Under the pieces are notes generated by a model. That model did not search any database. It had not been told where the DNA came from and was given only the letters and a program-made list of their open reading frames with translations. A stretch of DNA of 64,000 nucleotides from Metallyticus violacea (lineage: Eukaryota; Arthropoda; Insecta; Mantodea; Metallyticidae), in the NCBI GenBank assembly GCA_030762175.1, contig CM060831.1, positions 29,089,001 to 29,153,000 on the forward strand. The letters are read 5' to 3'. Made by a program: the position numbers and the translations under genes. Shown here one piece after another: positions 1 through 64,000 of this stretch. Within the stretch, counting starts at the first letter, position 1, and each line of letters opens with the position of its first letter.

Positions 1-235
1 GTTCCGTAGGTCCTTGTGCTGCTTTCAATAATTTTGCTTTATTCGTTATGTTGTGATTTTGTGTTCAAAAAGATATGCTACTGCTGATTTCTCTATCTGC
101 TTGTACTTTATGTTCCTGAAATGTTTCTTTAACCATGTGCCTCTGTTTCTCTTTGTTTTTCCAATATAGATTTTTTCATATTCTGCACAATTTATTTTGT
201 AAATACTTGGTTTTTCCTCTTGTGGAGTACTGTGA
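1..235 (-). mobile_element. Penelope-like element fragment (GIY-YIG end)
   Basis: Read on the minus strand, positions ~220-150 translate to IYKINCAEYEKIYIGKTKR, the hallmark start of the GIY-YIG endonuclease found at the C-terminus of Penelope-like retroelements. It closely matches the same motif in the copy at 23384-23599 (IYQMNCNDYEKVYIGKTKR), so both belong to one family. The frame then continues toward the window edge with stops, so this is a dead remnant whose 3' end lies outside the window. The reverse transcriptase part is not found to its right. Confidence 0.75.
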
Positions 236-299
236 TTAACATTGCCTATCAGTAAGTTTTTAACATTAAGTCTTAATCGGTGCCAACTGACTTGTTAAA

Positions 300-570
300 G
301 ACTGAGTTGTCAAGTTGGTTGAAGATTGAGAGGATGTATCTTTGAAACCGGTCAACACATTAGATATAATTTATATAAACTACAAATTTATCACAACACC
401 ACTTGACCAGAATACACATTCCCACAGCTCAACAAATGATCCAACAGTTGAACTTTAGCTGGGTGAAGATGAGAACAAAATGTTCTCGAAACTGGTTCCA
501 TACATTATGACAAGTAAGTGAAGCATTAAGAGTGTGTAGTTCAACTGAATCATACAATGATATCAATTAT
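300..570 (+). repeat. PLE terminal-type sequence with two hammerhead-like motifs
   Basis: Two segments share the layout TGAAGAT, hairpin, then GAAAC. The first is near 319-349. The second is at 464-492, where GAGAAC (471-476) pairs with GTTCTC (482-487) and is followed directly by CGAAAC. Hammerhead ribozymes in the terminal repeats of Penelope-like elements have this general order. Segment 512-568 recurs at 30219-30275, and 430-495 resembles the arms of the foldback at 13.7-14.3 kb. I infer a PLE terminal repeat; the catalytic core is not canonical. Confidence 0.45.
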
Positions 571-1849
571 ATGATTAGCTTCACTGTGCAAGTTCCAATT
601 TACATTTTAATCCTAAGAGTTGCTTTGTCATTTGAGTGGCACTTAATTTGACAGTTAATATATTATACTTGCATCAAATGGTGTGAATAAATTTTGGCTA
701 GATTCAAGGCAGTTCTTATTGATATTGAAACTTGAATTTACCAGTCATTTTTATCTTCCCAAATGACAACCCGCCAACTAATGAAACACCCATGAACTGG
801 TGGGAATAGTGTGGTGATATATTTTTCCCAAGAATGGCCCTGTACCAGTTCAACAGCCACTGCCTAATAGAATTGTTACAGTTTATCTCTCAGAAGTTCC
901 ACAAACCACCCAAGAATAGATATAGCGCAAACACATTCTTTATTATGCTCAAGATGATGGAAGTCAAAACACATCATTTGAGATTAGGATTGTGCATAGC
1001 ATAGTAGTAAAAAGGGTTATGTTAAGAACAAATTTACTTGAAGAAATCTGTATCTCATTACTTTTCTATAATATGTACACAATAAAGCTAATAATGAAAT
1101 TTCTCAAGTACAAAGCAAAATGCAAAATAAATTGAATAAATGTTTGTAGGTCACTGGTCACTTTTCCAATAGACCAATACAAATTTCTCAGATGACAACA
1201 CAATAAATTCCCATTGTTAATATATAAATACCAGAATCTTTTCACTCTCTTGTGGTCAGTATTTCCATCTTCAGCTATCAGAAGGTAGCCATTCCCTCTC
1301 ATCCATACTTCCATATAAATCATAGGCAGAGTGATTGTATTTGTTTTACCTATTAATTAGCTTTCTTTTAATTTCATGTTGAATACTCGTTTTTTTCCTA
1401 TCTTCACATTCCACTTAACATTTAAATTTTTGTCACCTTAACCTATTTCTTCTACCTAATCAGCCTTATCTATTAATTGTTTCACTTTTCCTGAAAAGCT
1501 AATTTCCTAACTGCTTTTTATTAATAAAAATCTTATTTAATATAAAATTTCTGCTTCTCTTTAACCGTTTCTGGCCTATCAACTTTGTCCTGTATACATC
1601 CATCCCCTTATAGTGGACAATATATGTCTTCACTTTCTTCTTCCCCTCAAATTGGGCTCATGTTTTCCCTCTCATTTTTATTACAGAGTTATATATATTT
1701 TTCTGGAATCACATTTAACTCTCTATGAAATGTTAATTATCTTTTCTGTCTAATTTGGGAAAATAATTGCATATACAGGTTATTAATGAACTCCACTGAA
1801 ATAATTTCCGAGAGAGTGGAGGTATCTTAGGTAATTTGAGATAGACAAC

Positions 1850-2780
1850 TCGTGGCCTATCTGTTCAAATGTTGAAGATATGGCTATAAGTTTCTAGAGC
1901 ACCAGTGTGCCACTGGCTAATAAAGATGCCCCTTGAAAGCATCATGATAACAAAGATAGGTTTCAAAATGTATTGCTCTGGTGCAAAGTTACGACAGCTT
2001 TTCAGTAAGAGGTGGACATTTGTTTTTGAATTAGCATCTCGCTCATCACATTTTTTGTTTTTCTCACTAGGGCCTAATAATATAGCTTTTAGCAAGTTTC
2101 AATTTATATACTTAAATCTTAACATATCAGTTCATATAATTACAACCCTTGTAGTTATTGTACTTGCCAATCAGATTCATGTCCTGGGTATGTGTCAGGT
2201 ACATTAAGTTTTAGGCATCAGTTAGTAGTAGGCTTATTAACTATTTTATATTGGTAATACATTCATTGTTGAGAAAGAAAATAAACTTGAAAGCATTAAG
2301 TAAATTTTCATTCATAATTCTTTAGTATGTCTATCACAGCACTTCATATTAAATTAAAAAAAAATTAATGATATAAGAAATGTGGAGAACATCAGCTTAT
2401 GCATTATGCTACACAATGGGTACATAATGCAAGAAGGCAATTAACAAATATTCATTGTCGCATTATCAAATGATAAGTTCGAGATTTGAGGGATTTTTAT
2501 GGCACTAAATCTTGAAAACTCTGATTAGAAGCTTCAGATTCTATACCTGCAAGGCAGTTTAAAGACATTCTAAACCAATTTTTCACCTGGCTTGGCTTTA
2601 ACACCAACTTATCAGCATCTGATGCCAAAATGTTTAACACCATAAAACTGCAGTGTTAGTTGTGGACCATATATAGCCTATCTCAAATTGTTTATATATG
2701 ACATATCTGCACTCTGAATTATTTCGGTGTATTCATTAACACCATGTATAATTAATATCAGCATATAAAAAGTATAGGCC
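1850..2780 (+). repeat. Dispersed ~0.9 kb repeat, copy 1
   Basis: This stretch aligns along nearly its whole length with the reverse complement of 39557-40614. Shared blocks include ccactggctaataaagatgc/gccaatggcttatgaagatgc near the start, the GGGCCTAATAATA block, the CAATTTATATACTTAAAT block, and the ATAACTTCATT-type tail. Translations show the same chance peptides in both copies (GPNN.AFS and FQFIYLNLNISV), but neither frame looks like a gene. Parts carry weak tRNA-like B-box sequence. It is an old interspersed repeat within the LARP1 intron upstream of the first visible exon. Confidence 0.7.
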
Positions 2781-3018
2781 TGAATATTAATTTTTTATTA
2801 AGTATGCATAGTAGAAACTTGGAATGGTTTCTTGATTCATACCAAGTATTTTAAGTTATGCTATATAATATTGGAAGGATTCGCTAACACCATAAGGCTT
2901 ATTGCCAATGAATGGGGTTTGATAGTAGGCCTTCCAACAAATTTTTGTTTTGTGTAGTTCATTCTAAAATATATCACTTTTATTTATATTAATATAATTT
3001 TTTTCTCATCCTTTATAG

Positions 3019-3152
3019 GTCAGCTGTATGGTCTTGAAAAATTTTGGGCATTTCTCAAATATTACAGGCATAGCTCAAAGCTGCATATAGATCCAAAACT
3101 GAAAGAATTTCTCTCAGGATATAATGACGTCAAGGATTTCCGTGTAGTTATG
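3019..3152 (+). CDS. larp1: La-related protein 1 (LARP1), DM15 exon
   Basis: This internal exon lies between a polypyrimidine/TATAG acceptor (AG at 3017-3018) and a GTAAGT donor starting at 3153. It encodes GQLYGLEKFWAFLKYYRHS, then IDPKLKEFLSGYNDVKDFRVVM. That is the end of the third DM15 (HEAT-like) repeat of LARP1 and matches the animal LARP1 motif LYGLEKFWAFLKY...IDPKL. In LARP1 the DM15 region binds the 5' cap and adjacent TOP motif of mRNAs, controlling translation of ribosomal-protein messages downstream of TORC1. The first two bases complete a codon begun in the preceding exon, which is off the window. The exon ends on a full codon. The La motif, RNA-binding region and the first DM15 repeats lie to the left and are not visible. 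Assignment is by sequence recognition and is strong. Confidence 0.92.
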
Positions 3153-6100
3153 GTAAGTGTTGCAAAGTCATTTCATGCCTGTAACATGAAAAGTTCCATA
3201 CATTAGAGTAATATATAGCAACTTTGAACACATTTCTGAAACTGTTATCTGAAGCTCAGTATGATTTCAAATGCAGCTAAAATGTTAATATATTCATAAA
3301 ATGTACATAGGTCCCCATTTAAGGCCAGGTCCCATGACTGAGAATGGTAATGTATCTCATTCTGCAGACCACTGCATGAGATGGAGGTATATTGGTCAGC
3401 ATGTCATGTCAAGGGCACTCAGAATGTGCACTTAGATAGGATCTGGACCAGGCTGGGTATGACAGGACATAAAAATCCCCTTCTCCATCGCCAAAGATTG
3501 AACCTTGAATTCAGGCATTGTAATTTCAGAGTTACAGCTCTGGAAATGTCAGCTCTTGAAACTGCAAAATTCATGTAATGGTTTCTTAATGCAGAGTTAT
3601 TGAAGGTATAAATTTGGGGGCAGAGGGCATTTTTGATGGTGATGTCTAATTCAGAGCTATTGAAGATATATAAATTTGGGGGCAGAGAGTATTTTTGAGT
3701 CCTGAGGCAGACTGTTGGAGTAGATAACGAAGGTAAGGTTTAATGAAATTTGGCTAGGTATTGGCCAGAGAATACCTACTCAGATGCTTGCCAGAAATCC
3801 TGAATATGAACCAAGGTCACTTTAGCAAAAGGATAAATCACTTGTCATTGCATTTACATATTTCTGGTAACGAAGGTAATCATAATATTTTGAGGTATCG
3901 CAGAAACTCATTTATCCAGACCAGCTGAGGCCAGAAGTCATTCAAATTTACGAAAATCCAGATGATTAAAATGTAGTATAGTATGCCCACTAATGCAAAT
4001 TACACACTGTACAAAAAATTTCTATGTGCGTACCATTTATTTTCACAAATTAAAAACATTAAAAATACGTTGTACTATTTAAGCACTACTAGTTATATTG
4101 CTTCTCTTATGTGACTTGACATCCCAACTCTAGTTTCAGTAGCAGCGTTTTTCACTAGTTCTCTTTTATCAGTTTCATTAAGTACACCTAATTTTTTTTT
4201 CCCATGAAAATGACTACTTTCTTCCTTTTCCTCAAATAAAAATGTCACAATATACTATTGAGAACATAACTACAATTTAAGTTTGTAAGATTATACAAGG
4301 ACTGACTGGGAAAGTGGAGAACAACAAAATATTTACTGTACCCTGGAAGAATGGCATGGTTTGAAGTGACATTGACAGTTTGAAATCACTTTAGGACATG
4401 TTGCTGCTTATGGGAGGGGTAAGTTTGTGACACTTGTCAGAAATGACCACTAGCAAAGCAGGTACAGTACTAAAACTTATCACCACTTGCTAAACCATCA
4501 AATTACAAGAAGAAGCTTTTACAGAAGAAAAATTATTCACTCTTGGAGATGGGGGAAAATAAAAAATTGGTCCAGATAAACCAGATATTTGGATCAAAGA
4601 GGGCAGAATAAACAAAGTTCCACTTTATCAGTAATAGGAGGAGGAGAAAGTTAAGTGGTGACATTGATCTGTTCAGAAATTGATTTATAAGGGAGGTTCC
4701 ATAATGCAATACAGTAATTCAAAAAACTTGCAGCATAAAGCTTTATTTTTGCTTGTTAGTATCTAATAAATAATAATGCAATGCTCCTGTCTCAGTGTGT
4801 TTGAGAAGGTCATATGGGTTACTAGAGGTATGAGAATGTTTTGGTTAATAAAATGGTTTATAAAGGAAGAACTTGCCATGCAGAAATTAAATATCACTTA
4901 CATTGAGTAAATGGTGAAGCTTTTCCTTCATATTCACCAGTAATTTAGTGACCAGAGAATAAGATGAAAAATTGCTGTGGGATTGGGCCTTTAAAAAACA
5001 ATCATCTTTAGAATTCTGTATTAACATCGGAAACAAAATGTATGTACCACTATACACTAACCTGCCCTGCCTCTTAATGCGAGAATATGAACAGCAAATT
5101 GGTTGTGCTGTGCCTGCCGCATTGTAAAGTTTGAATATTCTGTTCAAACACAACATAACATTAAAAAGAATATAAATATTGATCACTGGCTATAATATGA
5201 GAAAAAAGAAGAATTATTTATGCATGCAGCACTCTTTTCAAATGCACCAGTATATTCTGCAGTTAATTTTAGAATGTAATTCATAGAATAGTTGAATTTT
5301 CTTCCATCAATATATTGAAAACTTTCAACCCTATTCCCTTTTTACCACAGTTAACTGCGGACCTTTAGAATGTTAACAGTTAACCTTTAGAGCGCTTTGT
5401 GTTTTGTGCACATGATCAACTACCATATTAACAACACCAGCAAAGGCTGCCATTTTACCTAATTGAAAACAACAGAGCAGTTGGATTTAGTTGGATTTAT
5501 TACACCCATGTAGTGCTTGTTTAAAAACAAAATTTTGCTAAATCTACATCTTTTCACAGGTTGTGGAAGAAAAGAAAAGTAACCATAACCAAAATATTCC
5601 TGGTGCTATATTTTAAAGTGTGCTTGGTCTCCAGCAAATCGCAGGAAAACAGTGACATTTGTTTGGTTCACTTTATTACTGCAGTCTTCTATTTAAACTA
5701 AAGAGACATGCTATGCTTAGCCATATTGATTGCCTTCTGCATGAGAATTGCATGAGAATGCACTGCTGTACATTGCTGCCCAGATTGCAAAGTGTGTTTG
5801 GAAGAACTATGGATTCAGTGGTTTGGACCATCCACTACAGCCCACATCTAGGATTATGTTTTCTCAGAAGTGAAGAAATGCATGTGGAAAATATTTAATG
5901 CTGACAGTGAAGTGAAGGCAGCCATTTTGGAACGTTTTGCAGGCAAAAGTTCCTTTTTTCAAGTGCATAGAAATGCTGGTTCAGAGATGTGAAAAGTGTT
6001 GAGATAAATGGAGACTGTGGAAAAGTGATGTGATTCCCCCCCCCTTTTCCCTTCTTTCTTTTTGCTCTCTTTCTCTCTTGTTTTTTCCCTACCCTTAGAA

Positions 6101-6187
6101 GTAAAGGTTATTTATGCTGTAAACTTATCGAAATAATATTTCATAACTATGAAGTTTTATAATTTATCTATATGTCTTGTATTACAG
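3153..6187 (+). other. LARP1 intron
   Basis: GTAAGT donor at 3153 and TTGTATTACAG acceptor ending at 6187, phase 0. The intron is AT-rich and ~3.0 kb long. It contains a 60-bp imperfect tandem duplication (3592-3651 and 3652-about 3700) but no recognisable gene. Open frames inside it are short and do not resemble proteins. Confidence 0.85.
3592..3700. repeat. 60-bp imperfect tandem duplication
   Basis: CAGAGTTATTGAAGGTATAA at 3592 and CAGAGCTATTGAAGATATAT at 3652 begin two copies that share AAATTTGGGGGCAGAG further on. The second copy is incomplete. Confidence 0.7.
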
Positions 6188-6715
6188 CCAGGTGATGAAA
6201 ATGAATTGAAAGGAGGTTACAGAGGTACAATGTTTCACCCATACCCTGTTAAAAGACGCAACCGTAGTGTGTCTGAAAGCTACAGTATGGATGTGAGGCA
6301 GCAGCGTAACTGGGAAAGACATTCAGCATCTGTATATCATCAGAAACGTGTGCGTCGTCTTTCTGGTGGACCAGGCTCAACTAGTCCAGGACCTTCTTCA
6401 CGCTTGCGGGCCAACTCTTGTGGGTATGAACCAAGCAGTTCTATTTCTAAAGGTTCATCAGCTGCTTCCAGTAGTCAGGGAGGAAGTAAAGTGAGAGTTA
6501 ATTTTGATCTCAGAGAATGCAAGTCTGCTGAAGCAAGTACCAGTCACTCGTCTCAAAGCTCAAAAGGCAAGTCTGCTGAAGCAAAAAAGGCTTACAAAAA
6601 GAGGGAGGGATCAGTTGGCAAAGGCTCTTCAGATAAGCAGAAAGGTTCAGTAGGGTCTGGGGCAGAATGTGATAGTAAAACCATTGCTGCAGCAGCAGAG
6701 ACAAAAAAGGAGTGA
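6188..6715 (+). CDS. larp1: La-related protein 1 (LARP1), last coding exon
   Basis: The exon starts after TTACAG (6187) in phase 0, matching the donor at 3152. It reads PGDENELKGGYRGTMFHPYP, then a basic Ser-rich tail (KRRNRSVSESYS, KRVRRLSGGPGSTSPGPSSR), and ends in AAAAETKKE with TGA at 6713-6715. This is the disordered C-terminus that follows DM15 in LARP1. Such Arg/Ser tracts are typical phosphorylation-rich regions, but no site is proven here. The tail contains a short internal duplication (CKSAEAS.TSHSSQSS / GKSAEAKK). The open frame extends 39 bases upstream of the acceptor to an ATG at 6149, but that part is intron. No further coding exon is needed, because the frame closes well after the conserved DM15 end. 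Confidence 0.9.
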   Translation, partial: PGDENELKGGYRGTMFHPYPVKRRNRSVSESYSMDVRQQRNWERHSASVYHQKRVRRLSGGPGSTSPGPSSRLRANSCGYEPSSSISKGSSAASSSQGGSKVRVNFDLRECKSAEASTSHSSQSSKGKSAEAKKAYKKREGSVGKGSSDKQKGSVGSGAECDSKTIAAAAETKKE

Positions 6716-9309
6716 AGAAAAATTAAAATTTGAGGCATAAGGAGTTGGTAAATGATTTCTGCTTTATATCAGGAGAATAAATGGTGGGGGAAGTGGCCCT
6801 TTATTCCAAATATTACTATTGTAAATACTGCAAATCATTCCTCCCAGTGTGTTATTTTTAGATATTGCAGTCAATATTCAACAACAGAAGTTTCAGATTT
6901 TCAGTTTCTGTTGCATTTGACAGTTACTGGGCAGGTGTTGACAGAGAAGGGCTTCATGCTTTTGGGTTTTCATGTTTTACATTGTCTTTAGCAATGGAGT
7001 GATGAGTGACAATTTGTGAGGACAAATTTAATAAAAGTGGAGTGAGCTGGCAGAAACTTTTCTGTTGGAAACTAGTGAGTTTTTATGTTGATAGAAAATA
7101 ACAGAAATTGGTAATATCTGTGAAGCTGTGGTTATGCTGTATCCAGAGGGCCTGCTTTAAGCAATACTTAGGTCTTATCTGCTTTGACATAGTTTTTCCT
7201 ATTATCTAAAGTTTAGGTTCCAAGTGGCAAAAGAATACTTCAGCTATTATCGTCATTGCATTCTGTTTCCTAACACTTGAATGCTTTTTTTTCTTATCTG
7301 ATTGGAGGAAATGGTTATAGACTTCCTCAGAAATTGTTCATGGCAGCTCCTGATTAGCATCTCTCATTATTTGAATATTTGATCCATTCATGAATTTAAA
7401 AAAAAAACATATAAGGCAAAGTAAAACATGTACTTATTGAAAGAACATAAATTTGGTGGCAGATGCTTAAAAACAATTATTGATAGCTGTCTGGCAACCG
7501 TTAGCGGGTTAGTGTTGATTACAAAGCAGAAATAGCCCTCTGCACACCTGAAACAAGGCTGATAGTGTGCCATATGATGATTTGGTGCAGATGTTAATGG
7601 TGCCTAAATCTGAAGATTTAAAATAAACTATATAAATAAAAAAGGGGGGAAGAAAATGGATTTAAGAGCAAGGAGGATACAGGTGTTCTCTTCCCATGTT
7701 AGGTATGAAAGCTTTTACTTTTTAATGCAAAATGGTGCACATATTTTAATAGCTTGCAAAATGTGAGGCTGGGCTAACTTTTTCTCCCCTTCTCCCACTG
7801 ACTTTGTCTAGAAAATATTATTTTACAATAGAATTTAGCCTTATTCCAGTCTTCCCATACAGTAGGGGGGCTTCAGTTTGCAAGATTAAATATTCAAATG
7901 AAATTTAGCTTAAAACTAATTGTTTGTTACATTGAAAGTTAATACCATAAATAAATTATACATCTATTCATAAAGTACTATATATTGTAATAATTATTAT
8001 TGTTATTGTTTTTCTCCCCCTTTTGTTTCCCCCCTATATTTTCTTTCTTTTCTTTATTGGTATTAACTGCTACTTTAGTGTACTTTTGTAAACACTTACG
8101 GTAGGGAAAAAGAATTAGTCTTTATTTTGTGAAAGTATACTTAATGGCATTCATTAGCTTTTTGTTTTGACAGTTAATGTTAATGCTTCACAGCCAAATG
8201 TTTTTTTACTTTTTCTTGGTGAAGGTCAGTTAATGATATATTTTATTGTTACTGCATTGTATAATTGTGGTAGTTTTTAAGAATCGGTAATCAAAGGGAC
8301 AGCTTGATATAATTTGTACATTTTTTTTTAGCAGCCATGAAATGAATAATGGTTTAATATCTCATTGGAGTCCAAATATACATCTTGTTTTAAATTCAAA
8401 CATTCATAATGAAGGAAAAATATTAACACAAAGGTAATGTCTGCCGGTTTAAAATAAATTAATACTTATGTGCAGAAAGTAAGTGTGGTCTTTAGAGCAT
8501 AAACTTGTACAGATCTTTAATTAAGTGGGTCTTTGGATCATAAACTCTATGGAAATTAGATTTATACAGATCGTTAAAATAGAGGTTTTTAAGGAATCAG
8601 TGTCAAAGTGGATTAAAGCTCCTTTTTTTTTTAACCTTAGATTAGCATTCATACCATTGAATCCTTGCAAGAATACTGTTGCTTGCATTTGTAAGACTGG
8701 TTCCTGTATTTTATGCGTTTATGAAGACATTGGAATAGATGTTTTAGCAAGGGTGTGCCTAGTCGTTTTTTTATTATATGGTTATCCTATTGTGTAATGA
8801 AATGAGTCTGGGCCATAGAATTGTTGAATCTTCTACCAGAATTTGGCAATAGTTTGTTGTTTGAGCCTACTCTTTTCTGTTGAAAATGGGTTTGATAACA
8901 CTTATAGGGTAAATTATGTTGTGTCTTAATCATAGCAGAAACACAGTTGTATTTCTTTACAAAAGATAAACTTATTCAATTATATATAAATGACATAGCT
9001 CCTGTTTTGACATGGAAATGATTTTGAAAGTCAAAATAAATTCTACTTAATTGGTTTAATAGAGCAAAATTATTTTAGTGTGAGAATTCTGTGTTTTATT
9101 GTTGCATATTTTTATTAGAATTTGGGTTTTACTGATCCACTTATTAGAAGTGGTTAGGGCTATGCTTGGTAAGCACTCAACATATAATTTTGTGTTACAG
9201 TACAGTGTATTACATGTTTTTATAATAGTTGCAGCAGCTTGTGTATAATAGCATCTGGTTAAGTACTAAATATGAGTAGGTACAGTTTGTTTAGTAGAAT
9301 TTTATTCTC

Positions 9310-9353
9310 TGCTACAATCCACATTATATGTATAGATAATGTGGATTGTAGCA
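9310..9353. repeat. Perfect 18-bp inverted repeat (hairpin)
   Basis: TGCTACAATCCACATTAT (9310-9327) is an exact reverse complement of 9336-9353, with an 8-base loop. Its function is unknown: it could be a remnant of a terminal-inverted-repeat element or an RNA hairpin. Confidence 0.85.
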
Positions 9354-9472
9354 TTTGCACATAAAATTTTATAATCTTTCTGTATAAAGTTGAAGTAACA
9401 TCAGTTGAATGTGAAATCACACCATTTAAGAAATCTTATCATGCAAACACCACCACTGCAGAACTTCATAGA

Positions 9473-9500
9473 AATAATAATAATAATAATAATAATAATT
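9473..9500. repeat. (AAT)n microsatellite
   Basis: An uninterrupted run of about nine AAT units. Confidence 0.9.
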
Positions 9501-10396
9501 AGTGAAGGAAGTGCTTAAAGCCGTTATATAAAATTTCATGGAAGACATTTGCTGCACTGCTCATTGTTTTGTACCTCTTGTTCCATCTTCCTAGTGAGAA
9601 AATTAATGCTGGCACAGCAATAATTACAATTTGGGGGAGGGGTTATGCACAAAATATGGGTTTAGAAATTATTTGTATTCTGTTTGACCTCAAGTTACTG
9701 TATAAGTGCAGTACAGTGCCAGTGCTGAGAAAAGTTAATAGTGCATGACTGGAGCAACTTAGCTACATTAATAGCTGCTTTCTTTTATTAATAAAGTGTA
9801 ATACTTAATATGGTACTCACCATTATAAAAAATCTTAGAAGTGTCTAACCAGTACTGTGACATGTGCCAGGATCCTTTTAAGGAGATTTTGAGAAACTTG
9901 CTGAAGTGCATGCTGTTGAATATTGTAGGCTGTCTCTCAGATGTTCTGTTTCAGAGTCTCCAGATAACATGAATTGTTGGCATGTTCAGATTTCGCATAA
10001 ATAAAAAGTACACATTCAGATCTAGAGTCAAGTTCTTCAAACACACCGTGTAATGTTAGCATGTTTTCATTAGCATATGTGAACTCTCACCGTCTTGCAT
10101 AAAATATTCATAAATTACTTCTCCTAAGGCTATGTTAGCAAAAAACTAACAATATCTCATTGGTGTACCTCTGAGTGTTAAAGAGTGTCTTGATAAAATC
10201 TTAAGCAGCCTAACTTTGCAGTTTAGCAATCGCACTCAATGTTCTTTGACTAATTTGCTAATCTTTGTGACAGGGAGGTCGTACATCTTGAAATGTGGGC
10301 AAGGATGATGGATCACCAATGGTACATTACAAGTACAATACATAGAAACATAGTGATGCTGAACTTTGCTCACCTCCTAGTAGGTATTTCCACAGT

Positions 10397-10415
10397 GTGT
10401 ATGTATGTATGTATG

Positions 10416-10467
<52 letters not shown>
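10397..10467. repeat. Compound (TATG)n(TA)n microsatellite
   Basis: About six GTAT units run directly into about 23 TA units. The long Tyr-Ile open frames on the minus strand here come only from this tract. Confidence 0.95.
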
Positions 10468-10473
<6 letters not shown>

Positions 10474-10920
10474 GTAGGGACCCTCCAATGTTTTTCTTAC
10501 AGCAGGACATGCACACACATACATATAGCGAACCTAGTGGCAGGTGACTAAATTGCAACAGAGGCTGGCTTGAGGCAATTAGATGGAATGGGATGGCTAT
10601 TTCTGTAGTTCCGTATTGTATGCTATTATCATTATGGAAGGTCAAAAGACACAATATTGCTCTGCTGTGAATAGTTCTAACAATAAAGGAAAGCAACACT
10701 GAATAAAGTTTGTTATAATTCCAAAGAATAGTGTAGTACAATTACTACATTGTAGTAATATGATTTGTAGGTGTATGCTCATATAACAGCCTAACAATTG
10801 CTTCATTTCAAATGCAAGAAGTGGTGATAAATTGACGCAGAAAAGCATTACTCTTAATAATAATTGCAGGTTGTGTGCAAATCATTTCAGACACACAGTT
10901 TTAGAATAGCAATGAAGTGT

Positions 10921-11172
10921 TTAATCAGGATAGCAATATCCAAATTGATGGCTACACGCAGCTAGGCCTCCCATATCAACCCATTGTGCCCCTGATGATG
11001 AGGTGAAATGACAAATTTGTAAAGGAAAACTGGGATGGGAGGGTTCCAGGCATAAATGTAAAATATCTCCTGGCATTGCAGACTGAAGGAAACCTAAAGA
11101 AAAAAAGTCAAGGAATATCATTATATGGTTGGAATCAAACAGTGAGCCTCCATTCTTACTGACCATGGCCAT
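10921..11172 (-). repeat. Possible old interspersed repeat
   Basis: The region has the composition of insect interspersed repeats (CCCCTGATGATGAGGTGAAA ... GGAATCAAACAGTGAGCCTCC), unlike its AT-rich surroundings. It resembles a decayed tRNA-headed SINE, with a weak B-box-like GGTTGGAATCAAAC on one side. There is no second copy in the window, so the call is tentative. Confidence 0.25.
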
Positions 11173-11501
11173 CTATAACCTTTTTAATTATTACAATGTA
11201 GTTTCCAACTGTTTTGTGAAGTAAATGTGTATTTTAGAATATTTCAATAAGTCCATGTTCAATGATTTAGAAAATTGCCTTGATTCAGATGCTAAAAAGT
11301 AGAAAGAAATGAAAGCTTCACCAATTAAGGTGCATATCATTTTCCTTTTAACTAATGGTCCTAGTGGCCTGTTACAGTGTAGGAGGTTGCAATAAAATCA
11401 CAATGATACAATGCAAGCCAAGAGTACTATGCCCAGTGTTGGGATTGCCAACTTAGGTAATCTGCTAAAGGTTGATGTTTAAAACAAACACTACTATAGT
11501 A

Positions 11502-12661
11502 TGAGGTGATATGCAGAATATTCAGAACTGGTGCTGCCATCTAGTCAACTTACTTTGAGACTAATGACCACCGACACTTTCGAAGTAGTTCCCTTTCACA
11601 TGTATACACTGGTTCCAGCAATTCTGCCATTTTTCAAGTGCATCTTGGAAGTCATGTTCTTTGAGGGTGTTTAGCACAGACAGTGTTTCTTCTTGAATCC
11701 CCTCAATTGTGTCGAACTGATGTCTTTTCAACTTTATTTTCAGTTTGGAATAGAGCGAAGTCGCAGGGTGCCAAATCAGGTGAGTACAGTGGGGGGGGAC
11801 AATGTTGTCTTTCATCAAAAAGCTCCTGGTGAACAAGAAAATGTGACAGGTTGCATATGATGCAACAGCCAGTTTCCTTGTCGCCAAAGTTCGAGCCATC
11901 GCAAAACGTTATAGTAATGCATGGAATTCACTGTTTGGTTTGATGGGACAAATTCTTTGTGCGCAATCCCCTTGGTAACAGTGAAAACAAGAAGCATGTT
12001 CTTTACTTTGCTCTTCACTTGTCTTGCATTTTTGGTCTTGGTGAGTTTGGGCTCTTCCACTGGGAGGATTGTTTTGTCTCAGGGTCATGAGCGTACATCC
12101 AGCTCTCGTCGCTGATGATGATCCTGAACAAGAAGGTGGGGTCATCGGATACAGCCTGACAAAGCTCCGTGCAAAACTCAACATTGCGCCTTCTGATCAG
12201 CATTCAGGATCCTTGGCGCAAAGTTTGCAGTGACACGGTGCATGCCCAATTGATAGGTTAAAATTCGTTGGCATGTCCCATAACCAATTTCCACTTCATG
12301 AGCAAAGTCTTCAATGGTTCAACGTCGATCCTCACGAACAAGGTGTTTAACTTTGGCAACAATGTCAGATGTGCAGCTGACGGGCCTACTGGTGTGAGCA
12401 TCATAGCTGTACTGTCAGCCCTAAACTGAGCATGCCACTCAAACACACATGTATGACTCATGCTTTGCCCCTAAATACTTGTTGAATCATTGCAAGGGTC
12501 TCCGTAGCATTTTTCCCGAGATTTGCACAGAATTTGATGCACACTCTTTGTTCTAATCTTGGATCCATCATAAAATTGCCACACACTAGACATAGAGTAT
12601 ATCTGCTGCAACTACTGTCAAGATGGCAGAACCAGTTCTGAATATTTTGGATACCACCTCA
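11502..12661 (-). mobile_element. mariner transposon, inactivated copy
   Basis: Terminal inverted repeats about 40 bp long, TGAGGTG(A/G)TAT.C..AATATTCAGAACTGG, run inward from 11502 and from 12661, each flanked by a TA duplication (11500-11501 and 12662-12663). Minus-strand pieces in three frames give a mariner transposase: SHTCVFEWHAQF, ISDESWMYAHDPETKQSSQW, KGIAHKEFVPSNQTVNS, ELWRQGNWLLHH, and FDTIEGIQEETLSVLNTL to CIHVKGNYFE at the C-terminus, with a stop at 11561. Several frameshifts break the frame, and the LLHHDNAPAH-type motif reads LLHHMQPV, so the second catalytic Asp is gone. The element is slightly shorter than full-length mariners (~1.3 kb). Confidence 0.92.
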
Positions 12662-12663
12662 TA

Positions 12664-13700
12664 CATATTTGTTTTAATATTCTTTGTACCTCATTTGCTG
12701 AAAGAGAAGTAAAGCCATTGGTTCTAAATCATGAAGTTTTATGCGATACATTGAAGCTTCTTTGGGTGGTTGGGATAGTCTTAAAAGCTTGAATGTGTTT
12801 AAACCAGTTCTTATCCTGTTAGAAACATGTTTTCATTATTAGATTAAGTTTTTATCTGGGATTTTTCTTCAAGTGATGGGTTTTTGAAGTGCTACTGTTT
12901 ATATTTTCCAAAATATATACATAGTTCAAAATAGACCAATCAGTAGCCCAAGGTCTCCAAATAAATAAGTAAATAATGTTTCTCAAGGTGTAAATGATGT
13001 TTTATTAAGGTAAAGGCTTATAACTTCCATTTTTCCTCCCAATGGCAAGCTTTAAAAGTAATTTTTTGCTTGCTTTCCAATATATAAAAAGTAAACTAGA
13101 TTCAGTTCATGCATGGATTAAGTTTCACTGCGTGAGTTCCAGCAGAATTTTGTGAAATTCTTAAATGAATGGATCTATTGCTTTGCATTCAAGAAGGTGG
13201 TTGGGTCCTAGCAGCCAGTGCATGCAAGTGAATATTTTTATATACATTTTGTGTAGGTGACCAGTCAAATAGTCATGGTGTAGGTTAAGCCGGAACATTG
13301 CTACTTCATCCTTTCTTGCTGCTTACAAGTATTTTTCTTATTTTGTAGATCATGTTGCATTACCTAGAGTGTATCATGAAGAGGCAGTCTATTTTACACT
13401 CCTTGTAACTGTTCCATAGCTGCCCCGGTGATAGTGAGAGAGACTTATTTAGGGGAAGGTATATATGATACTTGTAAAATTTAACTTTCCTTTTTGTTTT
13501 ACTGATTCGTTTCTATATTGCTTATATTTTAACTTTGTTATTTTTGTGTATGTAAATATAATAATAAACCTGAAATTAATTCCTTTGCTCTCCCCCCCCC
13601 TTTGTATTAAGAAATAATCATTTTAAACTTTATTTTAATAAGAAAATGTTGAATTCATTTTTATTTAAAAAATTATCTAAATAAAATAATGCATTTTAGG
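12664..13700. other. Intergenic, no gene seen
   Basis: AT-rich DNA with short open frames only; no repeat recognised. Confidence 0.5.
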
Positions 13701-13726
13701 TTTTCATCTTCGGAATATTTATCTGG

Positions 13727-14339
13727 TCTCTTCTGAGTCGAAATATTTAGAACCTATGGTTTCACTTATGGAGATCAACTTAGGACATGTTTCATGGAAC
13801 ACTTGTCATTATCTTCTGCTGCTAAATAACTGTTGGATCATTCATACAAGTTGAGTAGGTAAGTATCTGGGTTGACTCTGGTGGTTTTGTGATAAACTTG
13901 AATTAAGAGCTGTCTGTTTTTGGAATATCAAAATTCATTAAATTTTGCATGTTTTTTTTTAAATAAATTCTTTCTCATATTCTTTTGGTGGTTGAACAAT
14001 TTTTAATAACTTGATGCCTTTTTCTATTTCATGGTAATACCATAAAAGGCATCATGTTCAACAACTAAAAGAATTAAATCTATGAAAAAGGATTTATTTA
14101 AAAAAATAGGAGCAAAACTTATGAATTTAAACGTCCAGGAAGCAGACAGCTCTTTATTGAAGTTAAGCACAAAACTATCAATCAACTCATATACCTACCT
14201 ATGTATCCAACTTCTACAAATGATCCAACATTTGTTTAACAGCTGAGGATGTGGACGAGTGCTCCATGAAATATGTCCTGAGTTAATCTCCTTAGATAAA
14301 ACCATAAATAGTGTTCTAAATATTTTGACTCAGAAGAGA
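13727..14339. repeat. Long palindromic foldback (two PLE-like arms)
   Basis: The left arm, from 13727 (TCTCTTCTGAGTC), and the right arm, ending at 14339 (GACTCAGAAGAGA), are inverted copies along their whole length with mismatches and small indels. The centre is an exact palindrome, ATGGTA-A-TACCAT (14031-14043). Other paired blocks are GTTGGATCATT/AATGATCCAAC, TTCATGGA.CAC/GTGCTCCATGAA, and GATGCCTTTT/AAAAGGCATC. The arms resemble the PLE terminal-type sequence at 430-495 (CAAATGATCCAACA...). I infer an inverted PLE-end duplication or a foldback element. Confidence 0.8.
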
Positions 14340-14344
14340 TTATT

Positions 14345-16430
14345 AATACGTGATTCACATTGTTAGATTCCAAATTGAATTAATTTTGAAATTTATTCAG
14401 GTATTTATTTTAACTTGCATTTCATCTTCTGAGCTGTCAAATTCAACTTTACTTTTTATGTTCTTCTGTTGCTGTTTCTATTCTTCAAATAAATTTCAGT
14501 TAAAGTCCTTATTCTCTTCTTTTAAATAAGCCCTAAGCATCTTAAAATTTTTGCTGAATTAAGAGGAACCCAAGATGCAGGCTGAAGTGGCATATTCCTC
14601 TCTTCATGTAATGGGATAGTTAAAAGATTGCATTTGGTTTATACATGAGAATGCAACGTTTTTGTTCACTGGTGTGCAAAAGGAAGCATAGTTGCATATT
14701 TATTATACACAATAGAGAGGACATGTGTGAGATGAAAAGGAAATGGATTTTCATGGTGTGCAGGTATATCTGTATTTAGTGGCAGCTCAATCTCCAATTT
14801 CTCTTTCCTCTTTAACATTCCTATGAATACCATCAAACTGGAAACAAATTGATGTCTATATAATACAACACTGACAATATGCAATCCCACACCATTATCT
14901 GATTTTTTATTTTATTCATGTGCACCATCTTACAAGAGCATGAATTTTTTTTATATCTGGATATTCACTCAGTTTCTTGGCTATGTAGTCAAATAGGAAA
15001 GGTCCTACATTTTGGGAAGTTTTTGAAATCAAACCCAACTAGAATATTGCCCTTTCTCTTGGTTTCTTAGTCAGCATGCAGCCTACCAGAAAAGTAACCT
15101 ACGGATTCCTTGACTCCAATATAATATAATATAATGCAATGAAATGATTTGGGCATTTCTTGCTGTTTTCAGAAGCAGATAAATTTGAAATCTCTTTGTT
15201 AAACAACATCATTCCTCTTTCTTCCAGTTTCTGCCTCAATTAGTTTTGCTACTTATTCAACAAAATTATTGCATTACCAGATGATCAGAACATTGTAAAT
15301 AATTTGTGAATTTGTACAAATTATTTTTTTTTAAGTTACTGAGAGAATATCTTCATTTTTTTTTATCCTCCCTTCTAAATTAACCATATAAACATCCATA
15401 GATTCAAGTTCTGCTTTCTGAAAATGTAATATCCTTTCAAAGAATTTTGCTCTGCTGTACACTTCATTGTTATGAGAGCCATTTTTATGGCTGCGGTTAA
15501 AACCCTTTTGTTAACTTAGATAAAATTTCAATATATTAATCTTTTAAACATTATGGAAACAGAGAGAAACATAATGGAAGGGGTTGGCTGTGAAGAATTT
15601 ATATTCAGACTATTAAAATTTTTATAAGAATTTTTTTTTTGTCAAAATAGGCTGAAAAATTCATTGTGGGAAGACTGCTCCTGATGTGCCCGTGTTTAAT
15701 GTATTGGACATTACGTTTTGAAATATCTCAAAAACTGTTGGATGCATTTTCCTCAAAATTTGCACATGTTCATTAAGTGAGCCTCAGTATTTATTCTTTA
15801 AATTTTTGAAAATAATGCAACAAAAAGAGGGAAATCTTCATGTACCCTTTTGTCAGAAACTATGGTGAATACACCAATGAATTTGCTGCGTGTTTTTAAG
15901 ATTCTCATTAAGGAGTAAGACAATTTCTGAAGGTATATTTTAATAAGTATTATATGAAAAAATTTAATATGAAAGTAAAACACTTGGGGGGGGGGGTAAA
16001 TTTCAGCTATAGTGCTGACTTCAGCTTCTCGGAAAAGATAATTGAAAATGTCCTTTTATATTTATTATTTAAAAAAGTATTCTTTGCAAAAGCCTCTAGT
16101 TAAACAAGGTGTTTAAAAACGATGGCAAAAAATGTACAGGTGAGAAATATAAGGTAAAAAAAACAGGAAAAGTTTCAGTAAACATGGTTTAACATTTACC
16201 CGTTTATGAGATAATTTCATTTAATTTGTTGGTTGGGGCGACCACTAAATCAAGTGCATGGATACAGAGTATGTGAGGGCTAATTCCAACAAAAGCTGTG
16301 ACAATTTCATTTAATTTATCAATAAAAGGGACAGAACAATTCGTAACCTTTAACTATGCAAAAGAAACTTTTGTTTGAATAACAGTGAGGTTTGTGCTAA
16401 TTTACTGTATTAATGAACATCAAGTGAAGA
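14345..16430. other. Intergenic, no gene seen
   Basis: AT-rich with many homopolymer runs, including a G tract at about 15987-15996. No coding or repeat signal is recognised. Confidence 0.5.
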
Positions 16431-16439
16431 CTTTTACAG

Positions 16440-17130
16440 AGGGTGTTCAAAACGCTGACCATATGCTTAAATGCAGTTCTCCTCCTCAAGACCTGCAAAT
16501 GCTATTTGGCAACCCTGAATCATTCTTCACGTGTTGGAAGGCATCTACCATATGAGACTGCAATTTTTTAGGTGTTATGGTGTCTGTTGCATAAACTAGA
16601 CTTTTTGTGTAACCTTATACACAAAAATCCAAAGCATTTAAATGCAGTGATTTGGCAAGCCATGTACAGCACCAACCATATAAATAAATTCGGAAGGTCA
16701 TTCTGCAAAAAGAGCAGACACTGCTCTCCAGTTATCTTATTAGGGAGTAAAGTGATCTAATTAAACAGTTGTTTAATATTCCTGCCCAGACATTGAATGA
16801 ACGATGTCATGCCTCCTGCACTACATGGGGATTGACATCACCACACATGACAGATGTGGAAACTGAAAATACCATCACAAGTAAACTCTGCTTTGTCTGT
16901 AAACAACATTTTTAAAAACAAAATGTTGTCTAGGGCACTTCGTTGTTCCATCTGGTGGCAGAAAGTTGCTCTGGGATGGAAATCGTACTTTTGAGAACTT
17001 GTACGTGCTATAAGGACATGGTATGTCTGCAGTAATTCCCTCTTAAGATTTACCAGGTACTGCTGCACCTATTTGCTCTTGGATAGCAACCCACCTAGTT
17101 GAAGTTCCTGAATTTACATCTATACATTCT
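16440..17130 (-). mobile_element. Degenerate DUF4817-type insect transposon
   Basis: The minus strand carries pieces of the abundant insect transposase that has the motif FTDEA.FTRDGI.N.HN.HVW. Here it reads LFTDKAEFTCDGIFSFHICHVW (16838-17068 ORF), preceded by YHVLIARTSSQKYDFHPRAT and FCHQMEQ. Further downstream on the minus strand are LHLNALDFCV and GYTKSLVYATDTITPKKLQS, matching PLDFF.WGY.KSLVY.TPV near the C-terminus. Stops and frameshifts separate the pieces and the central part is missing. Terminal repeats are not certain; GAGGGTGTTCAAAACGCTGA near 16439 may be one end. Family placement is by motif memory. Confidence 0.7.
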
Positions 17131-18798
17131 AACACCCTTTCTTCTACGTCAGGAATCATGGTCTGTCTGGTTGTGCTTGGTTTGCAAATGTCCAATTTTC
17201 CTGAAGGCATTGATATATCCTAGTGAAGGCTGTGCACTGCCTTTTGTTGGGGAAAAGATTTTGCATAAATGCCCAGCTGTCAGCTTTGCCATACAGAAGT
17301 GAATGTCTACATATTTTACATTGCTGTACTTTCTTTCCATGTTTACAAATCTTTTAATAAAATCTTGATATGAAATAACCTCGGTTCACAATATAGATAA
17401 CAACCACATATCAATTACTTGGTTTATGTTTATTACTAAGGCTCAAGCATTGAGGGGAAGGATATGGAAGAGTGTCACATGTGTACGAAGCCTGAATGTT
17501 GTTGGTTTACAGTATCCAGGTGCTATTCAGTTATGGTGCTAACAACAAAATTAATGCCATTGTCTCATAATTTACAGACCCATGTTTACTGGAATGCCTC
17601 TTTTAGCTTGCAATTCTCACCTGTAAATTTTTTCCCGGCATTTCTGAAACATTTTGTTTATCATAAAGAAAGTAATAATATAATAAGGCCCACACTTAAT
17701 TGTACATATAGTGAATATTTTGAGATAATCGTTTGAGTTGTTTGTGAGATATTTCCAAATGTAATATTTTGGTATTTTAAAACCATTTTTAAAAACTCAA
17801 ATCAACTTCTAATTTTTTTACTTTTAGCTTAGATCTTGACCTAAATAATGCTTGGATTTTTATACTTCTATCTTCAAAAGATAAATTTAGAAGGTATTTT
17901 ATATCCAAAAATGTGTCAAATTATAAGCTGGTTGGAAAAAAAAATGTTAAAAGTTTTTAAAAATGCCTTGTTCAAAAATCCAGCAATTACAAATAACATC
18001 TGTACCTAAATGTGTGCAAAGTTCCCTTCTCCAAGCTGAAGTACTTTCAAAGAAAAGGGTATATAATGTTCAAATAATTAAAAGGCAGAGATAGGAAATA
18101 AAAACCATACAATTACATCTTAAGACATTGCATCTAACCCTTTAATTAGATATTTGTTTCTGTAAGTTAACGTAACTGGATGGGAAAAAGTGCATTTTAC
18201 TCTGCATATTGCTACAGTTAATTATAACAAAGCAAGTCAATTTGGTTTAAAACAACTGTATTGTAAAATGTTACAAATTTACTTTCCATTGATTTTATAG
18301 CAACAGTACAGCATATAAAAATGGAACTTGGAAGTCCTTTGTATATTGTATTTTGCCTAAGCATGGTGATCTCCCCCCCTCCAAATGTATTTCCGTGGTA
18401 GAGCTTTTATTTTGAAGAGCATAACTTCCTAACGAGAGAAAATGTTGATATTGTATCAAGACTAATTGTACAGTTAGAAGTATTTGAGTATATCAGCACT
18501 ATTATAGATGATCTTAAATTTAAAGAATATGCCTTGTAACTGCACTATAACAAAAATAACTTCACTTTGAACTTAATTTGTGTAAGTTGATTCATCTGGT
18601 TACAAAATGTTGGCTTGAAGTTTGATAGCTTCACCCTATATATTTTTAACTTATGTTTTCAGACACAATTTCTGAACTATGTCATTACTTATCTTCATTT
18701 GTCTGGAATGCTTTTATATCTATACTTCTGTGCTTACTGTCCAAATGATTCCAAATTCTCAATTCTTCTCCTAAAGCACATTTTTCTGTTATTTTAAA
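17131..18798. other. Intergenic, no gene seen
   Basis: AT-rich; short open frames only, without protein-like composition. Confidence 0.5.
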
Positions 18799-19441
18799 TA
18801 CAGTAAAATGCCTCATATCTAAAAATTCCAAATAACTGGTAATACCAAATCAATAGCATATTTCAGTAAGAAAAGAAAGGAAAAAAGCAATACAATTCCA
18901 GGCACAGTCATTTTGGTGAAATTTTTGTCTTCTAATAGCATTCATAATAAGTACAGCATATGGGCACGGCATGACTTCATAGCAGTGATCATTGAATGCC
19001 AATATGGAGTGACTTAACACTTTACAGTGGCAAGCTTGATAATATTGCAGCTGCACACTGCCACACATGTGAATAATAGATAAAATGAATTCACCAGCTG
19101 CTACGAGATGAATTCCATTAAGCACAGGGGATATGTTATGCTTAAATAGAATTTTGAGCTGTTGGATAAAATGGAAAAGGTGTTTAGTAGGACACAGTTA
19201 ATGGAGAATCATTGTGTACTACATTTTTGTCTTCATAGTTGCAATGTTGGTTACACCAAGTTAATTACTGAAAATAAATGTTGTAAATAATGGGGAATTT
19301 TCACAGTGAAATATAGTATAACTGCAATCTTTAGGAAGAAATCACTTAAATTTCACTAATTTTGACATGTTTTGAAGGCTGTTGCCTTTATAATCAGCAT
19401 GGTTCTGCTGTTAGCTTTCCAGCATGTATTAAGATGTCGCT

Positions 19442-19696
19442 TTATAGATTTTGCAAATTTAATGATGAGGTTACTGTTTGGAATATCAAAATTAACTTTT
19501 TCTTTGATTTTGTTTGATGTCCTTTGTAGTCTGGTGATGTCTTATGCTTGTTTTTAAATGTTTCCATTTTCTTATTTATCAAATCTGTTGTGCAGTCATC
19601 TTTGTATGATATATCTATGATTTTTTTATATTTAAATTTGTATTCTGTCTTGCTTACTGGTAGGTTTGTTAATCTTAATGTATCACCTGCAAACAA
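19442..19696 (-). mobile_element. Penelope-like element fragment (thumb/linker)
   Basis: The minus-strand frame reads RLTNLPVSKTEYKFKYKKII, then DISYKDDCTTDLINKKMETF and KNKHKTS. This aligns with RLVNVTMNKEEYELETNNIM, then DIAIENGFKQEVVHKKIDRT and KNKK, in the PLE copy at 23500-24228, so it is the region between the reverse transcriptase and the GIY-YIG domain. It joins directly to an RTE-like fragment of the opposite strand at about 19690. Confidence 0.65.
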
Positions 19697-20620
19697 TTAA
19701 ACAGATCATGGAGAAGATGGAGGAATTTGATCTACAGTTGTATATTGCCTTGGTTGACTATACCAAAGCCTTTGACTCCATAGAACACCAAAGTATGATC
19801 CAGGCACTATCAAGACAAGGAGTTGAACAAAAATACATAAGACTACTAGCCAAACTGTACAGTAAATTATATATGAAGGTAGCAACAACAACCCTTCAAA
19901 CAAGGTAGAGGGGTAAGGCAAGGTGACCCAATCTCCCCGAAAATTCACAAGCATATAAGAGGAAATATTCTGCAAAGTAAAATGGGGAAACAGATTTGGA
20001 ATTAACATTAAAGGATACAAACTCTCAAATCTTTTAGATTTGCAGATGACATTGTCCTATTTGCCAGATTAGCAGAGAGCCTTCAAAGAATGCTACAAGA
20101 TCTCAACAAGCACCGTAAAACTGCCGGTCAATCTATGAACATGGAGAGCATTCTGGTCATTGAAATTCATGCTGATGGACAATACTTTGAGCCGAAAACT
20201 GAGGTTAGATGTGCTGGACTCATGCATATTACCAACACTACTATATGGATGCCAAACTTAGAGCCTAACAAAAGCTCAAAAAAATACTATTAGAATCTGC
20301 CAATATTAAATGAAGCAGAAAAATCTACGGATATCCCTCATGGATAAAATATCATCTGTGAAATTAAAAATGTTAGGGTTAAAGCCCAATGTGCAAATAG
20401 CCTGAAATGAAAATGGGGCAACCATGTAGCAATGCTTCTGAGCAGAAGATAGGGACAAATAGCTACCACATGGGATCTACAAATCGGTATAAAAGAAAGA
20501 GGAAGACCAAGAATGAGGTGGGTAGACTCCTTCAGAAAAGCACCCTGAACCAATGTAGCATGGAACTGCAATACCTAGAAGAGCCTAGAACAGAGCTGCT
20601 GATGGATAACTAGGGGCAAT
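19690..20620 (+). mobile_element. RTE-like non-LTR retrotransposon fragment (RT and C-terminus)
   Basis: The plus strand reads LYIALVDYTKAFDSIEHQSM, then IQALSRQGVEQKYIRLLAKLY (RT palm motif A). After frameshifts comes RGVRQGDPISPK-like sequence (19908-19945), then RFADDIVLFAR (20036-20068), the catalytic FADD motif. Further on, VTMWDLQIGIKERGRPRMRWV-like sequence (20475-20520) is the C-terminal signature of RTE/jockey-type ORF2. The 5' half with the endonuclease is missing. Several frameshifts and stops make it inactive. Confidence 0.8.
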
Positions 20621-21017
20621 AGTGAAAGGGATACAAACTTATAATATAAAGACTTGCAACACTTGAATCTTCTAGTTAAATTGGTGTTAAACTTGTAAAA
20701 TAAGAATCATTATGGACTTAAATTATAGGGACTAGCTCACCATATGAGAAATCAATGAGCCTTTCCCACTTGCAGAGGCCCTAGTCCTGAATGGAATAAA
20801 ATTAGTGAAATGTGAGTGATTTCCTCATAAAAAAAATTGCAAACTGAAAATAAAGCTTGTATTTCAAACTTTACTTTTAAAAATGCATATGAAAAATGCT
20901 CATTGTTCTGCTGTATGTCTCTACATAACCTTTAAAATATTTTTCAGTTATCCCACAAAATTGGTTATCCAGCACTGAATTTTTTCCATAATAGCTCTAA
21001 TATGAGAGATTTTACAT

Positions 21018-23100
21018 TATTTTAAAACCAGTATTTTGTGTTAAGCACTATCGGTATGGAATGGTTCTTGGAGTTTCTGTAAATATATTTGAAGTAACAT
21101 ACTTAATGTAAGCTGCAAAAAAATTCTTGACCATTGTACCGCGTTTAGGTTTTCAATCACCCAACCCTACTTATTATTCATGTGAACTTCCAGAAAAGGC
21201 CATTTTGTTTGTTGGCCAACTTTTCATATGAATGGTAATCTGCAGTAACCAACTTGGAAATATAAATATATATATATATAGCAGAGAACTGACTATAGTT
21301 ATTCATTTATGCAAATTACTTGGAGAATAATTTTACAGCAATCCAGAAATATTCATTAACAGAATGATATTGTTGATTATTTGGAAGACAATATTATGAC
21401 ATATATATTAAAATAGTTTTGTATTTGTACTACTATTTTGACATGATCTTAGTCATATCTATTTTAAAACATGGCAAAATAAAATGGTTTAGTGCCAACT
21501 GCACCAGGAAAGAAAATTATATTAGCTACTGCCCCCCTAATGAATTAGAGATTTTTTCCCCCCTCCATACACAGTATATATATAAATAAATTTAAGAACA
21601 AAACTGTTGAGATGACATTAGTTTTCATCAGAGAAGATTATGAAATAGTGTATTTTTTATTATCACAGCTGTTACTTAGAACTAAACGTGTGTGTATTGG
21701 GGTTAAATGTTCGAGTTTTAAACTGCAGGAGACTATCTTTCTTGATATAATGTGTTTGCTGCTGCTTTTATTTTATGTAAAAGGGAGAAAAAAGAGAATG
21801 CCTTCAAGCATAGAAAAAAAAACTTGTGGCTGGCACTTGGAAATAATAGCCATCAATACAGAATGGCAAAAAGTTTTGAAAAGTGGTTGTCCTTTCCTAC
21901 ATTTTTGGTAGTTTGAACAGTTGTGAAATTATTTGAATGCAGCACAAGAATATATAGAAGTTAATATAACTGCTTGGTTAAAGAAGTTTTTTTCAGTCTA
22001 TTTCTTGTAACCTAAGTGACTATGTAAGGAATTTTAGAGTTTTTGGAATCATACCAAAACTTTTATGCCTTAGCTTTGCTATATTGCTTGTAAAATATGA
22101 ATATAATAACTAATAAGATGTAAGAAAGTTTGTACCCAAGTAAACTTTTTCCTGCATAAAAGGAAATATTAATAGAGTAGCCTAGTATAAAAGAAAATCT
22201 TCCTGTTAGTAACCTTAATGTGCTTCCATTTGAAAATACTGAAGCTGCTTACTGTGGTGTTTGTTGACAATGTGCTATTTGTACTGCGTTTCAGTATGTC
22301 CAGTACATGAACAATCTTTTTGAATTAAGGAAATAGTTACCTAATGACTGGGATAATGTCATTGCAGTAGGGGTCAATCACCTTGGTATTACAAGCTCAC
22401 ATACAAGTGTAATTGTGTAGTGTGTTAAAAAATGCATGATGGGGACACAAATCATAAAGTCTGTTGCAGAAATAGCTAAAAATACATAACATATGTAGCA
22501 ACAATTACAGTATGTTGTTTCTTGTGATTTTGCACTTCACTGAACAGAAGATCGCAGGTTCGATCTTGTTTTTTGAGTTTTTTCTTTTGAAAATGCCTTC
22601 ATTTACATGGGAAATATACCAGTTGTTTGCAAGTTAGATTTAGTTTGCTGGTACTGCAAAAATCCTTGGCATGTTTACCTCAGGATGAAAATGAAATAAG
22701 AAAAACAATTTTCTTAACACAGATCCATCTGCTAAGTGTTCCAGGCTTTGTGCTGAGTAGGTTGAGAATCCTTAATCCAAAATCTGAAGCTTTTGATCAT
22801 TTACAGCTGCAGTCAAATTTTTAAGACAAAAGATGTTTTGAAAGCCTCAGCTGCAGTAATCCTTTTTAGTGTACTCTCAGATTTCTTCAAGTTAGCACTC
22901 CCATAAAAAATAAAAACCAAGATTATGGAGCTACTCTAAAATGGAAGTGAGAAAACTGGTAAAGTCTGTGTTGTCATTCCTGTAAAATCATATTTGGATA
23001 TGCATGAAGCAAGCAATTGGACAAAAATAAAATTGCACTTACGTCAATAACAGTTTCCAAGCCAAGACAATTTTATGCTTACATTTTAAAAAATTGAGTC
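21018..23100. other. Intergenic, no gene seen
   Basis: AT-rich. A lone B-box-like GATCGCAGGTTCGATC at 22550-22566 hints at a decayed tRNA-derived repeat. GTTGAGAATCCTTAATCC near 22761 resembles a pogo-type end (compare 25700). There is no coding signal. Confidence 0.45.
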
Positions 23101-23129
23101 GAGTTTGTAACATACACACCACTAAAATT

Positions 23130-23652
23130 CAATCAAATGGAAGACTAGTTTCGGGAGCCATCGCTCCTATTGTCAGTTCCTGGTCAACTGCTGGCCTCGC
23201 TGTTTGTGGTAGATCGATTCATCTCTGGTGGAGGTTTAATGAGCTTTTGTATTAGTACATCACTTGGCAAGATTTCGAAATTAAAAACTTTCTCTTTATT
23301 CTTCCAAATATAGATGTTTTCCCAGACTGTTAAGTTCAGTTTTTCCTTTAATATTTTTAAGTAATTTGGGCTTTTTATTAATGTTATGTTATTCTTTCCA
23401 AAAGTGCCAAGCCACCGCCAATTTTTCTTCTTGTTTTTGGTTTATATTCCATGTTTCTTTTGGTCTTTCCAATATAAACTTTTTCATAATCATTACAGTT
23501 CATCTGATATATTCCTGATTTAGCTTCTTCTTGTTGGTTATCTTCTTTTTGTCTTGAGTCAAGAATATTTTTAATGGAATAATTATTTTTTGGAGCCAAA
23601 ACAACAATGTTGTATCTTTTAAAAATCTTTTGAAATTTATGAAAGGCTGTTT

Positions 23653-23686
<34 letters not shown>

Positions 23687-24236
23687 ATAGGAGTAAGTGT
23701 AGTGGTGTCTCTAATTTTCTTTTTATTCTTTGTTCTGTCTATTTTCTTGTGCACAACTTCTTGTTTGAAGCCATTTTCTATAGCTATATCCATTATATTA
23801 TTCGTTTCCAGTTCATATTCCTCTTTGTTCATTGTAACATTAACCAGTCTGTATGCAAGACTATTTAAAACTGCATGTTTTTGGGAAACTGGATTAAAAC
23901 TGTTATATTTAATGTAATTATCCGTGTGTGTAGGTTTTCTGTATATGCCAAAGTTTAGGTGATTTTCTTTTTTAATTATCTTAATATCCAAGAAAGGTAA
24001 CTCTTTATTGCATTCTCTCTCCATAGTGAATTTAACTGTTTTTTCCTGTAAGTTAAGTAACTTTAGTGCATCATCCAAGTGTCTTTCTGGTACTATTGCA
24101 AAAATATCAACATAGTGGTACCAAGTCTTAAATATCCAAGGGAAACTATTTACTATTCTAATTTCTAATGCACATTGCTTTTGCAATATGTGAAATAAAA
24201 GTAAAATTGGAAGAACTACATTTCTCATCCTTTGAT
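23130..24236 (-). mobile_element. Penelope-like element, 3' half (RT-linker-GIY-YIG)
   Basis: From 24236 leftward the minus strand reads MRNVVLPILLLF (motif like MGNPLSPILA), then QKQCALEI, WYHYVDIFAIVPERHLDDAL, VKFTMERECNKELPFLDIKI, NFGIYRKPTHTDNYIKYNS, and in the next frame GIYQMNCNDYEKVYIGKTKR. This is PLE reverse transcriptase palm, thumb, linker and the start of GIY-YIG. The YVDD catalytic motif reads YVD-I, having lost one Asp codon. A poly-T/A run at 23649-23682 interrupts the linker. At 23180-23140 the reverse strand has CTGACAATA, a GGAGC/GCTCC hairpin and CGAAAC, a hammerhead-like motif just downstream of the coding part. Confidence 0.9.
23649..23682. repeat. Poly-T tract inside PLE
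   Basis: About 34 consecutive T on the plus strand (poly-A on the element's own strand), interrupting the PLE linker frame. Confidence 0.95.
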
Positions 24237-24335
24237 GATTTTAAAAACTGGAAGCAAGACAATTGAGACAAACTTTGTAAACAATCGTGGTTCTTGCACT
24301 ACTTCTGACAATATTGTAAGGCATTATTATGAGTC

Positions 24336-24700
24336 ATGATCAGTGACTCCCACCCAGAATTAAAAAAGTATGGAAATGACTGTGTATTTATTGACGAAAT
24401 GCATGGATTTAATAGCTATGGTTTCGAACTCTTAAACACTTTCAGTACTGGAGGATATGAAGCAAAGATTTTCATGTGCCTTCCTTATATCCAACAGCAG
24501 TGTTTTTCAGGTGCTCTGCATATTTTTCCAGTGCATAAATTCTAGAGTTGGAAATTTCCTGCTTAGTTTTCGTGTCAGATTTAGCAGAGTCCTTCTATAA
24601 TGCTTGGATTTCAACATTGGAAATGCCAACAATAAGATAGAGTATGGCATGTACATTGCACATAAACAGAGCCTGGAGAAAAAATATAAGCAAAGTCAAA
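24336..24700 (+). mobile_element. MULE-like transposase fragment
   Basis: The plus strand reads ELKKYGNDCVFIDEMHGFNS, then YGFELLNTFSTGG. This matches the MULE transposase segment with catalytic D in (C)IDxTHGTN.Y.FEL. After frameshifts, ESFYNAWISTLE and CTLHINRAWRK (about 24590-24685) match the later MULE motif C.WHVDRAWRK. The piece is short and broken, with the ends not defined. It lies immediately beside the PLE fragment. Confidence 0.6.
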
Positions 24701-24749
24701 CTCAAAGAATAATAAGCGGGTGTTTTACCAGATTGTAAGAACATTACTT

Positions 24750-24751
<2 letters not shown>

Positions 24752-24796
<45 letters not shown>
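24752..24796. repeat. (GA)n microsatellite
   Basis: About 22 uninterrupted GA units. Confidence 0.95.
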
Positions 24797-24798
<2 letters not shown>

Positions 24799-24799
24799 A

Positions 24800-27600
24800 T
24801 CACATTTGAGATAATGCTTCATACTTCCTGGTAAACTACTTGAGTAATGCAAAATGCTGAGCTTACAGCAATACACAAGTTGCATGCTGGACCCAGTACT
24901 AACATGTATATAGAATAAATGCATCGCATGCTGAAACATAGCTATCTGCATGGAAAACATGTGAAACTTCTGGATATACAATATTCACTTTGTCATTTAT
25001 TAAAGACAATCTGTTTGACGGGCTCATTTTGATTACTAAGGGAAAACTGACCAGCAAAATTAATGACATTTGTCCCTGGTCCAAGGATGATGCTGAGTGT
25101 AAGGGTAATTTATGTGTGCACATACAAATCGTAAAGTAAATGCATTAGCTTTCTTAGCACACTATTATATATGTGCAATTTCGACAACCATTTAGCTTAG
25201 ACTGATGTGTTCTCATGAGGCTCACAATTCCTGGCTATGGCCTTGGCCAACATTACAGCTGAAGGTTCTGACTGATGGACTGACCCACATGTAGGGAACT
25301 CATAATCTGTTCATCCAGTTTTACCAAGATATTTTTCAAAATATCAAATTGCCTGTCTTTTTATTGTTTTGGACACAGAAATTATTAAATTTTGCTTCAG
25401 TCTAACTATATAAGAATGGTGCATTTACACCTGGGCCCCATCGTCATCCTATTCAAGAATCAAAATGAAAAAAAATAAATAAACAGTCCAAAACATTTTG
25501 AATCAGGGGTGCTCAATCCTACATCATTGTTCTGTGCTTTTATTATCAAAATGTCAAAAAGCCCTCTCCCTATTTTTATGTAAAAAAATTATTAAAACCA
25601 TTGAATAAAATTTTCTTCAGACTATGTATATAAAGATAATGTACTGAACTTCAAAATTTTCAGAACCAGAAAAAGGTCTAGTCTCAAGTATTTTGGATCA
25701 GGGATGCTCAACTCTATGGTTTTAGCATATGGTTTGTATTTAAAAAATCTTCCTTTCCTTATCAAATTGAGTTAAAGTGGTACTTTGTTTTTATAATGGA
25801 TGTTAAAGGGTTAAAAAGTGTACTTTACACTAAACCTATCTTATTTTTCATGTTTAAAACATTTTAAAAACCATACTGATCGGTACAAATGTGGTTCAGT
25901 AGCAACTTTCTATTTTAATGAATGTTGATTTAGTGATTTGTGGCTCTTATTAAATTTATTAAGAGAGGTTTTTACAACTAGCTATAAAGAATTAGAGAAA
26001 CAACATTTTTATGACTTGTCTAAATGTTCTGTAGTACATGTACCTGATATGCATGGAGCAAAGCTGTATGAATTTCTACAACCTTAAGTTACACAAAAGT
26101 TCCTAGCAAAGTCCTTGTACTCCTGTGGAAATTAACTTTCATACTGGAAAAAATAAAAATGGAAATTTAAGTATTTTCTGGGTTTTTAGTGGTACTGCTT
26201 GGGTAGACAATGTAGTGAAATGAAATTAAACAGAACTGAATGTAGGAAATTTCTAAAAAATAGTACTTAACTCTTAATTCAAAACTACATGTTGAACTAA
26301 TGTGCTTACAGTGCTTTCTGAACTAATATTAAATATTATGACATATTTGTTCTTTTTGATAATGCAGTAACTACTCATCATCAAAAATATTTCTTGCATA
26401 TCCATGTTAGGAAAGAGCCTAACATTTTAACATGTAACACATAAATGTAACCGGAATAATTTGTTACTAAACATTCTTGCCACTAACTGCTTTTATGGGA
26501 GAGTGGGAAATCAGCACTGTGCTGTGTGTTTATTGGGGGAAAAGACTGAATATTTATAGTAATTTAGTATTGATTAAACATTTTAAAATTAAATTTGAAA
26601 ATCCTTAGGTTAGACTGTGTGGTAAAAAAGTTCTACAGGAATTAGGGCTCATGCTAGTTCAGAATTGGTTTGTATTTATTGAGATTTATAATTTTTTTGG
26701 AAGTGCAGTTTTTACCATCATTCCACTGTTTTTGGTTATGAAAACTTCATACCAAGCCATAGGTCCTTCCTTGGAAATAATGAAATAGCTTTTTGAGAGG
26801 ATGTAGATAAATACATTTTGTTATATTGAGTTGAAAACCTTCTGGAGCTGAGTGCTATACATTTGTACATGAATGAAAAAAATTAGTTTAAATGCTCAAT
26901 TAGTAAAATAGGGAGCAGACAGGAATTGCAATAATTTTCTTAGCTTGTAATTATTGTTTATAAATTTTTCAGTCCAGCTTTAGCTGATGTACATAATTGT
27001 TCATCATTGCTAGGGAAAGAATGATATCTGTCCCAGAGAACATATTTCTCCAGATGCTTTGAGTGCCTTTGTTCTTCTCATCAATCCTGTTTGGTGATTG
27101 TAAATCTCACCTAAGAGAATAAAGTAAAATACAAAAAAAAAAAAAAAAAAAAAAAAAAGAAGAAGAGGAAGAGGAAGAGTAATATAAAATATGTCATTTA
27201 AGTAATTTTAGATATTGCACTTGTGATTTTGTATGTATACTTATGTGTATCAGGAGAAAGAAAATTTTTGTTTTCTGAAAAGTGTGAGTTGTGTGTTTTA
27301 AATATTGGTGCATAAATAAACATAACCTTGCAATGGTAGTAGTAGTTAGCATATTGTAGAATGAAGGATTGGTAGAAATATTGCATTACATTGATTTAAG
27401 AGTAAAAAAGAAAAAAAAAATAGCTTTATTACCAAAACATTAAGAGGGAGAAAAAGTGTAATTTAACGTACATGAATAACCACATAGGTGTTACTCCAAA
27501 AATAAAGTTTTATGGTTAACTGTGTCATGAAATAAGTCATGTTTAAACCTGCTGCTGTGTTCATGGAAAATACAGCATGTTTCATTGTAGGTAGAAGCAG
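24800..27600. other. Intergenic, no gene seen
   Basis: AT-rich, CpG-poor. Two similar short blocks, TTTTGAATCAGGGGTGCTCA near 25497 and TTTTGGATCAGGGATGCTCA near 25691, look like pogo-type element ends. A poly-A run at about 27131-27158 precedes GAAGAAGAGG repeats. Confidence 0.45.
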
Positions 27601-27616
27601 CTCAGTATATCGAGAC

Positions 27617-27795
27617 AGTCACCAGAAACTGCATTTTGACTGATAAAAACATCAGCAAAATCATGCAAATCTTCCTTTTCTCAACAGTTGTTTGTAAAAA
27701 GAATTAGTCACCAGAAACGTGCATTTTGGTTGATAAAAATATAAGTAAAATGGTGCAAATCTTTCATTTCTCAGCAGTTCTTTGTAAAAAGAATT
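27617..27795. repeat. Tandem duplication of ~90 bp
   Basis: Both units start with AGTCACCAGAAAC and end with TTTGTAAAAAGAATT (27617-27705 and 27706-27795). They have drifted at roughly one base in seven. Confidence 0.85.
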
Positions 27796-28245
27796 AACAC
27801 TTTGTAATACTTTTAATACTTAAGAACCTATTTAAATTGTTGAAGGAAGAATAAAGAATGTGTAAATGAAAAATATGCTGTTATTTTCAAGAAAAATGCT
27901 TTTGTACAATTCTATCACTAAAGTGCAATACTGAGTGACCTATGAAAAACTGACCCTGCCATAGTGAGCCATCCTCGAGCATACACACATAGATGCTTGA
28001 AAGCTCTACTAAGTTCTCATGTAAATTGACTCTACATGTAAGAGCTCATTGCACTCTCTACAGATTGACATATCCAAGAATTGGAGCAGATAGACAAAAG
28101 AAAATGTGTGTATTATTGCATATGGCTGCTGGAAACAATTATAAATGACTTCTTGTATTCTGTGTGCTGTGGCATTGATCTTCTCACAAGTCTCTAGGTT
28201 GTGGACTGAACACTATGGGTGTAAGTCTCTAGGGATGAATGATAT

Positions 28246-28520
28246 CACATTAATCATTGCCTTAAAGCTATCTGGCATTTACCTTCTCAGGGTAAAGCAA
28301 AACTCTGAGGAAAAAAAACTTACCCAAACAGTTTTAATATAAATTTGAATAGTTTGGGATTTTCATAGTGAAATATAGTATCGTGTAACAAATTATTTGA
28401 GTGACTTCTTCATAAATAATTTGTTATATATTACCCGGACAGCTTGATACTGGGAGTCAAACCCAGGACCTCAGGATTGGTAGTCACAAATGCTACCACT
28501 AGACTTTCGAGGTGGTCCTA
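28246..28520 (-). mobile_element. SINE family B, interrupted copy
   Basis: Reading the minus strand, 28520-28433 is a tRNA-like head: CCACCTCGAAAGTCTAGTGG, then a T-arm-like GGTCCTGGGTTTGACTCCCAG, then CTGTCCGGGTAA. The body, 28335-28246 (ACTGTTTGGGTAAG...TTAAGGC), matches the other family B copies at 40770 and 46500. About 100 bp of unrelated AT-rich DNA separates them, with the CTGT.(C/T)GGGTAA junction present on both sides. Confidence 0.65.
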
Positions 28521-28529
28521 TGCTCTATT

Positions 28530-31500
28530 ATGCCAGGTGAAATCCGTTTTCATTTATCAGGACATGTAAATTTTTATATTCATCAACCATTCTGCACGAT
28601 TAAAAAATCTGAGAATGATGCACGGTATCTACAATATGTGCAGTGAATAGTCTTACTCATATGGAACTTATTGAGGAATTCTATGCACAACTGATGCCTC
28701 ATAAATGTTAGTATGCTTTTTTACACAGATGAGATGATTTGCCATCTTCTTGCAAGCCACTAAGTCACATTAATGAACATTTAATAGAAGAATAAACTGT
28801 TAGCAAAGCTGTCGCAAATCTATCCACATGCAATTTTTATCTGTGGAGTGCCTTGAAGGAAAAGGTGTAGGCAAGTAATCCGAGAACATTAAAAGAATAA
28901 TATTCAGAGAGTTGACACCCCTGAGTAGCATTGCATGTACAAAAGAGCATTGAGGCACATTGAAAGCATCTTCTCTAGTCAGTAACTTCTATCATATGTA
29001 CATTTGTATTTCCTGCACAGCATCCAAGACCTATGCCAATTTTTGTTAAGAACGTGGGATACTGGTTTTTTGTGAGCCATTCTGTACAAGCACTGCATGA
29101 ACACAGAAGCTTAGAAATTAATTTCAAAAGTGCATTTGATTTCTGCCAGTTCACCATTATCTTCATGTGAAAGAAGAGATTTTTAATATTACTGAACAAT
29201 AAGCACAGTTTTAATTTAATTTTTATATTTAAACAGTGTTATCCATGAGCCCTCCAGCAGTTGTGCATTTGGATTAAAATTTGCTATGGGATATTTATTT
29301 CCTCTTTTATAAACACATGTAAATTACTATGATTTTTTTTAATTTCGGAAGAGGAGTAACGGTAACCTATGCAGATAAGTCATTAAAGAGAGAAAGGAAA
29401 GAAGGGAGGGGGGAAATGGCAGCCCAGAAATCTTACTTGCAAGCAGAGTAAAACATTAAACCAAACTTGAAAATTTATGGGAGGTCATCTATGAACTGTC
29501 ATATTTGGCCATTTCATACTAATGGAGTACCAGTTTTTGTTTTCTTTGATAAAAGCTTTGGAAAACAAAATTAACAGTTTTGGTTATCTGTGTTAATGAA
29601 TAATAAAATTAAATCAAGGAACTATACTGCTCAGCTTTAATAATGAAAAAAAATTCCTTGGTTTTATTTGTTTTACCCTCTCTTCTCTTTCTGGTGTAAA
29701 TAAAGCATATGGTTGTACTTGCATTGATAGTCTCAGCTTGTTGGTAATGAATTGAGATTGTTAATGAAAGAACAACATAATTTAAAATGGATCTTGTGGA
29801 TCAGTTGTTAACAGCATATTATTGTAGTTAAATCACAGTTTTATCTTTTGTTTCAGTTCAAACGTTAAAGGAATAAGTGAATCACTTGCATTTGTATTGA
29901 ATATATTTCATTTCTGTATGAATTGTAGGTTGTATAATTACAATGTGTATCCTATGGAGAGTACATTTTAATCATTTTTGTGAATACAAAATAAAAAAAA
30001 AGCTCAAAAAGATTCATAAACTACAAAAAAAAAACACTAAACCAAATATAATGTGTTACTTATTTCCAATGGAATACACTTCCCACATACCTTTACCATT
30101 TGGCATTCCTAATGGGAAAAATTAGGACAAAACAGAATTAAAAGGAAAGTATATGTTCAAACAAACATATCTGTTACTTAAATGTAAAATTGGAACTTAA
30201 ACACAGTGAAGCTTTAAAAAGTAAGTGAAGCTTTAAGAGTGTGTAGTTCAACTAATCATACAATGATATCCATTAAACATATCTGTATTAAATTTCAGTT
30301 ATAGGACCAGTACATTACACTAGTGAATGCCATTTTTATACAAAGCTCTGCGAATATTCACTAGAGGTCACTTGCAGGAAACAGGAGTAATGTAGATTAT
30401 GTTAACTATAAATGCAGGAGAGAACTTTCTGTAAAATATTCAAAGCTCTAAGCATGACTATAAAAAGCACAATAAAAAAAATGTTTGTACATTCTGTAAT
30501 GGTGCTGAATGTCCGTCGATGACACTTTGTTATCCACATATTTTCCAATATCATATCCAGCTATCTGCTATGGTAACAAAGCATCAATATGTGAATATCC
30601 ACATTGTAGATGAATGTAATTTCATGATAAAGGATCTGTTATGCAATTTTGGCTGCAGGTTACCAGAACATAATTTAACAGTCTGTTTTTCTCTTGGCAT
30701 AGATTATACTTTGCCTGAAGAAAAACAAATCCTGAAGTTATGCCTTTGATGGAATGATTGTTAAGGAGTGGAGTTGGCATGGCATAGATCAAGACCTCCA
30801 AGGATTACTGCAGATTTGCAGACATGCAATTATCGCTGCTAAATGTACCTCCATGGGATTTTGGTGAAAATGAATTTTCGAACTTGAGTACTTTCCTTGT
30901 TGGTGTTAAAAGGTATTAAAATAGTTATGTATTGGAAACAGCTGCAACTCAAGATTTATACTCTTGGAATGTTTAATGGTAGAAAGAAACATTAAATGAT
31001 ATTTACAAAACCAATTCTGCAATGCAAAGTGTGTTTGGTATACAAAGCAGAGCAGTAAATGAACATTAATTGGAAAATGCAATTACTTAAATAACATTGG
31101 GCAGAATGGAACTGTTGTGCATTCAGCAAGTTTAATTTAAATGTCGGGAAAATTTGCAAATGTAAATATATCGAACTACAGCAGAAACTGTGCCTTTGAA
31201 ATTAATATCGTACAAATAAAGCCATTTATTTTAACTTTGGCCTTCATAATGTGTGACTTTCACAGCAGAATCCAAAATTCAAAAAAAAAAATATACATGC
31301 AACCAGTACTCCTACATAGAGTGGCAGCAACTTACTGCCTCTGCCTCAAAAGCTGTAGTTAGTTTCAGAACCTCCCACTATCTTACATCACTTTTGGGGA
31401 TTGTGTCCTTTTATAATTACATGGTATAAATTTTTATGAATGGGGTAAAGTTCATAATTCTTTCACCTTCCCTTCTCTCATGATGAATCGTGTATACATT

Positions 31501-31900
31501 TTATTTCTTGAAATTTAAGGCTTAGGGAAGGAGAAATGGAATGCCAAAAATGTTTACTCTTTGTATTACACATTTATGTATTAATAAATAGAAATATGCA
31601 CATTTGTATAGAAAGCTGTTTGCTCTAAGATTCAAACATGTTCTTTTAGTACACCATCTTTTGCATAGAAGGTGCAGTATTTTTCATTTGGCGAATGAAA
31701 ACGTGCCAATTTTATGATGGAAGTGATGTACATTACACCTTACCACTTGTCACAATATAGCAATTTGTGTAACAGTCAAATAAAATTAAATAACCCAGCT
31801 GATTTGAAAATTAATTAAATAATTTGTTCTATTCTTTCTATTCCTGCTCATTCTGCATAAGAATAAAATTGCAATATTTGTTTAAGCTGTTTTTAAAACA
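28530..31900. other. Intergenic, no gene seen
   Basis: AT-rich, CpG-poor; open frames are short and look random. Segment 30219-30275 repeats 512-568 (AAGTAAGTGAAGC.TTAAGAG...), a scrap of the PLE terminal sequence. Confidence 0.45.
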
Positions 31901-31974
31901 TTTAAGGCCTATTTTCACTACTCAGATGTCGCATGAAGCTTTGATGATATAATGAAATAACACTGGAAAATTAT

Positions 31975-32150
31975 TTGGGAGGGGGGAGATTCCAGAACTA
32001 AGTTTCAGGGACCTCAACTGTATTGCCATTGACTGAGGAAAGAAAAACCCATTTCGGAATGTGATCCTGACAAGAATCAAACTGCAGATCGCAGACCACT
32101 TGTTCATAAGTGATGTTTTAACAACCTTGGGCACTGGTGTTTAAATTTGG
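31975..32150 (-). repeat. Possible tRNA-derived SINE scrap
   Basis: The minus strand reads CAAGGTTGTTAAAACATCAC, then GTGGTCTGCGATCTGCAGTT and TGATTCTTGTCAGGATCACA. This is a B-box-like element in tRNA-like context, similar to the GATTCGATTCTTGTCATGCC in the repeat near 40065. It is weak and unsupported by target duplications. Confidence 0.3.
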
Positions 32151-33425
32151 TAATGAATTTTATTAAAATGAAGGAATGTCCATATTAGCAAACAGGCTTT
32201 GAGAATCGTAGTTTCATGCAAAGCATACAAATATGGAACAGTATCAAAGCTACAGTTTTGTTCTGTAATATATAACCTAGGTTTATGGATGATTAGCAGA
32301 GCCAGGTTTTTTTGTTATTCAGGACCTTTGATGATAGTTAATAGGGTTTAAAAAAATATTTTTCACTTGCTTAAACTGTTTCAAATTTTATAGCTGCAAG
32401 AAATTCAGTCTAATTAGGACATCATGGCAGAAAAACCTTATTTGTATTATTTCAGTTCCAAAAAGTGTTTTTAGAAATGCAAAGAAAACCAAATCAGATA
32501 AAATTATCCTGGTGTGTCAAAATGTTTTCTTGTAACAAGGTGGTTCAATGTATAATGAGTATTTGAAGCAATTGTAGGCATTTTTTAACCAATACAAATC
32601 ACTGTCAATTCTGGGTCTAAACAGATTAGAAATGTTTTACAATTCATGTAAATACAGAATTCTGAAAATTCAGGCTTCTTTTGTTTCTTTGAATGACTGA
32701 CTAATTACAAAACGTGTATTTGAATTTCAGTTGAATGACAAACCTGAGACGCTTTTAGAGTGTCACAAATAAATCCTTATAAAACAAGTGTGAACTACAG
32801 CGTGCTGGTTGGAATAATTTACCTGAATTTGATCCTAAAAATAAAGTTCCACTCCAGAATTCGTATATGCTGATTAAATACTTAAAACTATAAACTCTCC
32901 TGTTTAAAGATAAATTTCATATTGATAATTAATATATTTAAAGCCTTAAATTATATCTTTGAACCAACAAAATTGTTTTTGAAAGAGGTATGAATAATTT
33001 TAATAAATTCAAAGCAATGTGCAGAAATTGTGAATGTTCGTGAACGATGTCATTTGTTTCTACGAGTGTTAATATAGAGTTATGCAATTTATGAGTAGCT
33101 AGTAGCGAATTCAATGTCAATAAAAGATGCGAACTCAATGCATTAGAAAAATTGAAAGCAAAGGGTAATTCATTTGAATTTGTTATCAATTTTAAACACA
33201 TACAGTGAATACATTTTATACAAAGTACAATCTTGTAAATTCATATATGAGAAGGAACAGGATGTTGTCGCATGATGTATCTAATTGAGAGATTGATTAT
33301 TTTACTTACAAATAACGCTTTCATATAAAAGCGAGTTCTGTAATATAAGATTGTTTTAGCGTAAGTACAGTTATTATTAACAGCTTTATTTCACGTTATA
33401 TTTTATTAGTTTTTCACACCAAGTT

Positions 33426-33450
33426 TAAAAAAAAAAAAAAAAAAAAAAAA
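33426..33450. repeat. Poly-A tract at compositional boundary
   Basis: About 24 A. CpG dinucleotides become clearly more frequent from here rightward. Confidence 0.9.
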
Positions 33451-34059
33451 GGTCCTGACGAACAAACAAGCATTGCTCTAAAAGATGTTTCTGTCCACAT
33501 GTTAGCAACAACGAAACTCTCTTTGATGACATTCGGTAAGCCTTTTACTCGAATTTAACGAGCTAGCTCAGGTGTATCTGCATCCTTGTGTTTGTTATGG
33601 TAACGTGTTCAGTCGTCGCCTATGTTCATAGAGGAAGACAAGTTTATGTTCTCTCTCGCGTTTTGTTTAAATTTCGGAAACAGCTGTGTATAATTCTGGG
33701 CGCTCCTTCCTCACTTTGATAACGTAAATTTTGTTTTTTTGTGTCCTTTCATATCTTGCACTATGAGAATATGTTCATGAATGAAAATCCTGAGCATGAG
33801 GAGGCATTCATTCAGTAACTGTTTAAGAACATATTTTCTTGCTTTCGCGCTTTTACTTATTTCTTTCTCATGTGTACAGCACATTTGCTTTACTCCTGGC
33901 GCTTCTGAACTATCCCGAATTTTCACTTTTTCTTTTTCCACCACATTTTCGGCTCCTAAATCTGCACTCCTGCTATATGGGCACGAAGTAATGAAATTTC
34001 TAATAAGACATTAAAAGAACTTGGACATTTATATCGAAATATTTATAACATTATGTTAG

Positions 34060-34450
34060 TTTCCTGGGGCTATGGATTGGATGGAGGAGGAATTTTTTAC
34101 TTCCAGTCGTGCTCAAGGGCTGGTCGTTGGTGCCTGTCCTCAGTGAGGACACCGCCGGGAGGAAGAAAAGAAGACCGGGCGGCCAGGGTCCAGGGACGAT
34201 GAGGCACAGACGTAGTCCCTAAAATTGTTTCCTGATTGAGCACTTCTACGCCCGCTACAGAACCAACAATGAAATGGGAGAGCGGAAAGTTGATGGAAAG
34301 ATCCTATGTTCTCCTAAGCAACCAGGCAAGACCATGAAAAAAAAAAAATAAACCAGGATGGTTGGTCTTAAAAGACCCGGGACCTCCCAAATGCGAATCC
34401 AAGCGTTACCTCCTGCTCCTTTTGGTGTACCTAAGGCTACTTGACAATTT
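34060..34450 (-). mobile_element. SINE family C copy
   Basis: It shares with 47135-47525 the block GAGGAGGA(A/T)...CAAGGGCTGG(C/T)CGTT.GTGCC at one end, an ...AGATCC..T.TTCT(C/T)CTAAGC(A/G)ACCA segment in the middle, and a tRNA-like head at the right end. On the minus strand that head runs from GGTAACGCTTGGATTCGCAT into GGGAGGTCCCGGGT. Two copies with the same layout show a repeat family transcribed leftward. Confidence 0.7.
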
Positions 34451-34589
34451 GTCATTGCAGTTCAACACATCACATCAAAACTAATTTCGTCTCGAATTAC
34501 ATTTTCCTCTTAACGTCCCTTCGACAATAACATTGCCATCGTATTCGAGAAACAAAACATCATGTGCTTAGAACAGTTCTTCTCAAAGC

Positions 34590-34616
34590 ACTTTTTTTTT
34601 TTTTTTTTTTTTTTTG
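34590..34616. repeat. Poly-T tract
   Basis: About 26 consecutive T. Confidence 0.9.
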
Positions 34617-35113
34617 AGGAGGGGAATTGCAAAAGCTCATGAGCGCAACAGTGCTAAAACTTGCAATAATGATTAAACCCAAGTCAATAATAAATCAAAG
34701 AAGTCTTAACGAGCAAATTAAGGTTACTAAGTCTCACCACATCATCTGCAGTCAATATCATGACAACACTATGAGGGCGACACGGAAAGTTCTCTGTCTG
34801 GTGTAGGCTACCATGAAATTTCAAACGCGTGTGGTCAAGTAAAGTAAACAAGGAGAAGTAAAAGTGTTAAACTGAATGTCGCGCGTTAATAAAATATTCC
34901 GTTTTAAGAATTTTAACGTCAACCGATACATATAAAAGGTGGGGTTATTGGATTCCAATTTGAAAGAATGTATTATCACTTTCTAAATTGAAGAAATGAA
35001 TTGCTGAATCGACGATGAACATTAAGAACGTCCAGTGATTGCAACGGCCAATGGAAATGCCGCATAAAACTATCGACTAGCAAGTACCTGGGCTTGCTGG
35101 CTTAATAAAGATC

Positions 35114-35287
35114 TCAATAGTTCGTGTTAAGAACATCTTGCACAAACATTTGCATATGAAAAAGCTCTCTGCGTAGTGGTTGCCGTGTTTGTTCATACTC
35201 GATTAGAGGCTCATCCAATGGAACATTTCTCAGCAGTCTTGCGAGTTTCTGCGGCGTTACATTACAGTTAAAACATGAATTCGCCAT
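35114..35287 (-). CDS. Small ORF, 57 aa, hypothetical
   Basis: The minus-strand ATG at 35287-35285 sits in a good context (GTAATGG) and reads MANSCFNCNVTPQKLARLLR, then NVPLDEPLIEYEQTRQPLRR, and ends VLNTNY. The same frame stays open about 120 bases further upstream (...LGERKRSLEEQIWPSSEHFH). The composition is mixed and protein-like, unlike neighbouring chance frames, and it lies in the CpG-richer part. I do not recognise the family. There is no signal peptide or membrane segment; one CxxC is present. It could be a real micropeptide, an exon, or chance. Confidence 0.25.
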   Translation of the reverse strand: MANSCFNCNVTPQKLARLLRNVPLDEPLIEYEQTRQPLRRELFHMQMFVQDVLNTNY

Positions 35288-35329
35288 TACACGACAGAGA
35301 CGTGGCATAAGTCCAAACAATGGGTGAAA

Positions 35330-36100
35330 GTGCTCCGAAGAAGGCCAAATCTGTTCCTCCAGGGATCTTTTTCTCTCTCCAAGGATTATAAAAATGGATC
35401 GCTGGGTATGATTTGCTTCAAATTAGAAGTAATAGATCAGACTTTTTTTTTAATCCAGAGTTAGCAAAATCATATTACGTATAGGGGTATAAGGAAGTGA
35501 GAACATCGTTGGTGAACGTGTATTCAGTTTAAAAGTTGACTGTGATGAAAAATATTTGGTCAAAAAACTAGTTTTCTTTCTCAGGCCGAGATCTTTCCGA
35601 ACAACCCCGGTATAAAGAAGAAAATGTAGAAGCAATGTACTGAGGGTTGTAATTTTTTTATACTTAGAACAAAAACTAAAGCTTGCTTTCTTCCAATTAA
35701 CCTAATCACTTATTCGTAAACCTCAACCTCTTGAGGGTCACGTTTTCAAACACTCAATAGAAACAGCCATAAGGCACACAATTGCGGAACGGTATCGCAT
35801 GAGTGGCCTGTGGCGGATTTGACAAGTACAGTTATGTTCAGCGCGTTAACAGGTGTAATTAAAATAAAATTAATATTTTTGCACCAAATTTAAAGTAAGT
35901 TTATTAGTGAGGCTGGAATATTCTGAATTTTTATATAAAGCTATGCCTTTTCCTCGATTAAAGAGGTTTTCATTGATGAACAAAAAACTCTCGTAAAATA
36001 TTTGTTTCTCTTTTCTTTGTTTCCAGTTTTATTTGTGTGATATTGGACTTTCCTAACAGTGAAGATAATTCTCAATTTTCATCGTTATTACTATTTTCAT
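35330..36100. other. Intergenic, no gene seen
   Basis: No repeat or protein-like frame recognised beyond the upstream extension of the small ORF. Confidence 0.4.
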
Positions 36101-36102
36101 TG

Positions 36103-36166
36103 CTGGGTTATGTAAGCAAGAAGCTTCTAATTTAATAATTAAAAGCTTCTTTCTTGCATAACCCAG
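36103..36166. repeat. Near-perfect 24-bp hairpin
   Basis: CTGGGTTATGTAAGCAAGAA with GCTT (36103-36126) pairs with 36143-36166 at 22 of 24 positions. The spacer contains TAATT/AATTA, which extends the stem. The size resembles a small RNA precursor or a short foldback element. Confidence 0.8.
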
Positions 36167-36169
36167 AAA

Positions 36170-38600
36170 TATATTGATGTATGGCACAGTTTCAGCTATA
36201 TTGCCCTCAAATATTACCATATACGCTTTTTTGTTTTATTTTTTTTATGGTGGTGTACCTGCAGCTTCATATTTGTGCGGTTTCGCAAAATTTGGAATAT
36301 GTTGTTTATAAACATAACTGATATTGTAGGCTGTAATTGCGGTGAAAAGACATGTCAGTTTTGAATTAAAACTTAATTGAGGTATATTGGCAACTGAAAT
36401 GTGTCGCCAAATGTTTAGTGGAATTTCCAGTGACAGAAGGGGTGAAAGCTGAATTGCAGTATAAAGTAAGACCTGTTACTAACAAAATTACAATGCTAAG
36501 TTGTTAGTTACCAATTGTTAATTTATTGTGCTTGCTCTGTTCTGTTTATTATGAAGAGGAAAAAAAAGTTACATTTCTGAATATATTAAAATCTAGCTAA
36601 TGGGCCTTTAAAATCATTCTTTACTCTATTTAGGCACTGTACAGCGCGATTTGAGCTTAGGCAAGCACTGGTCATAAAAGCTGTTCAAACGAAGGATCGT
36701 AACGTTAGTGCAGCATGCATAAATTATAATAAACATTAAAATTTGTTACCCTGGTCATGCAAAGAGATGTTGCAACTGCCTGCCTTCATTTTTCACACAT
36801 TTCTGGCATTTGCTTAAGAAATTAATTAGTACATTTCTTATTATCTTTGAGCAATTAAATTGATATCTTGTTATCATTTAGTTTGTATAAAGTTTGTGAA
36901 TATTTATGAACAGCGTTACAGGTTGGAACTCAATATTTGAACATTTTTGTTCAAATAATCTCCTGTCAGCACGAGTGGGCTCTTTGTGGAAAAGAATAAT
37001 TAGATCTAGTATTAATCATTTATACCCCAATATTATAGTGTAATTTAGAAATAGTGTTATTTCTTTGTCAATACCTTTTCAAGTGATCTTTAATAGGTAG
37101 ATTTATTGATATGCAACATAACGTAAAAAAGTTAACAAATACATCAGTGAGATGCATTATCCCATCCTTTCAGTACCAAAGCTACACAGTAAAGCTTGAG
37201 GTTAAAATTAACAATATGAGAAAGAAGATCTTGGTACTGATGATGATTCTGAAGGAAAAGGAAAATATTTTCTCTTTCGCACCTCGGTTAGAGGGTCCCC
37301 CGCATAGGAAGGGAATTTGTAATAAAAATGAGGAAAATGCATTTTTGTCTTCTTGTTTGTTTCTCTTTTGTTTTGTTGTTTCTTCTGTTCACTTGTTTTT
37401 ATTTTTTATTCTCTTCTTTATTTCTTTCCTTTTCCACATTTTCCTCTTCCTAAGAATACTTTTTTCGTTTTCAGTAGGTAGAGAAATATCGAATCATAAG
37501 AGTCGTGTTCATTCTAGGTTGATCAATAAATTGAATTTTATAGTTCTAATATAGTTAAGTGTCTTGAAGAGCAAAAGCGATGTAATTTATATTTAAGAGT
37601 TTGTGATGTGTATCTATGAAAATAAAGCTTAGCTGCACACACACACACATATATATATATATATTCACAGTACATTCATTTTACTCAAAGTAATGCATAT
37701 TAGAGACGAAATAAAACTCTGTTTAATACAACATTATTTAAAGAGCCCTTACCTCTAGTGGGAGATACAGTAGCACAAGTAAAATAAACAAATTTACATA
37801 CATTATAGTTGGGTTTATATTTAACCTGATATTAGTATTAAAATCACCACATACAGAGGGACTTAAAAGTGTATACACAGTTCAATATCGGTTATCTGTA
37901 TTTAATTATTTTAATTCGACTTTAATTGTAGCATCAATAAGTAGTATTATGTTGTTTCTAAAAATGTCAATGGTTTCTATAGTGATGAGAATCAACAAAC
38001 TAAAGGAAAATGAGAGACAAACACTTGACTTTAGAGCAATGCAACACTTTTCTGAAAGAGTATTGAAAGTTTACCTGTGAGGAACTCTAAAAGCTGTGGC
38101 ATATTTTAGGAAACTAGTAGCACTGCAGGGAGAAATTGAAATATGCAGAGTAGTTCATGGACTCTAGGCAACGTTGTTCATGTTAGTGGTGAAAATTTTG
38201 AGCTTCTTATGGGTTTGCAGAAATCAAACACTATTTATTCCCTTTTGTCTTAAAAATGCAGCAATAAAGCTCTAAAGCAGATATTTTTCATGTTAAAATG
38301 TATATACAGGTATGTTAACTTTCATACAAAATAACTCTTAAAAACTCAAGGGGGCAGGCATAGGTGTAGCCAACATTTATTTGGGAGGGGGGTCAGAGTA
38401 TTGTGTATTTTTATTAATTTGCTTGATTTAGATGGGCAGCTACTGACTACCCATGGGAAATAATTTATAAGTATTCATGAGTATCAGTTTTTAATATTAG
38501 ATATTACATTTTGAAATATAATATATGGATAAATTTTCTTCAAATGTTTACCATATACAATAACGGACGTAGACTGAATCTCTTAACACATTTCCAGATA
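36170..38600. other. Intergenic, no gene seen
   Basis: AT-rich. A T/C-rich stretch at about 37350-37470 creates a Phe/Leu/Ser-rich open frame that is not protein-like. A (CA)n(TA)n tract lies at 37637-37662. Confidence 0.45.
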
Positions 38601-38603
38601 GAA

Positions 38604-38672
38604 CACTCCGACGCCGGCAGAGCCCCCCTCCAAAGAGTTCGAGTTCCTCAAAAGGGTCACTTCCATACCATT
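38604..38672 (-). mobile_element. SINE family C internal scrap
   Basis: ACGCCGGCAGAGCCCCCCTC, then AAGAGTTCGAGTTCCTCAAA and AGGGTCACTTCCATACCA, matches the family C copy at about 47262-47328 (CATCGGTGGAGCCCCTCTCC, then AGATCGAGTCCCTCGGAAGG). Only the middle of the element is present. Confidence 0.6.
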
Positions 38673-38845
38673 GAAAATTTGAAAAGATTACGCTAACAAA
38701 TTCTAAAAATGCCAGAAATATTTATAATTATGCTAAAATGCTCTTACATATTTAAATGCTGCTTATACAACTAATAAGAAAAATAAATCATATAAATAAT
38801 TGATCCGCAGTGCACTCAATATAAATTCTGTTTCACAGTGTTAAT

Positions 38846-39112
38846 ACCTTCGCGGGTGGCAGAGGTCGTTAAGGCGCGAACTCGTGAGCGGGAGGTCTGG
38901 GGTTCGAATCCCGCCAGGACCGTCCTCGCTGAATGAGGTTTTTTATAGATTTTCCTCAGTCCTCATAAATGGAAAATGCCGGAGCGGTACCAGGAACGTT
39001 TCTTTCCTTAAAAATAAATCCTTTCCCAATATATAATTTCATGTCATGTATCATCAGTGTCCATCGCCTGTAGCAAAAACGGGCGTTCTCATTCATTCAT
39101 TTTTTCTAAAGT
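38846..39112 (+). mobile_element. SINE family A, full-length copy
   Basis: It begins with a tRNA-like head (38850-38922) holding an A-box (GTGGCAGAGGTCGTTAAGG) and a B-box (GGGGTTCGAATCCCGCC). A body follows with CGTCCTCGCTGAATGAGG and TTTTCCTCAGTCCTCATAAA, then the end TCCATCGCCTGTAGCAAAAA and CGGGCGTTCTCATTCATTCA. Short similar flanks, GTGTTAAT at 38838 and GTGTTAAC at 39113, may be the target-site duplication. It is the same family as 50910-51190 and 62221-62460. Confidence 0.85.
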
Positions 39113-39294
39113 GTGTTAACAATACTAAGCTCAGTACATTTTTCCATTAAGAAATATCAGTAAATTGCAATACCTCCATAGCTATAACTTTGATATGACA
39201 TAGAAACATATTGTGCAGTCAAGCCACAGAGAAATAATTCTATTACAGAACTACATTTGGATGGTCTAGTTTGTTTTTAACGCACTAAATATAT

Positions 39295-39463
39295 ATAAAC
39301 AGTAATAATAGAAGATTTAAAAGGATAAAACACTAAGATAAAGTCACACTTGAAATCGATTAGAATAATAGAAGATTTAAAAGCATAAAACACTTAAGTG
39401 TTTTTCAAATGTGACTTTATCTAAGTGTTTTATCCTTTCACATCTTCTATTATTAATGTTTAT
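39295..39463. repeat. 61-bp inverted repeat with internal direct copy
   Basis: 39295-39355 (ATAAACAGTAATAATAGAAG...) is inverted at 39403-39463 with about 90% identity. A third, direct copy of AATAATAGAAGATTTAAAAG.ATAAAACACT lies between them at 39364-39394. This is a MITE-like or foldback structure next to a (TA)n run. Confidence 0.8.
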
Positions 39464-39487
39464 GTGTTACATTGCTAATAGTGTTAC

Positions 39488-39491
<4 letters not shown>

Positions 39492-39531
<40 letters not shown>
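39492..39531. repeat. (AT)n microsatellite
   Basis: About 20 AT units followed by GTATACATACACACATGTGT. Confidence 0.95.
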
Positions 39532-39534
<3 letters not shown>

Positions 39535-39556
39535 ACATACACACATGTGTGTGTGT

Positions 39557-40614
39557 ATAGGGTAGTTATAAAGTATGGAATTTATGCACTGAATATTTAT
39601 GTATAGGACGTTAATAACTAATTAATGAACTACATGGAAATAATCTCAGGAGTGTAGAGATGTCATATAAAGGCATTTGAGTAGGCAATGCATGGTTCAC
39701 AACTAAACATAATGTAGTTTTATGGTGTTAAACATTTTGGCTTCAAATGCTGATAAGTCAATGTTAAAGTCAACCGGATAAACGATTGGTTTAGAATGTC
39801 TTTAAAAAACCTTGCGAGCATAAAAATGTTGATTTTTCCACAGCTCGTTATCAGCGTTTATAAGATTTAGTGCCATTATAAATCCCTCAAATCTCGAACT
39901 GATCATCTACAGTGCGACACTAAACATTTATTAACTGCCTTCTTGCATCATGTAGCCAAGACCGACTATATTACATTTAACTTGATGTAGCTTGAGGGAG
40001 CTCTTTAACTACTTATATGGCATAACGCATAACGCAAAACTTGATGTTCCGCAGGCCGAGGATTCGATTCTTGTCATGCCGTTATTTGTTTGTTTGTTTA
40101 TTTATTTAATATTAAGCGCTGCGAACGCATAAGAATTATAAATGAAATTTACTTAATGGTTTTAAGTTTTATTCTTTTTCTCAATAATGAATGTATTATC
40201 AACACACGTACGCAAGTAAGCTTACTACTAACATGATAGCTAAAACTTAATACATACTCAACACACGGTTCTGATTGATAAGTACAATAACAAATACAAG
40301 GGATTGTAATTATATAAACTGATATGTTCAGATTTAAGTATATAAATTGAAACATCAACTTAAAACATATGCTAAAAGCTGTATTATTAGGCCCTAGACA
40401 GAAAAAAAAGTGATGAATGAGACTCGAACTCGAAAACAAATGACTACCTCTTACTCGAAAGTTAATGTCATAAACATTGCGTCTGAGTGATACGTTCTGA
40501 AATCTCCCTTCATTATCGTGTATTATGCTTTCGAGGAGCATCTTCATAAGCCATTGGCGTACTGGCACTTTAGAAACTTTAGCCATAGCTTCGAAATTTC
40601 AACAAACAGGCCAT
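39557..40614 (-). repeat. Dispersed ~1 kb repeat, copy 2 (inverted to copy 1)
   Basis: The reverse complement aligns with 1850-2780 over its length. This copy is longer, with extra sequence around 39965-40130 holding a B-box-like GAGGATTCGATTCTTGTC. Similar sequences flank it: TGTGTATAGGGTAGTTATAA at 39551 and TGTGTATAGGGCTGCTATTT at 40692. The 145-aa open frame on the minus strand (40586-40149) is chance: its counterpart in copy 1 is frameshifted, and it resembles no known protein. Confidence 0.75.
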
Positions 40615-40773
40615 ATGTTTTCTATGTGAAATCATTTGTATAAGACACCTGCACACTCTAAAATTGTTTCTGTTTAGTTCATTAACATTCTGTGTATAGG
40701 GCTGCTATTTAAGTCTGGAACATAGGGCTATATATTGTTTTATAATTACACTGGCTTGACAAAAGATAAACTA

Positions 40774-41060
40774 TACCTCTGTGGTCTGGTGGTAGCGTTT
40801 GCGACCACTAATCCGGAGGTCCTGGATTCCAAGCCTGGGCAGGTCAAGCTGTCTGGGTAAGGATTTTTTTTTTTCCGGAATTTTTCTTTTTCTTACCCTG
40901 AGATGATGAATGCCATAACTTTAAGGCGTCAAAGACTCCGAGCTCATTTGCGCCGTCATTAATTTATTACACTTCATTCATTCATACAGACTTAATTACA
41001 CGTATAGTATTCCGTCCACAATATACAGACGTCGCAAGAAGACCAATGCAGTCAACGCGA
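40774..41060 (+). mobile_element. SINE family B, full copy
   Basis: The tRNA-like head begins at CCTCTGTGGTCTGGTGGTAG, followed by GGAGGTCCTGGATTCCAAGC and CTGTCTGGGTAAGG. The body ends with GACTCCGAGCTCATTTGCGC, CATTAATTTATT and AAGAAGACCAATGCAGTCAA before an A-rich tail. The copy at 46500-46770 matches from head to tail in the opposite orientation. Confidence 0.8.
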
Positions 41061-41069
41061 CAACATAAA

Positions 41070-42300
41070 AAAATGAAATTAAAAAAAAAAACTAGTGAAG
41101 ATAATTACTCTTTGGGAATGAGAAGGATGGTCACAGAGAGAAGTGGCAGCCGAGCTTAATGGGAGACATCTGGGAGGTAATATGCCATGGTATAAGTTGG
41201 AAAATTGCTGAAAAAATTTTGCTCAACAGGCCCAGTTCTTGATAAGGTATTTTGCGGAAAACTGCCAAGAGATCAGAACTGCAGTGCTTGTAAGTTACAT
41301 GCTGGTTCTACAAAATCAGTGTGAAGCGCACGGGCATCGAAATCCGTGTTCAGAACACATGAAAATTTACAATTTCATCCATACAAGTTGCATCACGTGT
41401 TGTTCTAACAGAGGACACCATCGTCACCCAACCTCAGCCTCATAGAATTTTTCCATATGGAGCATTTTAAAATTTCAAGTGTATGCTGTGAAAAATTGGC
41501 AATTCGATTATCTTTAAAAAAAAATAATAATCACGGCAATGTGAAGAAACATGGTATAACTTTTGAGGATGTGTGTTGAAATGGTGATGGGCAATTTTTG
41601 TATTAAGGAAATGCACTGTTTATCGGTTCTCCTGTTTCAAACTTTTTAGTCACCCTATAGATAACAGAGAATTCTTTCACTAATATCATCACCTACAATA
41701 TTGTTCTCTAGCATTGGACTGAGAACACATATTTGCATTTTTATTTTATTCAGCCTTCATAGCCTCATTTAAGGCATTTTCTTTATTAAGTTATTATGGT
41801 TATCATTATTAAAATGCTGCAGATATGAGCTCAGCTGTTTGCAATTTTCACTCAATTTACTTTTTAGTTTTCTAAGGCTGGACTCGAAGCTTAATACTGC
41901 AACGGTGAAAGCATATGCTTCATGTGGCATCTCGCTCCCGGAACTGAGCCAAGATTTCTTTTTGGTAACAGAAACAAAATGTTTACGAGTTCTGGCAGAA
42001 TTTTATTACTTGGTTCAGGTGGGACGATGTTTGTTATTATAACGATAAACATTGCTTTTTTGAAGTCGCATACCATCAATACGGAACAAACTAAAGGTCT
42101 TATCGGCCCACAGAGTACTATACCAGGGCATCTGGTGTCTGGCTGTATCTGCTGCACACTGCAAGAGTGGTCTAATGTAAGTGGCACTGCCGGGAGAAGA
42201 CGTGTCTGTCCAAATGGTTTGTATATAGTGCTTCATAAAGCAGTCACTCCACCCGGTATCAATTTATCTCTATAGCTCTAAAAGATCTCCAATTTATACC
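41070..42300. other. Intergenic, no gene identified
   Basis: Mixed composition with several overlapping frames at 41839-42275, including a 117-aa plus-strand frame (MWHLAPGTEPRFLFG...) that looks like translated repeat sequence rather than a gene. No family recognised. Confidence 0.4.
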
Positions 42301-42670
42301 ATTCACACAAAGTCCACTATATTCGTTGGTGCTTCCTTCTCTTAACAAGTGTGTGTTCTAAAATATTTGATTTTCCAACTGATATAGCTTGTCAACACCA
42401 AAGAAATTCAACTTCTATAACAGCAGTTAATAATATATGCTATCAAAAGCCTTAGTCAAGTCACAAAATGTTCCTAAAGGAAATTCCTTTTTATTTAGAG
42501 CAAGTATTATTTCAGTGGTGAGCTTAAATGTGGCATTGCTAGTTGACAAAAGAGTTGTTAAAACTAAATGTTGAATCTCGAAGGTATGAAGAGGAACACA
42601 AGCTGTTAGGAATATTACGCTGCTTGAGATCTGTTTGAGTGTTGCTTCTCTGTATAATCCATCCATCGCT
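42300..42670 (-). mobile_element. Jockey-like LINE fragment, RT fingers and palm
   Basis: On the minus strand, from 42666 down: LSTSNATFKLTTEIILALNK, then KEFPLGTFCDLTKAFDSIYY. This is the reverse-transcriptase segment ending in motif A, (F)CDLTKAFD, of jockey/I-type non-LTR elements. A frame change leads on to pieces such as REGSTN toward 42310. The motif B and FADD parts are not on this strand but lie on the plus strand 300 bp to the right. Confidence 0.75.
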
Positions 42671-42959
42671 TCCTTATTATTTTAGTTATATATAATACTT
42701 TACAATGAACAGAATGTTCAAGACTTTTAAGAGGAAACACAAACTGATAAAAACACACTAAAACATTCTGTAAGTCGAAACTATTTTTCAAGTAGAAGTT
42801 AGTTTGTTTATTTATTTACTTTTTAACACCTTTAAGAAAATGCCTGAGCTGCAACTCATACCATATTTGACCATACAAAACAGAGAATTAACAAAATTAG
42901 TTCAGTTCGTATCTGATTAATAACGTCCAGAAATTATCATCAATAAATGCCAGTGAATT

Positions 42960-43770
42960 TGTATAATTGCTAAACCGGTGTTCTTTAAGTCTCAATACGA
43001 GTTCTATGCGCTTTCTGATATTTATCAATGATGTACCTTGTAGTAATGAATCTAAGACAATGCTTTTTGCAGATGATTTCTGGGTAGTCACTTGTGAAAC
43101 TTTCAAACAAAGCATTATGAAGAGCTAAACATTTGGTTTTAACGAATAATCTTTTACTAAATGTTGACAAAACAAATTTATTTAATTTAAAACTAATAGC
43201 ATTGACTATTAATTACACTAATTACATCATAAGGAAACCAAGTTCATGGAGCTAAAATTTAACGAGGGACTAAATTGGAAGAAAGCACAGTATTTAAGAT
43301 CTGCTGTGCCTGCTATGTGTTGAGAAGTACGAGTAATCTCGTAAACCAAAATGCATTAACATTAGTGTAGGTACTATGCATATTTTGAGATATGGGATAA
43401 TTTCAATGAATAATTCTGTCCACAATGAGAAAGTGTTCATCTTGCAAAAAGGAGTTTTAAGAATCCTCTGTGGTATTGATTCTTTACTATTTAAGATGCT
43501 CATTATTTTTACTTATACTGAAGAAGACATAATTATATTCGATTCTCTCATGATCTTTGTGATTGACAATTTTTATAGCTTTAAAATGAATCTATCTGTC
43601 TGAGTTATAATACTAGGCATAGACCTGAACAGACCAATAAATTCATAAAGCTTTTCCAGAAAATGGCTATTACTATGCGGTGCAAATATGCTCGTACCTA
43701 TAAAATGAGGGAGCGGAGTCGCAGATATAACTAGAGATATCTTGTGCCGTGGTCTGCTGTTTAAATAAGT
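42960..43770 (+). mobile_element. Jockey-like LINE fragment, FADD to C-terminus
   Basis: The plus strand reads FINDVPCSNESKTMLFADDF, then WVVTCETFKQSIMKS, the motif C (FADD) block of a non-LTR reverse transcriptase. After stops come MHILRYGIISMNNSVHNEKV, FILQKGVLRILCGI and LMIFVIDNF, then NTRHRPEQTNKFIKLFQK-like sequence: the usual C-terminal block (YGI..WGNS....VFILQKR.LRI). A distant end piece (YNILPVSLKFY, about 45612-45650) lies beyond the mariner insertion. Stops and frameshifts abound. Confidence 0.75.
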
Positions 43771-43776
43771 CGTGGT

Positions 43777-43828
43777 AATGAATGAATAGTGTTTAACGTC
43801 CGTTTTTGCTACAAAGGCATCACAGGCG
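43777..43828 (-). mobile_element. SINE family A, 5'-truncated 52-bp copy with 12-bp target duplication
   Basis: Only the 3' end of the family is present (GAATGAATAGTGTTTAACGT, then CCGTTTTTGCTACAAAGGCA and TCACAGGCG), matching 50911-50965. It is flanked on both sides by the identical 12 bases ATAAGTCGTGGT (43765-43776 and 43829-43840), so this is a true retrotransposition event rather than a chance match. Confidence 0.85.
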
Positions 43829-43859
43829 ATAAGTCGTGGTGAAAATGCGTTCTTGCCAT

Positions 43860-44305
43860 ATAATATCTTCTTATATTGGAACCATGGTGAAGAGAGACAC
43901 AACGTCGAAGCTGATAAGAAGATGGTGAAGCTGCAAAGTGAGACATTGGCGCTTCTGGATAAAGTGAATTGAATCTTAAGTGAAAGAATTCGTCATGCCG
44001 ACGTGAGGTTGTAGTAAGCCGGCTAGAATTTTAGCTATGGCCTAGGTGGGAAATGCAATCCCGCTGACAATGGGCCTCAGAGGAACTTCCGGCTTGTAGA
44101 TCTTGGGCAAGCCATAAAGTCTAGGAGGCCCCGCTTCGGAGCTGGTGATAGAGCGTTTATCTTCTGTATGGAAGGGAAGAGTTCATGATTAGCAGGTTTG
44201 TTTTACGTAGAGTGCGAGCTGTGGGATCATGTTGAATTTTATGATATGTGTCTGGTTTTAGAAAATCTAAGATTTAGACCACGGTGTAACAGCCCGGAAG
44301 ATACC
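43860..44305 (-). mobile_element. Penelope-like element fragment (RT)
   Basis: The minus strand reads [20 protein letters not shown], then [12 protein letters not shown], a stop, then AKILAGLLQPHVGMTNSFT and, after another stop, HHLLISFDVVSLFT. The block [17 protein letters not shown] to SFDVVSLFT is the diagnostic start of PLE reverse transcriptase. Two in-frame stops make it inactive. It abuts the mariner at 44314. Confidence 0.85.
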
Positions 44306-44313
44306 TCTAGTTA

Positions 44314-45608
44314 CGAGGGTAGGTTCATAAGTTTCCGGCCTCGCCAATAAGGATTATAGCCTTTACAAATCCCTTATCTGGTGTCATACCTTATCTGTTA
44401 AGTAAATAATTACAGCTGTAACTTCGGCTCCATTGTGTTCAGTTGTTCAGATATAGTTGCATAAAGAAGTCTATGTGTAGAAGATTGTGACATGTTCAAA
44501 ATGGAGTTTCCAGCTGTTATTAAGTTTCTCACAAAAGAAGGACTTTCTGCAAATGAAATTAAACAGCGATTGGACGGTGTCTATGAGAAAGCATCTCCCT
44601 CATATTCTACCGAAAAAGAATGGGCCAAACTTTTTTCAAATGGATCGAAAAAGCATTGAAGACGAAAAGTGTGCAAGTCGACCCTTGGAGGTACTCACTC
44701 CTGAAAACTTTGCTCTTGTGGAAGGAGAAATTATGGAAGACCGGTGACTCAAAACTACAGAAATAGGAGCAAGGTTGAGCCTTTCTAAAACAACAGTCCT
44801 TCGAATTATTCGTGAACATTTAAACATGAATAAGGTTAGTGCAAGATGGGTACCTAGATTTCTTTCCTCAGTCGAAAAGCAGCAACGAGTCATTTGTTGT
44901 TAGGCATTTTTGGAGCTCTGTTGTGGCAATGAGAAAGAATTTCTGCAAACCATTGTTACAGGAGATGAAACTATGGTCCTCTACTATGATCTCTTGTCCA
45001 AAAGAGAATCAATGGAGTGGTGTAAATCTGGCGAAGCACCACCTCTGAAGGCCAAGGTCACTCAGTCAACCAAGAAGGTTATGGCCACAATCATTTGGGA
45101 TGGCGAAGGAATACTTTTCATTGACTTCAAGGAGAGGAACACCACAGTAAATGAGGAGTACTATGCTGGCCTACAGCACAGACTACTTGCTTCCATGAAA
45201 GAGAAAAGGCGAGGAAAGCTGAATGGTGATGGTGTGCGCCTTCTTCTTGACAACGCGCCTGTGCACAGCTCTTGTTGGAAAGGAAGCTGTGAAGAAATGC
45301 GGCTTCAAGGAGATCGACCATCCACCGTACAGCCCAGATCTACCTCCCAGAGAATATTTCCCCTTCTCAAAATTCAAGAAGGATCTTCCAGGAAGGAAAT
45401 TTAAGCATGACGGAAGTGATGGATGCTGTTTATGCCCATTTTGCAGACAAGACTTCTGACTACTTGGGGGGGGGGAGATTGAAATGTTAATTCAAAGATA
45501 TGAAAAGTGTATTGCAATAAAGGGTAACTACATTGAAAAATGAAATATAGTCTTTGTCTTTATCATACCTAAAAATGGTTAGACCAGAAACTTATGTACC
45601 TACCCTCG
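44314..45608 (+). mobile_element. mariner transposon, near-complete, frameshifted
   Basis: Terminal inverted repeats CGAGGGTAGGT(T/A)CATAAGTT start at 44314 and at 45608 (complement), flanked by TA at 44312-44313 and 45609-45610. The length of ~1.3 kb is normal for mariner. Transposase pieces occur in order: VLTPENFALVEGEIMEDR; TEIGARLSLSKTTVLRIIRE; LQTIVTGDETMVLYYDL (first catalytic Asp); ATIIWDGEGILFIDFKERNT; GDGVRLLLDNAPVHSS (second Asp). In the next frame comes DHPPYSPDLPPREYFPFSKF (third Asp). At least three frameshifts or stops break it, but all three catalytic Asp codons survive. Confidence 0.93.
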
Positions 45609-45869
45609 TATATACCTATAATATACTTCCAGTTTCTTTGAAATTCTATATAATCCACAAAAGTGCAAACTTTTCAAGAAAAAAATTAATAACATTATGA
45701 AATACTTACGCCTTGTATAATATGGATGAATATTTTACTGCTAATACAGTTGAACTTGAATTTATATGTTATTAGTTTTGGTCAGTGTTTCGTACCTTTG
45801 ATAGAGAGCCTTTTTTAAGTAATAAGTGATGGTTGTAATTGTAAACTGAAAAACATGCTTCTTACTATA

Positions 45870-46440
45870 CAGGTGCGGAAAAACAATGTGCAAAATTTTG
45901 TAAAGTAGAAAAGCAGTACTAAGCTAGGCATTTTGAGGTTAGGAACATGGGGTAGCAGATGCAGTATAATAAAAGAAGCGCTGCATGATCATAATTGAAA
46001 TCCGACGTAATGAAACATCTTCATTTGCCAGACAAAATGAAATGTAACTGTATTAACTAATAAAAGGCACACAATGAGAAACTAAACATTACATGCGCGT
46101 ACATGTACCGCGTTGCTCCGTTGGTCACGAATGTTCTGTAGGTGAATTCAAGCTGCAAGTGGAAAATGTGCAGGGGCGCTGCCATGTTGGAACCATAAGT
46201 TTCACCTAATTTCAAGACGAGCGTACCATCCAGTAGGCTTCAAAATACAAATGCTGCATTGAACATGAGAAACACCTAGCGACAGTACAAGAGTACGCTT
46301 AGTTTACATGTGACATGTTACACTATCTGAGACTCTGACATGACGGGTTTAATGTAGCACAGTAAAACATCTTGTTCCTATCCTCAAGCTAATTAGTTAG
46401 GTACTGCCTTTTTACTATGCAATTGTATTCGCGCACCCTG
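45870..46440. mobile_element. Long-TIR MITE, 571 bp
   Basis: The ends CAGGTGCGGAAAAACAATGT (45870) and, inverted from 46440, CAGGGTGCGCGAATACAATT are flanked by TA (45868-45869 and 46441-46442). Similarity continues inward for about 100 bp: AAAAGCAGTACTAAGCTAG against AAAAGGCAGTACCTAACTAA, then TTGAGGTTAGGAACA against TTGAGGATAGGAACA. It carries no transposase, so it is a non-autonomous TA-target DNA element. Confidence 0.75.
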
Positions 46441-46499
46441 TATAGTATTGTAAAGAATTGTGGTTTTTATTATTCTTTTTTTTAATGTGTTATTTATTG

Positions 46500-46770
46500 A
46501 CTCTTTGAATGCATTGGTCTTCTCGCTACTGAATTCTGTAAGTGTGAGTCTGTAGTTATGAATGAAATTAAATAAATTAATAGTGGCGCAAATGAGCTCG
46601 GAGTCCTGGGAACCTTAAAGTTATCTTGCATTCATCTTCTTGGAATAAGGAAAAACTCCCAAAAACACCTTACCCAGACAGCTTGATCTGACCGGAAATC
46701 GAACCCAGATCCTCCTAATTAGTAGTCACAAACGTTACCCTAGACCCCGGAGGCGGTGGTTGCATTCTTA
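46500..46770 (-). mobile_element. SINE family B, full copy
   Basis: Inverted relative to 40774-41060. On the minus strand it reads from the head (CCACCGCCTCCGGGGTCTAG, then GGATCTGGGTTCGATTTCCG and CTGTCTGGGTAAGG) through the body to GACTCCGAGCTCATTTGCGC, CACTATTAATTTATT and AGAAGACCAATGCATTCAAA, ending in an A-rich tail near 46480. Confidence 0.8.
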
Positions 46771-47134
46771 TGCCCATGTGTTTGATTCTTTATACATAGT
46801 ATGACATGTTCAATAACCTTGAGCTTTGCTCACAATAGGATCTAAGAACAAGAACATTACTGCCATTTCCACCACTTTTACTTTCCTTTTAGCTTTGTAT
46901 GTGTGCAGGCATAGGTATGTGTGTGTTACTATAATAAATTTGGAAATAGCACAATTGCTTGAACACGAAAAAAAGTTTCCATTACTACTGTATTACTTCT
47001 CGTAGTCAGTAACATCAGTAACCGCCAAAGAACTGAGGGTATTGTTATGCACTTAGATTAAATTAAAACATTTTAATATATTGCCTAGAGCTAATGTCAT
47101 TTCCAATCATCAGCAAAATTTTAAAATTCAAATT

Positions 47135-47525
47135 CACCTGGAGTGTATTGGATTGGATTGTTACTGTCGGAGGAGGATAATTCAATACTTGCGCAAGGGC
47201 TGGCCGTTTGTGCCCAGGAAGGGATGAGGTGAGGGCAAACAGGGCGGCGGCCACGAACACCGCGACATCGGTGGAGCCCCTCTCCTAGGAGATCGAGTCC
47301 CTCGGAAGGACCGCTTTCATACCAAACGCCGGAGCGCCTTTCCAAAGAACAAGCCATCATCACATCGCACAACCCACCTTGACTGGCACTTCTGTCCTGT
47401 AACAGAATGTAAAGATCCATCCCAATATTCTTCTAAGCGACCAAGGGAACTTAAAAAAAAAGGATTTGAACCCAAGACCTCGCGTATGGGAGTCCCAATC
47501 GTTATCGCCTGAACTACCCCTCGTT
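47135..47525 (-). mobile_element. SINE family C, full copy
   Basis: The minus-strand head is GAGGGGTAGTTCAGGCGATA, then ACGATTGGGACTCCCATACG and CGAGGTCTTGGGTTCAAATC, with good A- and B-boxes in tRNA spacing. The body ends at the left with ATTCAATCCAATACACTCCA-type sequence. The same family occurs at 34060-34450 and as a scrap at 38604. Open frames of 63-99 aa here (for example MDLYILLQDRSASQGG) are translations of the SINE, not genes. Confidence 0.75.
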
Positions 47526-47804
47526 AAATGGTGCATAGTAGCGCTTGGCATTTGAATGATTTTGAGATGATGTTAATATGTTGCGCGTGACAATAATACA
47601 TGTGTCGTGTGCTAGGAATATATATAGTAATTTTGTGACATGTACACAATTTGTATCAAATGTGATTTTTTTACATAAGCGTGTTAGACTAAGATTAGAA
47701 ATCCGAGACAGATAGATCATGTCAGGGGCGAATCGCGGATCTTCTGGTTAAAATGTCTATGCGCTTACCATCTGAGCATCTGTGTCCTGTCCTACCATAG
47801 AGCC

Positions 47805-48845
47805 CGGAAGTTCAGGCATTTATTTTGGTTAAAACAGGCAGGAAAAAATACGAAAATAGGCAGTAATTTATTTATTAAAATAGGCATTTATTAAAAGTGA
47901 AAACAGAGAGTAAATATCAGTCATCATTATGAAAATAGACATTCAAAGTACTTAATAATTTCTTTGTCACATAATTAAAGCACTTAAGCTTACTTTTCTT
48001 TGTTACAAGCAACGACAAGATTCCCCCCCCCCCGTCAAAGTATTAACACCATAGTCAGCGGCTTGTCAGAAATAACATTTTAATCGTGGAAAAAGTGCTG
48101 AAGCGATTGGGGGGAGGGCATATTTAAAACAAGCTATTTTGGAAGGACTCATACCAATTACAACAGAACATTCACCTTTCAGGACATCATTGAAATGTTA
48201 ATCAAGACAAAGTAAAATATTTTTGAATAGTCCTGGCGGATGAGCAAAAGATGTGCGGTGGTTTCTGGTCCAGTTGTTTTCTGTATATGCGTTTATAGCG
48301 GAATCAAGTTATCTTTCTTACTTCCGTATTGAACACATTGTAGGGACGATTTATTGCACAGTTGTACCGCTCTCATCTTTCTCGCTTGCAACTGTTTGTT
48401 AAATAATACAAATGAGGAGTTATCCCACGACAAATTTTCTCGCGCAGATCGATACAGTCATTTGCCAGGACTATTTAAAACTACATCTCTCATTCTATTT
48501 CCTGGTATTCGTATGCCCAAGGTAACCGTGCGCTCCTTTTACTAATGAAGGTTCCGCTTTTAAAGGGCTGAAGTAAATGGGTTGAGGGGAAACTTTTTGA
48601 CTGCTTGAAAAGAAATAAATATATAACATGATTCTCAATAGATATTTTTGTAAGGTGAATATGCCATTTAATTTTTATAACTTTTTTCAATTCCACATAT
48701 TGAAATTCTTTATGTGCTTTTTAAAATGCGTAAATAATCGCAGAAAAATCCATAATGATCCAAACAAACAAGGAAAAAAAAATAGTTTTAAAGCTTAAAA
48801 TAGACAATAGAAGTCAAAATAGGCAAAAAAAAAAAAATGACCCTA
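47805..48845. repeat. Block bounded by AGGCA-rich ends, possible hAT-like remnant
   Basis: The left end has repeated AGGCA motifs (TTCAGGCATTTATTTTGG, AACAGGCAGG, ATAGGCAGTAA, ATAGGCATTTATT). The right end has AAAATAGGCAAAAAAA. Subterminal repeats of this kind at both ends suggest a decayed DNA transposon. No transposase domain was recognised inside. Confidence 0.3.
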
Positions 48846-48849
48846 CCGT

Positions 48850-50060
48850 CCACAAATGTATGGAAACATGTTCGTTTCTATCTGACTTTTAAATATATCC
48901 ACCCAGAGAGAAAAGGCACTTTGCCTAACTTCCGGGATCTGATCGTGAATCTGTCACATCTGAGTTTGTAAACCCGGAAGACCTCTAACGTATTCTCGTT
49001 GCAGAAATTTTATTCCTTAGCAGGGATTCGAAACCTTCAAATACCAAGGTTTTATAGTTCACCACAATTATATGAAATGTGACTTTTCACATAAGTCGTG
49101 TGTTAGGCTAAGGATTGGACTCAGAATCACATAGAAAAAATATTTAAATTTTACTGTTCTATAATTCTAGGACACCGTATGTTTGGATACAATTTTCAAT
49201 GTCTATTTTTCCTGCCTTTTTATTCACATATTTTGGGTATCTGAAGCGTAATTACTACCTGGATAGGAACAAGCATATTTAAAATAGAAAACTCTGTTTT
49301 GCGCGTACTTGAAACATCGTGAGCGCGCCGCGCGTTTTTGTATGCGGATGGGTGGTGTGCGCGCGCGCCTTAGGAGACAGGAAATCCTTCATAGCAGCTT
49401 CTGGTGTTGCCCATAAATCATGATCATAAACTCTCTCTTGCTTTGGTGTGTTTATTTCTCTTGCCGATAATGCGTTCCTCTGAATTAAAATTAGAAAATT
49501 ATATTAATGCTCTTGCAGGTTGTCAAAACAACACTTTTCTAACGGTTGTCAAGTTTTGTTGAAAATGTGGGTCTTAATAAACTACAAAGAGAAGACTGTT
49601 ATATATACCGTCTCTTGCCTTACGTGTATAAATGTGCTGAATTAAAATATTTTATTTTGGATAGATTCACAGCCACACACTTAGAAATATGGAAACATTC
49701 TACGTAGTATAAATTAATATACATTTGCTATGGAAATTTTAAACACCATGTGTAGTAATTATGCAATTTGCACATATACAAAACGTTTCATAATTCATGC
49801 ACACAAATCATATCCCGTGCTCTTTGGACAAGATGGGAGAGAAAACGTTAATGACAAAATATTGCCCAAACAATTTTTAATTGCACAGTTTGGCAACACT
49901 TCCTTATAATAAACATAAATAACTGATAACAATACTGTGATGAACTAATAACTGACAAATACTTCTTGCCATACAAATAAGACCAGAAAATAATTGTCGC
50001 AAACGTGCAGTGCATAGTACCAAATGTGGGATGTTGCACGTTAGCAGTTGAGCTATCTTG
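48850..50060. other. Intergenic, no gene seen
   Basis: It includes a notable GC/CpG-rich patch at 49315-49370 (GAGCGCGCCGCGCGTTTTTG, GTGCGCGCGCGCC). No gene or repeat family identified. Confidence 0.4.
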
Positions 50061-50070
50061 AATTCAAGTA

Positions 50071-51283
50071 CGAAGGGTGTTCAATAAAGAATTATTATTG
50101 TTTTTGACAACATACCTTTACTCAACCTCATAATTTTGATTATCTTTCTCAAAGTAGTCCCCTTTGGATGCAATGCACCTGTCCCAAGTTTCGTAACGTA
50201 AGTGCATGTGACATGACCTTGCAGAGTTTTCAGGACATAGCTGATGGTTTTTTTTTTTTGGGGGGGGGGGGTTCGTGATGAAAGAGATTTCCACACAGAG
50301 CTTTGCTGTTTGCTCTCAGGATCGAAACGAAGTAGCCAAGTTTCATCAACAGTGATTACCTTTGAAAGAAACTTCGCATCTTCCTGTAATATCATGTTCA
50401 ACTGCATGCAAATCTGCACGCGAACGCCCTTTCATTCGGGAATCAGTAGTCTTGGAACCCACCGTGCGCAAACGCGTCTCTTGTGCAACTTTTCAACTAC
50501 CAACATGTGGATGGCACACAGTGAAATTTTCAATATCTGAAAGTGTTCGTAATGTTATTTGACGATAATGATATCAGCGGTGTTAATGTTTTCTTCTTTA
50601 GAGCACAAACTGGAGCGTCGGGTCCAACTTTTTTTTTTATTGGTAGCCTCCCTTCTGTAAACATTTTATATCACCTTCGAGCTGTGCTATAAGGAAGAAC
50701 AAATTCTCTATAGGCCTCCTGTAACATTGGCTAGGCCTCGATTGAAAATTTGTTGAGACGAAAGCAGAATTTTTGAGCAGTATATTGTTCGTCGCATGTC
50801 ACATCATTTTGCCTTCGATTGTACTGAACATGTCTCAACTTGCACACCTCTCATAGGTGGAAACCGGAGTGACAACAATGAAACTAGCGCTGGTGTAAAT
50901 TACACTTAAATGAATGAATATCGTTTAACGCCCGTTTTTGCTACAGAGGCACCACAGGCGATGGACACTGATGATACATGAGATGAAATGATGTATTGGG
51001 AAAGGTTGTTTTTAAAGGAAGGAAACATTGCAGGCCCAAGTTTAGGGTACCTACCCGGCCTTTGACATTTATGAGGACTGAGGAAAACCTGGAAAATACC
51101 TCAGCCTGGGAGGTCGGTCCTAGCGGGATTCGAACCCCAGACCTCCCGCCCACGAGTCCGCGCCTTAACGACCTCGGCTACCGTGGCGATAATTACACTT
51201 AAGATACCAATATATCGTAAAGTTAAATTTTAACTTGAGAAATTATGCCTGTAAAATTATAATTCTTTATTGAACAACCCTCG
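50071..51283 (-). mobile_element. mariner transposon with internal deletion and nested SINE
   Basis: The ends CGAAGGGTGTTCAATAAAGA (50071) and, inverted from 51283, CGAGGGTTGTTCAATAAAGA are flanked by TA (50069-50070 and 51284-51285). The minus strand carries transposase pieces VQICMQLNMILQEDAKFLSK, VITVDETWLLRFDPESKQQS and SVWKSLSS, then, after a deletion, CIASKG(D)YF-like sequence near the C-terminus (LGTGALHPKGTTLRKI). The second and third catalytic Asp blocks are missing. A 281-bp family A SINE sits inside near the transposase start. Confidence 0.88.
50910..51190 (-). mobile_element. SINE family A nested in mariner, 12-bp target duplication
   Basis: The full element on the minus strand has its tRNA-like head at 51190-51110 (CCACGGTAGCCGAGGTCGTT, AAGGCGCGGACTCGTGGGCG, GGGGTTCGAATCCCGCTAGG) and its 3' end at 50911. 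Identical 12-base flanks AATTACACTTAA (50898-50909 and 51191-51202) show target-primed insertion into the mariner, dating the SINE as younger. The plus-strand 68-aa and minus-strand 70-aa frames here are SINE translations. Confidence 0.92.
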
Positions 51284-51285
51284 TA

Positions 51286-52340
51286 CCACGAAGCATTCGA
51301 CCCTAACTGTTAAAACGGAAGAAATGACATATCCTTCTTTAAGCTGTGCAATTACTTCATGTAAGTTCTCCAGCAAATGTTATTTTTTAAATGAAAGTAA
51401 TTATTCTTTGAGACAGGAGCGGCTTATTTAGGAGGTTACTGGTCAGCGTTTAATTTCCTAGTTTTACGATTAAAAAAAAACAGAAGGAACGAAACAACAA
51501 AACAATGTCTGCAGAGGGCTTCTATCTTGCCTCTGTCTGTTTGTATTTACGGTTATTATCTGTAGGGAACTTGGCTTGCAGTCGCAGTGTTAAACTTGTG
51601 GGGCGGGGGGAGTGAGAGGAAGAGGTAGAAGAAGTCTTTTGCTCATAAGATTCAATATGTGCATACATAACTATGCGTTCTCAAGAAAGTTTGCCGCGGT
51701 TTTTATATAGATTGATTGCTGTTGCGTTACAAAGTTAAATAAAGTATTTTAAAACACGTTTATATAAAGATAGTGAAACCGCACCTATGTTAATGGTAAC
51801 AGTCATTTTTAAATGTGGGAAAACGTTCAATTATTTCAAACAATATTACATTTGATTGATACATTTTGTTCTAAGGTAGACAGCCTGTAGAGCGTTCGTG
51901 CAGCGATAATCAATTGTTTTGTTAGTAGTAAGCCGCTGCTGAATGACAGATTTGTGCAATTTTCTGTGAATTTATGAAGTGCTTTATTTCGTTCTGCGTT
52001 AAAAGAAAATAAACCATCGGAAGATAACATTTGAAGTTAAAGAACTGAGTAGATAAACTCCAAGTATTAGTATAGGTCAAACTTGATTTCAAATCATGAG
52101 AAGTATATGATGTTTTTTGTAGAGACAGACTTCATCCTGCAGATTCAGCGATTTAATAAAAGGATCGTTAACAAGTTTACTGCCATGAAAACCAGGAGAA
52201 TTTTTTTTTTTTTTTTTTTTTTTTTAAATAGTGCATTACTACGATTTTTATTACATTCTCTCTCACTCTCTTTCTGATGCGTATGCACAGTCACGCAAGT
52301 ATGAGTGTTAATTCTAGTTATTTAGATTCCAGAACCCGTT
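51286..52340. other. Intergenic, downstream of the neuropeptide gene
   Basis: No gene seen. It contains a 25-base poly-T (about 52201-52225) and a CTCTCTCTCAC run. An AATAAA on the minus strand at 52252-52247 is an alternative poly-A signal for the neuropeptide gene. Confidence 0.45.
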
Positions 52341-52344
52341 TTTT

Positions 52345-52350
52345 TTTATT
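52345..52350 (-). terminator. Candidate poly-A signal of tryptopyrokinin gene
   Basis: This is the first AATAAA on the minus strand after the stop codon at 52762, about 410 bases downstream. No transcript evidence is available, so it is only a candidate. Confidence 0.35.
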
Positions 52351-52761
52351 TGCAGCTATTGATCAGGCATTACCTTAGTCAAGATGCAAGAGGTATTATA
52401 ATGCTAAAATAGTAATATAGAGCTAAGATTAAGAATCATAGTAAAGGATTTGCTTCAGATAATAGTTTATATTAGCAATGCATCAACCAATCCTTTTCCA
52501 AGTAAATAAATGTTCCACGTGAAATTAAAATATATTCAGAATGCCAAAAATTGAAATTAGATATTATCTATAAACAGTAACTTAAGGCCCAGTTGAGTCA
52601 ATGGGTTCACTATAGCTTACATTAAAAATGTTCCGTTTAGATTTCTTTAACTGGTTTTCTTAATGGTGTGCTTTTTTAAAAAATAACATATTAATTGCAC
52701 ACTAAAATCATACAATTATGAATAAAGAAGATTTGTTTCTCACTCCAAGAACAGAACCAAA

Positions 52762-53882
52762 TCAGAGTGAAACTTTTGAAACGTCACGTTCAGCTGCCTC
52801 ATTCTCACGTCGTCCAAGACGAGGTCCAAACCAGAGTGCTGATGTTGGAACTTTAGGTTCAGCTACCTCACTGTCACGTCGTCCAAGACGAGGTCCAAAC
52901 CAGAGTGCCGATGTTGCAACTTTAGGTTCAGCTACCTCACTGTCACGTCGTCCAAGACGAGGTCCAAACCAGAATGCCGATGTTGGAACTTTAGGTTCAG
53001 CTACCTCACTGTCACGTCGTCCAAGACGAGGTCCAAACCAGAGTGCCGATGTTGCAACTTTAGGTTCAGCTGCCTCACTGTCACGTCGTCCAAGACGAGG
53101 TCCAAACCAGAGTGCTGATGTTGGAACTTTAGGTTCAGCTACCTCACTGTCACGTCGTCCAAGACGAGGTCCAAACCAGAGTGCCGATGTTGCAACTTTA
53201 GGTTCAGCTACCTCACTGTCACGTCGTCCAAGACGAGGTCCAAACCAAAGTGCCGATGTTGGAACTTTAGGTTCAGCTACCTCACTGTCACGTCGTCCAA
53301 GACGAGGTCCAAACCAGAGTGCCGATGTTGCAACTTTAGGTTCAGCTGCCTCACTGTCACGTCGTCCAAGACGAGGTCCAAACCAGAGTGCTGATGTTGC
53401 AACTTTAGGTTCAGCTGCCTCAATCTCACGTCGTCCAAGACGAGGTCCAAACCAGAGTGCTGATGTTGCAACTTTAGGTTCAGCTGCCTCACTGTCACGT
53501 CGTCCAAGACGAGGTCCAAACCAGAGTGCTGATGTTGGAACTTTAGGTTCAGCTGCCTCAATCTCACGTCGTCCAAGACGAGGTCCAAACCAGAGTGCCG
53601 ATGTTGGAACTTTAGGTTCAGCTACCTCACTGTCACGTCGTCCAAGACGAGGTCCAAACCAGAGTGCCGATGTTGGAACTTTAGGTTCAGCTACCTCACT
53701 GTCACGTCGTCCAAGACGAGGTCCAAACCAGAGTGCCGATGTTGCAACTTTAGGTTCAGCTACCTCACTCTCACGTCGTCCAAGACCAGGACCGAACCAC
53801 ACTGAAGTTGTTAAAACATCAGAATTTCTGTTCTTTATGGATAGCTTATTTTCATAAGAAGTCGGCTGTATCGTTTTCTCTC
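52762..53882 (-). CDS. Tryptopyrokinin precursor, peptide-array exon
   Basis: The minus strand has an acceptor TTATATTTTCAG (AG at 53884-53883), then an open frame to TGA at 52764-52762. It reads EKTIQPTSYENKLSIKNRNS, then DVLTTSVWFGPGLGRR, then fourteen copies of a 23-residue unit such as DSEVAEPKVPTSALWFGPRL followed by GRR, and a tail ENEAAERDVSKVSL. WFGPRL-Gly-Arg-Arg is the textbook form of a tryptopyrokinin (FXPRLamide family): the dibasic site is cut, the Arg residues are trimmed and Gly becomes the C-terminal amide. Unit starts vary (DSEV, DSEA, EIEA, ESEV; VPTS or VATS; one AFWFGPRL), but the active end is invariant in all fourteen. The first copy is WFGPGL. No periviscerokinin-type peptide is present, so this is not the CAPA gene. 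The peptides would act on pyrokinin-type G-protein-coupled receptors. The exon starts with GA, completing a Gly codon begun at 57033. Confidence 0.93.
52766..53800. repeat. 69-bp tandem array, about 15 units
   Basis: A 69-bp unit without a single indel: one diverged edge unit (52766-52834), then fourteen near-identical units beginning at 52835. Differences among units fall at a few fixed sites (GCT/GCC, GGA/GCA, ACC/GCC, CTGTCA/ATCTCA). Units 2-5 (52835-53110) and 6-9 (53111-53386) show the same order of variants, revealing a 276-bp higher-order repeat. It codes on the minus strand. Confidence 0.97.
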
Positions 53883-56800
53883 CTGAAAATATAATAATAA
53901 AATAGCTGCACTGAATATTTTCTCCAATGTTCCATTTAATTGCTTTTTTATTTTAAGATATACAAAATTCTTTGTTCCTACATGCTTTACAATGATAAAC
54001 AGTCCATTAGCATTTAAAGCCATGGTTTTCATGAAATATTGAAACATGTTGTGCTATATCGAAAAATAAAGTGAATGCTCAGTGATTGCTTTATGTTCAT
54101 CTGACTTCCAGAGCCATTAAGTGAAGAACTTTCCTGTGCATGCCTGTTTACATCTAATCTCGTCAAGGCACCTAACTGAGGCAAAAACTAAGGAGAGGAC
54201 ACATTGCTGCAGGAATGACACACAAGTTTTTGATAAAGCAATACGAAATGGACTTAAATTAGATTTAACAACGAAAATCTCATAAAACCCCTCGATCAAC
54301 CTGTTGCCATAAAAAAGACAACATAGAATTGTCATTTGCGTAACTGGCGCAATGGATTGCTCACAGCAGATGAATCTCTTTTTTTTTTTTTTTTTGCTTA
54401 ATACAGTGCTATGGACCTTTACATGCATATTGTCGCCTTGGTGAGCATTATAAAGAAGCAGTGATGCAGGAAAGGGACAGATATGCCGCACATCAGTCAC
54501 AGTGTGGGGTAATATCACTATTGAGAACCGGACAGAACTTGTGGCAGCCAGGCACCGACTTCATGGCTCTCTGACAATGCCAACACTACTACAGCTATGA
54601 GCGCACGGCCAGTTGGTGCTGTGTTGCCAACAAAAGGTATTGGAATTCAGTTCTATAGCTTCAGAAATTGCAATTTTCGAAACAAAATATGCAAACTTTA
54701 ATGTCTATGGACGAATAACATATTAATATTTTATATTTTTATTTTATAATCATCATAATCAATGCAGTTACAATTATAACTATTGTTATTAAACTAATAA
54801 GAAAATTCACTTTTAAAAGATCTGTACAAACTATTCCATCTAATAAATGCAAATAAAAGTGAATAAATTCTCTTCGCACACAAAGGGTACACCATTAAAC
54901 AATTGTATAGAACAGGCTGAGACATTGGATGTCGAAATTAAGGAAAAGTCTACGTTATGATAAGTATGCCATGAAAACGGCTCTTTGTAATGTTGTAATA
55001 AAATATTTTCATGTTAAACTTATAGCATTGTGACTATAATAATGTACGTTATAACACAGGAGCCGAGTTTTCTAAATCCTCTCGGGGATACTCAAGTTAA
55101 CAACATTATTGAGTACACATGGGACATACAGTACTTAAATATTAAAATTATTTTTCACAAGTAGTTAATAAAGATATATTAGGTTCTGTATACTTCGACC
55201 TTAATTAATGTATTTTTTCATACTTTAATATAATGTAGTTACATATCTCCGTCTGCAAGTGGATTGTTTCTTAAGTTATACATTATATTATTACCACATA
55301 TTATGGACAGCATACTCGACTTTCTGCAGCTTGTGTTGTAACAAACGAAATAGCTGTATGTAAAATATGCATGCCCTTTTGTTATTGACGCATATAATAA
55401 CAGTGCTAATCGATACAATCAAGGACTATAATATGAAATTATCACTTCATGTAATACGTTCTTTTTGCTTTGAGTATTAAGTCAAATTCACTTACAATAG
55501 ACAGGGAATTTTCCCCGGTGACAAGTTTCTCGGGTTCCCTAACACTGGTGTAGTCGGCTCTATGAGTGCTAAATTAAATTACTCCATATTAAAAATACGA
55601 GTTTATTTTCCATGATTCGTCCTTATATATAAACTTTGTCTCCCCGGTCCTTTTTCTGTACACACACGCCAATCACTCTTGAAATTAATTCTTGACGTTT
55701 TCCTGAAATAATTACGTCCTCTTTTCTATAATCCTAGTAGGATAACGCACGTTTCACTGCAGTTGGCATTTACAGAGAAATAGAGGGAAAACAGAATAAA
55801 CGATGAATTATGATCCGCGGTCCGCGTAAATTAAAATATGATTGAGGGATTATACGTTTTAAAAATAATAAGTCAAAGTAAGTGCCATTTATTGTTAAAA
55901 TAAAATAATTTCATAATTCCATACTACCATAATACAACTAAAATAGCGAAATAATATATATTAAGATGTCTAAATATTGGGCTTCAGGTTCTATTTATAC
56001 CCTAGAAGAGAGCAGGCTAAGAACCGGATCGAGCCCAAGGCTAGCGTAAACAATAATAAAAACTACATGAAAGACATCCTTCACTTCAAGAGAATTACTT
56101 AAAAAATCACTATGGAGCATTAGATCGTATTATTGGTGATCGGCTATTACGTCACAACAGCGACTAGTTAAAATAGTTTGTAAATAAAAACTAACACATA
56201 CGAGCCAACACACAAATGCAGGCTATGCTCAGTGTTACCGCTTAATAGACGCTTCGCCATTGCCATTAAACTGAAACACAAGAGGAGAAGATGCCTGAGT
56301 ATAATGTTTTCCACAGTGTGACAGTTATAAAATAAGTCAAGCAGTATTGCCGCATCTACACCATCCCTCCCTTAATACTCATAAAAATTCCCCAAAAGAA
56401 GGTTTTGGCTTAAGCAGTCTCTTATCTGCCCCGGCGTCTGGCATGGAAGCCAGGGCTGGAACTCCAGCGTCGGGATGTACTGTTCAGAAACAATGTTAGG
56501 GACCCTGTCTAAGTCCATGCGGATCCTGGCCATTCTATATGTCCCTCACCTCATCCCTTCCTCTCGCAGGTGCCCCTACTGGGAGGTAGGCACAGTCGGC
56601 CAGCAGTTAAGCTTAACTGAAGAACCGAAATATGCTCCTCCGTCCTTGACACTCCAGTGCAGTTCAATTCAGTGTCCTGATAAGAATTAAGACATGCTGG
56701 AGCTGGACGCACATTGCTATGAAGGCAGATAAATTTTTACCAAGAACGTGATAGAGTCGAAGAGAAAAAAGAAAACTATGGAAAAGTATATGAGAGCATA

Positions 56801-57032
56801 CTGGGCTGCGTTTACGATGTTTCCAGAGGCAAGGAAATGAACAGCTTTTTCTCACTTATGTAATAAAAGAAGCTGAGCAAAAATAAACCTATGGAGTCGT
56901 AATTAAAAACTAATAGGTACTTAATTTAAATTTCCGAAGTACCGCTGACACATTTGATTGCTAAACCGTGTTTGAATAGTTAGTACCTGCTGTTCCTCCA
57001 CATAATCACATGTAAGTTAACAAGAAACTCAC
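53883..57032 (-). other. Intron of the tryptopyrokinin gene
   Basis: Donor GTGAGT begins at 57032 and the pyrimidine-rich acceptor TTTATTATTATATTTTCAG ends at 53883, read on the minus strand. It is phase 1 (G|GA). At ~3.15 kb it is AT-rich. A weak Tc1-like scrap lies near 54480-54610, and a GC-richer, unidentified stretch lies at 56420-56640. I cannot exclude a small extra exon, but direct joining keeps the frame. Confidence 0.8.
54480..54610 (+). mobile_element. Possible Tc1-like transposase scrap
   Basis: The plus strand reads VTVWGNITIENRTELVAARH, then RLHGSLT, resembling the (V)WGGI...RT.LV...G.L(T/N) segment of Tc1/mariner-type transposases. It is short and isolated, so low confidence. 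Confidence 0.35.
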
Positions 57033-57114
57033 CATGGATGAAGGTTAGTAGGAGAAGAACCGCAGTGCCACGTACCAGAGGCCACTGCATAATGTCATCT
57101 GTGTACTGCTCCAT
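57033..57114 (-). CDS. Tryptopyrokinin precursor, signal-peptide exon
   Basis: The minus strand reads MEQYTDDIMQWPLVRGTAVL, then LLLTFIH, followed by G and the donor GTGAGT (57032 down). The hydrophobic core AVLLLLTFI with a preceding Arg, and a likely cleavage after HG, make a classic secretory signal peptide. The final G joins GA of the exon at 53882 to give Gly and continue into EKTIQP, an exact phase-1 match. Starting at the inner ATG (57090-57088, A at -3) gives a compact 20-residue signal ending at the joined Gly. That start also fits the nearby TATA box better than the outer ATG at 57114, whose -3 base is C. Total precursor: 392 residues from the inner ATG or 400 from the outer. Function, secretion through the neuroendocrine pathway, is inferred from the encoded peptides. 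Confidence 0.85.
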
Positions 57115-57124
57115 GCGGGTTGAT

Positions 57125-57133
57125 CCTTTTATA
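57125..57133 (-). promoter_or_regulatory. TATA box of tryptopyrokinin gene
   Basis: TATAAAAGG on the minus strand at 57133-57125. A transcription start 26-31 bases downstream would fall at about 57107-57102, where GCAGTAC resembles the arthropod initiator (TCAGT). This places the outer ATG (57114) upstream of the start and favours the ATG at 57090. Inference from sequence only. Confidence 0.6.
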
Positions 57134-57659
57134 CACAGGTGTGACAATTATTTCTTCCTCAGTGAAGAATAACTGCAGCGCCCCAGGCTTCTTTTTTTCC
57201 ATCAACTTAACGCCTGCAACATTCCTGATAGCGTTCGCAAGAAAAAGTAAAACATTTCTTAGCGCCATATGGTAGCCCGCGGACTCCAGGGTTCACGAAA
57301 CCAATTTAGAGGATTCATTTGCTCATAAAAACAGCTCTTTAAAGCGCATTCAGCTCTTCGATAATATCCCGAAGAAAGAGCTTTGAAACATTTTATTCCA
57401 CTATAAAGGCAGTAAATGTTGATTTAAAATTGGAAGGAATTGATTTCTCCCATGACATTTAGATTCCGTAGTTGCAAGCAACGTCATAATTATATATTAT
57501 TACATTGTTATAAATAAATATTAACATAAATTAACTTTTTTATGTTGCAACTTAAGGGGTTTACCAATAAAGTTTGAAAATTGTTTTTCTCCTCATTACA
57601 AGTGAAGAAACGGCGGTAAAACAATTTTTCACGAGAAGAATAGATCTCATGTGATTAGT

Positions 57660-57683
57660 GAAAAAAAAAAAAAAAAAAAAAAA
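57660..57683. repeat. Poly-A tract
   Basis: About 23 A, a few hundred bases upstream of the neuropeptide gene. Confidence 0.9.
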
Positions 57684-57814
57684 TGGGAAACTTGTACGCC
57701 CATGCGTCTCAGTGCAGGATGCCAGAGCAGTTTGCTATTTGGCTGCCTAAAATGAAGTCGCTTCGTAACAAGCAGTACACTGCTCTAAACTCTTGCTTCC
57801 GTCTGCAGAATTTC

Positions 57815-58350
57815 GATATGGATGTTATAGCAAGCTCGTGACCATGATGTTCCGACACAGTCAACCGCACTTAGGTGGTTCAAAGAGTTTAAGGAGGACC
57901 GTGTTTCAACAACAAAGAAGGGCGGTGCAAGTGCTCCAACCATTGTAGTGAACGAGACTATGAACACAGCTGCTGTCATTGTTTGGGAAGATCGACGAAT
58001 AACAGTGATTAGCATAGCAGACATGTTACAGGTTTCCCAATCAATGTGCACGATCTCTTACACATGACACCTGAACAGAAGATGGTGCGAGTGAATTGGT
58101 CAGGAGCTTCAGCGTCTGGAGCAGAGCATGGCATACGTGAATTCCATATTAAAGAGACGAGACTTGATTTCACCATTATGATCCCGCAAGCAAGTAGGCG
58201 AGTTCAATCTGCAAATCGTCTGGTTCTCCGACACAAAGAAGGCCAAGTTTGTTCAGTCACCAAGAAAGGTTTTGGTGATTTCGTTCTACGACTGTCGTGG
58301 AATGGTTTATCAACATTAATTCAGACACGTCAAGCTAAATGTATACAACT
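57815..58350 (+). mobile_element. mariner-like transposase remnant
   Basis: The plus strand reads ALRWFKEFKEDRVSTTKKGG, then WEDRRITVISIADMLQVSQS (helix-turn-helix region), MTPEQKMVRVNW (as in PRMLTPEQK), and in another frame SDTKKAKFVQSPRKVLVISF, then YDCRGMVYQH (as in SPRPKK....KVMLVVFWD.RGMV). Order and motifs are those of a mariner, but pieces are missing and frameshifted. No terminal repeats were found. Confidence 0.65.
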
Positions 58351-58429
58351 CAATAGAAGTTACTTTGAAAAGGACATAATCTTAATCCTGCCTAATGTAC
58401 TTCGTAGGTAAACAAAGAATTCTGTTTTT

Positions 58430-61400
58430 ATTGATTCGCTCTCATCTGCAGTTACTACGCACATTCCTTCGGAATTCGCTAAAAACGTGTGAAGCTGACA
58501 TCTGAAAGGGGGAGTTCCATAGCTCTTAGCTAATTGAAAACCACTGATATAAGACCATCCTTCAAACACGCCATGTCTGACTGAAAGTACGGATAATGAA
58601 TATTTACTTACTGCGAATGAATTTATCAAATTCTCCATATAATAAATACAAAATAAAATACAGTATAGCTTACTCAGTTAAAATGTATATTACACTTCTC
58701 TCCTAATGTAAGTGGAGCCACAGAGTTTTCAGATTTCACTCCTAATTACTTATACCGATGCCCTCCCCTCTTCAGAAAATAAGGGCTATTACCCAGCCTA
58801 TCACATAAGCAATTTTGAATGTATTAATTACTAATCTTTCAACTAATATTTTACCTCTATTTAGTTGCAAGACGGTCTTAATTAAGAAATGCCCTGGCCA
58901 ATTATTTTCTATTGTGTTTCATCTAATTCTTTAAATTTTAATAGATAATGGTCTAATGAAAGGAACAATTTAATAAACATTGTTTGAGTCACTGCATTAA
59001 TCTTGAAAATAATTAGGCTTTACCCGGTCTTTCACTTTTACAGAGCTTATATTTTATTCAGTCTGTCTCTAGCAATTACTCTGCACAAGTTTATGTTTTA
59101 AACTATTTGAGGACAAATAATTTTTGTTTGGATTTCCAGCACAATGAACGTAACAATAAAATGTTAATATTTTATTCGGAAAACAAGTTGCAAGAACACC
59201 ATCGGATTTGAATGCAAGTGTCAGTAACCATAAAATAAAAATATCTGTCAACAAAGTAAAATTGTTAGGTAAAATACAACAGAAAAACTTGTGGTTCAAA
59301 TTAAAGTATTAAGGAAGCTTATAGAGAAAATTTAGAATTCACCATTTCTTACATTAGACGTTGACCAAAGAAATGAATTGAAAGCTTTAACTTCCAAATG
59401 TGCTAGAAGGGGGGTTTCCAAACCTTCTCTACTCGCGAACGTCCAGTAATAAAGTTTTGAGCCGAGCAAACCCCTTATTAATATATAAAATGTTTAACAA
59501 CTGAAGCAGTAATGGCCGGTTTCAACCCCTGCATAATTTGCATTATCAGAATTATTAATTTAATGAATTATATAATTAATTCTGCTCATCACATTTGCTC
59601 TGCTGTATATTAAATTAAATATTTAATGACATTGTTGAACGTTCAACGGAAATACATTCATGTTAAATGTGTTATGTGTAAATAATCAAAAATAATGCGA
59701 AAATGTATATTATTCTATACTCTATATTTTAGTTAGCTAGAATTGTATGAAATAGCCGTGCGTCTCCACCGTTAATATTTTGGAGAAACTTGTAACGAAG
59801 GAAAGTAGGGTATCTTCAAGGTTCTTCTTTTGTGCACAGGCCAGAGGCTTTGCTTTGTTTGTTTAAAAGGACAACATTGTAAAGAAACTGTCGCGTGGGG
59901 AAAGCGTGTGTGTAGAAAAGCCCGTATCATTTAAAGAGTGGACAAAACGTCCGGGATTTAAAAGGCAGCGAATGGACAGACTTTTGCGTAAGATTTATTT
60001 TAAGAGCAAATCAGAAAGACCGTCTGTAAAGCCCCGTAGCCAATAAGAGTAGGGGATTCAAAGAAAAGTTCTCGAAACTTCTATTAGGAAATTTTGAAAG
60101 ATTACTGTAGCGTCTCAACAGCTAGAATTTAAAAGTATAAAGAGACAATTTGAGGTCTCAGACACACTTGATGTAAGGAAGTAACTTGACATTTAGATTC
60201 GGAAGAGGCAGAACTCGTAACGTAGTTTGAGTTTACATTCAGAGGATGTAAGGATGCGTCATTCTCAAGTATAAAGTACTGCGTGAATAGCGACTACTTT
60301 CAGTCAATGTTAATGATAAATTGTAGTGTTTGAGTGAACTTTCGTGTATAGAAAACAATATTAATGAGAATATGGTTTAGACAACGGTCATACGCAAGAG
60401 TAGAGAATTTACAGTACGCGAACAAAAGAGAAGTTCAATTTTGCGGTTACACAGTTGCACGTGACTTTCGATATCGGTGTGAACAATTCAGTTGCTAAGA
60501 TAAATGTGAGGTAACAATCTGACGTTCCCCCTTTTATTAACATGAGGTGATGCACGTAGTCAGTGAGAAATCAATCAAGGTTATAATTTAATTCATGAAG
60601 CGGCTTCTACCTTCCAGCTATCCACTCCCTTCTTCCCCTTGATATAAATATCAGGAATCCCAGATCACATGAAATGTGATTTCTACTTGTAACTAGGAGT
60701 AACTAAATACTAGCTAGAGCAGAGCCATCTTCCAGACAATAATCGTCAGTGGAGGGAAGACATCGCAGCAGCTGACCCATGCATTAGCGGCTCCCACTAC
60801 ATAACCCATTCCCAATTAATTAATACAAAGGTCAATCCATTAAAACCTATTTCCGTTAAATAACCATACAAACAACCAATCAACCCTTCCCACGCTAATT
60901 TAAAAAGTTGTTATACGAACTTAAGTTAGCCTAACGTTGCTGTAGTTACGGTAAATAGGTCTACCTTAGAATTTCCATCCACAAATGATGCAACAACACT
61001 TAAAATACTGAAACTACATAAGTTCAAATAATTATACATTTATTTTACATTTAAAACATTAAACCAGAAATTAAACACTTAAGTTAATAATGCAATAGCA
61101 TAATTTTGCTATTTTAAAGTCATATTTTTATATTTCACACACTTTAATCTAACTAGACGCTGAGAATTATTTTTTTGGTATTATTGAAATAGTATACGTA
61201 ATGACAGAATTCTATGTGGGCTTAAGCTACACATTTATATTTATCAATATTATAAACTAAACAGCGCATCCTTATATTTTGCTTTAAATGGCACAGAGTT
61301 CTGTACTCAGGAACCATAGAAGTTGAAAGTGATCAAGATTTTGTTTAACTTGCCTGGCACGCATCTTCGTACTCATAATCAAAGTCTTCTCCTTATGGAC

Positions 61401-62210
61401 TATGGAAACTACTAACCTGTCACTACATACCTAAACATATGCCTTATTTCAATGAACAGAAAACACATGTATCTAATTTATGGTGGCCACAGTTCGATAT
61501 GTTAGGCGCAAATTGTAATAATGATATCATTACAATAACAAAACTCAAAATCCGGCACTAGAGCATACAGATACACCTTGCAAGATGCGGTGTACCTCCA
61601 GGTGGCTCGTGAACCACAGTTTGAGAAGCATTGTGCTAGATGGATTTCTTTAAAAAAATCAATAAGTAAGAATGCGAAATTAAGGTTTTATAAAACGATG
61701 TCTACCCATAGGGACAATCAAGCTGATATGTGGTCTGTCTGAGTCATGGAAGCGTTTCATTGCTTTAACCCGTGTCATGAACATACACAGAGCAGATGTT
61801 TGAAAAGTTCACCGCCCATCTTAAAACAGGGCATAGTTTTATTATAAATTCATATAGTTCAGTTATATTTTCCAGGAAAATTTTTGGGTATGCGCCTGAG
61901 TTTAGTTTTTTAGCCCATTTGGCCAGCAGAGATTCTCAAACTGTTATCCGCAAACCGCTAGAGATTTTCAAGATCCTCCCAGGGATCCACGAACCATTAG
62001 ACTTTTGATAAAAACAGCTATTCTTAAGTGTACAGATAGAACCAATGTATTATGAGAAAACGAAAGATATTACAAATTTACGATGCATTTATTTTATGGA
62101 GGTAAAATTAATTAGAGTCAAATTGAAGGTGACTATTTTTACTGCAAATAAGTAAACTGAAAACGTGGATCAGGGTAGAACACTCATAATATGTAGTCAT
62201 AATACAGAGC
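58430..62210. other. Intergenic, no gene seen
   Basis: Long stretch upstream of the neuropeptide gene, AT-rich to mixed. No protein-like frame, tRNA or repeat family recognised. CpGs are frequent around 59750-60550. It could hold unidentified regulatory DNA. Confidence 0.4.
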
Positions 62211-62220
62211 TCTGGTATTA

Positions 62221-62460
62221 ATACCGCCATGGGTGGTCGAGGTCGTTAAGGCGCGGACTCGTGAGTTCTGGGAGTAGTAGTTCTGGGGTTCGATTTCCAC
62301 CAGGACCGTCCTCCCTGGCTGATGTTTTTCTTTTTTCAGGCTTTCCTCAGCCCTTACACTATTGGGATTTGCTTGGCACTGTGAGATCCCGTCGGGGAGG
62401 GGGGGGGGTTTATGTGAAGCTGTCCCTGGTTCCCCATCTAATTGAGATAATAAATATTTG
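62221..62460 (+). mobile_element. SINE family A, diverged copy
   Basis: The head ACCGCCATGGGTGGTCGAGG, TCGTTAAGGCGCGGACTCGT, then CTGGGGTTCGATTTCCACCA and GGACCGTCCTCCCTGGCTGA matches family A, with a short insertion (TTCTGGGAGTAGTAG) between the A- and B-box regions. The body diverges after CCTCAGCCCTTACA; a G run occurs at about 62397-62408. Confidence 0.75.
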
Positions 62461-62569
62461 TAATTTTAAATCAATGATTCTGTGATTTCTTACAGGTAGG
62501 CTGTGCTTTCTGTATATAAGAAATTTCGATGACAAAATTCATGTATGTAGAATTAAGATTGTACAGTGT

Positions 62570-62896
62570 TTAAGACTGAGCTAAATGTCTATAATGTGTA
62601 CTTTTAGTAATATCTGAAAATAATATGTAATATAGCAAAGGGGAAAGATGGACTTGAATCTCACCCTGAACACGCAAGGCAAGGTTTGGAAAAGTCAGAC
62701 AATGCAAGTTAATCCCTTCTGGTATGCAGCAGGCAAAGAATGCTCTCCCCTCTGGCGTAGAAGCCAGCCACTTTTCGACATATGTCCATTCGCAGGTCAT
62801 TGACAGTAACGTGTAACATGTGTTTGAAGTGAGCTGATTGACGAATAGCGGAGCTTGTGGCTTCATCAAAATTGGGTAGCGAATAGGAAGAACCAT
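62570..62896 (-). other. Unidentified 108-aa open frame
   Basis: The minus-strand frame MVLPIRYPILMKPQAPLFVN ... WTYVEKWLASTPEGRAFFAC is longer than most chance frames here and of balanced composition. I do not recognise it; it may be translated repeat sequence. No start context or splice evidence supports a gene. Confidence 0.2.
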
Positions 62897-63025
62897 GAGT
62901 GACGTAGGGATCAGTCTATGAGCATGGTGAAAACAGAATTGGCTCGAAAACCCTGCTTCGCTTTTCTTGTGTTAGCGTCAGTTCTTACAGAGTATATAAG
63001 AAATAGATTTTGCCTCAAAAGGGTC

Positions 63026-63310
63026 GGTCCTGGTGGTGTAGTGGTAACCTACTTGCCCTCTAAACCCAAGATCGCAGGTTCGATCCCGGCCAGGACCGAT
63101 GGATTTTTTCGGGCGTAAAAATCCCAAGTGTAGCTTCCTTCGGAAGGGAAGTAAAGCCGTGGGTCTCTGTCGTACATTTACGACACAAAAAAGAACCTCA
63201 AGTCTGAAAGAAGAGGCCTCTGAGCAAAATTTGTCGGCCGTTTCACGCCCTGGATTGAATGGAACGCTGGTGATCTGAGATGTTAAAGAGCGTCCGCAAA
63301 TAAACCAAAT
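63026..63310 (+). mobile_element. SINE family D with well-kept tRNA head
   Basis: The head 63026-63097 has a 7-bp acceptor pairing (GGTCCTG/CAGGACC), an A-box (TGGTGTAGTGGTAACC) and a B-box (GGTTCGATCCC). The body contains GTAAAAATCCCAAGTGTAGC, TTCCTTCGGAAGGGAAGTAA, AGCCGTGGGTC, then AAGAACCTCAAGTCTGAAAG and TTAAAGAGCGTCCGCAAATA. A second body copy follows at 63857. The tRNA-like head is a SINE promoter, not a stand-alone tRNA gene. Confidence 0.85.
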
Positions 63311-63856
63311 CAAGCCTCAAAAGAGGCCAGTCTCAGAATTCTCCGGACCAAGATAGTGCTGCTGCTCGGGCAGTTAGAGGAAGAACGTCCTAAGTCCGAG
63401 ATACAAGATCCGGCATCAACCAGGCTCGACAATCAATAAACGCGCGAGCTACATATAGCATTGTGTTGCGTTAAATACCGCCGAAGTAGCACTTTCTTCA
63501 TATTAGACACCATTTGGATGAACGCAACCAAAATTGCACGTTTGCCAAATTTCGTTGCCAGTGATCCGGCGTGAGACGCGAGTTCATCTGATTATTCATG
63601 TTTGGCAGAATAAACAACCTATGCAACTAAATCACGAGGCGTTATTTATCAGCGCATTCCTTACCAAATTCCTATTCACTCAGCCTTGGCTAGCTTACAG
63701 CTGCCAGGAATCAGCGGAAAACCCTAGAGAGAGAGTCTCGTGGAAACGAATTGGTAGTCTACAGCAGCCTGGCGAAATCTGCGATCGGCGGACTTAAATT
63801 AATTAACACAACTACCATACAGCCCAATATCCTCCCCCATCAACAATCCTTCGGCT

Positions 63857-64000
63857 GTAAAAATCCTAAGTATGGCTTCCTTCGAAAGAGAAGTAAAGCC
63901 GTGGGTCCCCGAAGGAAAAAGAACCTCAAGCCTGAAAGAAGAGACCTCTGAGCAAAATTTATCTGCCATTTCACGTCCTGAATGGGACGTTGATGACTTG
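63857..64000 (+). mobile_element. SINE family D, headless copy cut by window end
   Basis: GTAAAAATCCTAAGTATGGC, TTCCTTCGAAAGAGAAGTAA, AGCCGTGGGTCCC, then AAGAACCTCAAGCCTGAAAG and AGACCTCTGAGCAAAATTTA match 63114-63260. The tRNA head is absent. Confidence 0.8.

What the first reader, a model, noticed from the sequence alone, without database searches (positions are those of the whole stretch)
52762..57114. Dedicated tryptopyrokinin precursor with 14 WFGPRLamide copies, on the strand opposite the obvious ORF
Seen: minus-strand signal-peptide exon, phase-matched splice sites, then fifteen units, fourteen ending WFGPRLGRR. Known: FXPRLamide peptides with a Trp before Phe are tryptopyrokinins, usually found as one copy in the CAPA precursor; some polyneopterans have a separate gene. 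Inferred: this is such a gene with an unusually large, homogenised array. Naive ORF calling picks the plus strand (379 aa) and misses it.
Basis: partly seen in the sequence, partly recalled or inferred. Interest (0 to 1): 0.95.

Follow-up and report, generated by a model that had tools for sequence, protein, structure and literature searches.

The report
Fourteen-copy insect tryptopyrokinin hormone gene
An insect chromosome, likely a praying mantis's, carries a gene predicted to make one long hormone precursor that would be cut into fourteen nearly identical copies of a known neuropeptide (tryptopyrokinin); dedicated genes of this kind are already described in termites, cockroaches, locusts, crickets, stick insects and mantises.

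Summary
On the minus strand an 82-nt exon (57114-57033) encodes a hydrophobic signal-like peptide; a 3,150-nt GT-AG intron joins it in frame (phase 1) to exon 2 (53882-52762), which carries one WFGPGLGRR and fourteen WFGPRLGRR units of 69 nt: seven different 20-residue peptides. Exon 1 is the only exon of its kind found on that strand of the window; shuffles give 0.1. A decayed sixteenth unit follows, whose Trp codon is the stop. No second such array was found in the 2.32-Gb genome. The interpretation also holds: a dedicated tryptopyrokinin precursor, a known polyneopteran gene kind. Locusta DH5 has 14 peptides and Blattella 23 (PMC6591537), so the size is not exceptional. New here: the only AKH matched is QVNFTPNWG, reported from Mantodea, so the host is likely a mantis, an order reported to have mostly lost pyrokinin receptors while some species keep this gene (PMC11874938). 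My one answered receptor search found no pyrokinin-receptor-like exon, but nothing I recognised as the periviscerokinin receptor either, so loss is not shown. New member of a known kind; transcription, processing and function untested.

The parts
57126..57133 (-). TATA-box-like TATAAAAG upstream of exon 1
   Evidence: only TATAAA in 57080-57300 on this strand; function inferred
57033..57114 (-). Coding exon 1: MEQYTDDIMQWPLVRGTAVLLLLTFIHG, signal peptide; in-frame alternative start Met9 at 57090 (MQWPLVRGTAVLLLLTFIHG)
   Evidence: hydropathy peak 2.43 over 11 residues; signal-peptide function predicted
53883..57032 (-). Intron, 3,150 nt, GTGAGT...TTTTCAG, phase 1
   Evidence: not confirmed by RNA
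52762..53882 (-). Coding exon 2: N-terminal spacer peptide and the tandem peptide array, stop TGA at 52764-52762
53773..53841 (-). Unit U0, most diverged in-frame unit: ...SVWFGPGLGRR (Arg to Gly in the core, probably inactive)
   Evidence: 26 of 69 bases differ from the consensus, 3 of 27 in WFGPRLGRR, 2 of those 3 synonymous
52807..53772 (-). Units U1-U14: fourteen 69-nt units, each ending WFGPRLGRR; seven different 20-residue peptides
   Evidence: the 27 nt coding WFGPRLGRR are invariant in 14 of 14
52738..52806 (-). Decayed unit U15: ENEAAERDVSKVSL then stop at the Trp codon, followed by FGSVLG
   Evidence: 47 of 69 bases match the unit consensus; the 21-nt TTTGG... end matches 14 of 21, and the best of all other positions on the minus strand outside the array is 13 of 21 (52,740 positions in 1-52761, 10,098 in 53883-64000)
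52345..52350 (-). AATAAA, possible polyadenylation signal 412 nt past the stop codon (another at 52252)
   Evidence: chance not excluded in AT-rich DNA
52706..53857 (+). Antisense open frame of 383 aa (379 from ATG); taken as a by-product of a 69-nt period divisible by 3
   Evidence: one repeat-summed Pfam match (SPAR, no stretch alone)

Best explanation
This is a predicted two-exon tryptopyrokinin precursor gene on the minus strand, whose second exon carries fifteen tandem 69-base units, fourteen of them ending WFGPRLGRR, and its product would likely be secreted and cut into fourteen amidated WFGPRL peptides. Mechanism, step by step. Transcription and splicing of the 3,150-nt intron (inferred from splice sites and frame). 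Entry into the secretory pathway by the exon-1 signal peptide (predicted). Prohormone-convertase cleavage after each Arg-Arg, trimming of RR, and conversion of the Gly to a C-terminal amide (established chemistry for GRR sites; inferred here). The result would be seven peptide variants that differ only in the N-terminal part, [M+H]+ 2144.1 to 2232.1, so one precursor delivers many doses of one ligand. In related insects tryptopyrokinins come mainly from two labial cells of the suboesophageal ganglion and act on a pyrokinin-1 receptor that is strong in salivary gland (PMC11874938); that site and role are assumed here, not tested. If the animal is a mantis, that receptor may be gone and the target may be the periviscerokinin receptor, as that paper suggests. 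The copies were probably kept alike by unequal exchange or gene conversion, with older diverged copies left at both ends (inferred).
For: Spliced frame of 401 codons with canonical junctions and phase match. Only signal-like phase-1 exon found on this strand in 64 kb, 0.1 expected from shuffles. Core WFGPRLGRR invariant in 14 of 14 units, all seven variable sites outside it (by simple placement (42/69)^7 = 0.03, own arithmetic). In U0, 2 of the 3 core changes are synonymous in the minus frame. Nearest proteins are tryptopyrokinin-type precursors: Zootermopsis LOC110827992 34% over 48%, Locusta DH2 30% over 85%, Locusta tryptoPK1 36% over 74%. Pfam PBAN 98.2 bits, repeat-summed. Single locus in the genome at the sensitivity used. 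AKH QVNFTPNWG, a peptide reported from Mantodea.
Against: No RNA or peptide evidence. Because units are nearly identical, the open array is not fifteen independent observations. Changes inside the 14 units are not depleted for amino-acid changes (5 of 7 sites nonsynonymous), so selection is visible only in the core, and weakly. Pfam's PBAN hit has no stretch that passes alone, and the antisense frame also passes a Pfam cut-off in the same repeat-summed way (SPAR, 40.2 against 27). The one answered receptor search found no pyrokinin-receptor-like exon, so ligand action is uncertain.
Confidence: 0.92

Rival explanations
1. The gene is a recently silenced relic: still open because the array was homogenised, but no longer expressed, as in one mantis (Hymenopus) where the gene is broken.
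For: If the genome is a mantis's, the gene is being lost repeatedly there (PMC11874938, passages). The end copies U0 and U15 are degenerate. No pyrokinin-receptor-like exon was found.
Against: No frameshift or early stop in 401 codons, canonical splice sites, TATA-like element and invariant core in 14 of 14 units. A few mutated copies also occur in mantis precursors that are called intact (PMC11874938, figure 4 legend).
Confidence: 0.15
2. The plus-strand 379-aa ORF is the real gene and the minus-strand peptides are a coincidence.
For: It has an ATG and is open over the whole array. Its translation passes one Pfam cut-off, SPAR (small regulatory polypeptide of amino acid response), 40.2 bits against 27.
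Against: With a 69-nt period a frame open in one unit stays open in like units. The SPAR match has no stretch that passes alone, so it is probably a sum over repeats. The minus frame gives a convertase-ready WFGPRLGRR array, a phase-matched signal exon and precursor relatives.
Confidence: 0.01
3. The copy number is an assembly artefact: a collapsed or expanded tandem array.
For: Near-identical 69-nt repeats are hard for short reads. Units 7, 9, 10 are identical to 11, 13, 14.
Against: A 172-Mb contig and 310 contigs for 2.32 Gb suggest a long-read assembly (inference). The 966-nt block is far shorter than a long read, and most neighbouring units carry different variants.
Confidence: 0.05

Closest known systems
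Zootermopsis nevadensis tryptopyrokinin precursor (LOC110827992, P0005)
   Same: Dedicated precursor with repeated WFGPRLGRR
   Different: 4 perfect WFGPRLG copies against 14; units of 29 residues with a second dibasic site; plus a non-Trp FTPRL peptide near its C-terminus; 34% identity over 48% of the query
Locusta migratoria tryptoPK / DH1-DH5 precursors (P0004, P0130; PMC6591537)
   Same: Dedicated multi-copy precursors; DH5 is said to hold 14 peptides
   Different: Most frequent ends WFGPRI and WFGPRV; copies irregularly spaced in P0004; five genes said to have no introns; here one gene found, with a 3.15-kb intron after the signal peptide
Mantodea tryptopyrokinin precursors (Metallyticus, Deroplatys; PMC11874938, figure 4 legend)
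   Same: Very repetitive precursor with a large majority of perfect copies and a few mutated ones; likely the same order
   Different: Sequences are only in the figure, which is not held, so orthology and identity could not be checked
Insect pyrokinin/PBAN-type genes (e.g. Periplaneta P0146, Timema P0194)
   Same: Also encode a WFGPRL peptide, once in each of these two
   Different: They carry several other FXPRL peptides beside it; this precursor has none

Membership tests
Polyneopteran dedicated tryptopyrokinin gene | Multiple WFGPRL(G) peptides flanked by processing sites | tested here: met
   14 WFGPRLGRR plus 1 WFGPGLGRR
Polyneopteran dedicated tryptopyrokinin gene | No periviscerokinin (FPRV) and few or no ordinary pyrokinins in the precursor | tested here: met
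   The 400-residue translation holds no FPRV and no FXPRL without a preceding Trp
Polyneopteran dedicated tryptopyrokinin gene | Signal peptide for secretion | tested here: met
   Exon 1 hydrophobic core, unique on the strand; hydropathy only, no SignalP
Polyneopteran dedicated tryptopyrokinin gene | Sequence relatives are such precursors | tested here: met
   9 hits at E<=1e-3 of 7,996 scored candidates; the three with an organism are Locusta DH2, Zootermopsis LOC110827992 and Diploptera FXPRL-amide, the other six have no useful name; 9 of 9 carry PF05874
Polyneopteran dedicated tryptopyrokinin gene | Host belongs to Polyneoptera | tested here: inconclusive
   AKH QVNFTPNWG as in Mantodea but also some froghoppers and leaf beetles; LARP1 tail best match Timema, 43%; no corazonin match
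Polyneopteran dedicated tryptopyrokinin gene | Expression in suboesophageal ganglion neuroendocrine cells | not testable with these tools
   no RNA data held
Working tryptopyrokinin signalling | Pyrokinin-1 type receptor in the same genome | tested here: inconclusive
   TM2-TM4 query: 6 matches at E<=1e-5 of 85 scored candidates, best 37%, none pyrokinin-receptor-like by eye and none that I recognised as the periviscerokinin receptor; a TM6-TM7 query did not complete

The most novel reading that the evidence does not exclude
In a praying mantis whose pyrokinin receptors are gone, an intact fourteen-copy tryptopyrokinin gene has been kept and homogenised: an orphaned hormone that has moved to the periviscerokinin receptor, with the large array making up for low affinity.
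Probability: 0.25. Interest if true: 0.6.

Novelty: new member of a known kind. Interest (0 to 1): 0.38.

Why it matters
It adds a chromosome-placed gene model with exact exon borders for a gene that ATG-based annotation would miss, because exon 2 has no Met and the antisense frame has one. If the host is a mantis, it gives a testable case of a hormone kept while its known receptor is being lost in the order, with seven exact peptide masses to look for and one receptor to assay.

Tried and rejected
Plus-strand gene: rejected (see rivals), although its translation passes a Pfam cut-off (SPAR, no stretch alone). A regular higher-order repeat of 4 units was suspected because units 7, 9, 10 equal 11, 13, 14, but a lag test against 5,000 shuffles gives no excess similarity at lag 4 (38.5% of shuffles as low), and lag 3 is more different than almost all shuffles; I claim only homogenisation. 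Rfam on the window at gathering thresholds: 0 matches to 4,227 families. Pfam PF20716 (ATPTG10-like, 30.1 bits against 25, no stretch alone) on the minus frame is taken as a repeat artefact. Corazonin pattern for order assignment: no match in 2.32 Gb, unexplained; an intron inside the peptide or a variant could do it. Stick-insect, cricket and cockroach AKH forms as I recall them would have matched the AKH pattern and did not appear. Paper searches. A gene with this unit was not seen in the passages read, but figures and supplements are not held, so I make no claim that it is unpublished. Redeker 2017 and Liessem 2018 were seen only as citations. PMC7179676 was seen as outline, abstract and one passage; PMC12604039 as passages (it reports no tryptopyrokinin precursor in the Rhyparobia transcriptome). 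In the two precursor searches of the protein set nothing close to identical was listed (9 hits at E<=1e-3 of 7,996 scored; 112 at E<=10 of 7,993 scored).
Full report
1. The observation. The minus strand of 57114-52762 reads as a two-exon gene. Exon 1 (57114-57033, 82 nt) encodes MEQYTDDIMQWPLVRGTAVLLLLTFIHG. The donor is G|GTGAGT, the acceptor TTTTCAG|GAG, the intron 3,150 nt, the phase 1. Exon 2 (53882-52762, 1,121 nt) runs to TGA, giving 400 residues. The count is exact: one WFGPGLGRR and fourteen WFGPRLGRR with a 69-nt period. The fourteen peptides between GRR sites are seven different 20-mers, present 5, 3, 2, 1, 1, 1 and 1 times.

2. More than chance. The repeat itself is not in doubt. 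The risky part is exon 1, found by eye. I scanned the window for ATG exons with a hydrophobic core ending at GTRAGT. On the minus strand there is one such donor in phase 1, this one, and none in phases 0 and 2. The plus strand has 2, 1 and 0 in phases 0, 1 and 2. Mono-nucleotide shuffles of the minus strand give 0.1 in phase 1 (2 of 20 shuffles with one). A TATAAAAG stands at 57133-57126. A start site at the usual distance of about 30 nt (recalled) would fall downstream of the first ATG, so translation may begin at Met9 (57090), which also gives the cleaner signal peptide MQWPLVRGTAVLLLLTFIHG. This is inference.

3. Which strand codes. The 27 nt for WFGPRLGRR are invariant in 14 of 14 units. 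All seven variable sites lie in the other 42 nt; random placement would do that about 3% of the time (own arithmetic). Five of the seven change an amino acid, so the spacer shows no constraint. In the diverged unit U0, two of three core changes are silent in the minus frame, and the third turns Arg into Gly, which should abolish activity (the need for Arg is recalled). The antisense 383-aa frame is expected from a period divisible by three. Exon 2 has no Met, which is why ATG-based calling prefers the antisense frame. Pfam does not settle the strand: the minus frame scores 98.2 bits for PBAN and the plus frame 40.2 for SPAR. Both are above cut-off, and neither has a stretch that passes alone.

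4. After U14 comes a sixteenth, decayed unit (52806-52738). It matches the unit consensus at 47 of 69 bases; its Trp codon TGG reads TGA and is the gene's stop, and FGSVLG follows it. Its 21-nt end scores 14 of 21; the best of the other 62,838 positions on the minus strand outside the array scores 13. So the array has worn copies at both ends and uniform copies in the middle, the usual picture for arrays kept alike by unequal exchange or conversion (inference). A regular four-unit duplication was tested and not supported.

5. In the genome. The window is part of a 172-Mb contig of a 2.32-Gb assembly. The exact 23-mer core occurs 14 times, 14 of 14 here. A 170-residue form of the precursor gives seven matches at E<=10 from 12 scored candidates; six are this gene and one is a stretch with 17% identity and two stops. 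So one such gene is found at this sensitivity, against three to five reported in Locusta; a strongly diverged sister could be missed. Searches for the sister capa and pyrokinin genes did not complete.

6. Relatives. In the protein collection 9 proteins reach E<=1e-3 of 7,996 scored. They include Locusta DH2, Zootermopsis LOC110827992 and Diploptera FXPRL-amide; six carry no useful name. They hold 2 to 8 perfect WFGPR[LIV]G copies. A shorter query adds Locusta tryptoPK1 and many PBAN/capa precursors at weaker scores. None listed is close to identical.

7. Literature (passages read). [quoted passage not shown] PMC4237046 describes them as newly found genes in a termite and a locust. PMC6591537 counts 44 peptides over five Locusta genes (DH1-DH5: 5, 8, 11, 6 and 14), 23 in Blattella, 8 in a cricket and 6 in Zootermopsis, and reports that injected peptides and RNAi change egg diapause in Locusta under short photoperiod. 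PMC9853942 reviews the same genes. PMC11874938 describes mantis precursors with many copies, a few mutated, and reports that mantises lack the pyrokinin receptors except for pyrokinin-1 receptor sequences in two of 52 species. The gene kind and the multi-copy design are therefore known.

8. The host. A degenerate AKH pattern matches once in the genome, QVNFTPNWG, with a hydrophobic leader in front and GKR reading on. That peptide, Emppe-AKH, is reported from Empusa pennata and six further mantises, and also from some froghoppers and leaf beetles (PMC10926376, PMC3253644, passages). With a dedicated tryptopyrokinin gene, a mantis is the likeliest host (my estimate 0.75). Against a firm call: no corazonin match, and the LARP1 tail in this window is nearest to Timema among the proteins listed, at 43% only.

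9. The receptor question. In this genome it gives 6 matches at E<=1e-5 of 85 scored candidates. The best is 37% identical and looks like a TRH-type receptor by eye (recalled). The call counts one TAG in it, at the upstream edge of a 116-residue open stretch. The rest look like other class-A receptors. That fits receptor loss in mantises, but I recognised no periviscerokinin receptor either, which mantises are reported to keep, so the search or introns may be at fault. Loss is not shown. The second half of this test did not complete.

10. How it would work. Shown: the sequence, the frame, the units, and one copy at the sensitivity used. Predicted: splicing, secretion, cleavage at RR, amidation from Gly, seven peptides. 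Assumed from relatives: release from suboesophageal cells, action on a pyrokinin-1 receptor, effects on salivary gland or feeding. If a mantis, the periviscerokinin receptor is the alternative target proposed in PMC11874938.

11. Verdict. The gene is a new member of a known kind, possibly even one of the mantis genes already drawn in PMC11874938, which I could not compare. Interest is moderate, and rises if ligand retention without receptor is confirmed.

Noticed in passing
window about 3019-3152 and 6187-6715, plus strand: Last two coding exons of a LARP1 (La-related protein 1) gene; LARP1_HEAT 37.5 bits against a cut-off of 27, best protein match Timema bartmani 43% over 98%.
   Followed up: partly
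window 44904-45404, plus strand: Mariner-type transposase fragment (Pfam Transposase_1, 64.1 bits).
   Followed up: no
window 50068-51286: 32-nt inverted repeats, 91% complementary, 1,155 nt apart, enclosing broken frames with a transposase-like stretch by eye: probably an old mariner-like element about 1.5 kb past the stop codon of the peptide gene.
   Followed up: partly
window 23500-24240, minus strand: Open frame of 246 aa that looks like a Penelope-type reverse transcriptase by eye (recalled); no Pfam match.
   Followed up: no
L024 (G000:C13:121483123, plus strand): AKH gene exon with hydrophobic leader, QVNFTPNWGKR and the start of the AKH-associated peptide; the only match of the AKH pattern in the genome.
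   Followed up: yes
whole genome G000: A 33-base degenerate corazonin pattern has no match; loss, a variant or an intron in the peptide are open.
   Followed up: no
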